From the NCBI RefSeq assembly GCF_000502835.1, contig NZ_AYVL01000003.1, positions 1-64,000 of the forward strand: a stretch of DNA of 64,000 bases, read 5' to 3'. The notes beneath the pieces were generated by a model that saw nothing but the letters and a program-made list of their open reading frames with translations, was not told the DNA's origin and made no database searches. This document shows, piece after piece, positions 1-64,000 of this stretch; position 1 is the first letter of the stretch; every line of letters starts with the position of its first letter. The DNA comes from Mesorhizobium sp. LSJC280B00 (lineage in GTDB: Bacteria > Pseudomonadota > Alphaproteobacteria > Rhizobiales > Rhizobiaceae). A program made the position numbers and the translations under genes.

Positions 1-3000
1 GCTTGGTCTGCGGGACGTTCGAGGTCGAGCGTGCCGCGCAGCGCCGTCTCGCCCGAAGGCGCCTGTGGTGCACGGCGCTGTTCTGGAGCCGGAGCCGGGC
101 GACGTGGCGGTTCGGCGGGGCGTGCGGCAGGCGCTTGCGGCGTCGGACGCAGGTTGCGCTGTTCCGAACTGTCGGTGCTGCGGCCAGATTTGGCAACGAT
201 TTCAGAAAGTTCCTTCAGCGCGTTGATCTGCTCTGAAACGGCACGGCGGATAGCCGTGGTTGATTCCTTTGCCTCTTCCGGCATCTCGATGACGCCTTTC
301 TTGAGCTCGGCGCGGGTGAGGTCGAGCTCGCTCTTGATCGAGCCGGCGGTACGCCGCATCTCCTCGGTCGCATCAGCAAAGCGCTTGGTGGCCGAATCGA
401 CCACTTCGGAAATCGCGGTACGGATCTTGTCGGCGGATTCCAGCGTCTTGCCTTCGGCGTTCTGCAGCGTCTGGCCGACCAGATTCTCGAACGAGCGCAT
501 GACCCTTTCGAGATCTTCCGATTTCTTGACAAGGCCGACCGCGAGGTCCTCCAGTGACGATTGCCTTTCGAGCGTGTGCTCGAGATTGCTCTGGGCCGAG
601 CTCAACAGGTCCGAGGCACTGGAAAGCAACCGGCTGTGCTCGTCGAACTTGGTGGCGATAGAGGCAACCTCGCGCAAGGTCGAGGACGACAGCTCGGTGA
701 GCCGCGTCGTGTTCGAATCGACCAGGCGCGCCGAGCTGGCGAAGGTCTGCGCGGTCTTTTCGGTGGTCGCTGCGAAGCTTTGCGTGCTGCCGGTCAGGCG
801 TTCGTCGACCTGGCCGAGATTGGTCGCCGCCTGCTCGATCAACTGACCGAGCTGCGAGCTGGAGGTGGTCATGCGGCCGATGAGGTCGGCAACGCTGTCG
901 GCAAGCGTCGAGCGCGCGCCTTCGACGGCCGACAGGGTTTCGGCCGTACGGCTGGCGAGGGCGTCGACGAGGGCGGCGTTTTGAGTGCGCAGCTTCTCGG
1001 TCGCACGTTCGGTGACCTCTTCCATGCTCTTTTGCAGCTCGGAGCCGCCCTGGGCGAAGCGCTCGACCAGAGGCCGTGCCGTCTCGTCCAGGATTTTCGA
1101 TATTTCGGCCGAACGTGCCGCAAGCATCGTATTGAGCTCGCGAGTATTGGCACCGATGGTCTTTGCAGCGTCATTGGTGCTCTGGCCGATATGCTGGCCG
1201 ACCGCGGTGAAGGTTTCGGCGATCGAGTTGGCGCGCGAGACCAACTGCGCCTCGGCATTCGAGACCTGTTCGTTGAGCTTTTGGCCCATTGTCTCGGCGG
1301 AGTAGGCGAGGCGGTTCTCGACGCTGGCGACCTGCTCCTCGACGCGGACCGCTGTGGCGGCGGCACTCGATGCCAGGCGTTCGTCGGCACCGGCAAGCAG
1401 TTGCTCGATTTCACGGGCATGGACGGCGAGTTCCTGGCCAGTCTGCCTGGCGCGTTCGGCAACCCGCTGCTCGGTGCTGGTGAAGGCACCGACAATGGTG
1501 TCGGCATGTTCGCCGATGGCGGTGCTGCTGTCGGCAATGCGGGACACCAGACGATGATCCGCCTCCTCGAAGATGCGGCCGATCTCGGACGCACGGGCCG
1601 AAAGTGCTTCGGAGCCTTCGGCAATGCGCGAAATAAGTTGCTGGTCGGCGGCATCGAAAATGCGACCGAGATCCGACGCGCGTGCCGCGAGCGCTTCGGC
1701 GGATTCGCCGATGCGCACGCCCAGCCGCTCGTCGGCCGTTTCGAAATTGCGCAGGATGTCGCCGGCACGTGCCGCCAGCGACTGGGCCGTTTCGATGGCG
1801 CGAGAGACCAGCCTGTGGTCCGCCGCGTCGAAGGTGCCGGCAATCTCACTTGCTCTGGCTGCCAGCTGATCGGCCGTTTCCTGGGCACGCGCGAGCAAGC
1901 TGTTCGACGTGTCGTCGACGCGGGCAATCAGTGCGCTCGACGTATCCTCGGCGCGGGCGGCGAGGCGACGATCCGCCTCTTCAAAGGTGCGGGCGATGTC
2001 CTCCGCCCTGGCGAGCAGGGCGGCCGAGGTCTGCTCGGCGCGCTCGGCGATCTTGCGGTCGGCATCGCTGAATGCCGCGCCCGCCTGCTCATGCAGCGCG
2101 CTGGTAACTTCCATGACCTTCTCGCGCAGCGCGCCGGCGACGAAGACCGCGCTTCTTTCGAGCACACTGCGCACGTTGTCGACACCCGTCGACAGCGCCC
2201 GCTCCATTGTGCTGGCGCGCTCTTCAATGATGCCTGTCTGCCGGCTGAACGCCTGCTCGATCTTTTCTACGTCCGCAGCGATCGCATCGGAGATGTCGGT
2301 GCTCCTGGCGGCGATCTGGTCGATATGGCCGGACAGCGAACGGTCGACATCCTTGCGCGTTTCGGCGAGCCTGGAGAGATCGTCCTGCAATGCGCGGGTC
2401 AGCATGTCGCGGCCCTCGCTCAGCTTGCCGACATGACCGGCGACAATCTCGTCGACTTCGCTGCGGCTCATTGCAAGCCTCTCCAGATCGGCTTCCAACG
2501 CGCGCCTGAGTATGTCGCGGCCTTCCGCCAGTTTCTCAACCTGGCCGGCAACCAGCCCATCGATGCTCGAGCGGCTTTCGGCCAGCTTGGCGAGATCGTC
2601 CTCGAGCGCCTTCGACAGGGTCGAGCGGTCCTGGACGAGCTTCTCTGCGTGGGTTGCGACAAGGCTGTTGACGTTGCCGAGATCGGCTTCCAGGGCACGC
2701 GAAAACTGCGCGCGATTATCGGTCAATAGCTGCGACTGATCGGCGATGGCGCCCCTGATCGTGCTGAGATCGGCCTCCAAGGCGCGCTTGAGGATGTCGC
2801 GGCCTTCGGCCAGTTTCTCGACCTGGCCGGAAACCAGTCCGTCGATGCTCGAGCGGCTTTCGGCCAGCTTGGCAAGATCGTCTTCCAGCGCGCGCTTGAG
2901 GATGTCGCGACCCTCGGCCAGCTTCTCGACCTGGCCTGCGACCAGCCCGTCGATGCTCGACCGGCTCTCTGCCAGCCTGGCAAGATCGTCCTCGAGCGCC

Positions 3001-5897
3001 TTCGAGAGGGCCGAACGGTCCTCGGCGAGCTTGTTCATATGTTCGGAGACGACGCCCCGCACGGTCTCGAGATCGGTCTCCAGTGCCCGCGACAGCTGAC
3101 CGCGATCCTCGGCCAGCTTCTCGGATTGGCCGGCGATGACATCCTTGACAGTGCTCAGATCGGCTTCGAGCGCACGCTTGAGGATGTCGCGGCCCTCTGC
3201 CAGCTTTTCGACCTGGCCGGCAACCATCACGTCGATGCTCGAGCGGCTTTCGGCCAACTTGGCGAGATCGTCTTCGAGCGCCTTCGACAGCGTCGAGCGG
3301 TCTTCGGCGAGCTTGTTCATGTGATCGGAGACAACGCCCCGCACAGCCTGCAGGTCGCTCTCCAGTGCCCGCGACAACTGGCCACGGTCTTCCGCCAGCT
3401 TTTCGGACTGGCCGGCGATGACGCCCTTGATCGCGTTCAGGTCCGATTCCAGCGCGCGCTTGAGGATGTCGCGGCCTTCGGCCAGCTTCTCGACCTGGCC
3501 GGCAACCAGCCCATCGATGCTCGACCGGCTTTCGGCCAGCTTGGCAAGATCGTCTTCAAGCGTCTTCGAAAGCAGGCTGCGGTCATCGGCGAGCCTGCCA
3601 GAATGATCGGCGATCAGGCTCCTGATGTCGGACAGGTCGTTATCGAGTGACTGGGAAAGGCCGCTGCGGTCTTGCGCCAATTTCGCCGAATGCGCCTCGA
3701 TGAGGCCATTGATGCCGGCGATGTCGGCTTCCAGCGCGCTGGCGAGTATGGCGCGACCCTCGGCGATCTTTTCGACCTGACCGGCGACGAGGCCGTCGAT
3801 GCTGGCGCGACTCTCTGCCAGCTTGCCGAGGTCGGCCTCGAGCGCGCGCGAAAGGATGCTGCGGCCTTCGGCGAGCTTGCCGACGTGCCCGGCAACCATT
3901 TCATCAATTATCGTACGAGCTTGCACGAGTTTTCCGGAGTCTTCGTTCAAGGCCTGGGCAAGCCTGTTGCGACCCTCTTCAAGGCTTTCGAGATGGCTGC
4001 CCAGCGAAGCGTCGATCGCTGCGCGCGATTCGTTGACCTTGCGCAGATCCTCTTCAAGGGCGCGCGAGATCAGGCCGCGGCCTTCGGCTAGCTTCTGCAC
4101 CTGGTTAGCCACCGCTGCGTCGATTTCGGCGCGACCTTCGGCGAACTTCGCCAGATCGGCCTGCATTGCCGCCGCCATCCGGTCGCGGCTTTCGGAAAGC
4201 TTGCGGCTGTGGTTCTCGACGGCTTCCTCGATGCCGGCGCGAGCATCGGCAAGCCGCTGGATGTCCGTATCGAACGAACGCGATACGACATGGCGCGCCG
4301 CTTCCATGCGCCCGGCGAAATCGCCGGCGCGGGCTTCAAGCATGGTCGAGGTCGATGAAATGATGTCGGCCATGTCGGCGCCGATCTGGGTCTTGCCCTG
4401 ATCGATCATCGCCGACAGCGTCTCCTTGCTATCCTGGAAGGTGTGGGCGATTTCGCGCGCGCGCTCGACCAGCGTCTCGTTGATCTGGCGTGCGCGAGCC
4501 TCCAGCGCGGCGTTGAGCTTCTGCGTGCCGGTGTCGAGCGCCTCGGCGCGGGTTTGGAACTCGCTGATCAGCGCCTGGCCACGTTCAGCAAGCGTCCGCT
4601 CGATGCCGTTGAGGCTGGCTTCGAATTCCGAATTGAGTGTGCGGGCGGCACCGCCGAGCAGCGACACCATGCCGCTCGTGCGGTCGTCGAGCAGGTCGGT
4701 CAGTGACCGCGTCAGGCCATCGGTGGTGTCCGTCAGCTTGGCGATCCGGGTGTCGAGCAGGCTGGCGAAGGCCTCGCCCGACGTCGACAGCCGATCGGTG
4801 ATCGATTCGAGCCGGCCTTCCACCGAATCGAAGATCGACAACGAGCTTCCGTTGATCCTGTCGATCAGCGTATCGCCGGATTCGTTGATCGTCATCGACA
4901 GCTTGGTCGAGGCGTTGAGAATGCTGTCGCGAATGATATCGCTGGCGGCGTTGATCTCGTCTTTCAGTGTCTCGTGGGCGCCGGTGATCGAGGCGCGCAC
5001 GCGCTCGGCATGGGTGACGACCGCTTCGCGCTCGCTGCCCAGCCCGTCGACCAGCGAGCGGATGCGGGACTCGTTCTCTGAATAGGAGCGCTCGATCTGG
5101 TTCACCTCGCTGTGGACCAGCGTTTCGAGCTCGATGGCACGCGCAAGCGTGCGTTCGATGCCTTCGCCCATGGCTGCCACCTCGCGGCGAACCGCTTGGC
5201 CGATCATCATGACGCGATCCTGGGCAAGATTTTCCGGCTCGGCCAGACGGAAGGCCACCTCGGTCATCGACTGCGCGGCAAGGCGCATCTCCTGAGCGCG
5301 GCGAATCATCACTGCGAATGCCCAGAACAGGATGACGGGCACGATTGCCGCGACCGCTAGGCCGATCAGCTCCGGACGGGCGAAAAACTGATCGAAGGTG
5401 CGGATGTTCCAGATGCCAGGTCCGAACAACAGGTTCGCAAGGCCGCCAGCGCCGGCGATCCAGGCCAGCGAAACGAAAGCCACGACCCAGTAGATCGTGT
5501 TCGAGGCGCGCCGATTGAGGGTGTGCAGAAGCGTCTTATAGTCTTTTTGACGATCGTCGTTGGCCGGCGAGAAAGCTGCCGGCTGCGAGCCATTGCGCGT
5601 TGCGACAGGACGCAACTCAGCCGGCTTGGCCTTTGGCGCGGGATTTGCGATCTGGCTTTGATTGGCGGCAGGTGCCGCGTTCTGGGTCTGGTCCGGGGCA
5701 GGCGCTTCGTTCTGGCTGCGACCTTCGCGCGCCAGCTCGTCGGCGGCTTGCGATATTTGCGCTTCGAGATCTTCCATGGATGCAGCCATGTCGAAGTCGC
5801 CGCCGGCATCGCCGCTCAGATCGATATCAAGTGCCTTTTCAAGTTCCCTGGCTACGTCGCTGTCGAGCGTTCTTGTCGTCGTTGGTTTCTTCGCCAT
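1..5897 (-). CDS. GPR/RgsE-like giant coiled-coil polar growth protein (C-terminus cut by window edge)
   Basis: The reading frame starts at an ATG at 5897 (MAKKPTTTRTLDSDVA) and stays open for 1965 codons to the left edge, so the stop is outside the window. The N-terminal 130 residues are acidic, then Pro/Ala/Gln-rich. Two hydrophobic segments at about residues 134-158 and 177-198 should anchor it in the inner membrane. Almost all the rest is predicted alpha-helical coiled coil with apolipoprotein-like repeats, and the last visible part is Pro/Arg-rich. Architecture and size match the Growth Pole Ring protein of Agrobacterium (about 2100 residues) and RgsE of Sinorhizobium, which form a ring at the growing pole. 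Similar proteins are often annotated as kinesin-like or apolipoprotein A1/A4/E. The family assignment is from memory of the architecture; the polar-growth role is inferred. Confidence 0.8.
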   Translation of the reverse strand, partial: MAKKPTTTRTLDSDVARELEKALDIDLSGDAGGDFDMAASMEDLEAQISQAADELAREGRSQNEAPAPDQTQNAAPAANQSQIANPAPKAKPAELRPVATRNGSQPAAFSPANDDRQKDYKTLLHTLNRRASNTIYWVVAFVSLAWIAGAGGLANLLFGPGIWNIRTFDQFFARPELIGLAVAAIVPVILFWAFAVMIRRAQEMRLAAQSMTEVAFRLAEPENLAQDRVMMIGQAVRREVAAMGEGIERTLARAIELETLVHSEVNQIERSYSENESRIRSLVDGLGSEREAVVTHAERVRASITGAHETLKDEINAASDIIRDSILNASTKLSMTINESGDTLIDRINGSSLSIFDSVEGRLESITDRLSTSGEAFASLLDTRIAKLTDTTDGLTRSLTDLLDDRTSGMVSLLGGAARTLNSEFEASLNGIERTLAERGQALISEFQTRAEALDTGTQKLNAALEARARQINETLVERAREIAHTFQDSKETLSAMIDQGKTQIGADMADIISSTSTMLEARAGDFAGRMEAARHVVSRSFDTDIQRLADARAGIEEAVENHSRKLSESRDRMAAAMQADLAKFAEGRAEIDAAVANQVQKLAEGRGLISRALEEDLRKVNESRAAIDASLGSHLESLEEGRNRLAQALNEDSGKLVQARTIIDEMVAGHVGKLAEGRSILSRALEADLGKLAESRASIDGLVAGQVEKIAEGRAILASALEADIAGINGLIEAHSAKLAQDRSGLSQSLDNDLSDIRSLIADHSGRLADDRSLLSKTLEDDLAKLAESRSSIDGLVAGQVEKLAEGRDILKRALESDLNAIKGVIAGQSEKLAEDRGQLSRALESDLQAVRGVVSDHMNKLAEDRSTLSKALEDDLAKLAESRSSIDVMVAGQVEKLAEGRDILKRALEADLSTVKDVIAGQSEKLAEDRGQLSRALETDLETVRGVVSEHMNKLAEDRSALSKALEDDLARLAESRSSIDGLVAGQVEKLAEGRDILKRALEDDLAKLAESRSSIDGLVSGQVEKLAEGRDILKRALEADLSTIRGAIADQSQLLTDNRAQFSRALEADLGNVNSLVATHAEKLVQDRSTLSKALEDDLAKLAESRSSIDGLVAGQVEKLAEGRDILRRALEADLERLAMSRSEVDEIVAGHVGKLSEGRDMLTRALQDDLSRLAETRKDVDRSLSGHIDQIAARSTDISDAIAADVEKIEQAFSRQTGIIEERASTMERALSTGVDNVRSVLERSAVFVAGALREKVMEVTSALHEQAGAAFSDADRKIAERAEQTSAALLARAEDIARTFEEADRRLAARAEDTSSALIARVDDTSNSLLARAQETADQLAARASEIAGTFDAADHRLVSRAIETAQSLAARAGDILRNFETADERLGVRIGESAEALAARASDLGRIFDAADQQLISRIAEGSEALSARASEIGRIFEEADHRLVSRIADSSTAIGEHADTIVGAFTSTEQRVAERARQTGQELAVHAREIEQLLAGADERLASSAAATAVRVEEQVASVENRLAYSAETMGQKLNEQVSNAEAQLVSRANSIAETFTAVGQHIGQSTNDAAKTIGANTRELNTMLAARSAEISKILDETARPLVERFAQGGSELQKSMEEVTERATEKLRTQNAALVDALASRTAETLSAVEGARSTLADSVADLIGRMTTSSSQLGQLIEQAATNLGQVDERLTGSTQSFAATTEKTAQTFASSARLVDSNTTRLTELSSSTLREVASIATKFDEHSRLLSSASDLLSSAQSNLEHTLERQSSLEDLAVGLVKKSEDLERVMRSFENLVGQTLQNAEGKTLESADKIRTAISEVVDSATKRFADATEEMRRTAGSIKSELDLTRAELKKGVIEMPEEAKESTTAIRRAVSEQINALKELSEIVAKSGRSTDSSEQRNLRPTPQAPAARPAEPPRRPAPAPEQRRAPQAPSGETALRGTLDLERPADQ
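2480..4070 (-). repeat. Higher-order 282-bp (94-residue) repeats in the GPR-like gene
   Basis: Codons for the recurring phrase RDILKRALEADL end at 2508, 2790, 3180 and 3462, and the related phrase in the next unit follows 282 bp later. The spacing is exactly 282 bp, apart from one extra 108-bp unit (2790 to 2898). Each 94-residue block splits into subunits of 29, 29 and 36 residues, each beginning R-x-x-L-(S/K)-(K/R)-A-L-E and ending EKLAE(D/G) or NKLAED. The 36-residue subunit equals a 29-residue one plus one heptad. The lengths are whole heptads plus one residue, as in a long coiled coil with regular phase shifts. Confidence 0.85.
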
Positions 5898-6179
5898 GCC
5901 TTCGCTACCCTGTACAAGCTGCCGCGGGACTTATGGTTCTGCTTATTGATTCTGCCTAGCGTGTCCCGCGCAGGAGGCTGAAAATGGACCTGTCGTATCG
6001 TAATGACACAGCCGGGTAAAGAAAACATGCATTCCGCCCGATACGTAAAACTTTAAATATAAGGTTAACACAGCCGTGATTCCGGCGCCGTTATCGCGAC
6101 ATTTTTCCGGGCCAATCATTAACCCGTTGTCCACCGGATACGCCTAGTTTTTGCGGCGGTCGAAGAACGGAGTCTCAAA
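5898..6179. promoter_or_regulatory. Divergent intergenic region between GPR-like gene and HPt gene
   Basis: This 282-bp AT-richer stretch must hold promoters for both divergent genes. It contains TTAA at 6053-6056 and TTAAC at 6065-6069, separated by 8 bases, and another TTAACC at 6119-6124. These resemble halves of the CtrA box (TTAA-N7-TTAAC) but the spacing is one base too long, so no confident site is called. ACGGAG just before the GTG at 6180 is a good ribosome binding site for the HPt gene. Confidence 0.4.
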
Positions 6180-6551
6180 GTGATACGTGGCGAAAACGGC
6201 ATTACCTTCTCGATGCCCGGCGGCGACGTGTCGGGGACAGCCGGGGCGCGGCCGATCGACCTGGCGCATCTTGCGCGCCAGACGATGGGCGATCGGAGCC
6301 TCGAGCAGGAGGTGCTGGCTCTGTTCGTGCAGCAGGCGCTGTCGGTGCGCGACAAGATCGTCCATGCGGATGTCAGGCAGCGGCTGCTATTGGCACACGG
6401 GCTCAAAGGCTCGGCGCGCGGGGTCGGCGCCTTCGCCATTGCCGATTGCGCCAGCGCGATCGAATGCCGGCCCGAAGACGCCAGCACGCTGAAGCGGCTT
6501 GGCTCGCTGATCGAAGAAGTGCGCGACTTCGTCGCCGCCATCAGCCGATAG
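6180..6551 (+). CDS. HPt-domain phosphotransfer protein
   Basis: A 123-residue single-domain protein starting at GTG with ACGGAG upstream. Residues about 25-122 form a histidine phosphotransfer (HPt) domain. The motif AHGLKGSARGVGA contains the phospho-accepting histidine in its usual H-x-L-K-G-S context. HPt proteins relay phosphate between a hybrid kinase and response regulators in the cytoplasm. The partner is not adjacent; CckA lies 14 kb away but normally uses ChpT, which is a different fold. The gene is divergent from the GPR-like gene and stands alone. The domain call is firm; the pathway is unknown. Confidence 0.85.
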   Translation: MIRGENGITFSMPGGDVSGTAGARPIDLAHLARQTMGDRSLEQEVLALFVQQALSVRDKIVHADVRQRLLLAHGLKGSARGVGAFAIADCASAIECRPEDASTLKRLGSLIEEVRDFVAAISR

Positions 6552-6648
6552 CGCTTATTCCCAAAACGCCACACAGCGGCGCTTTGGTGCCGCAGTTGAC
6601 TTGTCCGGCAGAGTGATTATGTCGGCTCAGACTCCCTTCAGGTGACAA

Positions 6649-8080
<1,432 letters not shown>

Positions 8081-8107
8081 ACCTCGCCATATTTTCGTCG
8101 GGCCGGT

Positions 8108-9589
8108 CTACTCCGCCAGGGCTGGAGCCACAGCCTCGGCATGGCCGCGAAGCGTTTTCTCCGGCATCAGCCAGAGCGTGATGAGCGACAACAGCAAGAT
8201 CGCGGCCGCGGCAAGAAAGATCATCACGAACGGCATGGCCGAGGCGATATGGCCAGCCGGCTGCGTGCCTTCGCTGGCCAGCGGCAGCCCGTAACCAAGG
8301 GCGACGGCACCGAGCATAGCGACGCCAAGCGCGCTGCCCAGCGAGCGCAGGAAGGTGAGAACGCCGGTCGCTACGCCAAGGTGCATGCGATCGACGGCGT
8401 TCTGGACCGAGACGGTGGCAACCGGAAAGGTCGTGCCTGTACCCAGGCCTACGCAGGTCGTCAACACCTCGACGAGCAAAAGTGAGGCATGCCCGGCGAC
8501 CAGGCTGAGCACGCCGAGGCACAGGATCGAGAAAACAGTTCCGATCATGGCAATGCGCTTATAGTGGAAAAAGCGCGGGATCATTCGCGCGCTGAATGTC
8601 GCACCGGCCACCGTGCCGAGCATCAGCCCAAGCAACGCGGTGCCCGATTGACTGACCGACAGGCCGACGACCGATTGCAGGTAGACCGGCAGATAGACCG
8701 ACAAGCCGACACTGGCGGCCTGCAGCAGGAACATCGACAATGTGCCGGCGAGAACGATCGGATTGCCGAGCACTTCGAGCGAGATCAGCGGTTCGGCCGC
8801 GCGCATGAGCCGCAGCGCGAACGCGCTCCAGAACACCGCCGAGCAGGCGAGCAGTCCAAGGATTTCAGGCGACAGCCACGGATACTCGCTGCCGCCCCAG
8901 TTCAAGGCAAGCAGCAGCAGCGAGGTGGCCGCGACCAGAAGCAGCGCGCCGAGGCCGTCGATGCGGTGATGTTTTGCGGCGATCGGCAGCTTCTTGAGCG
9001 GGTTGTTGATGATCGCCATGGCCAGCAGGCCGAGCGGAATGTTGATCCAGAAGATCAGCGACCAATGCAGATGTTCGGCGAAGGTGCCGCCGAGCAGCGG
9101 CCCGGCGATGCTGGCGACGGCCCATGTGCCCGAGATCCAGGCGGCGTATCGGGCCCGCTCGCGCGGCGGCACGAGGTCGCCGATCACGGTCTGCGTCAGG
9201 GCGAACAGGCCGCCGCCACCGGCGCCCTGGATCGCCCGGCCGACAACCAGGACCAGCATGTTAGGGGCCGTGGCGCTGACCAGCGAGCCGGCGAGAAAGA
9301 TCAGGATTGCAGCATAGACGGTCGGCCGGCGACCATAAATATCGGAGATCTTGCCGTAGAGCGGCGCCACGGCGGTCGCGGTCAGAAGATAGCCGGTCAC
9401 GATCCATGGCAGATATTCGGCATGCCCGAGCAGACGTGCCATCGTCGGCATCGCCGGCGCGACGATGGTCTGGTCGAGCGCCGCCAGCAGCATCGACAAA
9501 AGCACGCCGCCGATGATGGCGTTTTTCTCGGTTTCGGTCAGCGGCGCGCTGGTTTCCACCATCGTTTGCTTGTCGACAGCCTGGTCCAT
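8108..9589 (-). CDS. MFS multidrug exporter, DHA2 (EmrB/QacA) family
   Basis: A 493-residue, highly hydrophobic protein with about 14 predicted transmembrane helices, the count typical of drug:H+ antiporters of the DHA2 family. Motifs include LDQTIVAPAMPTM in helix 1, GKISDIYGRRPT (MFS motif A) between helices 2 and 3, and RAIQGAGGGG in helix 4. The protein should export hydrophobic or cationic compounds across the inner membrane using the proton gradient. No EmrA-type membrane-fusion partner or dedicated regulator is adjacent, so the substrate is unknown. It lies downstream of the DUF922 gene on the same strand but 201 bp away. Confidence 0.88.
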   Translation of the reverse strand: MDQAVDKQTMVETSAPLTETEKNAIIGGVLLSMLLAALDQTIVAPAMPTMARLLGHAEYLPWIVTGYLLTATAVAPLYGKISDIYGRRPTVYAAILIFLAGSLVSATAPNMLVLVVGRAIQGAGGGGLFALTQTVIGDLVPPRERARYAAWISGTWAVASIAGPLLGGTFAEHLHWSLIFWINIPLGLLAMAIINNPLKKLPIAAKHHRIDGLGALLLVAATSLLLLALNWGGSEYPWLSPEILGLLACSAVFWSAFALRLMRAAEPLISLEVLGNPIVLAGTLSMFLLQAASVGLSVYLPVYLQSVVGLSVSQSGTALLGLMLGTVAGATFSARMIPRFFHYKRIAMIGTVFSILCLGVLSLVAGHASLLLVEVLTTCVGLGTGTTFPVATVSVQNAVDRMHLGVATGVLTFLRSLGSALGVAMLGAVALGYGLPLASEGTQPAGHIASAMPFVMIFLAAAAILLLSLITLWLMPEKTLRGHAEAVAPALAE

Positions 9590-9790
9590 ATCCGTTCATC
9601 CATTATGCCTGCGTGCACGTCCGCGACGGGCTGGGAAGCATCTAGTACGCCGATTGGCGTTTGCCGGAGGCTGATCCCTGCGAACCTGGCATATGTCGTT
9701 CGCTATAGGCCGATTTCGACAGCGGCTCGAAAGTTTTCCGAAGCTGGCACTATGTTTCGGCAAAATTGGCTTTGTCCGACGACGCGGAGT

Positions 9791-10408
9791 TCAGCCGGGA
9801 GCGAGTCGGCCGTTCTCAATGCGCTCGATGCGATAGTGCAAAAGCCGCAGGATGCGGCTTTGGAAATTGGCGCTTTCGACACGATCGAAGCGCATCTGGT
9901 CCTGGTCGTGTTTGGCAAGCATGGCCGCAGTGATTTTTGCGGCCTTGGCCTTTGCCAGTTCGCAGGTCTTTTCCGGGTAGCTCGCCTTCAAGGCGTCTTC
10001 TAGTTCGCGGCCGTGGTTCTTGGCAATCTCGACGTGGCGTTCCTCATGGCGCTTGATGTCGGCGGACAACGTATCCCAGAACAGCCTGACGCCGGCATCG
10101 GCTTTGCGCGGGCGGCGCCACTCAGGAAGGATGACCTTGACCTTGACGGTGACGACAGCGTCGGCAATCCAGCACGAGCCCGGCTTTTGCGCATAGCTGA
10201 CGCGGGTGGTGAACGCCATCTGGGTAGCGCCTGGATGCCGCGACCCGGTGCTTTTCACCTGAGGCCCGAGTTTCGACAGCTGGGTCTCGATGTCGTCGAG
10301 CGTCCTGCCGCCGATCGGGAAATAACTATATGTCTTGACGAGAGTTGCAGCGCCGGCCGGGAATGCGGTCAGGGCGAGCATCAGGGCGCAAAGGAGGGAT
10401 CGTTTCAT
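9791..10408 (-). CDS. DUF922 predicted secreted Zn-dependent protease
   Basis: A 205-residue protein starting MKRSLLCALMLALTAFPAGA, a classic Sec signal peptide with likely cleavage after AGA. The mature part matches the DUF922 family (predicted secreted Zn-dependent proteases), with a conserved FWDTLSADIKRHEERHVEIA segment. HEERH fits the HExxH zinc-protease motif; activity is a prediction from the family and has not been inferred further. The ATG at 10408 is chosen because it begins the signal peptide and follows an AGGCAAC stretch; longer in-frame starts have no such signal. It is divergent from folP. Confidence 0.75.
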   Translation of the reverse strand: MKRSLLCALMLALTAFPAGAATLVKTYSYFPIGGRTLDDIETQLSKLGPQVKSTGSRHPGATQMAFTTRVSYAQKPGSCWIADAVVTVKVKVILPEWRRPRKADAGVRLFWDTLSADIKRHEERHVEIAKNHGRELEDALKASYPEKTCELAKAKAAKITAAMLAKHDQDQMRFDRVESANFQSRILRLLHYRIERIENGRLAPG

Positions 10409-10504
10409 CGTGTTGCCTCTTTGCCCACCTTGCTTTACCGCCGTCTCCGGCGCAACGGAATTGATCCCTGGCCACGCCGCGGGATCGAACATGGTTGATG
10501 GGCA

Positions 10505-11350
10505 ATGATGACAGGGCGATGGCAGTTGGCGCACGGACGCCATCTCGACATTGGCGGCAAGGCCGTGGTCGTCGGCATCCTCAACATCACGCCGGACAGT
10601 TTTTCCGACGGCGGCCTGTTCGATGCGCCGGAAAAAGCAGTGGCCCAGGCGCGCCGCATGGTCGAGGAGGGGGCCTCCGTCATCGACATCGGCGGAGAAT
10701 CGACACGTCCCGGGGCGTCTGCGGTCTCCGCAAAGGAAGAGCAGGCTCGCATATTGCCGGTCATCGAGGCGCTCGCGACGTCTGGCGGAACGCTGATCTC
10801 GGTCGATACCTATCGCGAGGATACGGCCCGGCTTGCCGTCCAAGCCGGCGCGCATATCGTCAATGACGTCTGGGGCCTACAGCGCGAACCGGGCATTGCC
10901 CGCGTCGCGGCCGAAACCGGCGCTGGCCTTGTCGTCATGCACACTGGACGGGACCGGCAGAAACTGCCCGACGTGATTGCCGATCAGCTCTTCTTCCTCA
11001 GGAAGTCGCTGGAAATCGCGCGGCGGAGCGGTGTTGCCGACGACCATATCGTGCTCGATCCGGGCTTCGGCTTTGCCAAGGAGACGGCAGCGGAAAATCT
11101 TGACCTGATGGCACGGTTTTCCGAGCTTCATGCGCTGGGTTTTCCACTGATGGCCGGCACATCGCGAAAGCGCTTTATCGGCACCGTCACCGGCCGCGAC
11201 GCAGCCGCAAGAGGCGCCGGGACCGCGGCCACCAGCGTTATCCTGAGGCTCAAAGGCGCGCATCTCTTTCGCGTCCACGATGTCGCAATCAACGTGGATG
11301 CGCTGGCCATCGCCGATGCTATGCTGGCACGTGAGATCGGGGAACGCTGA
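10505..11350 (+). CDS. folP: Dihydropteroate synthase
   Basis: A 281-residue TIM-barrel enzyme that joins 6-hydroxymethyl-dihydropterin pyrophosphate and p-aminobenzoate to give dihydropteroate, the sulfonamide target. Family motifs are clear: NITPDSFSDGG near residue 28, DIGGESTRPGA near residue 62, ISVDTYR, and the late LMAGTSRKRFIG with the KxxR pair. Two ATG codons overlap the start (10505 and 10508); the first is used. It heads a tight folP-folB-folK operon with 3 bp to folB. Confidence 0.96.
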   Translation: MMTGRWQLAHGRHLDIGGKAVVVGILNITPDSFSDGGLFDAPEKAVAQARRMVEEGASVIDIGGESTRPGASAVSAKEEQARILPVIEALATSGGTLISVDTYREDTARLAVQAGAHIVNDVWGLQREPGIARVAAETGAGLVVMHTGRDRQKLPDVIADQLFFLRKSLEIARRSGVADDHIVLDPGFGFAKETAAENLDLMARFSELHALGFPLMAGTSRKRFIGTVTGRDAAARGAGTAATSVILRLKGAHLFRVHDVAINVDALAIADAMLAREIGER

Positions 11351-11353
11351 GCC

Positions 11354-11713
11354 ATGTATGTCATCCGCATGAAGAACTGCGCCTTCTTTGCCCGGCACGG
11401 TGTGCTGGACGAAGAAGAGACGCTCGGCCAGCGTTTTTATGTCGATGCGGCACTCACGGTGGATCCCGGGCGGGCGCTGGTCGAGGATTCCATCGAGGAC
11501 ACCGTCAATTACGGCATCGCCTTTGCGGTCATCGAGAAGATCATTACCGGCGAACGGCGCTTTCTGATCGAAGCGCTGGCGCTCGAAGTGGCGAGGGCGC
11601 TGACGGCGCGGTTTCCGCAGATCAAAAAGGCCGAGATCACCGTGCGCAAGCCGAACGCCCCGGTGCCGGGTGTGCTCGATCATGTCGAGGTGACCGTTGT
11701 CTGGCCAGAATAG
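11354..11713 (+). CDS. folB: Dihydroneopterin aldolase
   Basis: A 119-residue protein of typical family size. It cleaves dihydroneopterin to hydroxymethyl-dihydropterin and glycolaldehyde in folate synthesis. Recognisable segments are FFARHGVLDEEETLGQRFYVD near the N-terminus, with the conserved glutamate after the GVLDEE turn, and the VNYG and LIEALALEVA segments that build the pterin pocket. It sits 3 bp after folP, and its last 17 bases overlap the predicted folK start, indicating translational coupling. Confidence 0.95.
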   Translation: MYVIRMKNCAFFARHGVLDEEETLGQRFYVDAALTVDPGRALVEDSIEDTVNYGIAFAVIEKIITGERRFLIEALALEVARALTARFPQIKKAEITVRKPNAPVPGVLDHVEVTVVWPE

Positions 11714-12221
11714 TAACAACAACAACACCGTCTATCTCAGCCTTGGCGGCAATCTCGGTGATCCGGCGAAGTCGATGGCTGCGGCACTGGGCATTCTGGA
11801 TGCCAACGAGAGAACGCGCGTCGTTACCGTTTCGTCGCTCTACCGCACGCCGCCCTGGGGCAAGCTCGATCAGCCGGATTTCCTCAACGCGGCGGCCGAA
11901 ATCTCGACCGCGCTCGCGCCACGGGCTTTGCTCGACGTTTGCCTCGACGCCGAGCGAAAACTGAAGCGGGTGCGCGAGGAGCGCTGGGGTCCACGCCTGA
12001 TCGATATCGACATTCTGGTGTTCGGCGACCGCATCATCCACGAGACCGGACTGGAGGTGCCGCATCCGCGCATGTTGGAGCGCGCCTTCGTGCTGGCGCC
12101 GCTGGCAGAAATTGCGCCGGAGCTTGTGGTCGACGGCAAGAGCGTATCGGAGCGGCTGGCCGCCGTCGACACATCGGGCATTGAACGGCTGCCGTCAGGC
12201 CGGGATTGGTGGAAAACCTGA
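11697..12221 (+). CDS. folK: 2-amino-4-hydroxy-6-hydroxymethyldihydropteridine pyrophosphokinase
   Basis: A 174-residue kinase transferring pyrophosphate from ATP to hydroxymethyl-dihydropterin, the step before FolP. YLSLGGNLGDP at the N-terminus and the signature RWGPRLIDIDILVFGD near residue 95 are diagnostic, followed by LEVPHPRMLERAFVL. The best start is TTG at 11697, inside the end of folB; no ATG precedes the conserved YLSLGGN segment. An Asn-rich linker follows the start. The three fol genes carry consecutive steps of one pathway. Confidence 0.94.
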   Translation: MSGQNSNNNNTVYLSLGGNLGDPAKSMAAALGILDANERTRVVTVSSLYRTPPWGKLDQPDFLNAAAEISTALAPRALLDVCLDAERKLKRVREERWGPRLIDIDILVFGDRIIHETGLEVPHPRMLERAFVLAPLAEIAPELVVDGKSVSERLAAVDTSGIERLPSGRDWWKT

Positions 12222-12245
12222 CGCTGCCGCCATCGGTGCCTGAAA

Positions 12246-12797
12246 TCAGCCGGAGAACCCACCTCCGTCGAGGAACATTTGTTCGTCCGGTGTCGTCTCG
12301 CGGCCAAGCATCCTGTTTCGATGCGGAAAGCGGCCGAAGCGCTGGATGATGTCGCGATGCTCGATCGCATATTTCAGATAGATCGGGGCTTTGGCGGCGG
12401 TAAGCTCTGCCGATTTGAGCTGATCGGCGAGGTCCTCCGAATGCTCATAGGGCAGATAGAAAAAAACGCGGAGCTCTTCGTCGAGTGCCAGGTCATGGCC
12501 GGCAGCGATCGCTTTCCCGGCGAAATGCCGCGCCAGCGGGTCCGTGGCGTACATGTGGCCGGTGGCGCGAAAGCAGTTTCGCGGAAACTGGTCGAGCAGG
12601 ATCATCAGTGCCAGCGACCCTTCGGCGTGTTCGGACCAGCCGTCGCATTCGCGGCGGGCGGCGGCAAAGTGCAGATCGAGAAACCGGGTGCGGAAGTCGG
12701 CATCAAAGGCGTCGTTCTTCTCGAACCACGCGTCCTCCCCGGCGTCGCGCCAGAATCTGGTGATGGAGACAGCGCGCTCGTCCAGTTCGTTCATCAT
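12246..12797 (-). CDS. DUF924 family protein
   Basis: A 183-residue soluble protein matching the DUF924 family (COG3803, alpha-helical TPR-like fold). Recognisable segments are ITRFWRDAGEDAWFEKNDAFD at the N-terminus, LILLDQFPRN-like LMILLDQFPRNCFR, FFYLPYEHSEDLADQ, and FGRFPHRNRMLGRETTPDE near the C-terminus. Its biochemical function is not established. It lies 17 bp after the CPA2 antiporter gene on the same strand and may be cotranscribed with it. It converges with folK without a visible terminator between them. Confidence 0.85.
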   Translation of the reverse strand: MMNELDERAVSITRFWRDAGEDAWFEKNDAFDADFRTRFLDLHFAAARRECDGWSEHAEGSLALMILLDQFPRNCFRATGHMYATDPLARHFAGKAIAAGHDLALDEELRVFFYLPYEHSEDLADQLKSAELTAAKAPIYLKYAIEHRDIIQRFGRFPHRNRMLGRETTPDEQMFLDGGGFSG

Positions 12798-12814
12798 TCG
12801 CGTCTTTCCAACGT

Positions 12815-14650
12815 TTAATCGGCCGGTTCGGATTTCTGCAGCACGCCGGCGGTCTCCTCGTTGAGCGCCTGGCCCACGCGCCGTGGCGTGCTGAGCGGCG
12901 TCGGGATGGGGGTGCCGATATTGCCTTTGAGGAAGCGCCGCCCGGCGCGGATGCCTTCTGCCTGTTGAAGTTCGAAACGGGCAGCATCGCGGCGGCGGAC
13001 GTCCTCGACTACCTCGGCGACCTCTTCCGGATCGACGCCGAGAGCTTCCAGTGTCGAGCCGCCGAAGACAAGCGCCGATTCGAACGTCTCGCGGAGCTGA
13101 TAGTCGACGCCGGCACGAATGAGCTGCAACGCCGTGCCGCGGTCGAAAGCCCGCGCCAGCACCGTCAGCAACGGAAACTCCGCCTTGATGAGCTCGGCGA
13201 TGCGCACGGCGGAATCGGGCTTGTCAACGCAGATCAGCACGGCGCGTGCGCGCCCGGCTCCCGCGGCACGCAGGATGTCCAGCCGCGTGCCGTCGCCGTA
13301 ATAGACCTTGAAGCCGAAATCGGCCGCTGCCTGGATCATCTCGACCTCATTGTCGATGATCGAGACGTCGATGCCGCGCAACAAAAGCGGCTGGCTGGCG
13401 ATCTGGCCGAACCGGCCAAAGCCGATGATCAGCACGCTGCCGGTCAGGCCGTCGGCGACATCGACGCCTTCAAGCGACTGCTCGTCGCGTGGCGTCAGAT
13501 ACCGCAATGCTATGATCGCTAAGGGCGTCAGCACCATGGAAATGATGACGATGGCGGTCAGCATCGCATTGGCCTGGCTATCGATGATACCGACAGCCGC
13601 CGCTGCGGAATAGAGGACGAAGGCGAATTCGCCGCCTTGCGCCATGAAGACCGCGCGCTCGAGCGCTTCCCGGTGGCCGGTTTTGAGAATGCGGGCGACG
13701 ATATAGATGCCGATCGCCTTCATCATCATGTAGGCGACGACATAGATGGCAATGAGCTGCCAGTTGACGACGACCACATGCAGGTCGAGCGACATGCCGA
13801 CAGCGAGGAAGAACAGTCCGAGCAGAATGCCGCGGAACGGTTCGATGTCGGCCTCCAGCTGATGGCGGAAGGTCGATTCCGACAAAAGCACGCCGGCCAA
13901 GAAGGCGCCCATGGCCATCGACAGGCCGGAAAGCTGCATGGCGAGCGCCGACCCGAGCACGACCAGAAGGGCGGCTGCGGTCATCACCTCACGGGCGCGC
14001 GCATCCGCCAGGATACGGAAGAACGGATTGAGCAGATAGCGTCCTGCAAGCACCAGCCCGACGATCGCGGCAAGGCCGATGCCGACCTCCGTCAACCGAT
14101 CCGACAGGCTCATATCGGCGCCGCCCGGCGCGAGGAAGGCGATCAGCGCCAGCAATGGCACGATGGCCAGATCTTCCAAAAGCAGGACCGAGACGATGCG
14201 CTGGCCCTTGGGCGTGGCCAGGTCGCCGCGTTCTTCCAGCAATTGCATGACGATTGCCGTCGAGGTGAGTACGAAACCGGCGCCGGCGACGAAGGATTGC
14301 GCGATCGGGAAACCTCCCGCAAGGCCGACGCCGGTCAGCAGGACCGCGCAGACGCCGACCTGCAGCGCGCCAAGCCCGAAAATCTCGCGGCGCAGGCCCC
14401 ATAGCCGTGACGGCTGCATCTCCAGCCCGATGATGAACAGGAACATAACGACGCCGAGTTCGGCGACATGAAGAATGGCTTCCGATTCGGAAAAAATGCG
14501 CAGGCCGAATGGGCCGATCACGACGCCGGCCGCCAAATAGCCGAGGATGGAGCCAAGTCCCAAACGCCTGAAGATCGGCACCGCAACGACGCCGGCGGCA
14601 AGCAGCGCCACCACCTGGATCAGATCGCCGTTCGATGCCTCTGCCGCCAT
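12815..14650 (-). CDS. Monovalent cation:H+ antiporter, CPA2 (KefB/KefC-like) with TrkA-N domain
   Basis: A 611-residue protein. The first 390 residues hold about 12 transmembrane helices of the Na+/H+ exchanger fold. A cytoplasmic TrkA-N (RCK) domain follows, whose Rossmann motif GFGRFG binds NAD(H), with the acidic D of SIIDN ending beta-2. The last 70 residues are charged and disordered. The architecture fits glutathione-gated or KefB/C/YbaL-like potassium efflux systems; no KefF/KefG ancillary gene is adjacent. ATG at 14650 is preferred over a TTG 27 bp upstream, since AGCGGAACGG precedes it. Confidence 0.9.
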   Translation of the reverse strand: MAAEASNGDLIQVVALLAAGVVAVPIFRRLGLGSILGYLAAGVVIGPFGLRIFSESEAILHVAELGVVMFLFIIGLEMQPSRLWGLRREIFGLGALQVGVCAVLLTGVGLAGGFPIAQSFVAGAGFVLTSTAIVMQLLEERGDLATPKGQRIVSVLLLEDLAIVPLLALIAFLAPGGADMSLSDRLTEVGIGLAAIVGLVLAGRYLLNPFFRILADARAREVMTAAALLVVLGSALAMQLSGLSMAMGAFLAGVLLSESTFRHQLEADIEPFRGILLGLFFLAVGMSLDLHVVVVNWQLIAIYVVAYMMMKAIGIYIVARILKTGHREALERAVFMAQGGEFAFVLYSAAAAVGIIDSQANAMLTAIVIISMVLTPLAIIALRYLTPRDEQSLEGVDVADGLTGSVLIIGFGRFGQIASQPLLLRGIDVSIIDNEVEMIQAAADFGFKVYYGDGTRLDILRAAGAGRARAVLICVDKPDSAVRIAELIKAEFPLLTVLARAFDRGTALQLIRAGVDYQLRETFESALVFGGSTLEALGVDPEEVAEVVEDVRRRDAARFELQQAEGIRAGRRFLKGNIGTPIPTPLSTPRRVGQALNEETAGVLQKSEPAD

Positions 14651-14879
14651 GCCTGCCGTTCCGCTCTCTTGCAACAAGCGGCCAAGATAGGGGCTACGGG
14701 GCGGATCGAACAGTGCGAATCCGGCGCGTTGTGAAGGCGATATTGCAGGCGCACTGAACAGGATAATGGGCTCCCGGGCGTTGCTTGTTCCAGCAATCCG
14801 GCGCTAAGGACGCCCGGCTTCGGCTAGTGAAGGGCGAGCGACGATCAAGTCGCGGCCCTTTTTTGAGGAGATGACTGAC

Positions 14880-15146
14880 ATGAAGACGTTTTTGCTGCTT
14901 GCCGTTGGCATCGCGGCACTTGCCGGTTCTGCCTGTTCGAAGGCGCCGGAGTGCACGACCGAGATGCTGACCAAGAAGGCCCAGGACATGACTGCGGCAC
15001 TTCAGGCTGCGATTACCAAGGATCCGGCCAAGGCAGCCGACCTCGGGGCCAAGGTCCAGGCGGTCACAACCAAATATCAGGGCGGCACGACAGCGGCTGA
15101 GGCCTGCAAGGCCTATGACGAAGTGATTGCCGTGATCAAGGGCTGA
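14880..15146 (+). CDS. Small secreted or lipoprotein-like protein
   Basis: An 88-residue protein starting MKTFLLLAVGIAALAGSACSKAPE. The N-terminus is a clear export signal. The C after GSA resembles a lipobox but the -3 residue is Gly, so ordinary signal peptidase cleavage is equally possible. The mature part is Ala/Lys-rich, helical, with three cysteines in all. TGAGGAG ends 9 bases before the ATG at 14880, which decides this start over the ATG at 14871. I do not recognise the family. A good terminator follows. Confidence 0.7.
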   Translation: MKTFLLLAVGIAALAGSACSKAPECTTEMLTKKAQDMTAALQAAITKDPAKAADLGAKVQAVTTKYQGGTTAAEACKAYDEVIAVIKG

Positions 15147-15165
15147 GCGCCCATTTGCATGTTAA

Positions 15166-15196
15166 AGAAGGCGGCGCCGTTTGGTTGCCGCCTTTT
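15166..15196 (+). terminator. Rho-independent terminator between convergent genes
   Basis: AAGGCGGC (15168-15175) pairs with GCCGCCTT (15187-15194) over an 11-base loop and is followed by TTCT, with A residues before it, so it can work in both directions for the two convergent genes. Confidence 0.75.
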
Positions 15197-15209
15197 CTCA
15201 CGCTGAAAG

Positions 15210-15764
15210 TCAGTTCGGCGTTATGGAGCCGACCTCGACTGCATCGATCCGCTTCAACTTCATGCCGATGACCGGGACCAGCTGCTGGTCGACGCGCACG
15301 GCAACGGTCACCGTCATTGAATTGTCGTCGGGGACAAGCGCCTGCATAACGCCGCGCAACTGATTGCGATTGATGGTGAAAACCACCTTGTGCGCATCGA
15401 CGACATTGCCGCCGATAATGTCGAGGCCGGAGCCGGCGGCCCCGCCCATAAAGCTGCCCTTGTAGCCCTGCCGGCCCTTGTGTTCGATCGTTGCCGACAT
15501 CTGCTGGGTGAACATGCCTACCCGGCAGCCGCCGTCGAGCGACATGCCGACCTTGCCGTCAGGCGTCGAGCCGATGAAGCTGCAGGTGAATTTCGTGCCC
15601 TTGTATTTGCCGGCAACGATTTCCCCGGGGCCGACCCATTTGCCTTCGACCGATCGAAAGAACTGCTTGTCCGGTTCCGCCGCCGAGGTCTTTCCGGCAA
15701 TGCCGACGGTTGCGACAAGCGCGAGCGCCACGGGCAGCCCGCTGGACAGAATAACGCTTTTCAT
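15210..15764 (-). CDS. Conserved secreted protein of unknown function
   Basis: A 184-residue protein. MKSVILSSGLPVALALVATVGIAG... is a Sec signal peptide with likely cleavage after KTSAA. The mature part is beta-rich with Gly-rich loops, with FFRSVEGKWVGPGEIVAGKYKGTKFTC near its start, which resembles lipocalin-like or calycin-type periplasmic proteins. It has two cysteines that could form one disulfide. The ATG at 15764 is chosen because it starts the signal peptide. I do not recognise a named family; an envelope role is only an inference. Confidence 0.65.
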   Translation of the reverse strand: MKSVILSSGLPVALALVATVGIAGKTSAAEPDKQFFRSVEGKWVGPGEIVAGKYKGTKFTCSFIGSTPDGKVGMSLDGGCRVGMFTQQMSATIEHKGRQGYKGSFMGGAAGSGLDIIGGNVVDAHKVVFTINRNQLRGVMQALVPDDNSMTVTVAVRVDQQLVPVIGMKLKRIDAVEVGSITPN

Positions 15765-15851
15765 CGACGACACCCGGCAACAAAGAGACTGGTTTGGACG
15801 CTTCCGACCATGGACAAGATTGGTTAATGCTTTGTCACCCCAAGGCAATAG

Positions 15852-16946
15852 TCACGTTCCGGAAGCGGATGTTTCTTTTTCTTTCTTTGCTGCAAAGGAG
15901 GTCAGCGCGGAGAGGAAATCGCCCAATCCGGGCCGCCTGACCGCGTAAAAGGGCAGGGGCCTTGCGGTTTCCATCGCTGCAATGCCGATGCGCGCAGTCA
16001 TCATGCCGTTGACGACGCCTTCGCCGAGCTTGGCCGAGAGCCGGGCGGCAAGGCCGTGGCCGACGATCTGCTGGACGAAACTGTCGCCGACGGCGATCGA
16101 CCCGGTGACCGCGAGATGGGCCAGAACGCTGCGCGCCAGGCGAAAAAAGCCAAGCGTGCCGGGGCGGCCGCCATAAAGCTCCGACAGCCGGCGAATCAAC
16201 CGGCCGGCTTCGAACACGACATAGGCAACGTCGACCAGCGCGCGGGGGCTGACCGCGGTCACCAGGGAGACGCGCTTCGCCGCTTCGAGGATCATCACCC
16301 TGGCGCGGGCATCGAGCGGGCCGAGTATCTCGGTCTCGGCCAGCCGCACCAGATTGCCGCCGTCAATGATCTCGCCGCGCAATTCGGCCAGCGAGCGCCT
16401 GCCAGCCGCGGTTTCAGGCTTGGCCGAGACAAAGACCGACAACTCGTCGACCACGGCGCGGGCGGCCTTCGGATCGTCACGGGCAATCGCATCGAGCGCC
16501 CGCTTCTGCAACTTTTCGACCTCGGCAAGGCGGGCAATCGCCATGAATTCGCGCACGAGGATGATCAGAAGCGCCAGGATGGCGATCGCGGCCATAGCGG
16601 CAGCCAGCCAGCCCAGCCACTCGGCGCGCTCGAACAGGTCGCGAATCAGCTGGTCGGTCCAGAGGCCGACGGCGAGCGAAACCAGAACGCCCAGCGCGCC
16701 GAAGAACAGGCTGCCAAGCGGCGAACGTTTTCGCGGCGCAATCGCCGGCGGCGGTTCGGCAGCGACGATATCAGGCTCGTCGAAGACGTCGATCTCCGCC
16801 GGTGTGACCACGGCAAGATCCGCCTTCACGGTACGCGGCTTTCGCGCCGGCGCGGCCTCGGACGCAGCATGGTGAGCCGTCGAATCTTCCTTCTGCTGGG
16901 GCTCCGGCTCTATGCGAAAGGCCGCCGGTCTGCGGGGCGCACTCAT
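15852..16946 (-). CDS. ycjF: YcjF family membrane protein (TIGR01620/DUF697)
   Basis: A 364-residue protein. The first 75 residues are a disordered, charged tail. Two transmembrane helices follow at about residues 77-95 and 112-131 (LGSLFFGALGVLVSLAVGL and WLAAAMAAIAILALLIILV). The C-terminal 200 residues match the DUF697-like domain of YcjF. Its start overlaps the end of ycjX by 4 bp (ATGA), the conserved gene pair found across proteobacteria, where YcjX-YcjF belongs to phage-shock-like stress gene neighbourhoods. Molecular function remains unknown. Confidence 0.88.
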   Translation of the reverse strand: MSAPRRPAAFRIEPEPQQKEDSTAHHAASEAAPARKPRTVKADLAVVTPAEIDVFDEPDIVAAEPPPAIAPRKRSPLGSLFFGALGVLVSLAVGLWTDQLIRDLFERAEWLGWLAAAMAAIAILALLIILVREFMAIARLAEVEKLQKRALDAIARDDPKAARAVVDELSVFVSAKPETAAGRRSLAELRGEIIDGGNLVRLAETEILGPLDARARVMILEAAKRVSLVTAVSPRALVDVAYVVFEAGRLIRRLSELYGGRPGTLGFFRLARSVLAHLAVTGSIAVGDSFVQQIVGHGLAARLSAKLGEGVVNGMMTARIGIAAMETARPLPFYAVRRPGLGDFLSALTSFAAKKEKETSASGT

Positions 16947-18421
16947 GCGAGATGATCTCCGATCAGGAACTGCAGCGCGCGGTCGAGCCTGATATGCGGC
17001 AGCGACAGCGTCACACCCTCGGCGGTGCGCTCGAGTTTCGGCGGGCGAAAGCGCACGAAGCGGATCGCGGGGTCGTCATTGTTTTGCGGGCGGGTCGATT
17101 CGGAAACGTCGAACACCGCATCAACTTTCTCCGGCAAGTCACCGGGAAATATGGCTGTTTCGGTCTTTCCGTCAAAGGTTTCGCCATCGATTTTTTCGCC
17201 GCGCAATGGCGTGCCGATAATGACCGGCAAAGTCTCGCGGCCCTGCTTGACCGTGCCTTCCCGGGTCGCGCGCATGGCAGCCATGGCGACGACGTCGACG
17301 TCGGCGCCGGTGAAATTCGCCCGCGCCACGGCTCGGTCGGCTAGCCGCCGCACGATCGCCTGCAGCCGGTCGTGGCTTTCGTGGTGCAGATGGTCGGCCT
17401 TGGTCGCGGCCACCAATATGCGGTCGATACGCCTCGAAAACACGTCGGTCAGGAAGTTGCCCCGGCCGGGCCGGAAACAGGACAGGATTTCGGTGACCGC
17501 GCGCTCCAGATCGGCCATCGCACCGGGGCCGGCATTCAATGCCTGCAATGCGTCGATGAGCACGATCTGGCGGTCGAGACGCGTGATGTGTTCGCGGAAG
17601 AACGGTTTGACGACATGCGTCTTGTAAGCCTCGTAGCGCCGCTCCATCATAGCCTGCAGCGATCCCGAGCGGGCGCGCCGGCCGCCCAGATTCGGCAGCG
17701 GCGCGAAGGTGAGAGCGGGCGAGCCTTCAAGATCGCCGGGCATCAGGAAGCGGCCGGGCGGCAAGGTCGAAAGCGCCCGCTCGTCGAGTTTGCAGGCCTT
17801 GAGATAGGCCGCGAAGCTCTCAGCGAGACGGCGCGCCGTCATCTCGTCGGCCTCGGCGTTGGGGTCGACCGGATTGGAGAGCGCCCGCCATTCCCGCGAA
17901 AGGTCGACACGCACCGGCAACACGGCCATCTCGAAGGCCTCACGCGAAAAATCGGCGTAGGACTTGCCGAGCAGCGGCAGGTCGAGCAGCCATTCGCCGG
18001 GATAATCGACGATGTCGACCGACAATTTGCCGGCGGAAAACATGCGGCTCCAGCCAGAGGCCGATTCGTATTCGATGGTGAGCCTCAGTTCGGAAATCGC
18101 ACGCGTCGAATCCGGCCAGATGCGGTCGTCGACAAGAGCTGCGATGTGATCCTCGTACAGGAAGCGTGGTACCGCGTCGTCCGGCTGCTCTTCGAGAAAA
18201 GCCCGGGCGATGCGCCCAGATTTTTGTGCCTCAAACAGCGGCAAGCGTCCGCCATGGACCAGATTGTGCACAAGGGCCGAGATGAACACCGTCTTGCCGG
18301 CGCGGGACAGCCCGGTCACGCCAAGACGCAGCGACGGAGCGAAAAGCCCGGCAGCGCGGCCTGACAACGTATCCAAGGCAATCTTCGCCTCGTCGGTGAA
18401 AGTCGTCAGCGATGATGCCAA
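16943..18421 (-). CDS. ycjX: YcjX family P-loop NTPase
   Basis: A 492-residue cytoplasmic protein of the YcjX family (DUF463, stress-induced GTPase-like). The P-loop GLSRAGKT lies at about residues 37-44, and DIVDYPGEWLLDLPLL near residue 135 holds the switch II-like D-x-P-G. ATKADHLHHESHDRL resembles the NKxD/TKAD base-recognition motif of GTPases. RFRPPKLE lies near the end. The 4-bp overlap with ycjF implies translational coupling. E. coli YcjX is linked to envelope stress, but its role in rhizobia is not established. Confidence 0.92.
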   Translation of the reverse strand: MASSLTTFTDEAKIALDTLSGRAAGLFAPSLRLGVTGLSRAGKTVFISALVHNLVHGGRLPLFEAQKSGRIARAFLEEQPDDAVPRFLYEDHIAALVDDRIWPDSTRAISELRLTIEYESASGWSRMFSAGKLSVDIVDYPGEWLLDLPLLGKSYADFSREAFEMAVLPVRVDLSREWRALSNPVDPNAEADEMTARRLAESFAAYLKACKLDERALSTLPPGRFLMPGDLEGSPALTFAPLPNLGGRRARSGSLQAMMERRYEAYKTHVVKPFFREHITRLDRQIVLIDALQALNAGPGAMADLERAVTEILSCFRPGRGNFLTDVFSRRIDRILVAATKADHLHHESHDRLQAIVRRLADRAVARANFTGADVDVVAMAAMRATREGTVKQGRETLPVIIGTPLRGEKIDGETFDGKTETAIFPGDLPEKVDAVFDVSESTRPQNNDDPAIRFVRFRPPKLERTAEGVTLSLPHIRLDRALQFLIGDHLA

Positions 18422-18484
18422 AATCTGTTCTCGCGGGCCGGTCAGGATCCGATATAGGCTTTGATGGGCGGCTTTGAAATGGCC

Positions 18485-18988
18485 TCAGATATCGGCAGGC
18501 GTCAGGAAGGCTTCGAGATAGCCGGCGCCCGGCGCAGCCTCGGCAAGACTGCCGTAGAACCGGACCACCGCAAGTGCGGAGGTCGGGAAGCCGTGGTTCA
18601 GCATGGCCCGCGCGGTCTCGTCGCCGTCGCCTGAGAGCGCCATGGCGAGATCCTCGATCATCGGATTGTGGCCGATGACGAGCAGGGCCTCCAGCCCGCC
18701 ATTCTGCCGGATGGCAGTGAGGTACGCGGCGGCATCGTCGCTGTAGAGGGTGTCACAGAACAGCACCCGGCCCGTGTCCGTATGGCCAGCCAAGCTTTCC
18801 AGCGTCTGGCGGGCGCGCTTGGCGCTTGAGCAAAGGGTGCGGGCCGGTGCGTATTTGCGGGAACGCATCAGGGCGCCCATCGCTTCGGCATCGGCGAAGC
18901 CGGATGGATCGAGCGGGCGGTCGAAGTCAGCCACGCCAGGCAGCGCCCAGCCGGCCTTCGCATGCCTCAGCAGGTAAAGTCTGGTCAC
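18485..18988 (-). CDS. SixA-type phosphohistidine phosphatase
   Basis: A 167-residue member of the histidine phosphatase superfamily. LLRHAKAGW at the N-terminus contains the catalytic RH motif, and VIGHNPMIEDLA near residue 110 carries the second active-site histidine. Its small size and lack of an insertion domain match SixA, which in E. coli dephosphorylates phosphohistidine on phosphotransfer proteins. Whether the target here is an HPt domain or a nitrogen-PTS protein is unknown. It is divergent from dksA. Confidence 0.85.
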   Translation of the reverse strand: MTRLYLLRHAKAGWALPGVADFDRPLDPSGFADAEAMGALMRSRKYAPARTLCSSAKRARQTLESLAGHTDTGRVLFCDTLYSDDAAAYLTAIRQNGGLEALLVIGHNPMIEDLAMALSGDGDETARAMLNHGFPTSALAVVRFYGSLAEAAPGAGYLEAFLTPADI

Positions 18989-19248
18989 CGGATCCCCGTT
19001 GTGCCGGGCACCGAACCCGTCAGCACGCCGCAGGATTTGCCATCAGAAGAGCTCCGTGCGCAATGGCAAGCGCCCCTCAAGCATAGCGAATCATGTACGG
19101 ATTCGGTCGTATTCTTCGCAAAAAGGGCATCGCCGATGGTGGTTTGTCCGAGACTAACAATTGCGTGAAACTGTCGTCGATTGACCTTGTGCAGCTTTCG
19201 GTCCGCGAATATATAGGCGCCAAATTTGGGGTTTGTTGGGTGAGTCGA

Positions 19249-19665
19249 ATGAACGACATCGTTACCGCCGATTACGTACCCTCCGAAGACGAGCCGTTCA
19301 TGAACGAGCGGCAGAAATCCTACTTTCGCATGAAGCTCGTCACCTGGAAGAACGACATCTTGCGCGAAGCGCGCGAAACTCTCGAAATCCTGCAGCAGGA
19401 AAACGCCAACCACCCCGACCTCGCCGATCGCGCCTCCTCGGAAACCGACCGCGCCATCGAACTTCGCGCCCGCGATCGCCAGCGAAAACTCATCTCCAAG
19501 ATCGATTCGGCCCTCCAGCGCCTTGACGAAGGCACTTACGGTTATTGCGAGGAGACGGGCGAGCCGATCGCGCTGAAGCGGCTCGACGCGCGCCCGATCG
19601 CCACCTTGTCGATCGAGGCACAGGAGCGCCATGAGCGGCGCGAGAAGGTCTACCGCGACGACTGA
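19249..19665 (+). CDS. dksA: DksA/TraR family transcription factor with altered zinc site
   Basis: A 138-residue RNA-polymerase secondary-channel regulator that modulates promoters together with ppGpp. A coiled coil spans about residues 30-90, ending LISKIDSALQRLDEGTYGYCEETGEP. The globular domain keeps LKRLDARPIATLSIEAQE. Only C100 of the four classic zinc cysteines remains; T103, S121 and A124 replace the others, at the same spacing as in E. coli DksA. The family tolerates this, as in Cys-poor DksA2 of Pseudomonas. The start at 19249 gives MNDIVTADYVP, typical for rhizobial DksA; a longer frame upstream is not conserved-looking. Confidence 0.9.
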   Translation: MNDIVTADYVPSEDEPFMNERQKSYFRMKLVTWKNDILREARETLEILQQENANHPDLADRASSETDRAIELRARDRQRKLISKIDSALQRLDEGTYGYCEETGEPIALKRLDARPIATLSIEAQERHERREKVYRDD

Positions 19666-19701
19666 GTCGCCGGGAAAAACAGCGGCATCGGTAAAGCGTT
19701 C

Positions 19702-19727
19702 AAAATGGCCGGTTTTCCGGCCATTTT
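19702..19727. terminator. Bidirectional terminator between dksA and FliO-like gene
   Basis: AAAATGGCCGG (19702-19712) is a perfect 11-bp inverted repeat of CCGGCCATTTT (19717-19727) with a TTTT loop. A runs on one side and T runs on the other make it suitable for both convergent genes. Confidence 0.85.
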
Positions 19728-19748
19728 CATTGGCCGTTCGCTATCGGC

Positions 19749-20501
19749 CTATCTTTTCTGATTGGACAACTCGCCGAGGAGCTTCGTCATCTCGTCGTCG
19801 AGAGAGGGCGACGCCTTCGCCACCGGCTTGCTCGGCGTTTGGCTGAAGCGTGGCTCGTCGAGGGAAACCTCCAGCTCCTTCATCAGCGCATCGTCAATCG
19901 ACTCGTGCTGTGCCGGCGGCTCGTATCTTGCCGGGGAGTCCTGTCTTGCCGGCGGCTGCGCATGCCGCGAGGCATTGGCGTTGACGGATCCATAACTTGG
20001 CAACGGCGTGACGTTCGATGCCGGTTTCGGCGCCGGCGCCGGCATTGTTGCCGGCATCGTCGCCGTCTGGCGGGCTCGGACAGGGGTCGCGGTTACGCCT
20101 GCCGGCTGCGGTGGCGCTTGCCTCGCCGGCGCGGCTGTGATCGAAGCCGACCTTGCTGCCGGCTGGTGGCCGTTGTCTCCGGTCAATGCCGGGCGCCGCA
20201 GCGCCGAGAGCCTGATGTCGCGCTCGACGACGACGTCGGTCGGACCACCGATCAAGAGCAGGTGCTCGATATCGTCGCGGCGCACCAGCACCAGCCGCCG
20301 GTGACTGTCGACCGCTGTGGCATCCATGACAGCCAGCCGCGTCTTGCGGTTCCTGCCGCCGGCGACGAATGTCCCGAACGTCAGGCTGCGGACCAGCCTG
20401 ATGATAAGAAGAATGATGAGCAGAAGGACAAGTACTGCAAACGTCCATAGGATTGCTGCGGCATAACCAGGACCCGCCACGCCATCCAGCCATTGCAGCA
20501 T
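19749..20501 (-). CDS. FliO-like membrane protein
   Basis: A 250-residue protein. One transmembrane helix lies at about residues 15-38 (AILWTFAVLVLLLIILLIIRLV). A FliO-like cytoplasmic domain follows with RLAVMDATAVDSHRRLVLVRRDDIEHLLLIGGPTDVVVE, the pattern of the flagellar export gate component FliO. The rest is a long, Pro/Ala/Gln-rich disordered tail. It stands apart from any flagellar cluster, between dksA and cckA, so a flagellar role is not certain. ATG at 20501 follows GGGGGAACC and is preferred to a TTG 12 bp upstream. Confidence 0.75.
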   Translation of the reverse strand: MLQWLDGVAGPGYAAAILWTFAVLVLLLIILLIIRLVRSLTFGTFVAGGRNRKTRLAVMDATAVDSHRRLVLVRRDDIEHLLLIGGPTDVVVERDIRLSALRRPALTGDNGHQPAARSASITAAPARQAPPQPAGVTATPVRARQTATMPATMPAPAPKPASNVTPLPSYGSVNANASRHAQPPARQDSPARYEPPAQHESIDDALMKELEVSLDEPRFSQTPSKPVAKASPSLDDEMTKLLGELSNQKR

Positions 20502-20704
20502 TGGTTCCCCCAAAATCAGCTTTCGAAGAGAGGCGACACTAGACTGTTGCGGCAGGCCACCGCAAGTTGCCTTTCACGCTTCGTGAACAGCTTGAAACGC
20601 CGGGAGCCGAACGGCGTCATTTTTAACGGACATCTGCAGCCGGGCCTTTTCCCAACCCTGAGAATATGATTCAACCGACACCGGAATTCACGAGCAGGGG
20701 GCAC

Positions 20705-23278
20705 ATGGCCAAGGAAGCGCGCGGCGATTTCTATCCGGTACCTATCGTCGACCAGAACACGCGGCCGGGAGCGGTCACCCGGCTCATCGTCTTCATCGTC
20801 GTCCTGACTGGGGCAGCGATCGTCTTCGGCCTTTTCCGCGAGCGCCTTGGCGATCCATTCCTGCTCGGCATGCTTGGCGTGCTGGCGATGATCGGCGTCG
20901 GCTTTCTATTCGCCACTGCGATCGGCTTCGTGCACATCACGCCGCGCTCGACAAGCGACGAACTGTCGAAAGCTTTCGTCGATTCGATGTCGCAAGGTCT
21001 CCTGGTCACCGACACCAAAGGCCGTATCATCTACGCCAACCGGACCTATGCCGATATGACGGGTGCCGAGTCGGCCGCCGACCTCAAGACCGTCGAAGGT
21101 TTGCTTTCAGACGTTCCCGAGGCCTCGGTGACCATATACCGGCTGGCGTCCGGCCTGCGTGATGGCCAGCCTGGCGACGGCGAGTTTCGGCTCGCGCAGT
21201 CCATTCGGCCAGGCGCCGAACCGGGCGCTCGCTGGTACCGCGTTCGGGCCCGCGCCTTCAGCGTTCCCGGCCAGCGGCTGCCCATGCTTGCCTGGCAGCT
21301 TGCCGACATCTCGCAGGAACGGGCCGAGCAGGAGCGGTTCTTTCTCGACCTGCAAAAGGCGATCGATCACCTCGACCATGCGCCGGCCGGTTTCTTTTCG
21401 GCCGACCAGGAAGGCCGCGTCACCTATATCAACGCGACCCTTGCGGAGTGGCTGGGCATCGACCTGGCCAGCTTCACTCCCGGCGCCATCACGCTGCCGG
21501 AGATCGTCGCCGGCGACGGCATGGCGCTGGTCCGTTCGGTCAAGGCCGACGCTGGTACCACGCGCAATGCCGTTATCGACCTCGATCTGACGACGATGAC
21601 CGGCGAGGCGCTGCCGGTGCGCTTCATGCATCGTGTCTCGGCCAGCCGAGAGGGGCTCAACGGCCCGACTCGCACCATCGTGCTCAACCGGACGCAAGGC
21701 GAGGACGCTTCGGCCGACCTCCGCGCATCGGAAATACGCTTCACGCGGTTCTTCAACTCGACGCCGATGGCGATAGCCGGCGTCGACCATGCCGGCCGCA
21801 TCCTGCGCACCAATGCGCCGTTCCTGTCGCTGTTTTCCTCGGTCGTCGACCGCGATGCGGTCGATCGGCGTGTGCGGCTGGATACGGTGATCCACGAGCG
21901 CGACCGGCCGGCTTTCGCCGCGGCCTTTGAAAAGGCACGCCAGCAACAGGCTGACATCGAGCCGATCGATACGGTGCTGCCCGGCAATGAGGAGCGCCAC
22001 ATACGCTTCTACGTCAACGCGGTCGCAGACGGTACCGGTGGCGAGGGCGCCGAGGAATCGGCCATCGTCTATGCCGTGGAGACCACTGAGCAAAAGGCCC
22101 TCGAGGGCCAGATGGCGCAGAGCCAGAAGATGCAGGCGGTCGGCCAACTCGCCGGCGGCATCGCGCATGATTTCAACAATGTGCTGACCGCCATCATCAT
22201 GGCCTCGGACCTGCTTTTGACCAACCACCGGCCGTCCGATCCGTCGTTCCCGGACATCATGAACATCAAGCAGAATGCCAACCGGGCGGCCTCGCTGGTG
22301 CGGCAGTTGCTGGCCTTCTCGCGCAAGCAGACGCTGCGGCCGGAGGTGCTCAACCTGACCGACGTGCTCGCAGATCTAAGGATGCTGCTTGCCCGGCTGG
22401 TCGGCAACGACATCAAGCTCAAAATCGACCATGGCCGCGACCTGTGGCCGGTCAGGGTCGATATCGGGCAATTCGAGCAAGTGGTGGTCAATCTGGCGGT
22501 CAATGCACGCGATGCGATGCCGGCCGGCGGCGAGCTCACCGTACGCACCCGCAACGTCAGCGCCGGAGAGTGCAAGACCTTTTCCTACCGCGAACTTACT
22601 CCGGCCGACTATGTGCTGGTCGAGGTCGAGGACAGCGGCAGCGGCATCGCGCCTGATGTGCTGAAAAAGATCTTCGAGCCCTTCTTCACGACAAAGGAGG
22701 TTGGCAAGGGAACCGGCCTCGGCCTGTCCATGGTCTATGGCATCATCAAGCAAACAGGCGGCTTCATCTTCTGCGATTCCGAAGTCGGCAAGGGATCCGT
22801 GTTCCGCATCTTCCTGCCGCGGCACATTGCGGAGGCAAGGAAGGCGGGCGAGGCTGGAGAAGTGCCGGCCGCCCCTGCCAAGATCGCCGACTCAGCCAAG
22901 GATCTGTCGGGCTCGGCCACGGTGCTGCTGGTCGAGGACGAGGACGCCGTGCGCATGGGCGGCATGCGGGCGCTGAAATCGCGCGGCTACACCGTCCACG
23001 AGGCGTCGTCGGGCGTCGAGGCGCTTGAAGTCTACGAAGCGCTCGGCGGCAAGGTCGACGTCGTGGTGTCGGACGTGGTGATGCCGGAAATGGATGGCCC
23101 GACGCTGCTTGGCGAATTGCGCAAACGGCAGCCCGACATCAAGTTTATCTTCGTGTCCGGCTATGCCGAAGACGCGTTCGCCAAGAACTTGCCGGCCGAC
23201 GCGCATTTCGGCTTCTTGCCGAAGCCGTTTTCGCTCAAGCAATTGGCCACGATCGTAAAGGACATGCTGGAATCCTGA
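20705..23278 (+). CDS. cckA: Hybrid sensor histidine kinase CckA
   Basis: An 857-residue hybrid kinase. Two transmembrane helices lie at about residues 20-65, followed by PAS domains (about 90-470), then a HisKA domain with the phospho-acceptor H488 in [11 protein letters not shown], a GHKL ATPase ([32 protein letters not shown]), and a receiver domain with phospho-acceptor D790 in [12 protein letters not shown]. This order matches CckA, which in alphaproteobacteria feeds phosphate via ChpT to CtrA and CpdR to control the cell cycle, and reverses in response to c-di-GMP. ATG at 20705 follows an AGCAGGGGGC site; an in-frame ATG exists at 20666. Confidence 0.93.
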
Positions 23279-23318
23279 CCCTTCCAACGCTCCGCTTGCG
23301 CAATGTCGTGAGACTGCC

Positions 23319-24071
23319 ATGATTGCAGGCGAAACGGGCGACGGGTTTTGGAAGCATGCCGTGACGCCACACAACGAGGCTAGCAAAGGCGACTACGCAA
23401 GCACGGTGCTGCTGCCGGGCGACCCGCAGCGCGCTGAATGGATGGCGGAGACCTTTCTGGAAGCGTCGCGCTGCGTCAACCGCCGCCGCGGCGCGCTCGG
23501 CTTTACCGGGTTGTTTCGCGGCAAGCCTGTCAGCGTCCAGTCCACCGGCATCGGCGTCCCGTCATTCCTGGTCTACGTGCACGAGCTGCTGGATTTCTAC
23601 GGTGCGAAAACGTTGATCCGCACCGGCACCTGCGGCGGCCTGACCGCCGAGATGGCGCTGCGCAGCCTGGTGATCGCACAATCGGTGCGCGGCGAAAATG
23701 CGGAGAGCGGCCAGGTTTTTGGTCTCTATCGTGCCGATGCCGGCCCCGATCCTGCATTGTTGGCCCAGGCGTTGGCCCGGGCTTCGGAACTCGGGATCGA
23801 CCATCGGGCCGGGCTGACGATCTGCAGCGACATTTTTTATCATCCGCTGGGGCGCGAACGCTTTGCCGAAGCACAGGCACAGGGGGCGCTCGCCGTGGAT
23901 ATGGAAACCAGCGCACTCTACCGCATTGCGGCCGATTTCGGCGCCCGGGCGCTGTCGATCCTGACCGTCGTCGACAATGTGGCAACCGGCGAGCAGACCG
24001 ACTATTCCGAACGCCAGGGCCTTTTCACCGATATGACCCGGCTGGCGCTCGACATGGCGGCGGAGAGCTAG
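23319..24071 (+). CDS. Purine nucleoside phosphorylase, DeoD-like (PNP-UDP family)
   Basis: A 250-residue hexameric-type phosphorylase that splits purine (or uridine) nucleosides with phosphate. Recognisable segments are TVLLPGDPQRAEWMAETFL near residue 28, RTGTCGGL around the phosphate site, and AVDMETSALYRIAADFGARALSILTVVDN near residue 190, with the conserved EMETS-like motif as DMETS. The D within EGTDYS-like ..TGEQTDYSER contact is shifted, so DeoD and Udp are both possible. It follows cckA by 40 bp on the same strand and ends at a bidirectional terminator. Confidence 0.8.
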   Translation: MIAGETGDGFWKHAVTPHNEASKGDYASTVLLPGDPQRAEWMAETFLEASRCVNRRRGALGFTGLFRGKPVSVQSTGIGVPSFLVYVHELLDFYGAKTLIRTGTCGGLTAEMALRSLVIAQSVRGENAESGQVFGLYRADAGPDPALLAQALARASELGIDHRAGLTICSDIFYHPLGRERFAEAQAQGALAVDMETSALYRIAADFGARALSILTVVDNVATGEQTDYSERQGLFTDMTRLALDMAAES

Positions 24072-24087
24072 GCGGCTTCTACTTCGG

Positions 24088-24118
24088 AGTACGGAACCTC
24101 GCCAGGTTCCGTACTTTT
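24088..24118. terminator. Bidirectional terminator after the phosphorylase gene
   Basis: AGTACGGAACCT (24088-24099) is a perfect 12-bp inverted repeat of AGGTTCCGTACT (24104-24115), with a CGCC loop and TTTT following. It separates two convergent genes. Confidence 0.9.
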
Positions 24119-24513
24119 CAACGCTTCGTGCAGGTCGAGGCGGTAAAGGCGCCGTCTGGCTGCTTCATGATGATATCGAAGGACGGGGTGGTTCCGCTTT
24201 CCAGCGTCGCCTGCGTAAGCGAGATCGAGTTGCCGCCACTGGTGTAGCCGCCCAGCGGACCCAGCCAGGTGATCACGCCGTCTGCATCCATCTGGTAATT
24301 GTAGCTTTGCGGCGCGATGCCGAAGCTCACCGGACCGCTATAGACGTTTCCCTTGATGGTGATGTCGCCGAGGCTGAGGAACATGCCAAGCAGATAGACT
24401 TCGCAATGATAGGAGCCGTCCGGCAGCTTGCCGTCGCTGAAGCCGGCGCGCGCTACGGTCGTCGCCGCCAGCAGAAGCATGGCGGTGAAAATGCAAGAAG
24501 CTCTGAAGGCCAT
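24118..24513 (-). CDS. Small secreted protein of unknown function
   Basis: A 131-residue protein. MAFRASCIFTAMLLLAATTVARA is a Sec signal peptide. The mature part (about 108 residues) has a GFSDGKLPDGSYHCEVYLLGMFLSLGDITI start and repeated short beta-strand patterns, with two cysteines after the signal that could form a disulfide. No known family is recognised. It is divergent from urtA across a 301-bp gap. Confidence 0.6.
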   Translation of the reverse strand: MAFRASCIFTAMLLLAATTVARAGFSDGKLPDGSYHCEVYLLGMFLSLGDITIKGNVYSGPVSFGIAPQSYNYQMDADGVITWLGPLGGYTSGGNSISLTQATLESGTTPSFDIIMKQPDGAFTASTCTKR

Positions 24514-24814
24514 GGAGTCCCCCGTTAAGGGTTCGAACTTGCCTCATTTCGCTGCGGCGCTGCAATCCTCGCCAGCGCTCATATGATGCTGCTCAAAATT
24601 CGGGCATTGGCCTATATGTGAGTAAAACTTAGGCTGATACGAGTGATCTTTTCTCATTTCAAACCTGGCAGGGGCGGTTCATCTCCTGCGGCTAATACAT
24701 TAACCGACTGACAGGGCTGGGAAATCTCAAACACTCCGATCTTTCGCCGGTGATTGGCACAGCCGTTGCATGGTCCTGTTCCGATGCAGTTAACCAGCTT
24801 GGGAGTTTAAAAGT
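24514..24814. promoter_or_regulatory. urtA upstream region
   Basis: This 301-bp gap holds the sigma-54 promoter listed separately and the urtA ribosome site GGGAG at 24801-24805, nine bases before the ATG. Upstream I looked for the NtrC consensus (GCACC-N5-GGTGC) and saw no convincing copy. Nothing else recognisable is present. Confidence 0.6.
24755..24770 (+). promoter_or_regulatory. Sigma-54 (RpoN) promoter for urtABCDE
   Basis: TGGCAC (24755-24760), five bases, then TTGCA (24766-24770) matches the -24/-12 consensus (TGGCAC-N5-TTGCA) perfectly, with 10 bp between the conserved GG (24756-24757) and GC (24768-24769). The expected start site is about 24781, 34 bp before the urtA ATG. Sigma-54 control would make urea uptake part of nitrogen regulation. 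Confidence 0.85.
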
Positions 24815-26125
24815 ATGAGGGGCAGTTTCTCGACAATAACAAAAATGTTTTCGGCCGGCGTGGTCACCGCCGGCCTGCTGATGAGCATTCCCGCCAGGGC
24901 GGCCGACGACACCATCAAGGTCGGCATCCTCCATTCGCTGTCGGGAACCATGGCGATCTCGGAGACGACGCTGAAGGACGCCATGCTGATGCTCATCGAA
25001 GAGCAGAATGCCAAGGGCGGCCTGCTCGGCAAGAAGCTCGAGGCGGTGGTCGTCGATCCGGCTTCCAACTGGCCGCTGTTCGCAGAAAAAGCGCGCGAGC
25101 TGATCTCGAAGGACAAGGTCGCCGCGGTGTTCGGCTGCTGGACCTCGGTGTCGCGCAAATCGGTGCTGCCGGTGTTCAGCGAGCTCGACAACATCCTGTT
25201 CTACCCCGTCCAGTACGAAGGCGAGGAAAGCGAGCGCAACGTGTTCTACACCGGTGCGGCGCCGAACCAGCAGGCCATTCCGGCCGTCGATTATCTGATG
25301 AGCGAGGATGGCGGTTCGGTGAAGCGCTGGGTGCTCGAAGGCACCGACTACGTCTACCCGCGCACCACCAACAAGATCCTCGAAGCCTACCTGAAGGCGA
25401 AAGGCGTTGCCGCCGAAGACATCATGGTCAACTACACGCCGTTCGGCTTCTCCGACTGGCAGACCGAAGTCTCGGCGATCAAGAAATTCGGTTCGGCCGG
25501 CAAGAAGACCGCCGTCGTCTCGACCGTCAACGGTGACGCCAATGTGCCGTTCTACAAGGAACTCGGCAACCAGGGCATCAAGGCCGAGGACATTCCGGTC
25601 ATGGCCTTCTCGGTTGGTGAGGAAGAGCTTGCCGGTCTCGACACCGCGCCGCTGGTCGGCCATCTCGCCGCCTGGAATTATTTTGAGAGCGTCGACACGC
25701 CCGAGAACGCGAAGTTCATCGCCGACTGGCACAAATTCATCAAGAACGACAAGCGCACCACCAACGACCCGATGGAAGCCCATTATATCGGCTTCAACAT
25801 GTGGGTGAAGGCGGTCGAGAAGGCCGGCACCACCGATCCGGACAAGGTCATCGACGCCATGGTCGGCGTCTCGGTGCCGAACCTGACCGGCGGTTATTCG
25901 ACGATGATGCCGAACCATCACATCACCAAGCCGGTGCTGATCGGCGAAATCCAGGCCGACGGCCAGTTCGAAACCGTCTCGCAGACGCCGGGCCTGGTGA
26001 TGGGCGACGAGTGGTCCGACTATCTGCCTGACTCCAAGGACCTGATCTCCGATTGGCGCGCGCCTCTGTCCTGCGGCAACTTCAACGTTGCCACCGGCAA
26101 ATGCGGCGGCAAGGGAACCAACTGA
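24815..26125 (+). CDS. urtA: Urea ABC transporter, periplasmic substrate-binding protein
   Basis: A 436-residue periplasmic binding protein of the branched-chain amino-acid/urea type. A signal peptide ends near PARAADDTIKVG. KVGILHSLSGTMAISETTLKDAMLMLIEEQNAKGGLLGKKLE is the typical UrtA start, and FYPVQYEGEESERNVFYTGAAPNQQ, ending with GTDYVYPRTTNKIL, matches the urea-specific branch as distinct from leucine-binding LivK. It binds urea (and short amides) in the periplasm and delivers it to UrtBC. It has the strongest expected expression of the operon: it is followed by a perfect hairpin and a 100-bp gap to urtB. Confidence 0.95.
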   Translation: MRGSFSTITKMFSAGVVTAGLLMSIPARAADDTIKVGILHSLSGTMAISETTLKDAMLMLIEEQNAKGGLLGKKLEAVVVDPASNWPLFAEKARELISKDKVAAVFGCWTSVSRKSVLPVFSELDNILFYPVQYEGEESERNVFYTGAAPNQQAIPAVDYLMSEDGGSVKRWVLEGTDYVYPRTTNKILEAYLKAKGVAAEDIMVNYTPFGFSDWQTEVSAIKKFGSAGKKTAVVSTVNGDANVPFYKELGNQGIKAEDIPVMAFSVGEEELAGLDTAPLVGHLAAWNYFESVDTPENAKFIADWHKFIKNDKRTTNDPMEAHYIGFNMWVKAVEKAGTTDPDKVIDAMVGVSVPNLTGGYSTMMPNHHITKPVLIGEIQADGQFETVSQTPGLVMGDEWSDYLPDSKDLISDWRAPLSCGNFNVATGKCGGKGTN

Positions 26126-26155
26126 TCCTCCCGGTCTGTCCTCCCAGACCCGCAA

Positions 26156-26193
26156 GCCTCCGGGCAGGCTCCTCCTCCAGCCTGCCCGGAGGC
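26156..26193 (+). terminator. Strong intercistronic hairpin between urtA and urtB
   Basis: Fifteen bases (26156-26170, GCCTCCGGGCAGGCT) are a perfect inverted repeat of 26179-26193, with an 8-base pyrimidine loop. There is no T-run, so it is more likely a transcript-stabilising or partial-termination element than a complete terminator. Such elements often keep binding-protein mRNA in excess over permease mRNA. Confidence 0.8.
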
Positions 26194-26225
26194 GACATTC
26201 AATCTTCAAGAGCCACCAGAAACCA

Positions 26226-27842
26226 ATGATCCTGATCCGCGCGATTGGCCTGATGCTGCTCCTTCTCCAGGGGACGCTGCTGCCGTCGAACGCCAGCGAA
26301 GCAGATCTGCGCGTGGTCATCGCCAAATTCGCCACCGCCGCCAATTTTCCGGCGATAGAAGCCGTGGTGCGGGAGCTTGCGGCTTCCGGCGATCCGGCCG
26401 TAGAACGGCCGCTTGCCGCGCTTGCGGAGGGCAGCCTTTACGTGCGCAAGGCCGATTCACTGGTCTTTGTCGGTAAGGAGAGCGGCGACGGCATCGAGCT
26501 GCTCGATGCGCTTACCGGCGAAAGATCGGGCGAAGCTGCCAAGGCCGACATCACCAAGATCAAGGTCAACAACACGCTGCGCCGCGTCATTCGCGATGCA
26601 TTGGGCACGCTGACGCTTGGCTCAAAGGATCCGGCCGTGCGCATTGCCGCCGCCGACACCATGTTCAAAACGCCCGACGCGGCAAACATCGAGCCGCTCG
26701 ACACCGCCATCGCCAATGAGAGCGTGGCAAGCGTCAAGGCGCTGCTAGAACAGGCCCGCGCCGCGTCGGTTCTCGTTTCCGACAGGCCGGAGGCCGACAA
26801 ACTGGCGGCAATCGCGCTCATCGGTGCGCGCAGCGACCGCGATGCGGTGTCGCTGCTCACGTCGGTCGAGGCCAGTTCCGAAGGTGCGGTGAAAGACGCG
26901 GCGACGGCTGCGATCGCCAACATCAATTCGACGCTGGCGCTGTGGGATGCCGGCCAGAACGTCTGGTACGGCATATCGCTCGGATCGGTGCTGCTGCTGG
27001 CGGCGATTGGCCTTGCCATCACCTTCGGCGTCATGGGCGTCATCAACATGGCGCATGGCGAGATGGTCATGCTCGGCGCCTACACGACCTTCGTCGTGCA
27101 GGAGGTTATCCGCAATTCCTTTCCCGGCCTGTTCGACTGGTCGCTGGTCATCGCCCTGCCGCTGGCCTTCCTGGTGGCGGCGCTCGTCGGCCTTGTCATC
27201 GAGCGCGGGCTGATCCGCTTCCTCTACGGCCGGCCGCTGGAGACACTGCTGGCGACATGGGGTGTGTCGCTGATCCTGCAGCAAGCCGTACGCACCATCT
27301 TCGGGCCGACCAACCAGGAGGTCGGCAACCCGTCCTGGATGTCCGGCTCGTTCAATATCGGCCAGCTTGCCGTGACCTGGAACCGGCTCTGGATCCTGGT
27401 ATTCGCGCTCGGCGTGTTCGCTGTGCTGCTCTACGTGATGAAACGCACGCCCTGGGGGCTGCAGATGCGTGCCGTCACCGCCAATCGCCGCATGGCCGCC
27501 TCGATGGGCATCAGGACGCCTTGGGTCGATGCGCTAACGTTTGCACTCGGCTCCGGCATTGCCGGCATCGCCGGTGTCGCGCTCAGCCAGATCGACAACG
27601 TCTCGCCCAATCTCGGCCGCGGCTACATCATCGACAGCTTCATGGTCGTCGTTTTCGGCGGTGTCGGCAATCTTTGGGGCACGCTGGTCGGCGCTTTCTC
27701 GCTCGGCATCGTCAACAAGTTCCTCGAACCTTATGCCGGAGCAGTGCTCGGCAAGATCGTCGTCCTGGTGCTGATCATCCTGTTCATCCAGAAACGCCCG
27801 CGCGGTCTGTTCGCGCTAAAGGGCAGGTCGGTGGAAGCATGA
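26226..27842 (+). CDS. urtB: Urea ABC transporter, permease UrtB
   Basis: A 538-residue permease. A signal-like N-terminal segment (MILIRAIGLMLLLLQGTLLPS) is followed by an extracytoplasmic region of about 200 residues with HEAT-like Ala/Asp-rich repeats. Such an extension is known in UrtB but not in LivH. The rest holds about 8-10 transmembrane helices of the LivH type, with NMAHGEMVMLGAYTTFVVQE near residue 270 and LSQIDNVSPNLGRGYIIDSFMVVVFGGVGN toward the end. The start at 26226 gives the signal segment; the ATG of urtC overlaps its stop (ATGA). Confidence 0.93.
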   Translation: MILIRAIGLMLLLLQGTLLPSNASEADLRVVIAKFATAANFPAIEAVVRELAASGDPAVERPLAALAEGSLYVRKADSLVFVGKESGDGIELLDALTGERSGEAAKADITKIKVNNTLRRVIRDALGTLTLGSKDPAVRIAAADTMFKTPDAANIEPLDTAIANESVASVKALLEQARAASVLVSDRPEADKLAAIALIGARSDRDAVSLLTSVEASSEGAVKDAATAAIANINSTLALWDAGQNVWYGISLGSVLLLAAIGLAITFGVMGVINMAHGEMVMLGAYTTFVVQEVIRNSFPGLFDWSLVIALPLAFLVAALVGLVIERGLIRFLYGRPLETLLATWGVSLILQQAVRTIFGPTNQEVGNPSWMSGSFNIGQLAVTWNRLWILVFALGVFAVLLYVMKRTPWGLQMRAVTANRRMAASMGIRTPWVDALTFALGSGIAGIAGVALSQIDNVSPNLGRGYIIDSFMVVVFGGVGNLWGTLVGAFSLGIVNKFLEPYAGAVLGKIVVLVLIILFIQKRPRGLFALKGRSVEA

Positions 27843-29071
27843 TCACGGGACGCTTCTTTGCCGCCGGCGCCGACCGCCGCGTCGCCATCACCATCTTCAT
27901 CCTGCTGGCGGTTGCAATCGTCGTGCCGCTGCTCAATCTTGCGGTCTCGCCGACAAGTGCGTTTTACGTGCCGTCCTATATCGTCGCGCTCACCGGCAAA
28001 TACCTCTGCTATGCACTGCTCGCCTTGGCGCTCGATCTCGTCTGGGGCTATTGCGGCATCCTCTCGCTCGGCCACGGCGCCTTCTTCGCACTCGGCGGCT
28101 ATGCGATGGGCATGTATCTGATGCGCCAGATCGGCTCGCGCGGCGTCTACGGCAATCCGCTGCTGCCGGATTTCATGGTGTTCCTTAACTACAAGGAATT
28201 GCCATGGTTCTGGTATGGTTTCGACCATTTCTGGTTTGCCGCGGTCATGGTGCTTGCGGTGCCCGGCCTGCTCGCCTTCGTCTTCGGCTGGTTTGCCTTC
28301 CGCAGCCGCGTCACCGGCGTCTACCTGTCGATCATCACCCAGGCGATGACCTATGCGCTGCTGCTTGCCTTTTTCCGCAACGACATGGGTTTCGGCGGCA
28401 ATAACGGCCTGACTGATTTCAAGGACATTTTGGGCTTCAACGTGCAGGCCGACATGACGCGCTCGGCGCTGTTCGCGGCCAGCGCCGTCATGCTGGCGTT
28501 TGCCGTCTTCGTCACCTGGGCAATCGTCGGTTCCAAGTACGGCAAGCTTCTGATGGCGGTGCGCGACGCCGAAAGCCGCACGCGCTTTCTCGGCTGGCGG
28601 GCGGAGAACGTCAAACTGTTCGCCTTCACCGTGTCGGCGGTGATGGCCGGCATCGCCGGTGCGCTTTACGTGCCGCAGGTCGGCATCATCAACCCTGGCG
28701 AATTCGAGCCGTCCAATTCGATCGAGGTGGTGGTGTGGGCGGCCGTCGGCGGGCGCGGCACCATCGTCGGGCCGATCATCGGCGCGCTTCTGGTCAATGC
28801 CGGTAAATCCTGGTTCACCGGCGTGCTGCCTGAATTCTGGCTGTTTGCGCTGGGCGGACTGTTTGTCGCCGTCACGCTGTTCCTGCCCAAGGGCATCATC
28901 GGCATGTGGGATTCCTGGCGCGGCAACGCCAAGGCGCTGCGGGCGGCCTCGGTTGCCGAAGAAGCCGGCATCGATCCCGATGCGCCGGTGCCGCCGAAAA
29001 CCGACCGCTCGGCGGCGAGAAGGCCGGGCGACTGGTCGGCCTCCGGCGCCGAACCGCAGCCGGCGGAGTGA
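27839..29071 (+). CDS. urtC: Urea ABC transporter, permease UrtC
   Basis: A 410-residue permease of the LivM type, with about 9-10 transmembrane helices. CGILSLGHGAFFALGGYAMGMYLMRQIG and VVVWAAVGGRGTIVGPIIGALLVNAGKSWFTGVLPE are conserved segments of the family. The C-terminal 40 residues are charged and cytoplasmic. Its ATG overlaps the urtB stop codon by 4 bases, so translation is coupled. It pairs with UrtB as the membrane channel for urea. Confidence 0.93.
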   Translation: MITGRFFAAGADRRVAITIFILLAVAIVVPLLNLAVSPTSAFYVPSYIVALTGKYLCYALLALALDLVWGYCGILSLGHGAFFALGGYAMGMYLMRQIGSRGVYGNPLLPDFMVFLNYKELPWFWYGFDHFWFAAVMVLAVPGLLAFVFGWFAFRSRVTGVYLSIITQAMTYALLLAFFRNDMGFGGNNGLTDFKDILGFNVQADMTRSALFAASAVMLAFAVFVTWAIVGSKYGKLLMAVRDAESRTRFLGWRAENVKLFAFTVSAVMAGIAGALYVPQVGIINPGEFEPSNSIEVVVWAAVGGRGTIVGPIIGALLVNAGKSWFTGVLPEFWLFALGGLFVAVTLFLPKGIIGMWDSWRGNAKALRAASVAEEAGIDPDAPVPPKTDRSAARRPGDWSASGAEPQPAE

Positions 29072-29078
29072 TGGCCTG

Positions 29079-29825
29079 ATGTCGAAGAGCAACACCATCC
29101 TCTATCTCGACGGCGTGTCGGTTTCCTTCGACGGGTTTCGCGCCATCAACAACCTTTCGCTGGTGCTCGACAAGGGCGAGATGCGGGCGATCATCGGCCC
29201 CAACGGCGCCGGAAAGACGACGATGATGGACATCGTCACCGGCAAGACGCGGCCCGACGCGGGTGAAGTTTTCTTCAACGGTGAGGTCGACCTAACCAAA
29301 CACGACGAGGCCGAAATCGCCATGATGGGCATCGGCCGTAAATTCCAGAAGCCGACCGTCTTCGAAAGCCACACGATCGAGGACAATCTGATGCTGGCGC
29401 TGAAAGGCCCGCGCTCGATCTTCCCGGCACTGTTCCATCGTCGGTCGGCCGCGGACGTGCGGCAGATCGACGACATCCTCGGCATCATCCGGCTTGGCGA
29501 CAAGCGTGACGAACTCGCCGCCAATCTGAGCCACGGCCAAAAGCAATGGCTCGAGATCGGCATGCTTCTGGCGCAGGATCCGAAGCTGCTGCTGGTCGAC
29601 GAACCGGTTGCCGGCATGACCGATGCCGAGACCGAGGAAACCGCGCGGCTGCTCAGGGACATCGCGCGCGACCATTCTGTCATTGTCGTCGAGCACGACA
29701 TGCATTTCGTGCGCGAGCTCGGCGTCAAGGTCACCTGCCTGCACGAAGGCTCGGTGCTTTCCGAGGGCAGTCTCGACTTCGTTTCGGCCGACGAGCGCGT
29801 CGTCGAAGTCTATCTGGGGAGATGA
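29079..29825 (+). CDS. urtD: Urea ABC transporter, ATP-binding protein UrtD
   Basis: A 248-residue ATPase of the LivG type. Walker A is GPNGAGKTT near residue 38, the signature is LSHGQKQWLEIG near residue 152 (typical for this subfamily), and Walker B is LLLVDEPVAGM, followed by the switch histidine in VEHDMHFV. It powers urea import from the cytoplasm as one half of the UrtDE heterodimer. It starts 7 bp after the urtC stop; the nearer ATG at 29071 is immediately followed by a stop in its frame. Confidence 0.95.
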   Translation: MSKSNTILYLDGVSVSFDGFRAINNLSLVLDKGEMRAIIGPNGAGKTTMMDIVTGKTRPDAGEVFFNGEVDLTKHDEAEIAMMGIGRKFQKPTVFESHTIEDNLMLALKGPRSIFPALFHRRSAADVRQIDDILGIIRLGDKRDELAANLSHGQKQWLEIGMLLAQDPKLLLVDEPVAGMTDAETEETARLLRDIARDHSVIVVEHDMHFVRELGVKVTCLHEGSVLSEGSLDFVSADERVVEVYLGR

Positions 29826-29895
29826 ACATGGTCTGGCGCGTTCCGTTCCATCATTTCGACCTTTCGTTCTTCACGCGTTGGAGAAAGCGCTGACC

Positions 29896-30591
29896 ATGCT
29901 CGAAGTCTCCAATGCCACGCTGCACTACGGCGCTGCCCAGGCGCTGCGCGGCGTCTCGCTGAAGGCCGGCGCCGGCAAGATCACCTGCGTGCTCGGCCGC
30001 AACGGCGTCGGCAAGACCAGTTTGATGAGATCGATCGTCGGCCATCACCGGCTGACGAGCGGAAGCGTTGCCTTCGAGGGGAAGGCGCTCGACCGGAGCG
30101 CGGCGTATGATCGCGCCCGGTCGGGCATCGCATTCGTGCCGCAGGGCAGGGAGATATTTCCGCTGCTTACGGTGCGGGAAAATCTCGAATCCGGTTTTGC
30201 GCCGTTGAAGCGCGCCGATCGCAACATTCCCGCTCACGTCTTCGAATTGTTTCCGGTGCTGAAGCAGATGCTCGCGCGCCGCGGCGGCGATCTTTCCGGC
30301 GGCCAGCAGCAGCAGCTTGCCATCGGCAGGGCGCTGGTGATGCGGCCGAAGCTGCTGGTGCTCGACGAGCCGACCGAAGGCATCCAGCCGTCGATCATCA
30401 AGGACATCGGCCGCGCCGTCCGCTATCTGCGCGACCAGGCCGGCATTGCGGTGCTTTTGGTCGAACAATATCTCGATTTCTGCCGGGAATTGGCCGACGA
30501 GGTCAATATCATGGACCGCGGCCAGATCGTCCATACCGGCCCCGCCGAGGATCTCGACCGGGCGGACGTCCGCAAATTCCTGACTGTCTGA
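29896..30591 (+). CDS. urtE: Urea ABC transporter, ATP-binding protein UrtE
   Basis: A 231-residue ATPase of the LivF type. Walker A GRNGVGKTS lies near residue 35, the signature LSGGQQQQLAIGRAL near residue 136, Walker B LLVLDEPTEGIQPS and the switch H region VLLVEQYLDF, where the usual His is Gln (VEQ), a normal feature of the LivF family. It ends the operon; no urease genes (ureABC or ureDEFG) follow in the window. The gap to urtD is 70 bp. Confidence 0.94.
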   Translation: MLEVSNATLHYGAAQALRGVSLKAGAGKITCVLGRNGVGKTSLMRSIVGHHRLTSGSVAFEGKALDRSAAYDRARSGIAFVPQGREIFPLLTVRENLESGFAPLKRADRNIPAHVFELFPVLKQMLARRGGDLSGGQQQQLAIGRALVMRPKLLVLDEPTEGIQPSIIKDIGRAVRYLRDQAGIAVLLVEQYLDFCRELADEVNIMDRGQIVHTGPAEDLDRADVRKFLTV

Positions 30592-30808
30592 ATTCTTATT
30601 GATTCCATTGGTTTGCAACTCTGGCGCGCCGAAGATTGCGTGCTAGATTTTGCTTGGCCTTGGTGAGTCGGCCGCTTTCCGTACCAGTTCCAATTTGGCA
30701 GATCAGGGGAAGGCGCGGGCCGCGCCGGCACGCTTGCGCGCAAGCCGTTCCCTTCCAGCGATCTGTTGTCGTCCAACATTTCGGGTGCTTGGGAGCCAGG
30801 GCTAGACG

Positions 30809-31009
30809 ATGGAGCGCTATGTCGAGGACTACCAGAAACGACGGCTCACGGAGCGCGTCGATATCCTAACAGCCATCAACATTCTGAAATCGCAGGGGTA
30901 TGACCACGACGAACTCATCGCGGAGATCACCAAGGTCTTCTATGTCGACCTCGATGCTTTCAACGAGATCGTCAGGGTTGATCGGCGTCCGGACGAACGC
31001 GCCGCATAG
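30809..31009 (+). CDS. Small conserved hypothetical protein
   Basis: A 66-residue soluble, acidic-helical protein (MERYVEDYQKRRLTERVDILTAINILKSQGYDHDELIAEITKVF...). No signal peptide or membrane segment. The helix-rich pattern suggests a small helical bundle, but the family is unrecognised. A weak GA-rich stretch precedes the ATG. It lies 217 bp downstream of urtE on the same strand, so co-regulation with urea transport is possible but not shown. Confidence 0.6.
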   Translation: MERYVEDYQKRRLTERVDILTAINILKSQGYDHDELIAEITKVFYVDLDAFNEIVRVDRRPDERAA

Positions 31010-31055
31010 CCGGTAGTTTAGGACCAAGCCAGGCGGACCACCGACAGCGGGGGCG

Positions 31056-31862
31056 TCAGCCTGCGACCCGCTTCATCAGCGCGATGGCGCCGAATGGAGC
31101 GCGGACCTTGCCCTCGGTGATGAAGTAGACGAACACATCGCGTGGCTTGACCGGCGCGTCGGTTGAAGGATCGGCGCGCGACAGGTCGGCCGGCACCTTG
31201 CCTTCCGCCCAGGTTTTTGCGCGCGCCGCCCATTCGTCGAGCGCCTTTGGCGTATAGCAATCGGGATTGTCGTCGCTGCCGGTCTGCAGCCGCGCATAGA
31301 TGAAATCGCCGGTAACGTCGGCAATCCCCGGATATTTGGCGTGGTCGGCATAGACGATGGCGGCCTTGTGCTTTCGCGCCAAGGCGGCGAACTCCGGCAC
31401 GATGAAGCTGTCGTTGCGCACCTCGACCGCGTGGCGCAGCGCAACGCCGTCCTGCTTTTCCGGCAACAGCTTGAGGAAGGCCTCGAAATCGTCCGGGTCG
31501 AATTTCTTGGTCGGCGCGAACTGCCACAGGATCGGCCCGAGCTTGTCGCCAAGTGCCGCGACGCCCGACCCGAGGAAGCGCATGATCGATTCCCCGGCCT
31601 CGCCGAGCACGCGGCGGTTGGTGACGAAGCGGTTGCCCTTCAGCGAATAGACGAAACCATCCGGCGCCTCGTTGGCCCATTTGACGAAGGTCGGCTCCTT
31701 GAAGCTCGAATAATAGGTGCCGTTGACCTCGATAGTGAGCACCTGCCGGCTGGCATAATGCAGTTGCTTGGCCTTCGACAATTTGTCCGGGTAGAAGGAC
31801 GTGTCCCACGGCTCGAAGGTCCAGCCGCCCATGCCGGCGCGGATTGTTCCTGATTGAGTCAT
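31056..31862 (-). CDS. DUF72 family protein
   Basis: A 268-residue soluble protein of the DUF72 (YecE-like) family, which adopts a TIM-barrel fold. The N-terminal IRAGMGGWTFEPWDTSFYPDKLSKAKQLHYASRQVLTIEVNGTYYS is typical, as are GPILWQFAPTKKFD and AVEVRNDSFIVPEFAALARKHKAAIVYAD; the closing region DVFVYFITEGKVRAPFGAIALM is also characteristic. Function is unknown. The ATG at 31862 is preferred, since upstream extensions are not family-like. The GNAT gene lies just upstream on the same strand. Confidence 0.85.
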   Translation of the reverse strand: MTQSGTIRAGMGGWTFEPWDTSFYPDKLSKAKQLHYASRQVLTIEVNGTYYSSFKEPTFVKWANEAPDGFVYSLKGNRFVTNRRVLGEAGESIMRFLGSGVAALGDKLGPILWQFAPTKKFDPDDFEAFLKLLPEKQDGVALRHAVEVRNDSFIVPEFAALARKHKAAIVYADHAKYPGIADVTGDFIYARLQTGSDDNPDCYTPKALDEWAARAKTWAEGKVPADLSRADPSTDAPVKPRDVFVYFITEGKVRAPFGAIALMKRVAG

Positions 31863-31890
31863 GGTCGTCCTCCCGGTTTGCAGAAAAGGA

Positions 31891-32355
31891 TCACGCGATG
31901 GCGGTCGTCTCGACGGCTTTCGCCATGTCGACGACCGTCCATCCTGGCCGATATGGATTGGGCCGGCGACCCGTTTCGCGAAAGCCGTAGGCCTTATACA
32001 ACGAAACGTTCCGTTCCATTCTGGCATTGGTGTAGAGTCGGATTTCCGGCAAGCTCCACAAGCGCGTCTGTCGCTCGGCCCAGTTGAGCAGCCCGATGCC
32101 GAAACCCTTGCCCTGAAAGGCGGGCGCAACGGCGACGCTGAAGATCATTGTATGGTCCGCATGTCGTTCGAGAACGATCAAGCCGGCCGGCTGTCCGTCC
32201 TGCTCCGAAAGCCAGACCTCGCCGCGTTCTATGCGCGGCGCATAGTCCTCGGTGACCGGGATCGGCGGTGCGCCGAGCAGGGCAGTGTAGGGCGCGTAGG
32301 CGTCGGTGGTGAGCGAGATCACCATGGGGAGATCATCGGCCCGAGCGGCTCTCAT
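31891..32355 (-). CDS. GNAT family N-acetyltransferase
   Basis: A 154-residue acetyltransferase. MRAARADDLPMVISLTTDAYAPY begins the fold, and VAPAFQGKGFGIGLLNWAE contains the acetyl-CoA-binding Q/R-x-x-G-x-G/A motif, with LYTNARMERNVSLYKAYGFRETGRR in the C-terminal half. Substrate is unknown. The ATG at 32355 lies directly after the stop of the upstream DUF302 gene (TGATCATG arrangement), so the two are probably cotranscribed. Confidence 0.88.
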   Translation of the reverse strand: MRAARADDLPMVISLTTDAYAPYTALLGAPPIPVTEDYAPRIERGEVWLSEQDGQPAGLIVLERHADHTMIFSVAVAPAFQGKGFGIGLLNWAERQTRLWSLPEIRLYTNARMERNVSLYKAYGFRETGRRPNPYRPGWTVVDMAKAVETTAIA

Positions 32356-32357
32356 GA

Positions 32358-32767
32358 TCAAAACTGGCCCGCGCCGGCAGCGGCCGCAATCACCTTGTCC
32401 ATGCCGGCCGCTATCGCGGCGACGGCATTGCGACTGGCGTCGCCCAAGCCGTGGCGCTCGGCGAGCCAGTGCGCGTCATTGTAAGAGAGCCAGACCTTGC
32501 CTTGCTCGTCCTCCCAGGCCAGTGCCTTGACCGGCAGATCGATGCCGGCAAGCTGCCGGTCCTGCATCAGCGGCGTGCCGCCTTTCGGGTTGCCAAAAAT
32601 CAGAAGCTGGGTCGGACGCAGGGAAGCTTCGACACTGCGCGCACCGGCGGCGTGGTCAATGCGGGCGAAGACCAGCAATCCTGCACGTTCCACAGTCCCG
32701 ACCAGGCGATCGATCGTTTCGGCCACGCCGAAGCGGCTTTGGAGCGTGATGAGACCGTTCTTTACCA

Positions 32768-32768
<1 letters not shown>
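32358..32768 (-). CDS. DUF302 domain protein
   Basis: A 136-residue protein of the DUF302 family, with LITLQSRFGVAETIDRLVGTVERAGLLVFARIDHAAGA and FGNPKGGTPLMQDRQLAGIDLPVKALAWED, the core of the domain. No metal ligand set is obvious. Its ATG at 32768 shares one base with the uvrA stop (TGATG), implying coupling downstream of uvrA. A GTG at 32771 would add one residue. A function is unknown. Confidence 0.85.
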
Positions 32769-35689
<2,921 letters not shown>

Positions 35690-35840
35690 CGCCGGTCGCC
35701 GCCTCAGAATCTGGAATTCGTGGGATGGGCGGGTTTTCCCGACCACCCCCTATGTAGGCAATTTCGCCGCCTTTTCGAGAGACGCCACAACTCTCGACCA
35801 AAGCGTTTAACCGCCTTTCGCGCGAACGGGCAAGCGGAAA

Positions 35841-35855
35841 GAACAAAGGCCGAAC
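35841..35855 (-). promoter_or_regulatory. LexA (SOS) box for uvrA
   Basis: GAAC (35841-35844), seven bases, then GAAC (35852-35855); read from the minus strand this is GTTC-N7-GTTC, the exact LexA operator of alphaproteobacteria. It lies 152 bp upstream of the uvrA start on the coding strand's upstream side, where the promoter is expected. uvrA is a classic SOS gene. Confidence 0.85.
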
Positions 35856-35881
35856 ACGCTCCTGACAAAAGCTGCCCGTGG

Positions 35882-35988
35882 GGCCGGCTTCCCAAAACGT
35901 CTCGCGATCACATTTTTCGGTAATCGGCTATTCAAGGTTGACGTCCCTGCACCGTGGGGGCAGACTCCAGACGTCAACGAAGCCGGCC
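35882..35988. other. Nested inverted repeats, possible structured RNA
   Basis: GGCCGGCTTC (35882-35891) pairs perfectly with GAAGCCGGCC (35979-35988), and within that span GTTGACGTC (35937-35945) pairs with GACGTCAAC (35970-35978). The second stem abuts the first at its right side. Such nesting over 107 bp could be a structured RNA or an operator array. Neither strand carries a supporting ORF, and I recognise no known RNA family (no tmRNA, RNase P or 6S motif seen). Confidence 0.45.
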
Positions 35989-36310
35989 GTCTTTCGATGG
36001 CCTCGCGGCCTGGGGCTAGCCTGCGAGACGCCGCGGGTTATGCGATGAGCGCTTCGACGACGACAGTCGCAACCAACAGAAGGAGAGCAGAGGCATGACT
36101 CCACCGGATTGTTCGTTGAGGCTCCACGTGTCGCTGGAGCCGCGGCAGGTGTAAGTGGCCAGGGTCAGGCGTTTTCGCTGCCCGCCAAACGGACCTGCTG
36201 ATCCCCATAAAATCAGAGACTGCTAGTCGGATCGTCGGCTGAATGCCGCGAAGCATCCGAAATAAAATGCCGGCAGTACACTCCCGGCAATTTGGATTTC
36301 AGATCCAAGA

Positions 36311-36343
36311 AGCCCCGTCAGTTGCAAACGCAATGGCGGGGCT
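36311..36343 (-). terminator. Hairpin downstream of the small secreted gene, possible terminator
   Basis: Read on the minus strand, AGCCCCG pairs with CGGGGCT over an internal TTGC/GCAA hairpin, followed by TCTT. It lies 43 bp after the last gene of the clpP-side minus transcript. The T-run is short, so termination is uncertain. Confidence 0.45.
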
Positions 36344-36385
36344 GTTCGTTTGAAGCGCAATATTTGTGGTTCACACCAGGCGAGC

Positions 36386-36682
36386 TTAGCGGCTGGAGGG
36401 CCTGATCCCGCCGGTAGCGACATCGATGGTGATGCTACCGGAAATCCGAACGTCGGTATCGCCAATCTTGAAGGTGCCGTTGCCGCTGCCTGGAGCCATA
36501 TCGTCAGGCTCAGGCCGCGGCGCTGGCTCGGCGATGCGATAATCGCTGGTCACACCGGGCAGGGCGCCCCTTTGCGAAGACATCGAATTATCTTGGGCAA
36601 GTGCCATACCCACCAGCATGTTCGTGCCGGCTACGGTAGCGATAGCAAGGCATAACAGGCTGGACGAGCGGCTGGCGGTCAT
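36386..36682 (-). CDS. Small secreted protein of unknown function
   Basis: A 98-residue protein with signal peptide MTASRSSSLLCLAIATVAGTNMLVGMALA, then a Pro/Asp-rich mature part (RIAEPAPRPEPDDMAPGSGNG) and a strand-like GTFKIGDTDVRISGSITIDV. The family is unknown. A longer start at 36784, overlapping the clpP stop as ATGA, would give 132 residues, but the extra 34 residues would precede the signal peptide. It follows clpP on the same strand. Confidence 0.55.
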   Translation of the reverse strand: MTASRSSSLLCLAIATVAGTNMLVGMALAQDNSMSSQRGALPGVTSDYRIAEPAPRPEPDDMAPGSGNGTFKIGDTDVRISGSITIDVATGGIRPSSR

Positions 36683-36780
36683 CGCCGGACTATAGTGCCG
36701 CGATAGCGGCAAGACCAGACCGATGTCGCTGAAATTGCGGGCGCTCAATCGCGTCAGTTCCGTCCGCCGGCCCGGCTCGT

Positions 36781-37386
36781 TCATGCGGCCTGCTTGCGAG
36801 TGTCGAAAACATGGTCGACGAGGCCCCAATCCTTGGCCTCCTGCGCGGTCATGAAAAAGTCGCGGTCGAGCGTGCGTTCCACTTCTTCGTAGGTGCGGCC
36901 GCAATGGCGGGCGTAAAGATCGGTCATGCGCCGCTTGGTGCGAAGGATGCCCTCGGCATGGCGCTGGATATCGGAGGCTTGGCCCTGGAAACCGCCGAGA
37001 GGCTGATGCAGCACGATGCTGGTGTTGGGTAGCGCGATCCGCCGCCCCGGTGTGCCGGCCATCAAAAGGAACGAGGCCATCGAGGCGGCGAAGCCCATAC
37101 AAACCGTGGAGACCGGGCAGCTGATATACTGCATCGTATCGTAGATCGCGAAACCGCTGGTCACCACGCCACCCGGCGAGTTGATATAAAGCGAGACCTC
37201 CTTGTCGGGATTGTCGGATTCCAACGACAGAAGCTGGGCGCAGACCAGCGCCGAGGTGCCGTCGTCGATCGCCCCGTTGATGAAGATAATGCGCTCGCGC
37301 AGCAGCCGCGAAAATATGTCGAAGGCACGTTCGCCGCGGCTCGACTGCTCGATCACCATCGGCACCAGATTGGCAAGGCCGCTCAT
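36781..37386 (-). CDS. clpP: ATP-dependent Clp protease proteolytic subunit, paralogue
   Basis: A 201-residue serine protease subunit of the 14-mer Clp barrel. The catalytic triad is complete: S102 in GFAASMAS, H127 in LHQPLGG and D176 in LDRDFF, with the same spacing as E. coli ClpP (111/136/185). It differs from the standard bacterial ClpP sequence at many positions, and no clpX, clpA or trigger-factor gene is adjacent, which suggests one of the extra ClpP copies common in rhizobia. It has no obvious propeptide. Its exact ATPase partner is unknown. Confidence 0.93.
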
Positions 37387-37412
37387 CGGTTGTCTCCGTT
37401 GACTGTTGTCGT

Positions 37413-37937
37413 TCAGGCCGCGCGCAGGAAGAGGCGCGGGGTGTTTGCGGCGATCTGCTTGTGCCTGGGAGTGCGCGCTTCAAAGGAAAGCCGGCAACCG
37501 GCGCCTGGCATCGCGATCTCCGGCACTGCTGCCCGAGCAAAACCATCATGGACGATGCGCAGATGCGTGCCGCCGGAAACGGTGCGGTCGAGCGTAAAGG
37601 TGACGATGCTGTCCACTGGGCTGTCGTTCATTGCGCTGTCCAGGGGACTGCCGGGCGGCACCTGCGTATCGCCGGGCGCCGGCCGCTCCCGCCAGGAATA
37701 GCGCAGCAGCCGTCCGGGATCCGCGTCGAGGATTTCGCACTCGATCGGCGCATTCGGCGCTTTAAAGGCAAAGCGGTTGCCGATTTCGGGCTTGATGTCG
37801 TTCGGCATCATCCAGGCCGCGAGCAGGTCCGGCACCGTCAGCGCCCGCCACACCTTTTCCGGCGGCTCGGGCAGCTCGCACTCGAACTCGATCTTGTCTG
37901 CGGCCATTTCGGCGCGTTCTTTGCCTCGGCTGGTCAT
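37413..37937 (-). CDS. SRPBCC/AHSA1-domain protein
   Basis: A 174-residue protein with the START/AHSA1 (activator of Hsp90 ATPase-like) fold: [47 protein letters not shown] at the N-terminus and [24 protein letters not shown] in the middle. Such proteins bind hydrophobic ligands in a helix-grip cavity. It lies directly downstream of an ArsR-family regulator with an ATGA overlap, a very common pair in alphaproteobacteria. The ligand is unknown. Confidence 0.85.
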
Positions 37938-38248
37938 TGGTCCATGTCCTTCAAAACCGTCTTGAGCCTTTCGATGCGCTCTGGCCAGAACGCACGGTAG
38001 CGTTCGATCCAGCCGAGCAGTGGCGCAAGCCCCTTCGGATCGATGCGGTAATAGGCGTTGCGACCGGCCCGGCGCTCGACCACGAGGCCGGCGCCGCGCA
38101 GCACTGCGAGATGTTGCGATACCGCCGGCTGCGATACCGGTATGCCAGTGCGCAGTTCCGACACCGTCATCTCGCCGTCGGCGAGCCGCTCATAGACGGC
38201 GCGACGCGTTGGATCCGCTAGTGCCCGAAAAATGTCTGCTTCGATCAT
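37934..38248 (-). CDS. ArsR-family transcriptional regulator
   Basis: A 104-residue winged-helix protein: FRALADPTRRAVYERLADGEMTVSELRTGIPVSQPAVSQHLAVLRGAGLVVERRAGRNAYYRI is the canonical ArsR helix-turn-helix and wing. The metal-binding ELCVCDL motif is absent, so it probably responds to something other than metal. A 16-bp palindrome 10 bases upstream is the likely operator. The gene overlaps the SRPBCC gene by 4 bases; both are presumably repressed together. Confidence 0.9.
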   Translation of the reverse strand: MIEADIFRALADPTRRAVYERLADGEMTVSELRTGIPVSQPAVSQHLAVLRGAGLVVERRAGRNAYYRIDPKGLAPLLGWIERYRAFWPERIERLKTVLKDMDQ

Positions 38249-38257
38249 GCCGAAAGC

Positions 38258-38273
38258 ATAAGTCAATACTTAT
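38258..38273. promoter_or_regulatory. Palindromic operator upstream of arsR-type gene
   Basis: ATAAGTCAATACTTAT has perfect 6-bp arms ATAAGT/ACTTAT around CAAT. It overlaps a TTGACT that could serve as -35, 9 bases before the ATG at 38248. Site size and position fit autoregulation by the ArsR protein. Confidence 0.75.
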
Positions 38274-38287
38274 CGGTTTGGCAAGCC

Positions 38288-38325
38288 GTGTTTTTTAAGA
38301 CAGGCGGTGTTTTTTAAGACAGGCG
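38288..38325. repeat. Tandem 19-bp duplication
   Basis: GTGTTTTTTAAGACAGGCG occurs twice in direct succession, 38288-38306 and 38307-38325, without a mismatch. It lies between the arsR-type operator and the end of the cupin gene and looks like a recent slip duplication. Confidence 0.9.
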
Positions 38326-38330
38326 AGGTT

Positions 38331-38720
38331 TTACAAACTCGCTGGAAGCCAGCGTCTCACCATGTCGGGGGATCCGTTGAACGTCGCCTCGAAAACTGGT
38401 GACGCGAGCACAGCATGAATATGAAGCAATTCGGAGCCGACGTTTCGGAAGCCATGTTGCCTGTGCGCGGCAACAACAAGCGACTGTCCGGCAGTCAAGA
38501 CGAGATGCTCTTCGTCGATCCACATCTCGGCCCTGCCAGCGATGACGGTAAGCACTTCCTCGACCGGGTGCCAATGTGTCGGGGCGCCAACCGCGGGTTC
38601 GACCCATTGTTCGAATATGCAAAGTTGAGTTGCGCCGTTGCAGGCCGAGACATGCATGCGGGTCTTTACTCCCGTCCGCCATTCTTCTTGCGGCTGATCG
38701 TCATGCGCAACCATCTTCAT
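38331..38720 (-). CDS. Cupin-domain protein
   Basis: A 129-residue single-cupin protein. The metal-binding pattern is recognisable: THWHPVEEVLTVIAGRAEMWID (HxHxxxxE) in the first cupin motif and HGF plus HIHAVLASP near the end in the second. Substrate is unknown. ATG at 38720 follows a GAGGCG stretch; a longer TTG start at 38783 is possible but unlikely. It lies divergent from ssb. Confidence 0.75.
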   Translation of the reverse strand: MKMVAHDDQPQEEWRTGVKTRMHVSACNGATQLCIFEQWVEPAVGAPTHWHPVEEVLTVIAGRAEMWIDEEHLVLTAGQSLVVAAHRQHGFRNVGSELLHIHAVLASPVFEATFNGSPDMVRRWLPASL

Positions 38721-38786
38721 GCGTTCGCCTCGATCCCATGGTCTGTGGAAATTCGACGCCAAGACACTACTTCTTACTGACAACTA

Positions 38787-38826
38787 TTGACAGTGCAGGG
38801 CCTCTCCTATAGAACGAAAAGAGAAC
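38787..38826 (+). promoter_or_regulatory. ssb promoter region with LexA (SOS) box
   Basis: GAAC (38812-38815), seven bases, then GAAC (38823-38826) is the alphaproteobacterial LexA operator. TTGACA at 38787-38792 and TATAGA at 38808-38813 could be the promoter, with a short 15-bp spacer; the LexA site overlaps the -10. The site is 103 bp upstream of ssb. Confidence 0.8.
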
Positions 38827-38928
38827 AAAAACCTTGTGGGAAAAGGCAGCGACGGCAGGCAGGGATTGTCCATAGCCTGTAAGGTGCGGCGACAAAAATT
38901 CGGTTTCGGATGAGCGCGGAGAAGTATC

Positions 38929-39441
38929 ATGGCGGGTAGCGTCAACAAGGTCATTCTGGTGGGCAACCTCGGGGCGGACCCTGAAATCCGCCGCTTGAAT
39001 TCGGGTGACCCGGTCGTCAACATCCGCATCGCGACGTCGGAAAGCTGGCGCGACAAGACATCCGGAGAGCGCAAGGAAAAGACCGAGTGGCACAATGTCG
39101 TGATCTTCAACGACCAGATCGCCAAGGTGGCCGAGCAGTATCTGAAGAAGGGCATGAAGGTCTATGTCGAGGGCCAGCTGCAGACGCGCAAATGGCAGGA
39201 CCAGACCGGCAATGACCGCTATACGACCGAAGTCGTGTTGCAGAAATTCCGCGGCGAGCTGCAGATGCTCGATGCGCGGGGCGAGGGCGGCGGCCAGGTC
39301 GGCAACTATGCCGGTGGTGGTGCGAGCCGCGGTTCCGATTTCGGCCAGTCCGGCCCGGGCGAAAGTTTCAATCGCGGTGGCGCCAACAAGGGCGGCGGCG
39401 GTGGTTCGTCGCGCGAGCTGGACGACGAAATCCCGTTCTGA
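38929..39441 (+). CDS. ssb: Single-stranded DNA-binding protein
   Basis: A 170-residue SSB. The OB-fold spans residues 1-115, starting [29 protein letters not shown] and including WHNVVIFND and [14 protein letters not shown] Gly-rich linker follows, ending in the acidic tip DDEIPF that recruits repair and replication partners. It protects ssDNA and is regulated by an upstream LexA box here. It stands alone on the plus strand. Confidence 0.96.
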
Positions 39442-39500
39442 TTTCCCGGGGCGGACTGCCCTTGCGGCGAAAAGCGCCGGCACCTTGGCCACGAAATGGC

Positions 39501-39531
39501 GTCCCGAAAATCTGTCTTGGATTTTCGGGAC
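39501..39531. repeat. Perfect 12-bp hairpin between ssb and the OsmC gene
   Basis: GTCCCGAAAATC (39501-39512) is repeated inverted as GATTTTCGGGAC (39520-39531) over a 7-base loop. No T-run follows. It is like a small intergenic palindrome or a stability hairpin for ssb mRNA. It lies inside a longer frame that is not used as a start by the OsmC gene. Confidence 0.8.
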
Positions 39532-39564
39532 GTTGTGCGTTTGAGCGGTGAAAGGACGTATCAG

Positions 39565-39990
39565 GTGAAGGCAAGGGTCAAATGGGTCGAGGAGCGCACT
39601 TTCGTTGGCGAGTCCGCCAATGGGCACAAGCTGGTGCTAGGCACTGCGTTCGGGCCGGAGGGCAAGACGCCGGGGCCGAGCCCAATGGAACTGGTGCTGA
39701 TCGGCACTGGCGGCTGCTCGGCCTATGACGTGGTCCATATCCTCGAAAAGGGGCGCGAGGCGGTCGAAGATTGCGTGGTCGAACTCGATGCCGACCGTGC
39801 AGAAGCCGATCCCAGGGTGTTCACCCGCATTCACATGCATTTTGTCGTCAAGGGCCGGGCGCTATCACACGACAAGGTGAAGCGGGCGATCGGGCTTTCG
39901 ATCGAGAAATACTGCTCGGCCTCGGCAATGATGGCCAAGACTGCCGAGATTACCCACGACTTCGAAGTCATTGAAACGACAGCGAAGTAG
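39565..39990 (+). CDS. OsmC/Ohr-family protein, YhfA-like
   Basis: A 141-residue thiol-peroxidase-fold protein of the OsmC superfamily. VKARVKWVEERTFVGESANGHKLVLG begins it, with PSPMELVLIGTGGCSAYDVVHIL carrying the first conserved cysteine and the second near SIEKYCSASAMMAK. Such proteins reduce organic peroxides or act as related thiol enzymes. GTG at 39565 is the start; AAAGGACG lies 7-8 bases before it. It is convergent with the MarC gene. Confidence 0.8.
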   Translation: MKARVKWVEERTFVGESANGHKLVLGTAFGPEGKTPGPSPMELVLIGTGGCSAYDVVHILEKGREAVEDCVVELDADRAEADPRVFTRIHMHFVVKGRALSHDKVKRAIGLSIEKYCSASAMMAKTAEITHDFEVIETTAK

Positions 39991-39998
39991 GGCTGTTC

Positions 39999-40628
39999 CT
40001 ACGTCGCCATCAGCGCCTTGATGCCGTCGGCGACGAACTGCACGGCGAGCGCCGCCAGGATGACGCCGAGCAGCCTTGTCAGGATCGAACGGCCGGTTTG
40101 GCCGAGGATACGGTCGATGCGCTCTGACAGCACGAACACCAGGTAGGTGATGACGAGGCAGATGGCGATGATGCCGACAAGGGCTGTCTGCGCGCCCAAA
40201 CCCTGAAACGAGCTTGAGAGCAGGACGGTCGCCGAAATCGCGCCGGGACCGGCAATAAGCGGGATCGCCAGCGGAAAGGCGGCGATGTTGTGGATCATGT
40301 CCCTGGTGATGGCGACGTCGCCGATCTTCTCCTTGCGGTCCTGCCGGCGCTCGAACACCATTTCGAAGGCGATGAAGAACAGCAGAAAGCCGCCGGCGAC
40401 GCGGAAGGCCGGCAGAGTGATGCCGAAGACTGACAGGATCGACGCGCCGGCGATTGCGAACAACGCCATTACCAGGAAGGCGATGACCGAGGCGCGCACG
40501 GAGACCTGGTTGCGCTCCTCGCGGTTCATGCCGCGGGTCACGGCGAGGAAGAGCGGCGCCAGGCCGGGCGGATCGATCGTCACCAGTATGGTGACGAAGG
40601 CGTTGAACAGGCTGTCGAAGCTCGGCAT
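39999..40628 (-). CDS. MarC-family membrane protein
   Basis: A 209-residue membrane protein with six predicted helices. FNAFVTILVTIDPPGLAPLFLAVTRGMN near the N-terminus, RVAGGFLLFFIAFEMVF and PLAIPLIAGPGAISATVLLSS in the middle are typical of the MarC (YchE) family. Its transport substrate is not established, and it is not known as a multidrug pump despite the family name. The ATG at 40628 begins the conserved N-terminus; upstream alternatives add a non-hydrophobic stretch. Confidence 0.9.
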   Translation of the reverse strand: MPSFDSLFNAFVTILVTIDPPGLAPLFLAVTRGMNREERNQVSVRASVIAFLVMALFAIAGASILSVFGITLPAFRVAGGFLLFFIAFEMVFERRQDRKEKIGDVAITRDMIHNIAAFPLAIPLIAGPGAISATVLLSSSFQGLGAQTALVGIIAICLVITYLVFVLSERIDRILGQTGRSILTRLLGVILAALAVQFVADGIKALMAT

Positions 40629-40702
40629 GCTGACCCTCCCCGCCGGCAAAGCCGGATAACGGGATTGGTAGAGCAAAGCGGAGCCAGTGGAAACCGTGCG
40701 GA

Positions 40703-41233
40703 TCAGGGGCTGACGGCCCGGCGCGCCAGAAACTCGACTTCGAGACGCCAGGTGGCGCCGTCGTCCTGTGAGCGTTCGCCCAGCCAGCGGAACGAATTTT
40801 CGGTGATGCGCGAAAAGCTCCAGCGCACAGCAGATCCGGTGCCGTCTGCGCCTTGCTGGATGATGGTGTCGCCCTCGGCACGGCCGAGCTGGCGGCTGTA
40901 GTACTGATTGCGCGGATCGCTCCAGAAGATGTGCCAGGCGTCAACGCCGGGATCGTAGACGCGCAACGTTGTGCCATAGAAGGTCCATTTGCCGAGCGAG
41001 GGCGAGGGGCCGGCGTCACGGGCAGGTAGGATCCATACGTCCTGGATCGCGCGGCCTTCGAGCGCCCAGCCGAAATGCACTTCGCCGCGCCCGGTCAGCA
41101 CCTGACCGTCCTCGAGATGGCGCGTGGCGTCGAACGTCCAGGCGCCGACGAAGCGGCCATAAAGATTCAGTTTCTCGGCAAGGGCCGGTACGGGCCCATC
41201 GCTGTGCAGGGCCTTGGCAAAGGAATTGGACAT
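40703..41233 (-). CDS. Conserved hypothetical protein, lipocalin-like
   Basis: A 176-residue soluble protein rich in aromatic and beta-strand patterns (KLNLYGRFVGAWTFDATRHLEDGQVLTGRGEVHFGWALEGRAIQDVWILP), which resembles DUF1579-type or lipocalin-like proteins. No signal peptide. The function is unknown. It is divergent from the AraC-type regulator that follows, with 86 bp between the starts, which may point to control by that regulator. Confidence 0.6.
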   Translation of the reverse strand: MSNSFAKALHSDGPVPALAEKLNLYGRFVGAWTFDATRHLEDGQVLTGRGEVHFGWALEGRAIQDVWILPARDAGPSPSLGKWTFYGTTLRVYDPGVDAWHIFWSDPRNQYYSRQLGRAEGDTIIQQGADGTGSAVRWSFSRITENSFRWLGERSQDDGATWRLEVEFLARRAVSP

Positions 41234-41319
41234 GGCTTCGCTCTCATCTTGTCAGGAGACCGGCAAGCATAGAGGCCGACAGGGGTTCTGTGCTTGGGAA
41301 AAGTTGCTATGTTTCGGCG

Positions 41320-42147
41320 ATGACGACGAGCGCGCACAGGCTGGCGTCGGGCCGAGGCTGGCAGGTGTCGGATGTCATCTGCACCGCCAGCGCCGCCGAC
41401 AGGCCATTCGAGGAGGAGCATCGGGATTTCTGCGTTGCCGCCGTAACCAACGGCACCTTCCGCTATCGTGCGCGCGAGGGCACGGCGATGCTGGCGCCGG
41501 GCGCGCTCCTGCTCGGCAATCCCGGCACATGCTACGAATGCGGCCACGAGCATGGCGCCGGCGACCGTTGCCTCTCCTTCCATTTCGGACCGGCCTATAT
41601 GGAGCGGATCGTCGCCGACGTGCCGGGCGCGAAGACGCTCGATTTCGGCACGCCGCGCCTGCCGCCCTTGCCGGCGCTGGTGCCGCTGCTTGCCGAAGCG
41701 GAGGCGGCGCGCGAGATGGCCGACGCCGGCGCGTTCGAGGAACTCGCCCTGCGCATTGCCGGTGCCGCGGTAACAGCGGCTTGCAGCGCTACGGATCGGG
41801 GACGGACGCCGAGCCGCCGTGACCAGAAGCGTGTCGCCGAAGCGGTGCGGCGCATCGAAGTCGATGCCGACCGGCCGATCTCGCTTGCCGAACTCGCCGA
41901 CGAGACCGCCACCAGCCCTTACCATTTCCTGCGCACCTTCCGGCACGTTGCCGGTATGACGCCCTACCAATTCCTGCTGAGAGCGCGGCTGCACAGGGCA
42001 GCCGTGCGGCTGCGGACGTCGGATCAGACGATTTCGGCGATTGCCTTTTCGGCGGGATTCAACGATCTATCAACCTTCAATCGCCGTTTCCGGCGGCTGA
42101 TGGGCGAGGCGCCGGGTACTTATCGCGCCCGCCGGCGACGCCCGTGA
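41320..42147 (+). CDS. AraC-family transcriptional regulator
   Basis: A 275-residue regulator. The N-terminal 160 residues form a cupin-like sensor; ECGHEHGAGDRCLSFHFGP is its clearest part. The C-terminal 100 residues form the double helix-turn-helix: PISLAELADETATSPYHFLRTFRHVAGMTPYQFLLRARLHRAAVRL and TISAIAFSAGFNDLSTFNRRFRRLMGEAPGTYRARRR. The target is likely the divergent hypothetical gene; the ligand is unknown. ATG at 41320 is used because the ATG 11 bases upstream hits a stop at once. Confidence 0.85.
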   Translation: MTTSAHRLASGRGWQVSDVICTASAADRPFEEEHRDFCVAAVTNGTFRYRAREGTAMLAPGALLLGNPGTCYECGHEHGAGDRCLSFHFGPAYMERIVADVPGAKTLDFGTPRLPPLPALVPLLAEAEAAREMADAGAFEELALRIAGAAVTAACSATDRGRTPSRRDQKRVAEAVRRIEVDADRPISLAELADETATSPYHFLRTFRHVAGMTPYQFLLRARLHRAAVRLRTSDQTISAIAFSAGFNDLSTFNRRFRRLMGEAPGTYRARRRRP

Positions 42148-42230
42148 AAGGGTGCACGGCCATATCGTCGCAATTGGTTTATCCTTTTGAATTTGCCGCT
42201 AAAAACCACACTGGAAAACTGCCGCGATTG

Positions 42231-42258
42231 TTGGAGTTTCAGGCTGGCTTCCTATATA
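42231..42258 (+). promoter_or_regulatory. Housekeeping promoter for gyrA
   Basis: TTGGAG at 42231-42236 and TATATA at 42253-42258 with a 16-bp spacer form a plausible sigma-70 promoter, giving a short leader of about 30 bases before the TTG start. Confidence 0.5.
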
Positions 42259-42294
42259 AGCACCAAGTGATTCCTGATTAGATTGTGATCCGAT

Positions 42295-45105
<2,811 letters not shown>

Positions 45106-45160
45106 GTTTGCCACGACGGCGCCAGCCCTATGGGCCGGCGTGTGAAGACACCCCAGCAAT

Positions 45161-45319
45161 CTAGAAGTGGCGATAAGGCTTGCGGTTGCCGAAGCGTTCG
45201 AACCGCTTGGTATTGGCCTTGGCGCGGACGCGCTGTGCTTCCTGATGCAACCCGAATACGGTAGCGATCAGCATGGCGACGGTCATTGCGGTGGCGAGGA
45301 TGTAGATCAGCATGTGCAT
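45161..45319 (-). CDS. Small membrane protein (52 residues)
   Basis: A 52-residue frame starting MHMLIYILATAMTVAMLIATVFGLHQEA, one transmembrane helix, followed by a basic tail with two RF/RFG repeats ending KPYRHF. The ribosome site AGGAGA lies 4 bases before the ATG, an unusually good match. The length puts it below usual gene-calling limits. It converges with gyrA. The next ATG (45313) gives 50 residues. No function is recognised; the basic tail suggests a cytoplasmic C-terminus. Confidence 0.75.
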   Translation of the reverse strand: MHMLIYILATAMTVAMLIATVFGLHQEAQRVRAKANTKRFERFGNRKPYRHF

Positions 45320-45508
45320 GTTCTCCTGCGCCTAACAACGATTCGATGGGTGTTTGGTTTCATCTTCTGCAGCGGCAACTTAGTGAACACTGCGTGAAGC
45401 TGTTGTGAGCGGCACATTCATCTGTCGTTCACGTCGGCCAAAAGGTTCACGGGGCGGGCTGGCGATCGGATTTGCCTTTAGGGGAGAGGCTCGCTAGAAG
45501 CACCTGCC

Positions 45509-46009
45509 ATGACCGAACGCATCGCCCTTTATGCCGGCTCTTTCGACCCGCTGACCAACGGCCATCTCGACGTGCTGAAGGCGTCGCTGGCCGTGGCGGA
45601 TACAATCTATGCGGCGATCGGCATCCATCCCGGCAAGAAGCCGTTGTTTTCCTTCGAGGAACGGGTTGGCCTGATCGAAACGGCCGCGAAGGCGGAATTC
45701 GGCAGCGACGGTGCGCGTATCAAAGTAGTCGCCTTCGACGGGTTGGTGATCGATGCGGCCAGGAAGCATGGCGCCTCGATCATCATCCGCGGCCTGCGCG
45801 ACGGCACCGATCTTGACTATGAGATGCAGATGGCCGGCATGAACGAGACCATGGCGCCGGAGCTGCAGACCGTGTTCCTGCCCGCCAGCCCTTCAGTGCG
45901 CACCATTACCGCCACACTTGTGCGCCAGATAGCTTCGATGGGAGGCGACATCCGCCCCTTCGTGCCGGCGGCCGTGGCCGGCGCGCTCACCGCCAAATTC
46001 GCGAAATAA
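45509..46009 (+). CDS. coaD: Phosphopantetheine adenylyltransferase
   Basis: A 166-residue nucleotidyltransferase that makes dephospho-CoA from 4'-phosphopantetheine and ATP. The TxGH-class signature [20 protein letters not shown] near residue 8, then [22 protein letters not shown], and [24 protein letters not shown] containing the ISST-type motif [12 protein letters not shown] are typical. A cluster of cyclophilins, queA and tgt follows on the same strand, the usual rhizobial arrangement. Confidence 0.95.
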
Positions 46010-46010
46010 A

Positions 46011-46056
46011 TGCATGTCACCCAAAAGTGGAACCCGGCTTTGGGTAACGACATGCA
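46011..46056. repeat. Mesorhizobium-type palindromic intergenic element
   Basis: TGCATGTC-ACCCAAA (46011-46025) is inverted as TTTGGGT (46039-46045) and GACATGCA (46049-46056), with a 3-base bulge. Palindromes of the form GCATGTC...CCCAAAA...TTTTGGG...GACATGC are common intergenic elements in Mesorhizobium as I recall them. It begins two bases after the coaD stop. Confidence 0.7.
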
Positions 46057-46084
46057 TGAACGAAGATATTCGGAGAAAGATCCC

Positions 46085-46675
46085 ATGCAGCTGAAAAAGC
46101 TTGCCTTCTTGCTTGCCGTGCTTGCCGGTCTTGTGACCGCATCCGTGTCGGCCTTTGCCGCCGATCCGGAAAACTCCATGATCGTAACGCTGAAGGACGG
46201 CGACGTGACCATCGCGCTGAGGCCCGACCTTGCGCCGAAGCACGTCGCGCAGATCAAAAAGCTGGTGCGCCAGGGCGCCTACGACAACGTCGCCTTTCAC
46301 CGCGTCATCGACGGCTTCATGGCGCAGACCGGCGACGTCAAGTTCGGCAACATGAAGAGCGGCTTCAATGCCGACGCTGTCGGCACCGGCGGCTCCGATC
46401 TTCCTGACCTGCCGGCCGAATTCTCCAGCACCGAGCACTACCAGCGCGGCGTGGTCGGCATGGCCCGCTCCGACGATCCGAATTCCGCCAATTCGCAATT
46501 CTTCATCATGTTCGCGCCGGCACCGCCGCTCGATGGCCAGTACACCATCGTTGGCAATGTCGTCAGCGGCATGGAGCTGGTGGACCACATCAAGAAAGGC
46601 GACGAGGCGCAGAACGGGACGGTGACCGACCCCGATCGCATGATCAAGGTGCGCATCGCCGCGGACGGCAAGTAA
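46085..46675 (+). CDS. Peptidylprolyl isomerase, secreted cyclophilin
   Basis: A 196-residue cyclophilin. MQLKKLAFLLAVLAGLVTASVSAFAADPE is a Sec signal peptide, so the protein acts in the periplasm. VAFHRVIDGFMAQTGD and GVVGMARSDDPNSANSQFFIMFAPAP contain the catalytic Arg and the GMAR and FF segments of the fold. The two tandem cyclophilins share the same core, so one duplicated from the other. Start at 46085 is preceded by GGAGAAAGA. Confidence 0.92.
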   Translation: MQLKKLAFLLAVLAGLVTASVSAFAADPENSMIVTLKDGDVTIALRPDLAPKHVAQIKKLVRQGAYDNVAFHRVIDGFMAQTGDVKFGNMKSGFNADAVGTGGSDLPDLPAEFSSTEHYQRGVVGMARSDDPNSANSQFFIMFAPAPPLDGQYTIVGNVVSGMELVDHIKKGDEAQNGTVTDPDRMIKVRIAADGK

Positions 46676-46704
46676 CCCCAATTGTTCAAAAGGATATTTC
46701 TGAC

Positions 46705-47217
46705 ATGGCCGAAATCAAGGACCGCGAGAACGCGCTTATCATGGACACGACCAAGGGCAAGGTCGTCATCGAATTGTTTCCAGATCTGGCGCCCGGCCAT
46801 GTCGGCCGTATCAAGGAACTGGTACGCGAAGGCGCCTATGACGGCGTGGTCTTCCACCGCGTCATCGACGGCTTCATGGCGCAGACCGGCGACGTGAAGT
46901 TCGGCAATTCCAACAAGCCGTCTTTCGCGCCATCGCGCGCCGGCACTGGCGGTTCCGACAAGCCCGATCTGAAGGCCGAGTTCTCCAACGCCAACCACGG
47001 CCGCGGCACCTGCTCGATGGCGCGCTCGCAGAACCCGAACTCGGCCAATTCGCAGTTCTTCATCTGCTTCGACGATGCCGCCTTCCTCAACCGCCAGTAC
47101 ACGGTATGGGGCCAGGTCATCGAAGGCATGGACAACGTCGACAAGATCAAGCGCGGCGAACCGGTGCAGGATCCTGACAAGATCGTGTCGCTCAAGGTCG
47201 CGGCCGACGTGAAATGA
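46705..47217 (+). CDS. ppiB: Peptidylprolyl isomerase, cytoplasmic cyclophilin
   Basis: A 170-residue cyclophilin without a signal peptide. VVFHRVIDGFMAQTGDVKFGNSN and CSMARSQNPNSANSQFFICFDDAAFLNRQYTVWGQVIEGMDNVDKIKRG are the family core. It accelerates prolyl isomerisation during cytoplasmic folding. It lies 29 bp after the secreted paralogue; the next gene overlaps its stop by 4 bases. Confidence 0.93.
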   Translation: MAEIKDRENALIMDTTKGKVVIELFPDLAPGHVGRIKELVREGAYDGVVFHRVIDGFMAQTGDVKFGNSNKPSFAPSRAGTGGSDKPDLKAEFSNANHGRGTCSMARSQNPNSANSQFFICFDDAAFLNRQYTVWGQVIEGMDNVDKIKRGEPVQDPDKIVSLKVAADVK

Positions 47218-47612
47218 CCGGCCGGGCTGTCGCGGCCATCGCATTTGTGCTCGTCGCGGCGGCCACCCCGGCGCTGGCGACGGAATCGATCGTCTGCAGC
47301 GCCGACGGCGGCGCGGCATCGATTGATGTTTTGATGGGACACACGGCCGTCATTGCGGTCGCGCGTGTGTGGCTGGATGCCGGCGGCAAGACATGGACCA
47401 CGGACGGACAGGCAGGCTCAACGAAAGTCATCGTTGGACAGGCATTCGAAGACGACGAGCGCATGCTGATCGATCTCACTGATGAGGGCCTCAGCTCGAT
47501 CGTCGCCAGATTGCGGCTGGTCAAGGCCAGCGAGCAGTCCAGCTTCGCAATGGGCGGTACGCTGAGCATAGACAGTGTCGGCGCCTGGGCGGTGACCTGC
47601 CCGGAACCTTGA
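47214..47612 (+). CDS. Secreted hypothetical protein
   Basis: A 132-residue protein with a Sec signal peptide (MTGRAVAAIAFVLVAAATPALA). The mature part has two cysteines (CSADGG and VTCPEP at the very end) that probably form a disulfide, and a beta-rich pattern. Its ATG overlaps the ppiB stop (ATGA), so it is translated with the cyclophilin. The family is unknown. Confidence 0.65.
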   Translation: MTGRAVAAIAFVLVAAATPALATESIVCSADGGAASIDVLMGHTAVIAVARVWLDAGGKTWTTDGQAGSTKVIVGQAFEDDERMLIDLTDEGLSSIVARLRLVKASEQSSFAMGGTLSIDSVGAWAVTCPEP

Positions 47613-47624
47613 GGCGGGGATTTC

Positions 47625-48710
47625 TTGCGCGTCGATCTTTTCGACTTCGATCTGCCGGAGGAGCGCGTCGCGCTTCGCCCAGCCGAGCCGCGCGACAGTG
47701 CCAGGATGCTGGTGGTCAGGCCGGGTGAGGGGCTCGAAGACCGGACGGTGCGCGACCTGCCGGCCCTGCTCAAGGCCGGTGATGTGCTGGTCTTCAACGA
47801 CACCAAGGTCATTCCGGCGCAGCTGAAAGGCATCAGGCGGCGCGGCGAAGCAGCAGCGCAGGTCGAAGCCACGCTGCATATGCGGATGGCGCCCGACCGG
47901 TGGCTCGCCTTCATGCGTCCGGGCAAGCGCATCGCCGCCGGCGATCGCATCCATTTCGGTCATGACGCCAATTCCTGCTTTCTCGGCCAGCTCGACGCGA
48001 CAGTTGTCGAGAAGGGAGAAGGTGGCGAGGTGCTGCTCGGCTTCGACCTGTCAGGTCCGTTCCTCGACGAGGCGCTGCATGCCGTCGGCCACATCCCGCT
48101 GCCGCCCTACATCGCTTCCAAGCGTGACGACGACGAACGCGACCGCAGCGATTACCAGACCATTTATGCCAAGGAGGAGGGCGCCGTGGCCGCGCCGACG
48201 GCAGGGCTGCATTTCACGCCGGAGCTGTTTGCGACGCTCGACGCCAAGGGCATAGAGCGCCGTTTCGTCACGCTGCATGTCGGCGCCGGCACGTTCCTGC
48301 CGGTGAAGGCGGACGACACCGCCGACCACAAGATGCACGCCGAAACCGGTTCGGTCAGCCCGGAAACCGCCGCGGCGCTGAATGCGGCGAAAGCAAAAGG
48401 AGGGCGCATTATCGCCGTCGGCACGACATCGCTGCGCTTGTTGGAGAGCGCGGCTGGCGAGGACGGCAGGCTGGCAGCATGGTCAGGCCCGACCGACATC
48501 TTCATCACGCCCGGCTATCGCTTCAAGACCGCAGACATGCTGATGACCAATTTCCATCTGCCGCGTTCGACGCTGTTCATGCTGGTTTCGGCCTTCTGCG
48601 GTTTGCAGACGATGCGCGCGGCCTATGCGCATGCGATCGAGAACCGCTACAGGTTTTATTCCTATGGAGACGCAAGTCTTCTGTTCAGGGAGGATACCGA
48701 TGGACGATGA
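47625..48710 (+). CDS. queA: S-adenosylmethionine:tRNA ribosyltransferase-isomerase
   Basis: A 361-residue enzyme converting preQ1-tRNA to epoxyqueuosine-tRNA by transferring the ribosyl moiety of [27 protein letters not shown] at the start, [41 protein letters not shown] and [18 protein letters not shown] in the middle, and [18 protein letters not shown] near the end are all family blocks. The start is TTG preceded by GAGGCGGGG. It works in the queuosine pathway with tgt, two genes downstream. Confidence 0.95.
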
Positions 48711-48969
48711 CCTGGAAACCTTCGGCCGCGAAGCCTTGATCGCCGAGGTCAGGAAACTGCGCGCCGGAATCCGCCAACACCGCGACGCCACCGGCCATGA
48801 TCTGTGCTGGCATCATCCCGACCTCTGGTCGCTTTTGCCCGAAAAGACCGAGCCGGCGATTGCCGTGCCGCCGTGGCCGAAATTCATGCGCGGCTGCATC
48901 CGCTACCGGCAATCACTCGACAAGCAGGCCCCGGACGCGCCGGTATTCGACAAGGAGTTCGATGGCTAG
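48700..48969 (+). CDS. Small conserved protein between queA and tgt
   Basis: An 89-residue soluble protein ([49 protein letters not shown]...), starting inside the last 11 bases of queA. The CWHHPDLW segment, with clustered Cys and His, could be a metal site. Its position between two queuosine genes hints at the same transcription unit, not a known function. I do not recognise the family. Confidence 0.65.
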
Positions 48970-48977
48970 GGAATTCA

Positions 48978-50108
48978 ATGACTGACGCATTCACCTTCAA
49001 GGTGCTGGCGACCGACGGCAGGGCGCGGCGTGGTGCAATCACCATGCCGCGCGGGGAAATCCGCACGCCTGCCTTCATGCCGGTCGGTACCGGCGGCACG
49101 GTGAAGGCCATGTATATGGATCAGGTGCGCGGCGTCGGCTCGGACATTATCCTCGGCAACACCTACCACCTGATGCTGAGACCCGGCGCCGAGCGCGTGG
49201 CGCGGCTCGGCGGCCTGCATGAATTCGCCCGCTGGCAGCATCCAATCCTGACCGACAGCGGCGGCTTCCAGGTGATGTCGCTGTCGAAGCTGCGGAAACT
49301 GACCGAGAACGGCGTTACCTTCCGTTCGCATATCGACGGCGGCGCCTACGAGATGTCGCCGGAGCGTTCGATAGAGATCCAGGGGCTGCTCGATTCCGAC
49401 ATCCAGATGCAGCTCGACGAATGCACGGCGCTGCCGGCCAAGCAGAACGAGATCGAGCGTGCCATGGAGTTGTCGTTGCGCTGGGCCGAGCGTTGCAAGA
49501 CGGCATTCGGCGAGCAGCCCGGCAAGGCGATGTTCGGCATTGTGCAAGGCGGCGACGTGCCGGATCTGCGGCTGCGCTCGGCGCAGGCGCTGAAGGCAAT
49601 GGAGCTGAAGGGCTATGCGATCGGCGGGCTGGCTGTCGGCGAGCCGCAAGCGGTGATGCTGGAGATGCTCGACATCACTTGCCCGGAGCTGCCGGCTGAC
49701 CGGCCGCGCTACCTGATGGGCGTCGGCACCCCGGACGACATCTTGAAGTCGGTTGCGCGCGGCATCGACATGTTCGACTGCGTGATGCCGACGCGGGCAG
49801 GGCGCCACGGCCTTGCATACACACGGCGCGGCAAGGTCAATCTGCGCAACGCCCGCCATGCCGACGATCCGCGTCCGCTCGACGAGGAAAGCGACTGCCC
49901 GGCCGCACGCGACTATTCGCGGGCCTATTTGCACCATCTGGTGCGCTCGCAAGAGGCGCTTGGGGCGATGCTCCTGACCTGGAACAATCTGTCCTATTAC
50001 CAGCAGCTGATGCGCGACATTCGTGAAGCGATCGAGGCTGGCAGGTTCGCCGAACAAGCCGAGATCATCACGCAGCAATGGGCAAACGGTGACCTCGCCG
50101 TCCGATAG
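48978..50108 (+). CDS. tgt: tRNA-guanine transglycosylase, altered zinc site
   Basis: A 376-residue enzyme exchanging guanine-34 for preQ1 in tRNAs with GUN anticodons. The TIM-barrel motifs [10 protein letters not shown] (general base D), [17 protein letters not shown], and the nucleophile D of [13 protein letters not shown] are present. The zinc site, however, is degraded: the C-x-C-x2-C ... H set is S305, C307, A310 and N336, so only C307 remains. The substitution is compatible with a fold that stays stable without metal, as rhizobial sequences I recall also lack it. ATG at 48978. Confidence 0.94.
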
Positions 50109-50257
50109 GCATGCTCGCCAGGAATCCGGCTCCAGGGAGGAGTTGCCCCTGCCATGAACTGTTTTGAAACGACTGCCTAATAAGCATTGCCGGACGACAT
50201 CAGGCGAGGATCAAGAACCTGTTCGTTTCGGGGCAAGTTTCAGTTCCTGGCACGACG

Positions 50258-51709
50258 GTGCGGACGAACGGCATCGCCGAGCTTTCGCCTTCGACCCCCA
50301 TCGCGGTTCAGCGATGGACGGCTGGGTCGTTGCTTGCCATTCTGGCGATCGCAGTGACCGGCCTGGTCTTGCGCTTACTTGGCGCGCGCGGCGACCTTTG
50401 GCTGGACGAGATCTGGAGCTTTGCGCTGATCGAGCCGCTGACCTCGATCGACCAGATATTCTGGCGCGTCAATCACGACAACAATCATTTCCTCAACTCG
50501 GTCTATCTCTATCTCATTGGCCCCGATGTTTCGCCGCTGATCCAGCGAGGTCTGTCGATAGCATTAGGTGTTGCCACGATCGGTGCGGCGGCAACGAGCG
50601 CCTTATCGCGCGGACGACAGGCGATGATTGCCACAAGCCTGTTGTTTGCCGTGAGCTACCCAATGATCCATTACGGCTCGGAGGCGCGCGGCTATGCCGG
50701 CCTTGTGCTGTTCACGCTGCTGTCGGTCGTTTTTCTGGAGCGCCGGCTCGACAGTAGACGGTGGTCTGGCGTGGCCCTGGCAGCGGCGATCCTTTTCGGC
50801 TTCCTGTGCCACCTCACCATGATCGGAATGGTGGCGGTCCTCGCAATATGGACCGCCTGGCTCGCCTGGCAGCGTACGGCGAAGGTCGGCCGTGTCGTTG
50901 CGGACCTGGCGTCGATCTTCCTGCCGGGCTTGCTTGCCGTGTTGCCGCTGGCTGTCGGCGTGTTTGTCGGCGGCAGGCTGTTCGGCTTCAGTGTCGGTGG
51001 TGTTTCGCCGTTCTCGATTGCCGCCTTCGCGCAGGGCTATGGCGGGATGATCCGCTCTCTGTTCGCGCTGCCACCCTGGTTCGGCGACGGGCCCTATATC
51101 GTTGCCGCCTGCGGTCTTGTCGGCCTCTCCGCCGGTGTCTGGCGCGGTCGAAGAGCCAGCCTTTATGCCATCGGGATTATCGGACTGCCTTTGCTCATGG
51201 CGGAGGCGCATCTGCCCAACCTTGAGTTCCCGCGCTATTTCATCATCAGCGGAACATTGCTGCTGCTCTGGGCCGGCGAGATGATTGGCCGCGGCCTGGA
51301 TGCTCGCGGGACTGCCAGGCTGCTTGCGATGGGAGCGCTGGTGATCGTGGTGGGTGGAAGCATTTCGTCGCTGCTTCAGTTCTATCAATATGGACGCGGC
51401 TCCTACGCCGCTATCGTCGATGAAATGACCAGGAACGGCGCAACCACCTATGCCAGCGACGGCAATTTCCGCACCCCCATTGTCGTCGACTATTTTGCGG
51501 CGCGAATGGATCGTCGGGCATTGCTGGTTCCAGACGACGGGATGTGCACCGAACGGCCCGCCTGGCTGGTCCTCGAGGGGGACGTGGACAAACAAGCCGA
51601 ACATGTCGAACCGACGGCCGCATGCGCTCTGGCCTATGAACGGGCCGATGCGTCGAGGCATTGGGGGTTTTCAGGCCTGAGCTGGACGCTCTACCGGCGA
51701 CAGGATTGA
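50258..51709 (+). CDS. Membrane glycosyltransferase-like protein (GT39/PMT-like)
   Basis: A 483-residue membrane protein with about 10-12 predicted helices. The segment LGARGDLWLDEIWSFALIEPLTS, just after the first helix, carries the acidic D-E motif typical of GT39/PMT-type (dolichol or undecaprenyl-phosphate-sugar) transferases. The C-terminal 130 residues form an extracytoplasmic domain with three cysteines. The likely role is adding sugar to envelope polymers, but the donor and acceptor are unknown. Start is GTG. Gene context (DUF4864 and RAM domain nearby) gives no hint. Confidence 0.7.
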   Translation: MRTNGIAELSPSTPIAVQRWTAGSLLAILAIAVTGLVLRLLGARGDLWLDEIWSFALIEPLTSIDQIFWRVNHDNNHFLNSVYLYLIGPDVSPLIQRGLSIALGVATIGAAATSALSRGRQAMIATSLLFAVSYPMIHYGSEARGYAGLVLFTLLSVVFLERRLDSRRWSGVALAAAILFGFLCHLTMIGMVAVLAIWTAWLAWQRTAKVGRVVADLASIFLPGLLAVLPLAVGVFVGGRLFGFSVGGVSPFSIAAFAQGYGGMIRSLFALPPWFGDGPYIVAACGLVGLSAGVWRGRRASLYAIGIIGLPLLMAEAHLPNLEFPRYFIISGTLLLLWAGEMIGRGLDARGTARLLAMGALVIVVGGSISSLLQFYQYGRGSYAAIVDEMTRNGATTYASDGNFRTPIVVDYFAARMDRRALLVPDDGMCTERPAWLVLEGDVDKQAEHVEPTAACALAYERADASRHWGFSGLSWTLYRRQD

Positions 51710-51718
51710 AACACCCCT

Positions 51719-52138
51719 TTAGGTGCTGAGCGACGTGGACGCACGCAGGCTGCAGCCGGTGATCCGAAAGCTGCCGTCAGGCTGTAGTTCTAGCGTGTAG
51801 ACCGCCTCGTAGTCCTTGCCATCCGGGCCGACGATCAGCACTTGCTGGATGATCGAGGTCGGGCTCGTCTCGCGAACCTTGCCGAAGGAGTAGGTCTGCG
51901 GCTGGCGCACCGGCGGATAGCCGTTGGTCACCATGTTCATGAAGGTATCGACGGTCGGAAAGATGCGCTTCACATTCGGTGCGGCAAAGCTGTAGGCCGT
52001 CATTCCGTCATTGGCGATGAAGGCCCTCAACTGCCCATCGATGACCGTCTGCGCCGCTTTGACTTCGGCGTCGCCAGCAAAGGCCTGGGATGCGAAAATG
52101 AATGGAACGACTGCGAATGCGAAAAACGCGCGGCGCAT
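51719..52138 (-). CDS. DUF4864 domain secreted protein
   Basis: A 139-residue protein with a Sec signal peptide (MRRAFFAFAVVPFIFASQAFAGD). The mature part matches DUF4864: VIDGQLRAFIANDGMTAYSFAAPNVKRIFPTVDTFMNMVTNGYPPVRQPQTYSF, a NTF2-like fold. Function unknown, probably envelope. The ATG at 52138 follows a GGAGACAGG stretch. It converges with the GT39-like gene, whose stop lies 9 bases away. Confidence 0.8.
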   Translation of the reverse strand: MRRAFFAFAVVPFIFASQAFAGDAEVKAAQTVIDGQLRAFIANDGMTAYSFAAPNVKRIFPTVDTFMNMVTNGYPPVRQPQTYSFGKVRETSPTSIIQQVLIVGPDGKDYEAVYTLELQPDGSFRITGCSLRASTSLST

Positions 52139-52379
52139 GGCCTGTCTCCGTTGTCCCTGAGAAATCGCTGCCTGAAGGTACATGATACCATACGCTTTGC
52201 AGTGCTTCAGGGTTTCAGCCGAGCGCAAACATTCGGCGTGGCAGTCCGTGTCCAGACCGAGACGCATTGTCGAGGCGAGAACAGCCTGAGCGATTGCCGA
52301 TGCTTGAAAGGCGAACGGCAGTCTGCCACAAGGGCCGCTCGATTATACCTAGAGCGTGCGATGTGAGCAGGACCAGGCA

Positions 52380-52616
52380 ATGAAGGCATTTTTCGTGCAG
52401 ATAAAGTGCGATCTGGGCAAGGCCTACGACGTTGCCAGCGCCCTGGCCGATGCCGAGATTGCTTCGGAAATCTACTCGACAGCCGGAAACTACGACCTGC
52501 TCGCCAAATTCTATGTCGACGACGAGGAAGACATCGGCCACTTCGTCAACGAGAAAGTGCAGATTCTTCCCGGTATCAAGGACACGTTCACGGTCGTCAC
52601 CTTTCGCGCGTTTTGA
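52380..52616 (+). CDS. Stand-alone RAM (AsnC ligand-binding) domain protein
   Basis: A 78-residue protein that equals the ligand-binding half of Lrp/AsnC regulators, without the DNA-binding half: MKAFFVQIKCDLGKAYDVASALADAEIASEIYSTAGNYDLLAKFYVDDEEDIGHFVNEKVQILPGIKDTFTVVTFRAF. Such stand-alone domains bind amino acids and form decamer-like rings. The ATG at 52380 starts the domain exactly; an upstream in-frame start adds 8 residues. Confidence 0.82.
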   Translation: MKAFFVQIKCDLGKAYDVASALADAEIASEIYSTAGNYDLLAKFYVDDEEDIGHFVNEKVQILPGIKDTFTVVTFRAF

Positions 52617-52764
52617 TCCGCATCCGGCATCTGCCCGGACACCAGGCAAAGCCTGATCAAGGCCCTATTGGTGCTGCCTTAATTTTAGGCAAGTGCGATA
52701 TACTGATCGCCGGCGCCCAACAAATCACCGATTGCGCTTGATTTTCTCCAGCGAGGCCAGTGAA

Positions 52765-54201
52765 ATGGCGCCACAGGGGAGTATGCGATTGGCAGCGTTC
52801 GATGAAATGCTTCCGGAAGTTTCCGGGCTGAGAAAACCGTATTCGGCTTACGATCGCTGGCTGAAGGAACAGGACCCGGCCAGACTTACCGAGAAGATGC
52901 AGGACGCCGAACGCGTCTTTCGCAAGACAGGCATCACTTTCGCCGTCTACGGCGAGCAGGAAGCATCGGAGCGGCTGATACCCTTCGATATCGTTCCGCG
53001 CATCATTTCGGGCAATGAATGGCGACGGCTGACGCAAGGCATCGAGCAGCGCGTCCAGGCGCTGAACGCCTTTCTCGACGACATCTACCATCGCCAGGAG
53101 ATCTTGCGCGCCGGCCGGGTGCCGAAGGAGTTGATCGCCAAGAATGAGGCGTTCCTGCCCGAGATGATCGGGGTGCGGCCGCCGGCCGGCGTCTATACCC
53201 ACATCATCGGCGTCGACATCGTACGCATCAGCGAGAACGAGTTCTACGTGCTGGAGGACAACGCGCGCACGCCGTCCGGCGTCTCCTACATGCTGGAGAA
53301 CCGCGAGACGATGATGCAGCTCTTTCCCGAGCTGTTCCAGCAGATCAAGGTGCGGCCGGTTGAGAATTACCCGCAGCTCTTGCGCCAGTCGCTGGCGGCA
53401 GTGCGGCCGCAAAGCACCAAGGGCGCGCCGACCATTGCCGTGCTGACGCCGGGCAGCTTCAACTCGGCGTATTTCGAACATGCTTTCCTTGCCGACCAGA
53501 TGGGCGTGCAGCTTGTCGAAGGGCAGGATCTGCGCGTCGTCGATGGCCATGTCGCGATGCGCACCACCGAGGGCTACAAGCAGATCGACGTGCTTTACCG
53601 TCGTGTCGACGACTCGTTCCTCGATCCGCTGACCTTCCGCCCCGACTCGGCACTTGGCGTGCCGGGCATTATGGACGTCTACCGCGCCGGCAACATCACG
53701 ATCGCCAATGCGCCGGGAACCGGCATCGCCGACGACAAGGCGATTTATTCCTACATGCCCGAAATCGTCGAATTCTATACCGGCCGCAAGGCGATGCTCG
53801 GCAACATCCCGACCTGGCGCTGCTCGGAGCCGGACAGCCTGAAATACGTGCTCGAGCACATCGATGAATTGGTTATCAAGGAAGTCCACGGCTCCGGCGG
53901 TTACGGCATGCTGGTCGGTCCGGCGGCGACCAAGAAGGAATGCGAAGAGTTTTCCAAAAAGCTCGCGGCAAAACCGTCGAACTACATCGCCCAGCCGACG
54001 CTGGCGCTGTCGACCTGCCCGATCCTGACGGACAAGGGGCTGGCGCCGCGCCATGTCGATCTGCGCCCCTATGTGCTGGTTTCCGACCGTATCCAGATCG
54101 TGCCCGGCGGGCTGACCCGAGTAGCGCTCAAGGAAGGCTCGCTGGTCGTCAATTCCTCGCAAGGCGGGGGCACGAAGGATACGTGGGTGTTAGATGATTA
54201 G
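52765..54201 (+). CDS. Circularly permuted ATP-grasp protein (COG2308)
   Basis: A 478-residue ATP-grasp enzyme of the DUF404/DUF407 class. GIDVVRIS-like GVDIVRISENEFYVLEDNARTPSGVSYMLENRETMM, DVLYRRVDDSFLDPLTFRPDSALGVPGIMDVYRAGNITIANAPGTGIADDKAIYSYMPEIVEFY, and VIKEVHGSGGYGMLVGP form the permuted ATP-grasp core. It should activate a carboxylate to form an amide or peptide bond, substrate unknown. It starts the conserved cluster ATP-grasp, alpha-E, transglutaminase, Anbu. ATG at 52765 is preceded by GAGGCCAG. Confidence 0.88.
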   Translation: MAPQGSMRLAAFDEMLPEVSGLRKPYSAYDRWLKEQDPARLTEKMQDAERVFRKTGITFAVYGEQEASERLIPFDIVPRIISGNEWRRLTQGIEQRVQALNAFLDDIYHRQEILRAGRVPKELIAKNEAFLPEMIGVRPPAGVYTHIIGVDIVRISENEFYVLEDNARTPSGVSYMLENRETMMQLFPELFQQIKVRPVENYPQLLRQSLAAVRPQSTKGAPTIAVLTPGSFNSAYFEHAFLADQMGVQLVEGQDLRVVDGHVAMRTTEGYKQIDVLYRRVDDSFLDPLTFRPDSALGVPGIMDVYRAGNITIANAPGTGIADDKAIYSYMPEIVEFYTGRKAMLGNIPTWRCSEPDSLKYVLEHIDELVIKEVHGSGGYGMLVGPAATKKECEEFSKKLAAKPSNYIAQPTLALSTCPILTDKGLAPRHVDLRPYVLVSDRIQIVPGGLTRVALKEGSLVVNSSQGGGTKDTWVLDD

Positions 54202-54210
54202 AGTGGAAGT

Positions 54211-54364
54211 AGTGAATAGTGAATGGTGAATAGTGAATAGTGAATAGTGAATAGATAAGGATATGGGTCGTTGATGTTGGTGAAATGCCCTGAAGTGAAG
54301 CGCGCGGAATCGTGCCCTGGAATCTGGATAGTCACCATTCACCATTCACCTTTCACTATTCACC
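54211..54364. repeat. Inverted arrays of 7-bp repeats
   Basis: Six tandem units of AGTGAAT (one GGTGAAT) fill 54211-54252. Four reverse-complement units (ATTCACC, ATTCACC, TTTCACT, ATTCACC) fill 54337-54364, so the two arrays can pair as one long hairpin. This occupies most of the gap between the ATP-grasp and alpha-E genes; the second array ends 15 bases before the alpha-E ATG. Confidence 0.9.
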
Positions 54365-54379
54365 ACAGGACCGCCTGAC

Positions 54380-55321
54380 ATGCTTCTCGGCCGCACCGCC
54401 AACGGGCTCTACTGGATGAACCGCTACATCGAGCGGGCGGAAAACATGGCGCGATTGGTGGATGCCGGCCTGCGCATGGCGCTGACTCGTACTCAGAACG
54501 CTTCGGAGGAGTGGAATTCGGTGCTGCTCAGCGCCGGTTCGGATGCCAGCTTCACGCAGAAATATTCCGACTACACCGCCGCCAATGTCGCCGACTATCT
54601 GCTGCGCGACACATCGAACCCGTCGAGCACGATGTCGTCTATCGAAACGGCCCGTAACAATGCCCGCATGGTGCGTACCGCACTGACGCGTGAAACCTGG
54701 GAAAGCATCAACGAAGCCTGGATGTCGCTGAAGCGGATGCTGGCCAAGCCGATCGACGAGCGCGACCTGCCCAACGCGCTCGACGCAATCAAGCGCGAGA
54801 CGGCGCTGATCCGCGGCTCGTTCTACGGCACGATGCTGCGCAACGAGATTTTCGATTTTTCGCAGCTCGGCACTTATGTCGAACGCGCCGACAACACCGC
54901 GCGCATCCTGGATGTGAAATACTACGTTCTGTTGCCGTCGATCTCCTGGGTCGGCTCGACGCTCGACAACTACCAGTGGGAATCGATCCTGCGCTCGGTG
55001 TCGGCGCACCGTTCCTATCGCTGGGTCTATGATGCCGACTACAAGCCGAGCAACATCGCCGATTATCTGATCCTCAACGTCCGCATGCCGCGCTCACTGA
55101 CCTTTTGCTACCGCTTCCTGACGGAGCATCTCAAATTCCTGGGTGACGACTATGGGGAGCGCCACGCCTGTCATGCGACGGCTGCCAAGACCCAGGCCAT
55201 GCTGACGGCCGGGTCGATCAAGGATATTTTCGACGCCGGCCTGCACGAATTCCTAGCCAATTTCATCCGCGACAACACCAGGCTCGGCGACGAGATCGCG
55301 CAGGATTACAGGTTCTATTGA
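54380..55321 (+). CDS. Alpha-E domain protein (COG2307)
   Basis: A 313-residue all-helical protein of the alpha-E family. MLLGRTANGLYWMNRYIERAENMARLVDAGLRMAL at the start, SSIETARNNARMVRTALTRETWESINEAWMSLKRML and YVERADNTARILDVKYYVLLPS show the repeated arginine/glutamate-rich helices. It always accompanies the COG2308 ATP-grasp protein and may act as its partner or as a peptide/amide-bond enzyme accessory. Function is not established. Confidence 0.88.
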   Translation: MLLGRTANGLYWMNRYIERAENMARLVDAGLRMALTRTQNASEEWNSVLLSAGSDASFTQKYSDYTAANVADYLLRDTSNPSSTMSSIETARNNARMVRTALTRETWESINEAWMSLKRMLAKPIDERDLPNALDAIKRETALIRGSFYGTMLRNEIFDFSQLGTYVERADNTARILDVKYYVLLPSISWVGSTLDNYQWESILRSVSAHRSYRWVYDADYKPSNIADYLILNVRMPRSLTFCYRFLTEHLKFLGDDYGERHACHATAAKTQAMLTAGSIKDIFDAGLHEFLANFIRDNTRLGDEIAQDYRFY

Positions 55322-55368
55322 GCATGATCCAAAAAGGCGGAGATCGGTTTTCGGAAAAGCTCATGCTC
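55320..55368. repeat. Palindromic intergenic element
   Basis: GAGCATGA (55320-55327) is inverted as TCATGCTC (55361-55368), with TCCAAAA and TTTTCGGA half-arms inside. The shape (AGCATGATCC...GGTTTTCGG...ATGCT) is a recurrent rhizobial intergenic motif. It overlaps the alpha-E stop codon. Confidence 0.65.
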
Positions 55369-55382
55369 CAGGGACGAGAGCG

Positions 55383-56177
55383 ATGCGGCTGAAGATCACC
55401 CACCGAACCGAATACCGCTACGATGCGCCGGTGCAGTATCTGTTGCAGCGTTTGCGGCTGCTCCCGGTGAACGGGCGCACTCAGACGGTACTGTCCTGGG
55501 CGCTGAAGATCGAAGGCGCACGCGAGGAAGTGCGCTTCACCGACCATTTCGGCAATGATACCCGGCTGTTGAGCGTCGAGGGCGAGCGCGACTTCATCAC
55601 CGTCGAAGCAGCCGGCGAAGTGGTGACGCGCGACACCGCTGGCGTCTGCGGACCGCACCAGGGTTTCGCGCCGCTCTGGCTGTTCGGCCAGGAAACGCCG
55701 CTGACGACGATCGGCAGCGGCATTCGCGAGCTTGCTGCCTCGGTCGGCAAGGGTACCGACATCGAAAGGCTGCACCGGTTGATGGCGGTGATCGGCGAGC
55801 GCGTCGCTTATACGCCGGACACCACCAACGTGACGACGCCGGCCGAAGAGGCCCTGGCGCTCAAGACCGGCGTTTGCCAGGACCACAGCCACATCTTCGT
55901 TGCCGCGGCGCGTGCCATGGATTTTCCGGCCCGCTATATCAGCGGCTACCTGATGATGGATGCGGCCATCGAGCAGGTGGCAAGCCACGCCTGGGCCGAG
56001 GCGCATGTCTCGGGCCTCGGCTGGGTCGCCTTCGATGTCGCCAACGGCATTTCTCCGGACGAGCGTTATGTGAAGGTGGCGACCGGCCGCGATTATCGCG
56101 ACGCCATGCCGGTATCTGGAATTCGGCTGGGACAGGCGGAAGAACAGCTTGCGGTCACCGTCACCGTGGAGCAGTAA
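55383..56177 (+). CDS. Transglutaminase-like protein (COG1305)
   Basis: A 264-residue protein. The N-terminal 80 residues are the bacterial transglutaminase N-domain (MRLKITHRTEYRYDAPVQYLLQRLRLLPVNGRTQTVLSW). The papain-like transglutaminase core follows, with C165 in TGVCQDHSHIFVAAARAM, H202 in ASHAWAEAHV and D in WVAFDVANG as the catalytic triad. It probably hydrolyses or transfers amide bonds, perhaps on products of the ATP-grasp protein. It is adjacent to the Anbu protein with 31 bases between. Confidence 0.9.
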   Translation: MRLKITHRTEYRYDAPVQYLLQRLRLLPVNGRTQTVLSWALKIEGAREEVRFTDHFGNDTRLLSVEGERDFITVEAAGEVVTRDTAGVCGPHQGFAPLWLFGQETPLTTIGSGIRELAASVGKGTDIERLHRLMAVIGERVAYTPDTTNVTTPAEEALALKTGVCQDHSHIFVAAARAMDFPARYISGYLMMDAAIEQVASHAWAEAHVSGLGWVAFDVANGISPDERYVKVATGRDYRDAMPVSGIRLGQAEEQLAVTVTVEQ

Positions 56178-56208
56178 TCCCCGGCAAGATTGTTGCCAAA
56201 GAGATTCG

Positions 56209-56940
56209 ATGACCTATTGCGTCGGCCTGAAGATCGATCGCGGGCTCGTGTTCATGTCGGACACGCGCACCAACGCCGGCATGGATTCGATCTCGACCTT
56301 CAGGAAGATGCATGTCTGGGAAGAGCCGGGCGAGCGCGTCATCGTTTTGATGTCGGCCGGCAATCTGGCGACGACGCAGGCCGTGGTCAGCCTGCTCGAC
56401 GAACGCACCAAGGCAGTGGCGGAGCGCCGTGCCACGTTGCTCGAAACGCCCTCCATGTACCAGACAGTCCGGTTGGTCGGAGACACCGTCAAGGAGGTCA
56501 TCGCCAGTTCGTCGCCGGCTGGCGAAAAGGCGGACTCCTACTTCAACGCCTCCTTCATCCTTGGCGGTCAGATCAAGGGCAGCCCGCCGCGCCTGTTCAT
56601 GATCTATCCGGAAGGCAATTTCATCGAATCCACCGACGACACGCCGTTCTTCCAGATCGGTGAGACCAAATACGGCAAGCCGATCATTATCCGCGCTTAT
56701 GAAAGGACGATGAGTTTCGCCGAGACGGTGAAGTTGCTGCTGGTGTCGTTCGACTCGACGCTGAAGTCGAACCTGTCGGTCGGCCTGCCACTCGACCTGC
56801 TGTTCTATGAAAAGGACACTTTCAAGGTCGGCCTCAAAAAGCGAATAAACCAGGACGATCAATATTATCGTACGATCTCGGATAGCTGGTCGAACGCGCT
56901 GAAGACCGCCTTTGCCAGTCTGCCTGATTTTCCCGAATGA
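56209..56940 (+). CDS. Anbu, ancestral beta-subunit proteasome homologue
   Basis: A 243-residue Ntn-hydrolase of the proteasome/HslV superfamily. After Met removal the N-terminal residue is T2, in TYCVGLKIDRGLVFMSDTRTNAGMDSISTFRKMHVWEEPGERVIVLMSAGNLATTQAVVSLL, the Anbu signature. Anbu forms open, spiral-like assemblies and belongs to a bacterial proteasome lineage of unresolved function. The ATP-grasp, alpha-E and transglutaminase genes before it form the well-known Anbu cluster. Start at 56209 is preferred over an upstream GTG. Confidence 0.9.
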   Translation: MTYCVGLKIDRGLVFMSDTRTNAGMDSISTFRKMHVWEEPGERVIVLMSAGNLATTQAVVSLLDERTKAVAERRATLLETPSMYQTVRLVGDTVKEVIASSSPAGEKADSYFNASFILGGQIKGSPPRLFMIYPEGNFIESTDDTPFFQIGETKYGKPIIIRAYERTMSFAETVKLLLVSFDSTLKSNLSVGLPLDLLFYEKDTFKVGLKKRINQDDQYYRTISDSWSNALKTAFASLPDFPE

Positions 56941-57001
56941 AAACCTTCGTTTTTCGTGCTCTTTGACCGCGGCTCGATGAGGCGCCACGGAGGCGAAGAA
57001 G

Positions 57002-58414
57002 ATGAATAGCAACGAATTCCGCGAGTGGTCGCTGCGAGCGGCTGAATGGGGCGTCGACTACAGAAACAGCCTTCGCGAAAGACCGGTGCGGCCGCTTGTC
57101 GAGCCGGGCGAAATCTTCAAAAGCATCGATGCCGCGCCGCCGGAAGACGGCGAAACGATGCAGGCAATCTTCGCCGATTTCGAACAAAAGATATTGCCGG
57201 GCATGACGCACTGGCAGCATCCGCGTTTCTTCGCCTATTTCCCGGCCAATGCGGCGCCGGTCTCCGTCGTGGCCGAGTATCTGGTTTCCGCGATGGCCGC
57301 GCAATGCATGCTCTGGCAGACCTCGCCGGCGGCAACCGAGCTCGAGACGCGGGTCGTCGATTGGATGCGGCAGGCGCTTGGTTTGCCGGAGGGATTTTCC
57401 GGCGTCATGCAGGATTCGGCTTCATCGGCGACGCTTGCCGCCGTGCTGACCATGCGCGAGCGCGCGCTCGACTGGCAAGGCAACAAGAACGGCTTGCAAG
57501 GGCAGCCGGTCGTGCGGATCTATTCTTCCGACCAAGTCCATACTTCTATCGACCGGGCGATCTGGGTGTCGGGCATCGGCGAGGCGAACCTCGTGCGCAT
57601 TCCGGTCGCCGGACGCTTCCGCGCCATGCAGACGACGGCTCTGGAAGCCGCGATCGTTACCGACCGCGAAAACGGCATGCTGCCGGCGGGCATCATCGCC
57701 AGCGTCGGCGGCACAAGTACCGGCGGCACCGACAACGTGGCGGCTGTTGCCGAGGTGGCGAAGCGGCACGGGCTCTACCTGCATGTCGATGCCGCATGGG
57801 CCGGCTCCGCCATGATCTGCCCCGAGTTCCGGCATTTCTGGACCGGCGCCGAAAATGCCGATTCCATCGTCTTCAACCCGCATAAATGGTTGGGGGCACA
57901 GTTCGATTGCTCGATGCAGTTCATCCGCCAGCCGAAAGACCTGGTCCGCACGCTGGCGATCAAGCCCGAATTCCTGAAAACGCATGGCCGCGACGGGGTC
58001 ATCAACTACTCCGAATGGTCGGTGCCGCTCGGACGGAGGTTCCGCGCGCTGAAACTTTGGTTCCTGCTGCGTGCGCATGGCTTGGAAAATCTGCGGAACA
58101 TGATCCGCAACCATGTCGCCTGGAGCGAGAGCCTCGCCGCGCGGCTGGCTCGGGAACCGGATTTCGAGATCGTCACGGAACCGATGCTGTCGCTATTCTC
58201 ATTCCGCCATCTCGCGGCTGCGGGAATCGGCCTTGACGAGCACAATTTGCGGCTGGTCAACGCGATCAACGATGACGGCCGCATTTACCTGACGCAGACC
58301 CGGGTGGACGGGCAGGTGGCGATCCGCTTTCAGGTCGGGCAGTTCGAAACGACTGCGGCGGACGTCGATACTGCTTTCGAGGTCATCACTGAGATCGCGC
58401 GGGGGCTGAGTTGA
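57002..58414 (+). CDS. PLP-dependent decarboxylase, aromatic-L-amino-acid type
   Basis: A 470-residue group II decarboxylase. LPGMTHWQHPRFFAYFPANAAPVSVVAEYLVSAMAAQCMLWQTSPAATELE is the substrate/PLP region, SASSATLAAVLTMRERALDWQG the phosphate loop, HVDAAWAGSAMICPEFRHFW contains the PLP-ring Asp, and K295 in FNPHKWLGAQFDCS forms the Schiff base. It is like dopa/tryptophan/tyrosine decarboxylases, forming an aromatic amine and CO2. The substrate is not decided from sequence. It follows the Anbu gene by 61 bases but is probably separate. Confidence 0.9.
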   Translation: MNSNEFREWSLRAAEWGVDYRNSLRERPVRPLVEPGEIFKSIDAAPPEDGETMQAIFADFEQKILPGMTHWQHPRFFAYFPANAAPVSVVAEYLVSAMAAQCMLWQTSPAATELETRVVDWMRQALGLPEGFSGVMQDSASSATLAAVLTMRERALDWQGNKNGLQGQPVVRIYSSDQVHTSIDRAIWVSGIGEANLVRIPVAGRFRAMQTTALEAAIVTDRENGMLPAGIIASVGGTSTGGTDNVAAVAEVAKRHGLYLHVDAAWAGSAMICPEFRHFWTGAENADSIVFNPHKWLGAQFDCSMQFIRQPKDLVRTLAIKPEFLKTHGRDGVINYSEWSVPLGRRFRALKLWFLLRAHGLENLRNMIRNHVAWSESLAARLAREPDFEIVTEPMLSLFSFRHLAAAGIGLDEHNLRLVNAINDDGRIYLTQTRVDGQVAIRFQVGQFETTAADVDTAFEVITEIARGLS

Positions 58415-58495
58415 TACCCTCGTCGAGATTGCGCCGGAGCTTTTCTCTCTGCAGTCGCCCGATTTTCATTAGCCGGGCCCATACCTGTTCATGGC

Positions 58496-58528
58496 TTTCG
58501 TTTTCAGCTATAGACGAGAGAAACGAAA
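58496..58528 (+). promoter_or_regulatory. GlpR-type operator upstream of glpR
   Basis: TTTCGTTT (58496-58503) is inverted as AAACGAAA (58521-58528). The repeat lies 15 bases before the glpR ATG. DeoR/GlpR regulators in rhizobia bind TTTCGTTT-like sites; this would be an autoregulatory operator. Confidence 0.65.
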
Positions 58529-58543
58529 ATGAGAGGTTGCTAG

Positions 58544-59311
58544 ATGTATCTGTCGCCGCGTCATTCCGAAATCATCCAGATGGCCAAGGACCATGGCCGC
58601 GTACTGGTCGAGGAGCTGGCGACGCATTTCAACGTGACGCCGCAGACGATCCGCAAGGATCTCAACGATCTCTGCGACCAGCGGCTTTTGTCCCGCATCC
58701 ATGGCGGGGCATTGTTCCCCTCCGGCATCGAGAACATGGAATATGAGGCTCGGCGCAAGATCGCCGCCGAGGAGAAGGAGGCGATCGGCCGCGCAGCAGC
58801 CCGGCTGATCCCCGACAACGCGTCTCTGTTCATCAATATCGGGACAACGACGGAAGCTGTCAGCAAGTCGCTGCTCGATCACAGCGGCCTGATGGTCATC
58901 ACCAATAACATCAATGTTGCCAACAGGATGCGCATATATCCTTCGATCGAGGTCGTGATCGCCGGCGGTGTCGTGCGCGGTTCCGACGGCGGTGTGGTCG
59001 GCGAGGCAGCGGTCGATTTCATCAGGCAGTTCAAGGTCGATTTTGCGGTGATCGGCGCCTCGGCCATCGACCATGACGGCGCACTGCTCGACTTCGATTT
59101 TCGCGAGGTGAAGGTGGCTCAGGCGATCATCGCCAACGCCCGACATGTGATCCTGGTGTCGGACCAGACCAAATTCGAGCGCACCGCGCCCGTCCGCATC
59201 GGCCATCTGTCGCAGGTCAACACCTTTATCACCGATCGTTGCGACATCCCGTCGGTGCGTAAGATCTGCCAGGAGGCAGAAGTTCAGCTGATCGAAACGT
59301 CGCTCTCCTAG
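58544..59311 (+). CDS. glpR: DeoR-family regulator, GlpR
   Basis: A 255-residue repressor. HTH: HSEIIQMAKDHGRVLVEELATHFNVTPQTIRKDLNDLCDQRLLSRIHGGA near the N-terminus; the sugar-phosphate-sensing DeoRC domain follows with LFINIGTTTEA, VIAGGVVRGSDGGVVGEAAVDFIRQFKVDFAVIGASAID and ILVSDQTKFER. It should sense glycerol-3-phosphate and repress glycerol genes. The position directly upstream of glpD and the transporter supports the name. Confidence 0.92.
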   Translation: MYLSPRHSEIIQMAKDHGRVLVEELATHFNVTPQTIRKDLNDLCDQRLLSRIHGGALFPSGIENMEYEARRKIAAEEKEAIGRAAARLIPDNASLFINIGTTTEAVSKSLLDHSGLMVITNNINVANRMRIYPSIEVVIAGGVVRGSDGGVVGEAAVDFIRQFKVDFAVIGASAIDHDGALLDFDFREVKVAQAIIANARHVILVSDQTKFERTAPVRIGHLSQVNTFITDRCDIPSVRKICQEAEVQLIETSLS

Positions 59312-59343
59312 AGATGCCGTAGCGGCATCTTCCGCCCATCATA

Positions 59344-59374
59344 TTTCGTTTGACATTCGTTATCATTTCGAAAT
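59344..59374 (+). promoter_or_regulatory. Phased TTCG repeats upstream of glpD
   Basis: Three TTCG cores begin at 59345, 59356 and 59367, exactly 11 bp apart, within TTTCGTTT, ATTCGTTA and the palindrome ATTTCGAAAT. The 11-bp spacing equals one helical turn, which suggests a GlpR operator of repeated half-sites. It lies 60-90 bp before the glpD start. Confidence 0.65.
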
Positions 59375-59436
59375 AATCCCTCTACGGTTTCGCAAGAACC
59401 CAAAAATGCTGCAATGCGAAATCGAGGGAGGATTCT

Positions 59437-60963
59437 TTGAGCGCATCACCGATTCATGACATTTTCGTCATCGGTGGCGGCATCAATGGCTGCGGCATCG
59501 CCCGCGATGCCGTTGGACGTGGCTTTTCGGTTTTTCTTGCCGAGATGAACGATCTGGCCAGCGGGACCTCTTCCGGCTCGACCAAACTGATCCACGGCGG
59601 CTTGCGCTATCTCGAATTCTACGAATTCCGTCTGGTGCGCGAAGCGCTGATGGAACGCGAGGTCCTGTGGAGGAACGCGCCGCACATCATCTGGCCGATG
59701 CGCTTCGTGCTGCCATACGCCAAGGGACTGCGTCCGGCCTGGCTGATCCGGCTCGGGCTTTTCCTCTACGACCATATTGGCGGGCGCAAATTGCTGCCGC
59801 CGACGAAAACGCTGGACATGGCCAAGGATCCGGCCGGCAAGCCGCTGAAGCCGCTGTTTCGAAAGGCGTTCGAATATTCGGACGGTTGGGTCAACGATGC
59901 CCGGCTGGTTGTGTTGAACGCCCGCGACGCTGCCGAGCGCGGCGCAACCATTCGAACCCGAACAAAGGTCGTCAGCGCACGCCGCGAAGGCAATCTCTGG
60001 ACGGTCAGGCTTGAAAATGTGCGGACCGGCGATACCGAGGAGGTCAAGGCGCGGCTGCTGGTCAATGCCGCCGGCCCGTGGGTCGATCAGGTGCTGTCGG
60101 CCACCGTCGGCTTGAACGACGTGCACAATGTCCGCCTCGTACAAGGCAGCCATATCGTCGTGGGCAAGAAATTCGACGACCCACGCGCCTATTTCTTTCA
60201 GAACAAGGACGGGCGCATCATTTTCGCCATCCCTTACGAGGACGAATTCACGCTCATCGGCACGACCGATCGTGACTATCCCGGCGATCCGCACAACGTC
60301 AGGATCAATGACGCCGAGATCGACTATCTCTGCGCTGCGGCAAGCGAATATTTCGCGCAGCCGGTCAAGCCGTCGGATATCGTCTGGACCTATTCCGCGG
60401 TGCGACCGCTCTACGACGATGGCGCCTCAAAGGCGCAGGAAGCCACCCGAGACTATGTGCTGAAGGCCGATGGAGGCGAGGGTGCCGCCCCGATCGTCAA
60501 CGCCTTTGGCGGCAAGATCACGACCTACCGCCGATTGTCGGAATCGATGCTCGAGAAGATCGAGGGTTTTCTCGGCAAGCGCGGCAAACCATGGACGGCA
60601 AACGCGCCGCTGCCCGGCGGTGACTTTCCCGTCACCGGCTTCGATGCCGAGGTGGCGAAACTGAAAACGGCGTACCCGTTCCTCGACGCCCGGCTGGCCC
60701 GCCGGTTGACCCGGCTTTACGGCACCCGCGCAAGGAAGCTGCTGGGCCTCGCCAAGTCGAACGTCGATCTTGGCCGTAACTTCGGCGCCGATCTCTACGA
60801 AGCCGAGGTGCGCTACCTCGTCGAAAACGAATGGGCGATGACTGCCGAGGATGTATTGTGGCGCCGGACCAAGCGCGGCCTGCGTCTCAGCCGTGAGCAG
60901 GCGGCAGTGCTCGACGAGTTCATGCGCGGAATAAGCCGGCAGCACGTAGCGGCTGCCGAATAG
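59437..60963 (+). CDS. glpD: Aerobic glycerol-3-phosphate dehydrogenase
   Basis: A 508-residue FAD flavoprotein of the DAO family that oxidises glycerol-3-phosphate to dihydroxyacetone phosphate and passes electrons to quinone at the inner membrane. The FAD-binding GGGINGCGIARDA near residue 12, STKLIHGGLRYLEFYEF, LVNAAGPWVDQV, and IGTTDRDY are typical. TTG at 59437 follows GAGGGAGG and is a good start. It begins the glycerol catabolism and uptake operon. Confidence 0.95.
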   Translation: MSASPIHDIFVIGGGINGCGIARDAVGRGFSVFLAEMNDLASGTSSGSTKLIHGGLRYLEFYEFRLVREALMEREVLWRNAPHIIWPMRFVLPYAKGLRPAWLIRLGLFLYDHIGGRKLLPPTKTLDMAKDPAGKPLKPLFRKAFEYSDGWVNDARLVVLNARDAAERGATIRTRTKVVSARREGNLWTVRLENVRTGDTEEVKARLLVNAAGPWVDQVLSATVGLNDVHNVRLVQGSHIVVGKKFDDPRAYFFQNKDGRIIFAIPYEDEFTLIGTTDRDYPGDPHNVRINDAEIDYLCAAASEYFAQPVKPSDIVWTYSAVRPLYDDGASKAQEATRDYVLKADGGEGAAPIVNAFGGKITTYRRLSESMLEKIEGFLGKRGKPWTANAPLPGGDFPVTGFDAEVAKLKTAYPFLDARLARRLTRLYGTRARKLLGLAKSNVDLGRNFGADLYEAEVRYLVENEWAMTAEDVLWRRTKRGLRLSREQAAVLDEFMRGISRQHVAAAE

Positions 60964-61002
60964 GAACGGCCGACTGATGCAGAAAGCCTGGGAGGAGGCA
61001 TC

Positions 61003-62082
61003 ATGCTTGAACTGAGAAACGTGACGAAGACGGTGGGTGCGGCGGAACATATCCGCGACGTCTCGCTGACGCTTCAGCACGGCTCGCTCAACGTCCTGCT
61101 CGGGCCGACGCTCTCCGGCAAGACCAGCCTGATGCGGCTGATGGCGGGCCTCGACGTGCCGACCTCGGGCTCGGTCTGGTTCGATGGCAAGGATGTCACC
61201 GGCATGCCGGTGCAAAAGCGCAACGTCGCCATGGTCTACCAGCAATTCATCAATTATCCGGCGATGACGGTCTACGAAAACATCGCCTCACCGCTGCGGG
61301 TGGCCGGCACGGATCAGGCAACGATCGACAGGGAGGTGCGCAATGCCGCCGCCCTTCTCAAACTAACGCCCTATCTCGACCGGACGCCTCTCAGTCTGTC
61401 GGGCGGCCAGCAGCAGCGCACCGCGCTGGCCCGCGCCATCGTCAAGAATGCCAGCCTCGTGCTGCTCGACGAGCCGCTCGCCAATCTCGACTATAAGCTG
61501 CGTGAAGAATTACGCGCGGAACTGCCGAAAGTCTTCGCGGCCGCCGGTACAATCTTTGTTTATGCCACGACCGAGCCGCACGAGGCCTTGCTGCTCGGCG
61601 GCAACACGGCAACGCTTTCCGAGGGCAGCATCACCCAGTTCGGGCCGACCATCGAAGTGTTCCGCAAACCGGTCGATCTGGTGACGGCGAGAACCTTCGC
61701 CGATCCGCCGCTCAACACCATCGTGCTTGCCAAGAAGGGCCTGGATTTCCTGCTCGAGGGCGGCGTGAAATTGCCGGTGCCGGCGGAACTCTTCGGCATC
61801 GCCGATGCGATCTATACGATCGGCTTCCAGCCGCATCATCTGTCCCTCGATCGGCCCAACGCCGCCGCAGTGCCGGTGCGCGCAAAGGTGACGATCACTG
61901 AGATCACCGGATCGGAAAGCTTCATCCATCTCGATTTTGCCGATGCGCGCTGGGTCATGCTGACCCACGGCATTCGCGACTTCGAGCCGGACGAGGAGGT
62001 CGAGGTGTTCATCGACCCGCGCCACATCATGGTCTTCGACGAGCACGGCCGCGCGATGGCCGCGCCGAAGCTGGCGGCTTAG
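61003..62082 (+). CDS. glpS: Glycerol ABC transporter, ATP-binding protein GlpS
   Basis: A 359-residue ATPase of the CUT1 (MalK-like) group. Walker A GPTLSGKTS, Q-loop VYQQFINYP, intact signature L132-SGGQ, and Walker B LVLLDEPLANLD are present. The H-loop, however, reads YATTEPHEAL: T190 stands where the switch histidine is expected. The C-terminal 120 residues form the regulatory OB-type domain. It works with GlpT, another ATPase. It starts 39 bases after glpD. Confidence 0.92.
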   Translation: MLELRNVTKTVGAAEHIRDVSLTLQHGSLNVLLGPTLSGKTSLMRLMAGLDVPTSGSVWFDGKDVTGMPVQKRNVAMVYQQFINYPAMTVYENIASPLRVAGTDQATIDREVRNAAALLKLTPYLDRTPLSLSGGQQQRTALARAIVKNASLVLLDEPLANLDYKLREELRAELPKVFAAAGTIFVYATTEPHEALLLGGNTATLSEGSITQFGPTIEVFRKPVDLVTARTFADPPLNTIVLAKKGLDFLLEGGVKLPVPAELFGIADAIYTIGFQPHHLSLDRPNAAAVPVRAKVTITEITGSESFIHLDFADARWVMLTHGIRDFEPDEEVEVFIDPRHIMVFDEHGRAMAAPKLAA

Positions 62083-62091
62083 GAGGAAGCG

Positions 62092-63159
62092 ATGGCGCGC
62101 ATCGATGTCAATCATATCCGCCACTCCTATCTGCAGAACCCGCGCACGGATGCCGATTTCGCGCTGAAGGAAGTGCACCACACGTTCGAGGATGGCGGCG
62201 CTTATGCGCTGCTCGGCCCATCCGGCTGCGGCAAGACCACGCTGCTCAACATCATTTCGGGATTGCTGCATCCCTCGCATGGCCAGCTGCTGTTCAACGG
62301 CAGGGACGTGACCAATCTGTCGACCCAAGAGCGCAACATTGCCCAGGTCTTCCAGTTCCCGGTGATCTACGACACGATGACCGTCTACGACAATCTGGCG
62401 TTCCCGCTGCGCAATCGCGGCGTGCCGGAGGCCGACGTCGACCGCAAGGTGCGCGAGACGCTGGAGATGACCGGGCTGGCCGATATGGCCAAACGAAAGG
62501 CGCGCGGACTGACCGCCGACCAGAAGCAGAAAATCTCGCTCGGACGCGGGCTGGTGCGCTCCGACGTCAATGCCATCCTGTTCGACGAGCCTTTGACCGT
62601 CATCGACCCGCATATGAAATGGGTGCTGCGCTCGCAGTTGAAGCAGCTTCACCGCCGCTTCGGCTACACCATGGTCTACGTCACGCACGACCAGACCGAG
62701 GCCTTGACCTTCGCCGACAGGGTGGTCGTCATGTATGACGGCGAAATCGTGCAGATCGGCACACCGGCGGAGCTGTTCGAGCGCCCGCGCCACACCTTTG
62801 TCGGCTATTTCATCGGCTCGCCCGGCATGAATGTCATGCCGGTGGCGATCGACGGCAAGACAGCCAAGCTGGGCTCGCAGCAGATCGAACTGCCGGGCGT
62901 GCCCAAGGCGGACGGCGGCGCCATCGAGCTCGGCATCCGTCCCGAATATGTGCGTCTGGGCAGCCAGGGCATGGCCGTCCGGGTCAGCAAGGTCGAGGAC
63001 GTCGGCCGCCACAAGGTGGTCCGTGCCAATCTCGAAGGACGCGAGATCGCCGCCGTCATCGGCGAGGACGAGACAGTTCCGGCTGATCCGAAGGTGCGGT
63101 TCGACCCGGCCGGCATCAACATCTATGCCGATTCCTGGCGCGTCGAGATGGGGGCCTGA
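62092..63159 (+). CDS. glpT: Glycerol ABC transporter, ATP-binding protein GlpT
   Basis: A 355-residue ATPase. Walker A GPSGCGKTT, Q-loop VFQFPVIYD, Walker B ILFDEPLTVID and the H-loop VTHDQTEA with H199 are intact, but the signature is L140-TADQ in place of LSGGQ. Together with GlpS this predicts a heterodimer. The OB-type C-terminal domain is present. It starts 9 bases after glpS; the permease gene follows at once. It must not be confused with the unrelated glycerol-3-phosphate antiporter GlpT of E. coli. Confidence 0.92.
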   Translation: MARIDVNHIRHSYLQNPRTDADFALKEVHHTFEDGGAYALLGPSGCGKTTLLNIISGLLHPSHGQLLFNGRDVTNLSTQERNIAQVFQFPVIYDTMTVYDNLAFPLRNRGVPEADVDRKVRETLEMTGLADMAKRKARGLTADQKQKISLGRGLVRSDVNAILFDEPLTVIDPHMKWVLRSQLKQLHRRFGYTMVYVTHDQTEALTFADRVVVMYDGEIVQIGTPAELFERPRHTFVGYFIGSPGMNVMPVAIDGKTAKLGSQQIELPGVPKADGGAIELGIRPEYVRLGSQGMAVRVSKVEDVGRHKVVRANLEGREIAAVIGEDETVPADPKVRFDPAGINIYADSWRVEMGA

Positions 63160-63160
63160 A

Positions 63161-64000
63161 GTGGAAAAGACCTGGAACAACAGAGCCTGGTTCCTGGTGC
63201 TGCCGGTGCTGCTGCTGGTGGCGTTCTCGGCGGTCATACCGCTGATGACGGTCGTCAATTATTCGGTGCAGGACACTTTCGGCAATAACGTCTTCTTCTG
63301 GGCCGGCACGGAATGGTTCGAGGAACTGCTTTCCTCCAGCCGCTTCTGGCAGGCGATGATCCGCAACCTTGTCTTCTCCTTCATCATCCTGGCGATCGAA
63401 GTGCCGCTCGGCATCTTCATTGCGCTCAATATGCCGAAGAAGGGTTGGGGCGTGCCTGTTTGCCTTGTTTTGATGGCGTTGCCGCTGCTGATCCCGTGGA
63501 ACGTCGTCGGCACCATCTGGCAGGTGTTCGGGCGCAACGACATTGGCCTGCTCGGCTATTACGTCAACGCGCTCGGCATCGACTATAATTATGTGCAAGA
63601 CCCATATGACGCCTGGGTCACGGTCATCATCATGGACGTCTGGCATTGGACCAGCCTCGTCGTTCTGCTCTGCTATGCCGGCCTGGTCTCGATCCCGGAT
63701 GCCTTTTATCAGGCAGCCAAGATCGACGGTGCCTCGCGCTGGGCGGTGTTCCGTTACATCCAGCTGCCGAAGATGAACCGCGTGCTGCTGATCGCCGTGC
63801 TGCTGCGCTTTATGGATAGCTTCATGATCTACACCGAACCGTTCGTGGTGACCGGCGGCGGACCCGGCAACTCGACGACCTTTCTTTCGATCGATCTCGT
63901 CAAGACTGCGCTCGGCCAGTTCGACCTCGGCCCGGCGGCGGCGATGTCGCTGGTCTACTTCCTTATCGTCCTGTTGTTGTCATGGGTGTTCTACACCGTG
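63161..64000 (+). CDS. glpP: Glycerol ABC transporter permease GlpP (partial, 3' end cut)
   Basis: 280 codons are visible before the right edge, with a GTG start immediately after glpT. Predicted helices begin at WFLVLPVLLLVAFSAVIPLMTVV. The MalF-like EAA loop is visible as DAFYQAAKIDGASRWAVFRYIQLP (residues about 181-204). It forms the membrane channel with a second permease, GlpQ, presumably next downstream along with the periplasmic binding protein GlpV. Confidence 0.88.
   Translation, partial: MEKTWNNRAWFLVLPVLLLVAFSAVIPLMTVVNYSVQDTFGNNVFFWAGTEWFEELLSSSRFWQAMIRNLVFSFIILAIEVPLGIFIALNMPKKGWGVPVCLVLMALPLLIPWNVVGTIWQVFGRNDIGLLGYYVNALGIDYNYVQDPYDAWVTVIIMDVWHWTSLVVLLCYAGLVSIPDAFYQAAKIDGASRWAVFRYIQLPKMNRVLLIAVLLRFMDSFMIYTEPFVVTGGGPGNSTTFLSIDLVKTALGQFDLGPAAAMSLVYFLIVLLLSWVFYTV

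Follow-up and report, generated by a model that had tools for sequence, protein, structure and literature searches.

The very long helical rod of a GPR/RgsE-type protein, encoded at the edge of the DNA stretch analyzed here, changes its length between species mostly in sums of 11 and 18 residues. This stretch, called the window below, is the initial 64 kb (64,000 nucleotides) of contig C3 in the genome of Mesorhizobium sp. LSJC280B00 (7.0 Mb in 120 contigs). How can such a rod gain and lose pieces and still keep its surface pattern? The best explanation, which we regard as probable though well short of certain, is that the rod is phase-locked: whole-unit recombination would change the length of a repeat array, and selection would act on the phase of the hydrophobic stripe. 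Read from its N-terminus, the protein would then have two membrane helices, a helical stalk of fixed length in the cytoplasm, the variable array and further helix, and it would end in a proline-rich linker followed by a nearly invariant C-terminus. Its helix would be made of two quanta, one of 11 residues in 3 turns and one of 18 in 5 turns, and units of 29 (11 + 18) and 36 (18 + 18) residues would give a nearly straight stripe with a period of 3.61, compared with about 3.665 in relatives built purely on 11 residues. Unequal recombination between similar DNA units may gain or lose whole units, chiefly in the middle of the array, and length changes that rotate the stripe may be purged by selection, since the helices are proposed to be packed laterally along it; a homo-oligomeric bundle located at the pole of growth is the likeliest arrangement. 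A wider version is offered tentatively, with the balance slightly against it: the protein might be an order-wide polar scaffold under a digital, phase-locked length code, in which length changes come in whole 11/18 quanta only, stalk length does not change within a genus, and the register of the bundle counts for more than absolute length.

The gene appears in the list of open reading frames as a minus-strand frame of 1,965 codons, and because the contig begins at window position 1, the frame is open at its 3′ end. The preliminary description of this DNA had the extent of the frame right and left the truncation unmentioned. The C-terminus resumes at G000:C37:1-481, a separate contig, and roughly 8 bp are lost between the two. 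Five of 101 frames in the genus stop at a contig edge (that of the window, at 1-200, and those of L009, L020, L024 and L073), all of them in or near the proline-rich linker, whose 20-codon blocks have a GC content of 0.73-0.80 against 0.56-0.68 nearby; such endings are probably a weakness of assembly rather than biology. An antisense open frame of 722 codons lies on the plus strand at window 561-2729, and the longest frame of locus L064, like that of L101, is antisense. These antisense frames are probably an effect of codon bias.

As judged from the sequence, assignment of the protein to the GPR/RgsE type, already proposed in the preliminary description, is supported by its anatomy, its distribution across Rhizobiales and its gene neighborhood. 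Of the genomes scanned for the N-terminal 265 residues, 117 of 119 in the genus, 149 of 151 in the family and 246 of 247 in the order contain them, these samples being overlapping ones. Among the best 80 of 561 relatives, the closest named ones are Mesorhizobium sp. LMG 17147 and LSHC420B00 (99% over a 150-residue query). Again from the best 80 of 561 relatives, 64 named loci include some 10 kb of upstream sequence; a divergent gene like that at window 6180..6551 (plus strand) is located within 1.5 kb in 63 of them, and a gene like that at window 6649..6969 (plus strand), which we take to be ferredoxin-like, occurs in all 64. The N-terminal block is conserved and carries two putative membrane helices ahead of a very long helix (AF2, low confidence), and the C-terminal 60 residues are almost invariant among 95 complete genes of the genus, most columns being at 0.98-1.00, far above the rod.

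Table. Features of the gpr/rgsE-type gene in the window (aa, residues of the encoded protein).
Feature	Window position	Strand	Basis or content
gpr/rgsE-type gene, 1,965 codons, 3′ truncated by contig edge	3..5897	-	frame and genome contigs
First membrane helix, about aa 133-159	5421..5501	-	by eye from sequence, without TM predictor
Second membrane helix, about aa 176-198	5304..5372	-	by eye from sequence, without TM predictor
Fixed-length stalk helix, aa 206-582	4152..5282	-	11-residue self-similarity
Variable array, aa 583-1174	2376..4151	-	36,36,36,36,29,29,36,29,29,36,29,29,36,36,29,29,36,36
94-residue block 1 (36+29+29), aa 691-784	3546..3827	-	DNA repeats and unit comparison
94-residue block 2, aa 785-878	3264..3545	-	DNA repeats and unit comparison
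94-residue block 3, aa 879-972	2982..3263	-	DNA repeats and unit comparison
Extra 36-residue unit, aa 973-1008	2874..2981	-	DNA repeats and unit comparison
94-residue block 4, aa 1009-1102	2592..2873	-	DNA repeats and unit comparison
Second 29-residue repeat stretch, more divergent, about aa 1262-1500	1398..2114	-	protein offset 29 and 87-bp DNA repeats
Proline-rich linker, aa 1901-1965, contig end here	3..197	-	sequence

The array of the window consists of 18 units, each of 36 or 29 residues; it opens with four 36-mers and closes with two further ones. DNA repeats are spaced by 282, 108 and 390 bp. In a self-comparison of aa 576-1180, identity reaches its maximum at offset 94 (50%, z 31, the best of 200 shuffles giving 13%), followed in order by offsets 130, 224, 36, 188, 29 and 65, with offset 18 at z 9. 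The 94-residue blocks (29/29/36) at 282-bp spacing, noticed already in the preliminary description, are exact, the constant spacing being seen in both DNA and protein. The repeat itself is real and longer than had been described. The 36-residue unit said to be inserted once does sit as a single insertion inside the 94-residue register, and there are more 36-mers on both sides of it. Further downstream, aa 1181-1500 show self-identity at offset 29 (z 13) together with the 87-bp repeats in DNA.

What kind of helix do these units make? By Fourier analysis, the hydrophobic residues of the array follow a period of 3.610 with a power of 89 (at most 10.2 in 200 shuffles), coherent over 592 residues, and throughout the genus the period is 3.610-3.615 on a fixed 590-residue stretch. 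Power at period 3.5 is just 0.2, so a heptad coiled coil was rejected. The previous argument that 36 equals 29 plus one heptad and so keeps coiled-coil register is arithmetically correct, but the register is not that of heptads. Hydrophobic columns are spaced 7,4,4,3,7,4,4,3 in 980 A units, with two extra columns, and 4,7,7,4,4,3 in 806 b units, with one extra column; because of these spacings, 36 is read as 18 + 18 and 29 as 11 + 18. For a wider sample, 40 order-list and 40 family-list genes were chosen non-randomly for long frames and spread, and a period of at least 3.65, near 11/3, was found in 37 of the former and 15 of the latter. Across the order, rod length differs by a factor of more than three, with frames of 2,840-3,392 codons in L153, L164, L179, L180, L184, L176 and L187, and of under 1,200 in L132, L133 and L134.

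A unit-end profile was run on 101 proteins of the genus, namely that of the window and those from 100 of 116 other matching genomes, the remaining 16 having short or broken frames or falling past the 100 taken. The profile was trained on the same proteins whose spacings were counted. With the threshold set at 10, no protein in a set of 60 shuffled ones scored above -18.6. All but two of 1,798 unit-end spacings are 36 (986) or 29 (810), the two others being 58 and 72. The proteins show 37 different unit strings, 99 of the 101 starting with 36x4,29,29,36,29,29, and they contain 14-31 detected units in arrays of 462-997 residues; the low end of this range includes L102, where two double spacings represent missed units. 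Since these two units fell under the threshold, L102 was excluded from unit comparisons. The distance between the first membrane helix and the first unit end is 450 residues in 99 proteins and 486, one unit more, in L102; L023, which has no match to the TM motif, gave neither this distance nor flank data.

Length changes were counted in disjoint nearest-neighbor species pairs of the genus, 46 of the 48 pairs being analyzed as two had no end motif. One end motif was used per pair, which removed six terminal gaps of 36 caused by mismatched end motifs in the earlier count. The stalk has no indels, the array 35 (36 x11, 29 x11, 65 x4, 94 x4, 123 x2, and 58, 101 and 130 once each), and the C side outside the array 10 (11 x7, 40 x2, 18 x1). 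Every one of the 41 indels no longer than 100 residues is a sum of 11 and 18, a property of just 32 of the numbers 1-100. The 10 events on the C side are the cleaner test because those of the array depend on its unit structure. In a wider count of 201 overlapping pairs, 219 of 255 gaps of up to 100 residues fit the rule, and most of the misses involve L034, the others being gaps split in two or gaps of 7 residues. The C-terminal frame of L034 (G031) departs from the otherwise nearly invariant C-terminus, probably by a frameshift in the sequence or in the gene, and L034 was dropped from the 46-pair counts for this reason.

The same numbers are found within single proteins. The top self-identity offset of up to 100 is a sum of 11 and 18 in all the 159 proteins compared, 80 from the order and family lists and 79 from named loci. 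An 80th named locus was too short, and some of the named ones also belong to the genus set. With shuffles that preserved the hydrophobic pattern, strong offsets (z above 6, in the range 8 to 100) fit the rule in 815 of 819 cases (451/455 and 364/364), against 34% of all offsets, and four strong ones fall off it. Stalks of 61 out of 80 proteins from other genera align to the stalk of the window without a gap. In the remaining ones 29 of 37 gaps fit the rule; the eight exceptions measure 3, 4 or 7 residues, and several of them lie near the end of the alignment.

Which part of the array changes during evolution? Unit strings differ in 28 of the 46 disjoint nearest-species pairs, and array length differs between species at as little as 1.6-2.5% flank divergence. 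The string is the same in 17 of 25 genus pairs below 3% flank divergence and in 46 of 182 pairs at 3-6%. Each unit was then compared with its nearest unit within its own genome and with units of genomes more than 10% diverged. Units 1-6 are in no case closer to units of their own genome (0/99 each), nor is the last unit (0/99); units 7, 8 and 9 are so in 7, 7 and 9 of 99, the penultimate one in 11 of 99, and mid-array units in 154 of 674. Because own-genome likeness is found in the middle of the array and is absent from units 1-6 and the last unit, the ends of the array are old and its middle turns over. At the DNA level, mid-array A units in the window share 84-91% identity. Eight pairs that differ by a single extra stretch supply nine extra units, six of which most resemble a neighboring unit, two a unit two places away and one a unit three places away, with 79-99% DNA identity to the best-matching unit. 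Copy-number change, which the preliminary description had anticipated, is thus seen between Mesorhizobium species, and recombination is its likely cause.

The median dN/dS is 0.032 in the stalk and 0.078 in the array (63 non-independent pairs with the same string). The array of the window has no proline and no cysteine, and its net charge is -31. AF2 predicts helix nearly throughout, the longest helix of the stalk model having 196 residues and those of the array model 193, 126 and 153. Confidence is low (pTM 0.26 and 0.23), also for the breaks in the helix of the array model at residues 195-197 and 324-330. When the PDB was searched by fold with the N-terminal AF2 model, 30 matches had E up to 10 and none had E of 0.001 or below.

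Could the quantized lengths simply come from the mechanics of DNA? Crossing-over or slippage between units would produce them as a by-product, with helix phase not being selected, and this is unlikely in our estimation. The DNA identity of mid-array A units, the frequent likeness of an extra unit to its neighbor and the whole-unit changes all agree with it; however, C-side indels outside the array obey the same rule, so do most of the stalk gaps between genera, and dN/dS is low. Slippage of DNA by 11 residues could account for a part of the C-side and stalk patterns. Whole-unit changes in the array would also be expected from recombination alone, without selection on phase, and evidence on selection comes only from the between-genus comparisons, the constancy of the stalk and the 10 events on the C side. 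Another possibility, raised in the preliminary description from the strict repeat, is that the array works as a molecular ruler fixing a dimension of the polar ring. The units are very regular and the 450-residue stalk is constant, and the helix, if extended, would be long relative to the 200-nm ring that has been published (PMC8262873). If extended, the helix from the membrane to the C side would span 235-306 nm in 76 proteins, which exceeds the radius of that ring. Because array length doubles within the genus, and differs even between species that are close by their flanks, such a ruler is very improbable; constant length is confined to the stalk.

It has also been hypothesized that the helix is an apolipoprotein-like one that binds lipid (PMC8262873), lying on the membrane with the stripe as its lipid-facing side. 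The whole protein matches PF01442 at 91.5 bits, just above the cut-off of 90, in nine stretches, and a profile match to apolipoprotein A-IV has an E of 6e-10. A helix lying on the membrane would likewise require an unbroken stripe, and thus phase-preserving indels. On the other hand, a 261-residue piece matches PF01442 at 2.1e-8 when reversed and at 3.6e-10 when forward, so that periodicity and composition suffice and the match need not mean homology; by this control on one piece, apolipoprotein homology is weakened. The array alone matches PF25541 (57.7 bits, cut-off 27.8) and PF12210 (36.4 bits, cut-off 30.6) above PF01442, which we read as coiled-coil cross-matches. The array is acidic, and the stripe is narrow (10 of 36 columns). 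Lipid binding as the reason for the pattern is in our estimation quite improbable, and we prefer a phase-locked rod whose helices would be packed along their stripes.

A large bacterial group relies on GPR/RgsE as a key organizer of its polar growth. As length seems to shift between species only in ways that preserve the stripe, length and helix phase can be tested separately: the 11/18 rule allows in-phase and out-of-phase deletions to be compared at one site. Deletions in the coiled coil described in PMC8262873 are given as 20 or 21 residues. Neither number is a sum of 11 and 18, so if the Agrobacterium helix obeys the rule, each deletion would have taken out a domain and turned the stripe at once, and interpretation of these deletions comes into question.

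GPR is Atu1348 of Agrobacterium tumefaciens (2,115 aa) and RgsE is SMc00190 of Sinorhizobium meliloti (2,089 aa), according to PMC8262873 and PMC7327166. By these published descriptions, both resemble the window protein in very large size, two N-terminal membrane helices, about 1,700 helical residues, PF01442 matches, a proline-rich stretch before the C-terminus and occurrence throughout Rhizobiales. The S. meliloti laboratory strain Rm2011 is one in which deletion of rgsE is possible (PMC7327166). RgsE is termed "repeat-containing" in PMC7327166, and the words "repeat", "heptad" and "periodic" are absent from PMC8262873. In the titles and abstract openings of the GPR/RgsE polar-growth literature searched, to which this statement is limited, the 29/36 unit structure is not described. 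What distinguishes the present case is the 29/36 array with a period of 3.61, found in Mesorhizobium and nearby genera.

Other systems share single aspects of this protein. ZorA of the Zorya system is a membrane protein with a long helical tail, but kinship to it was rejected, the NCBIfam match being at chance level (E 0.18, 10.6 bits against a cut-off of 250). Apolipoproteins A-I, A-IV and E have an amphipathic periodicity of 11/22 residues, and the window protein is like them in this periodicity and in profile similarity; it differs in being membrane-anchored, far longer and supplemented with 18-residue quanta, and its similarity survives reversal. Hendecad and 18-residue coiled coils have stripe periods of 11/3 and 18/5 and tolerate stripe-preserving insertions. 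Both the periods and such insertions are shared by the rod described here, and what goes beyond hendecad theory is that the rule spans most of a rod of at least 1,600 residues, is followed by many natural indels, and holds for the top offset in every one of the 159 relatives.
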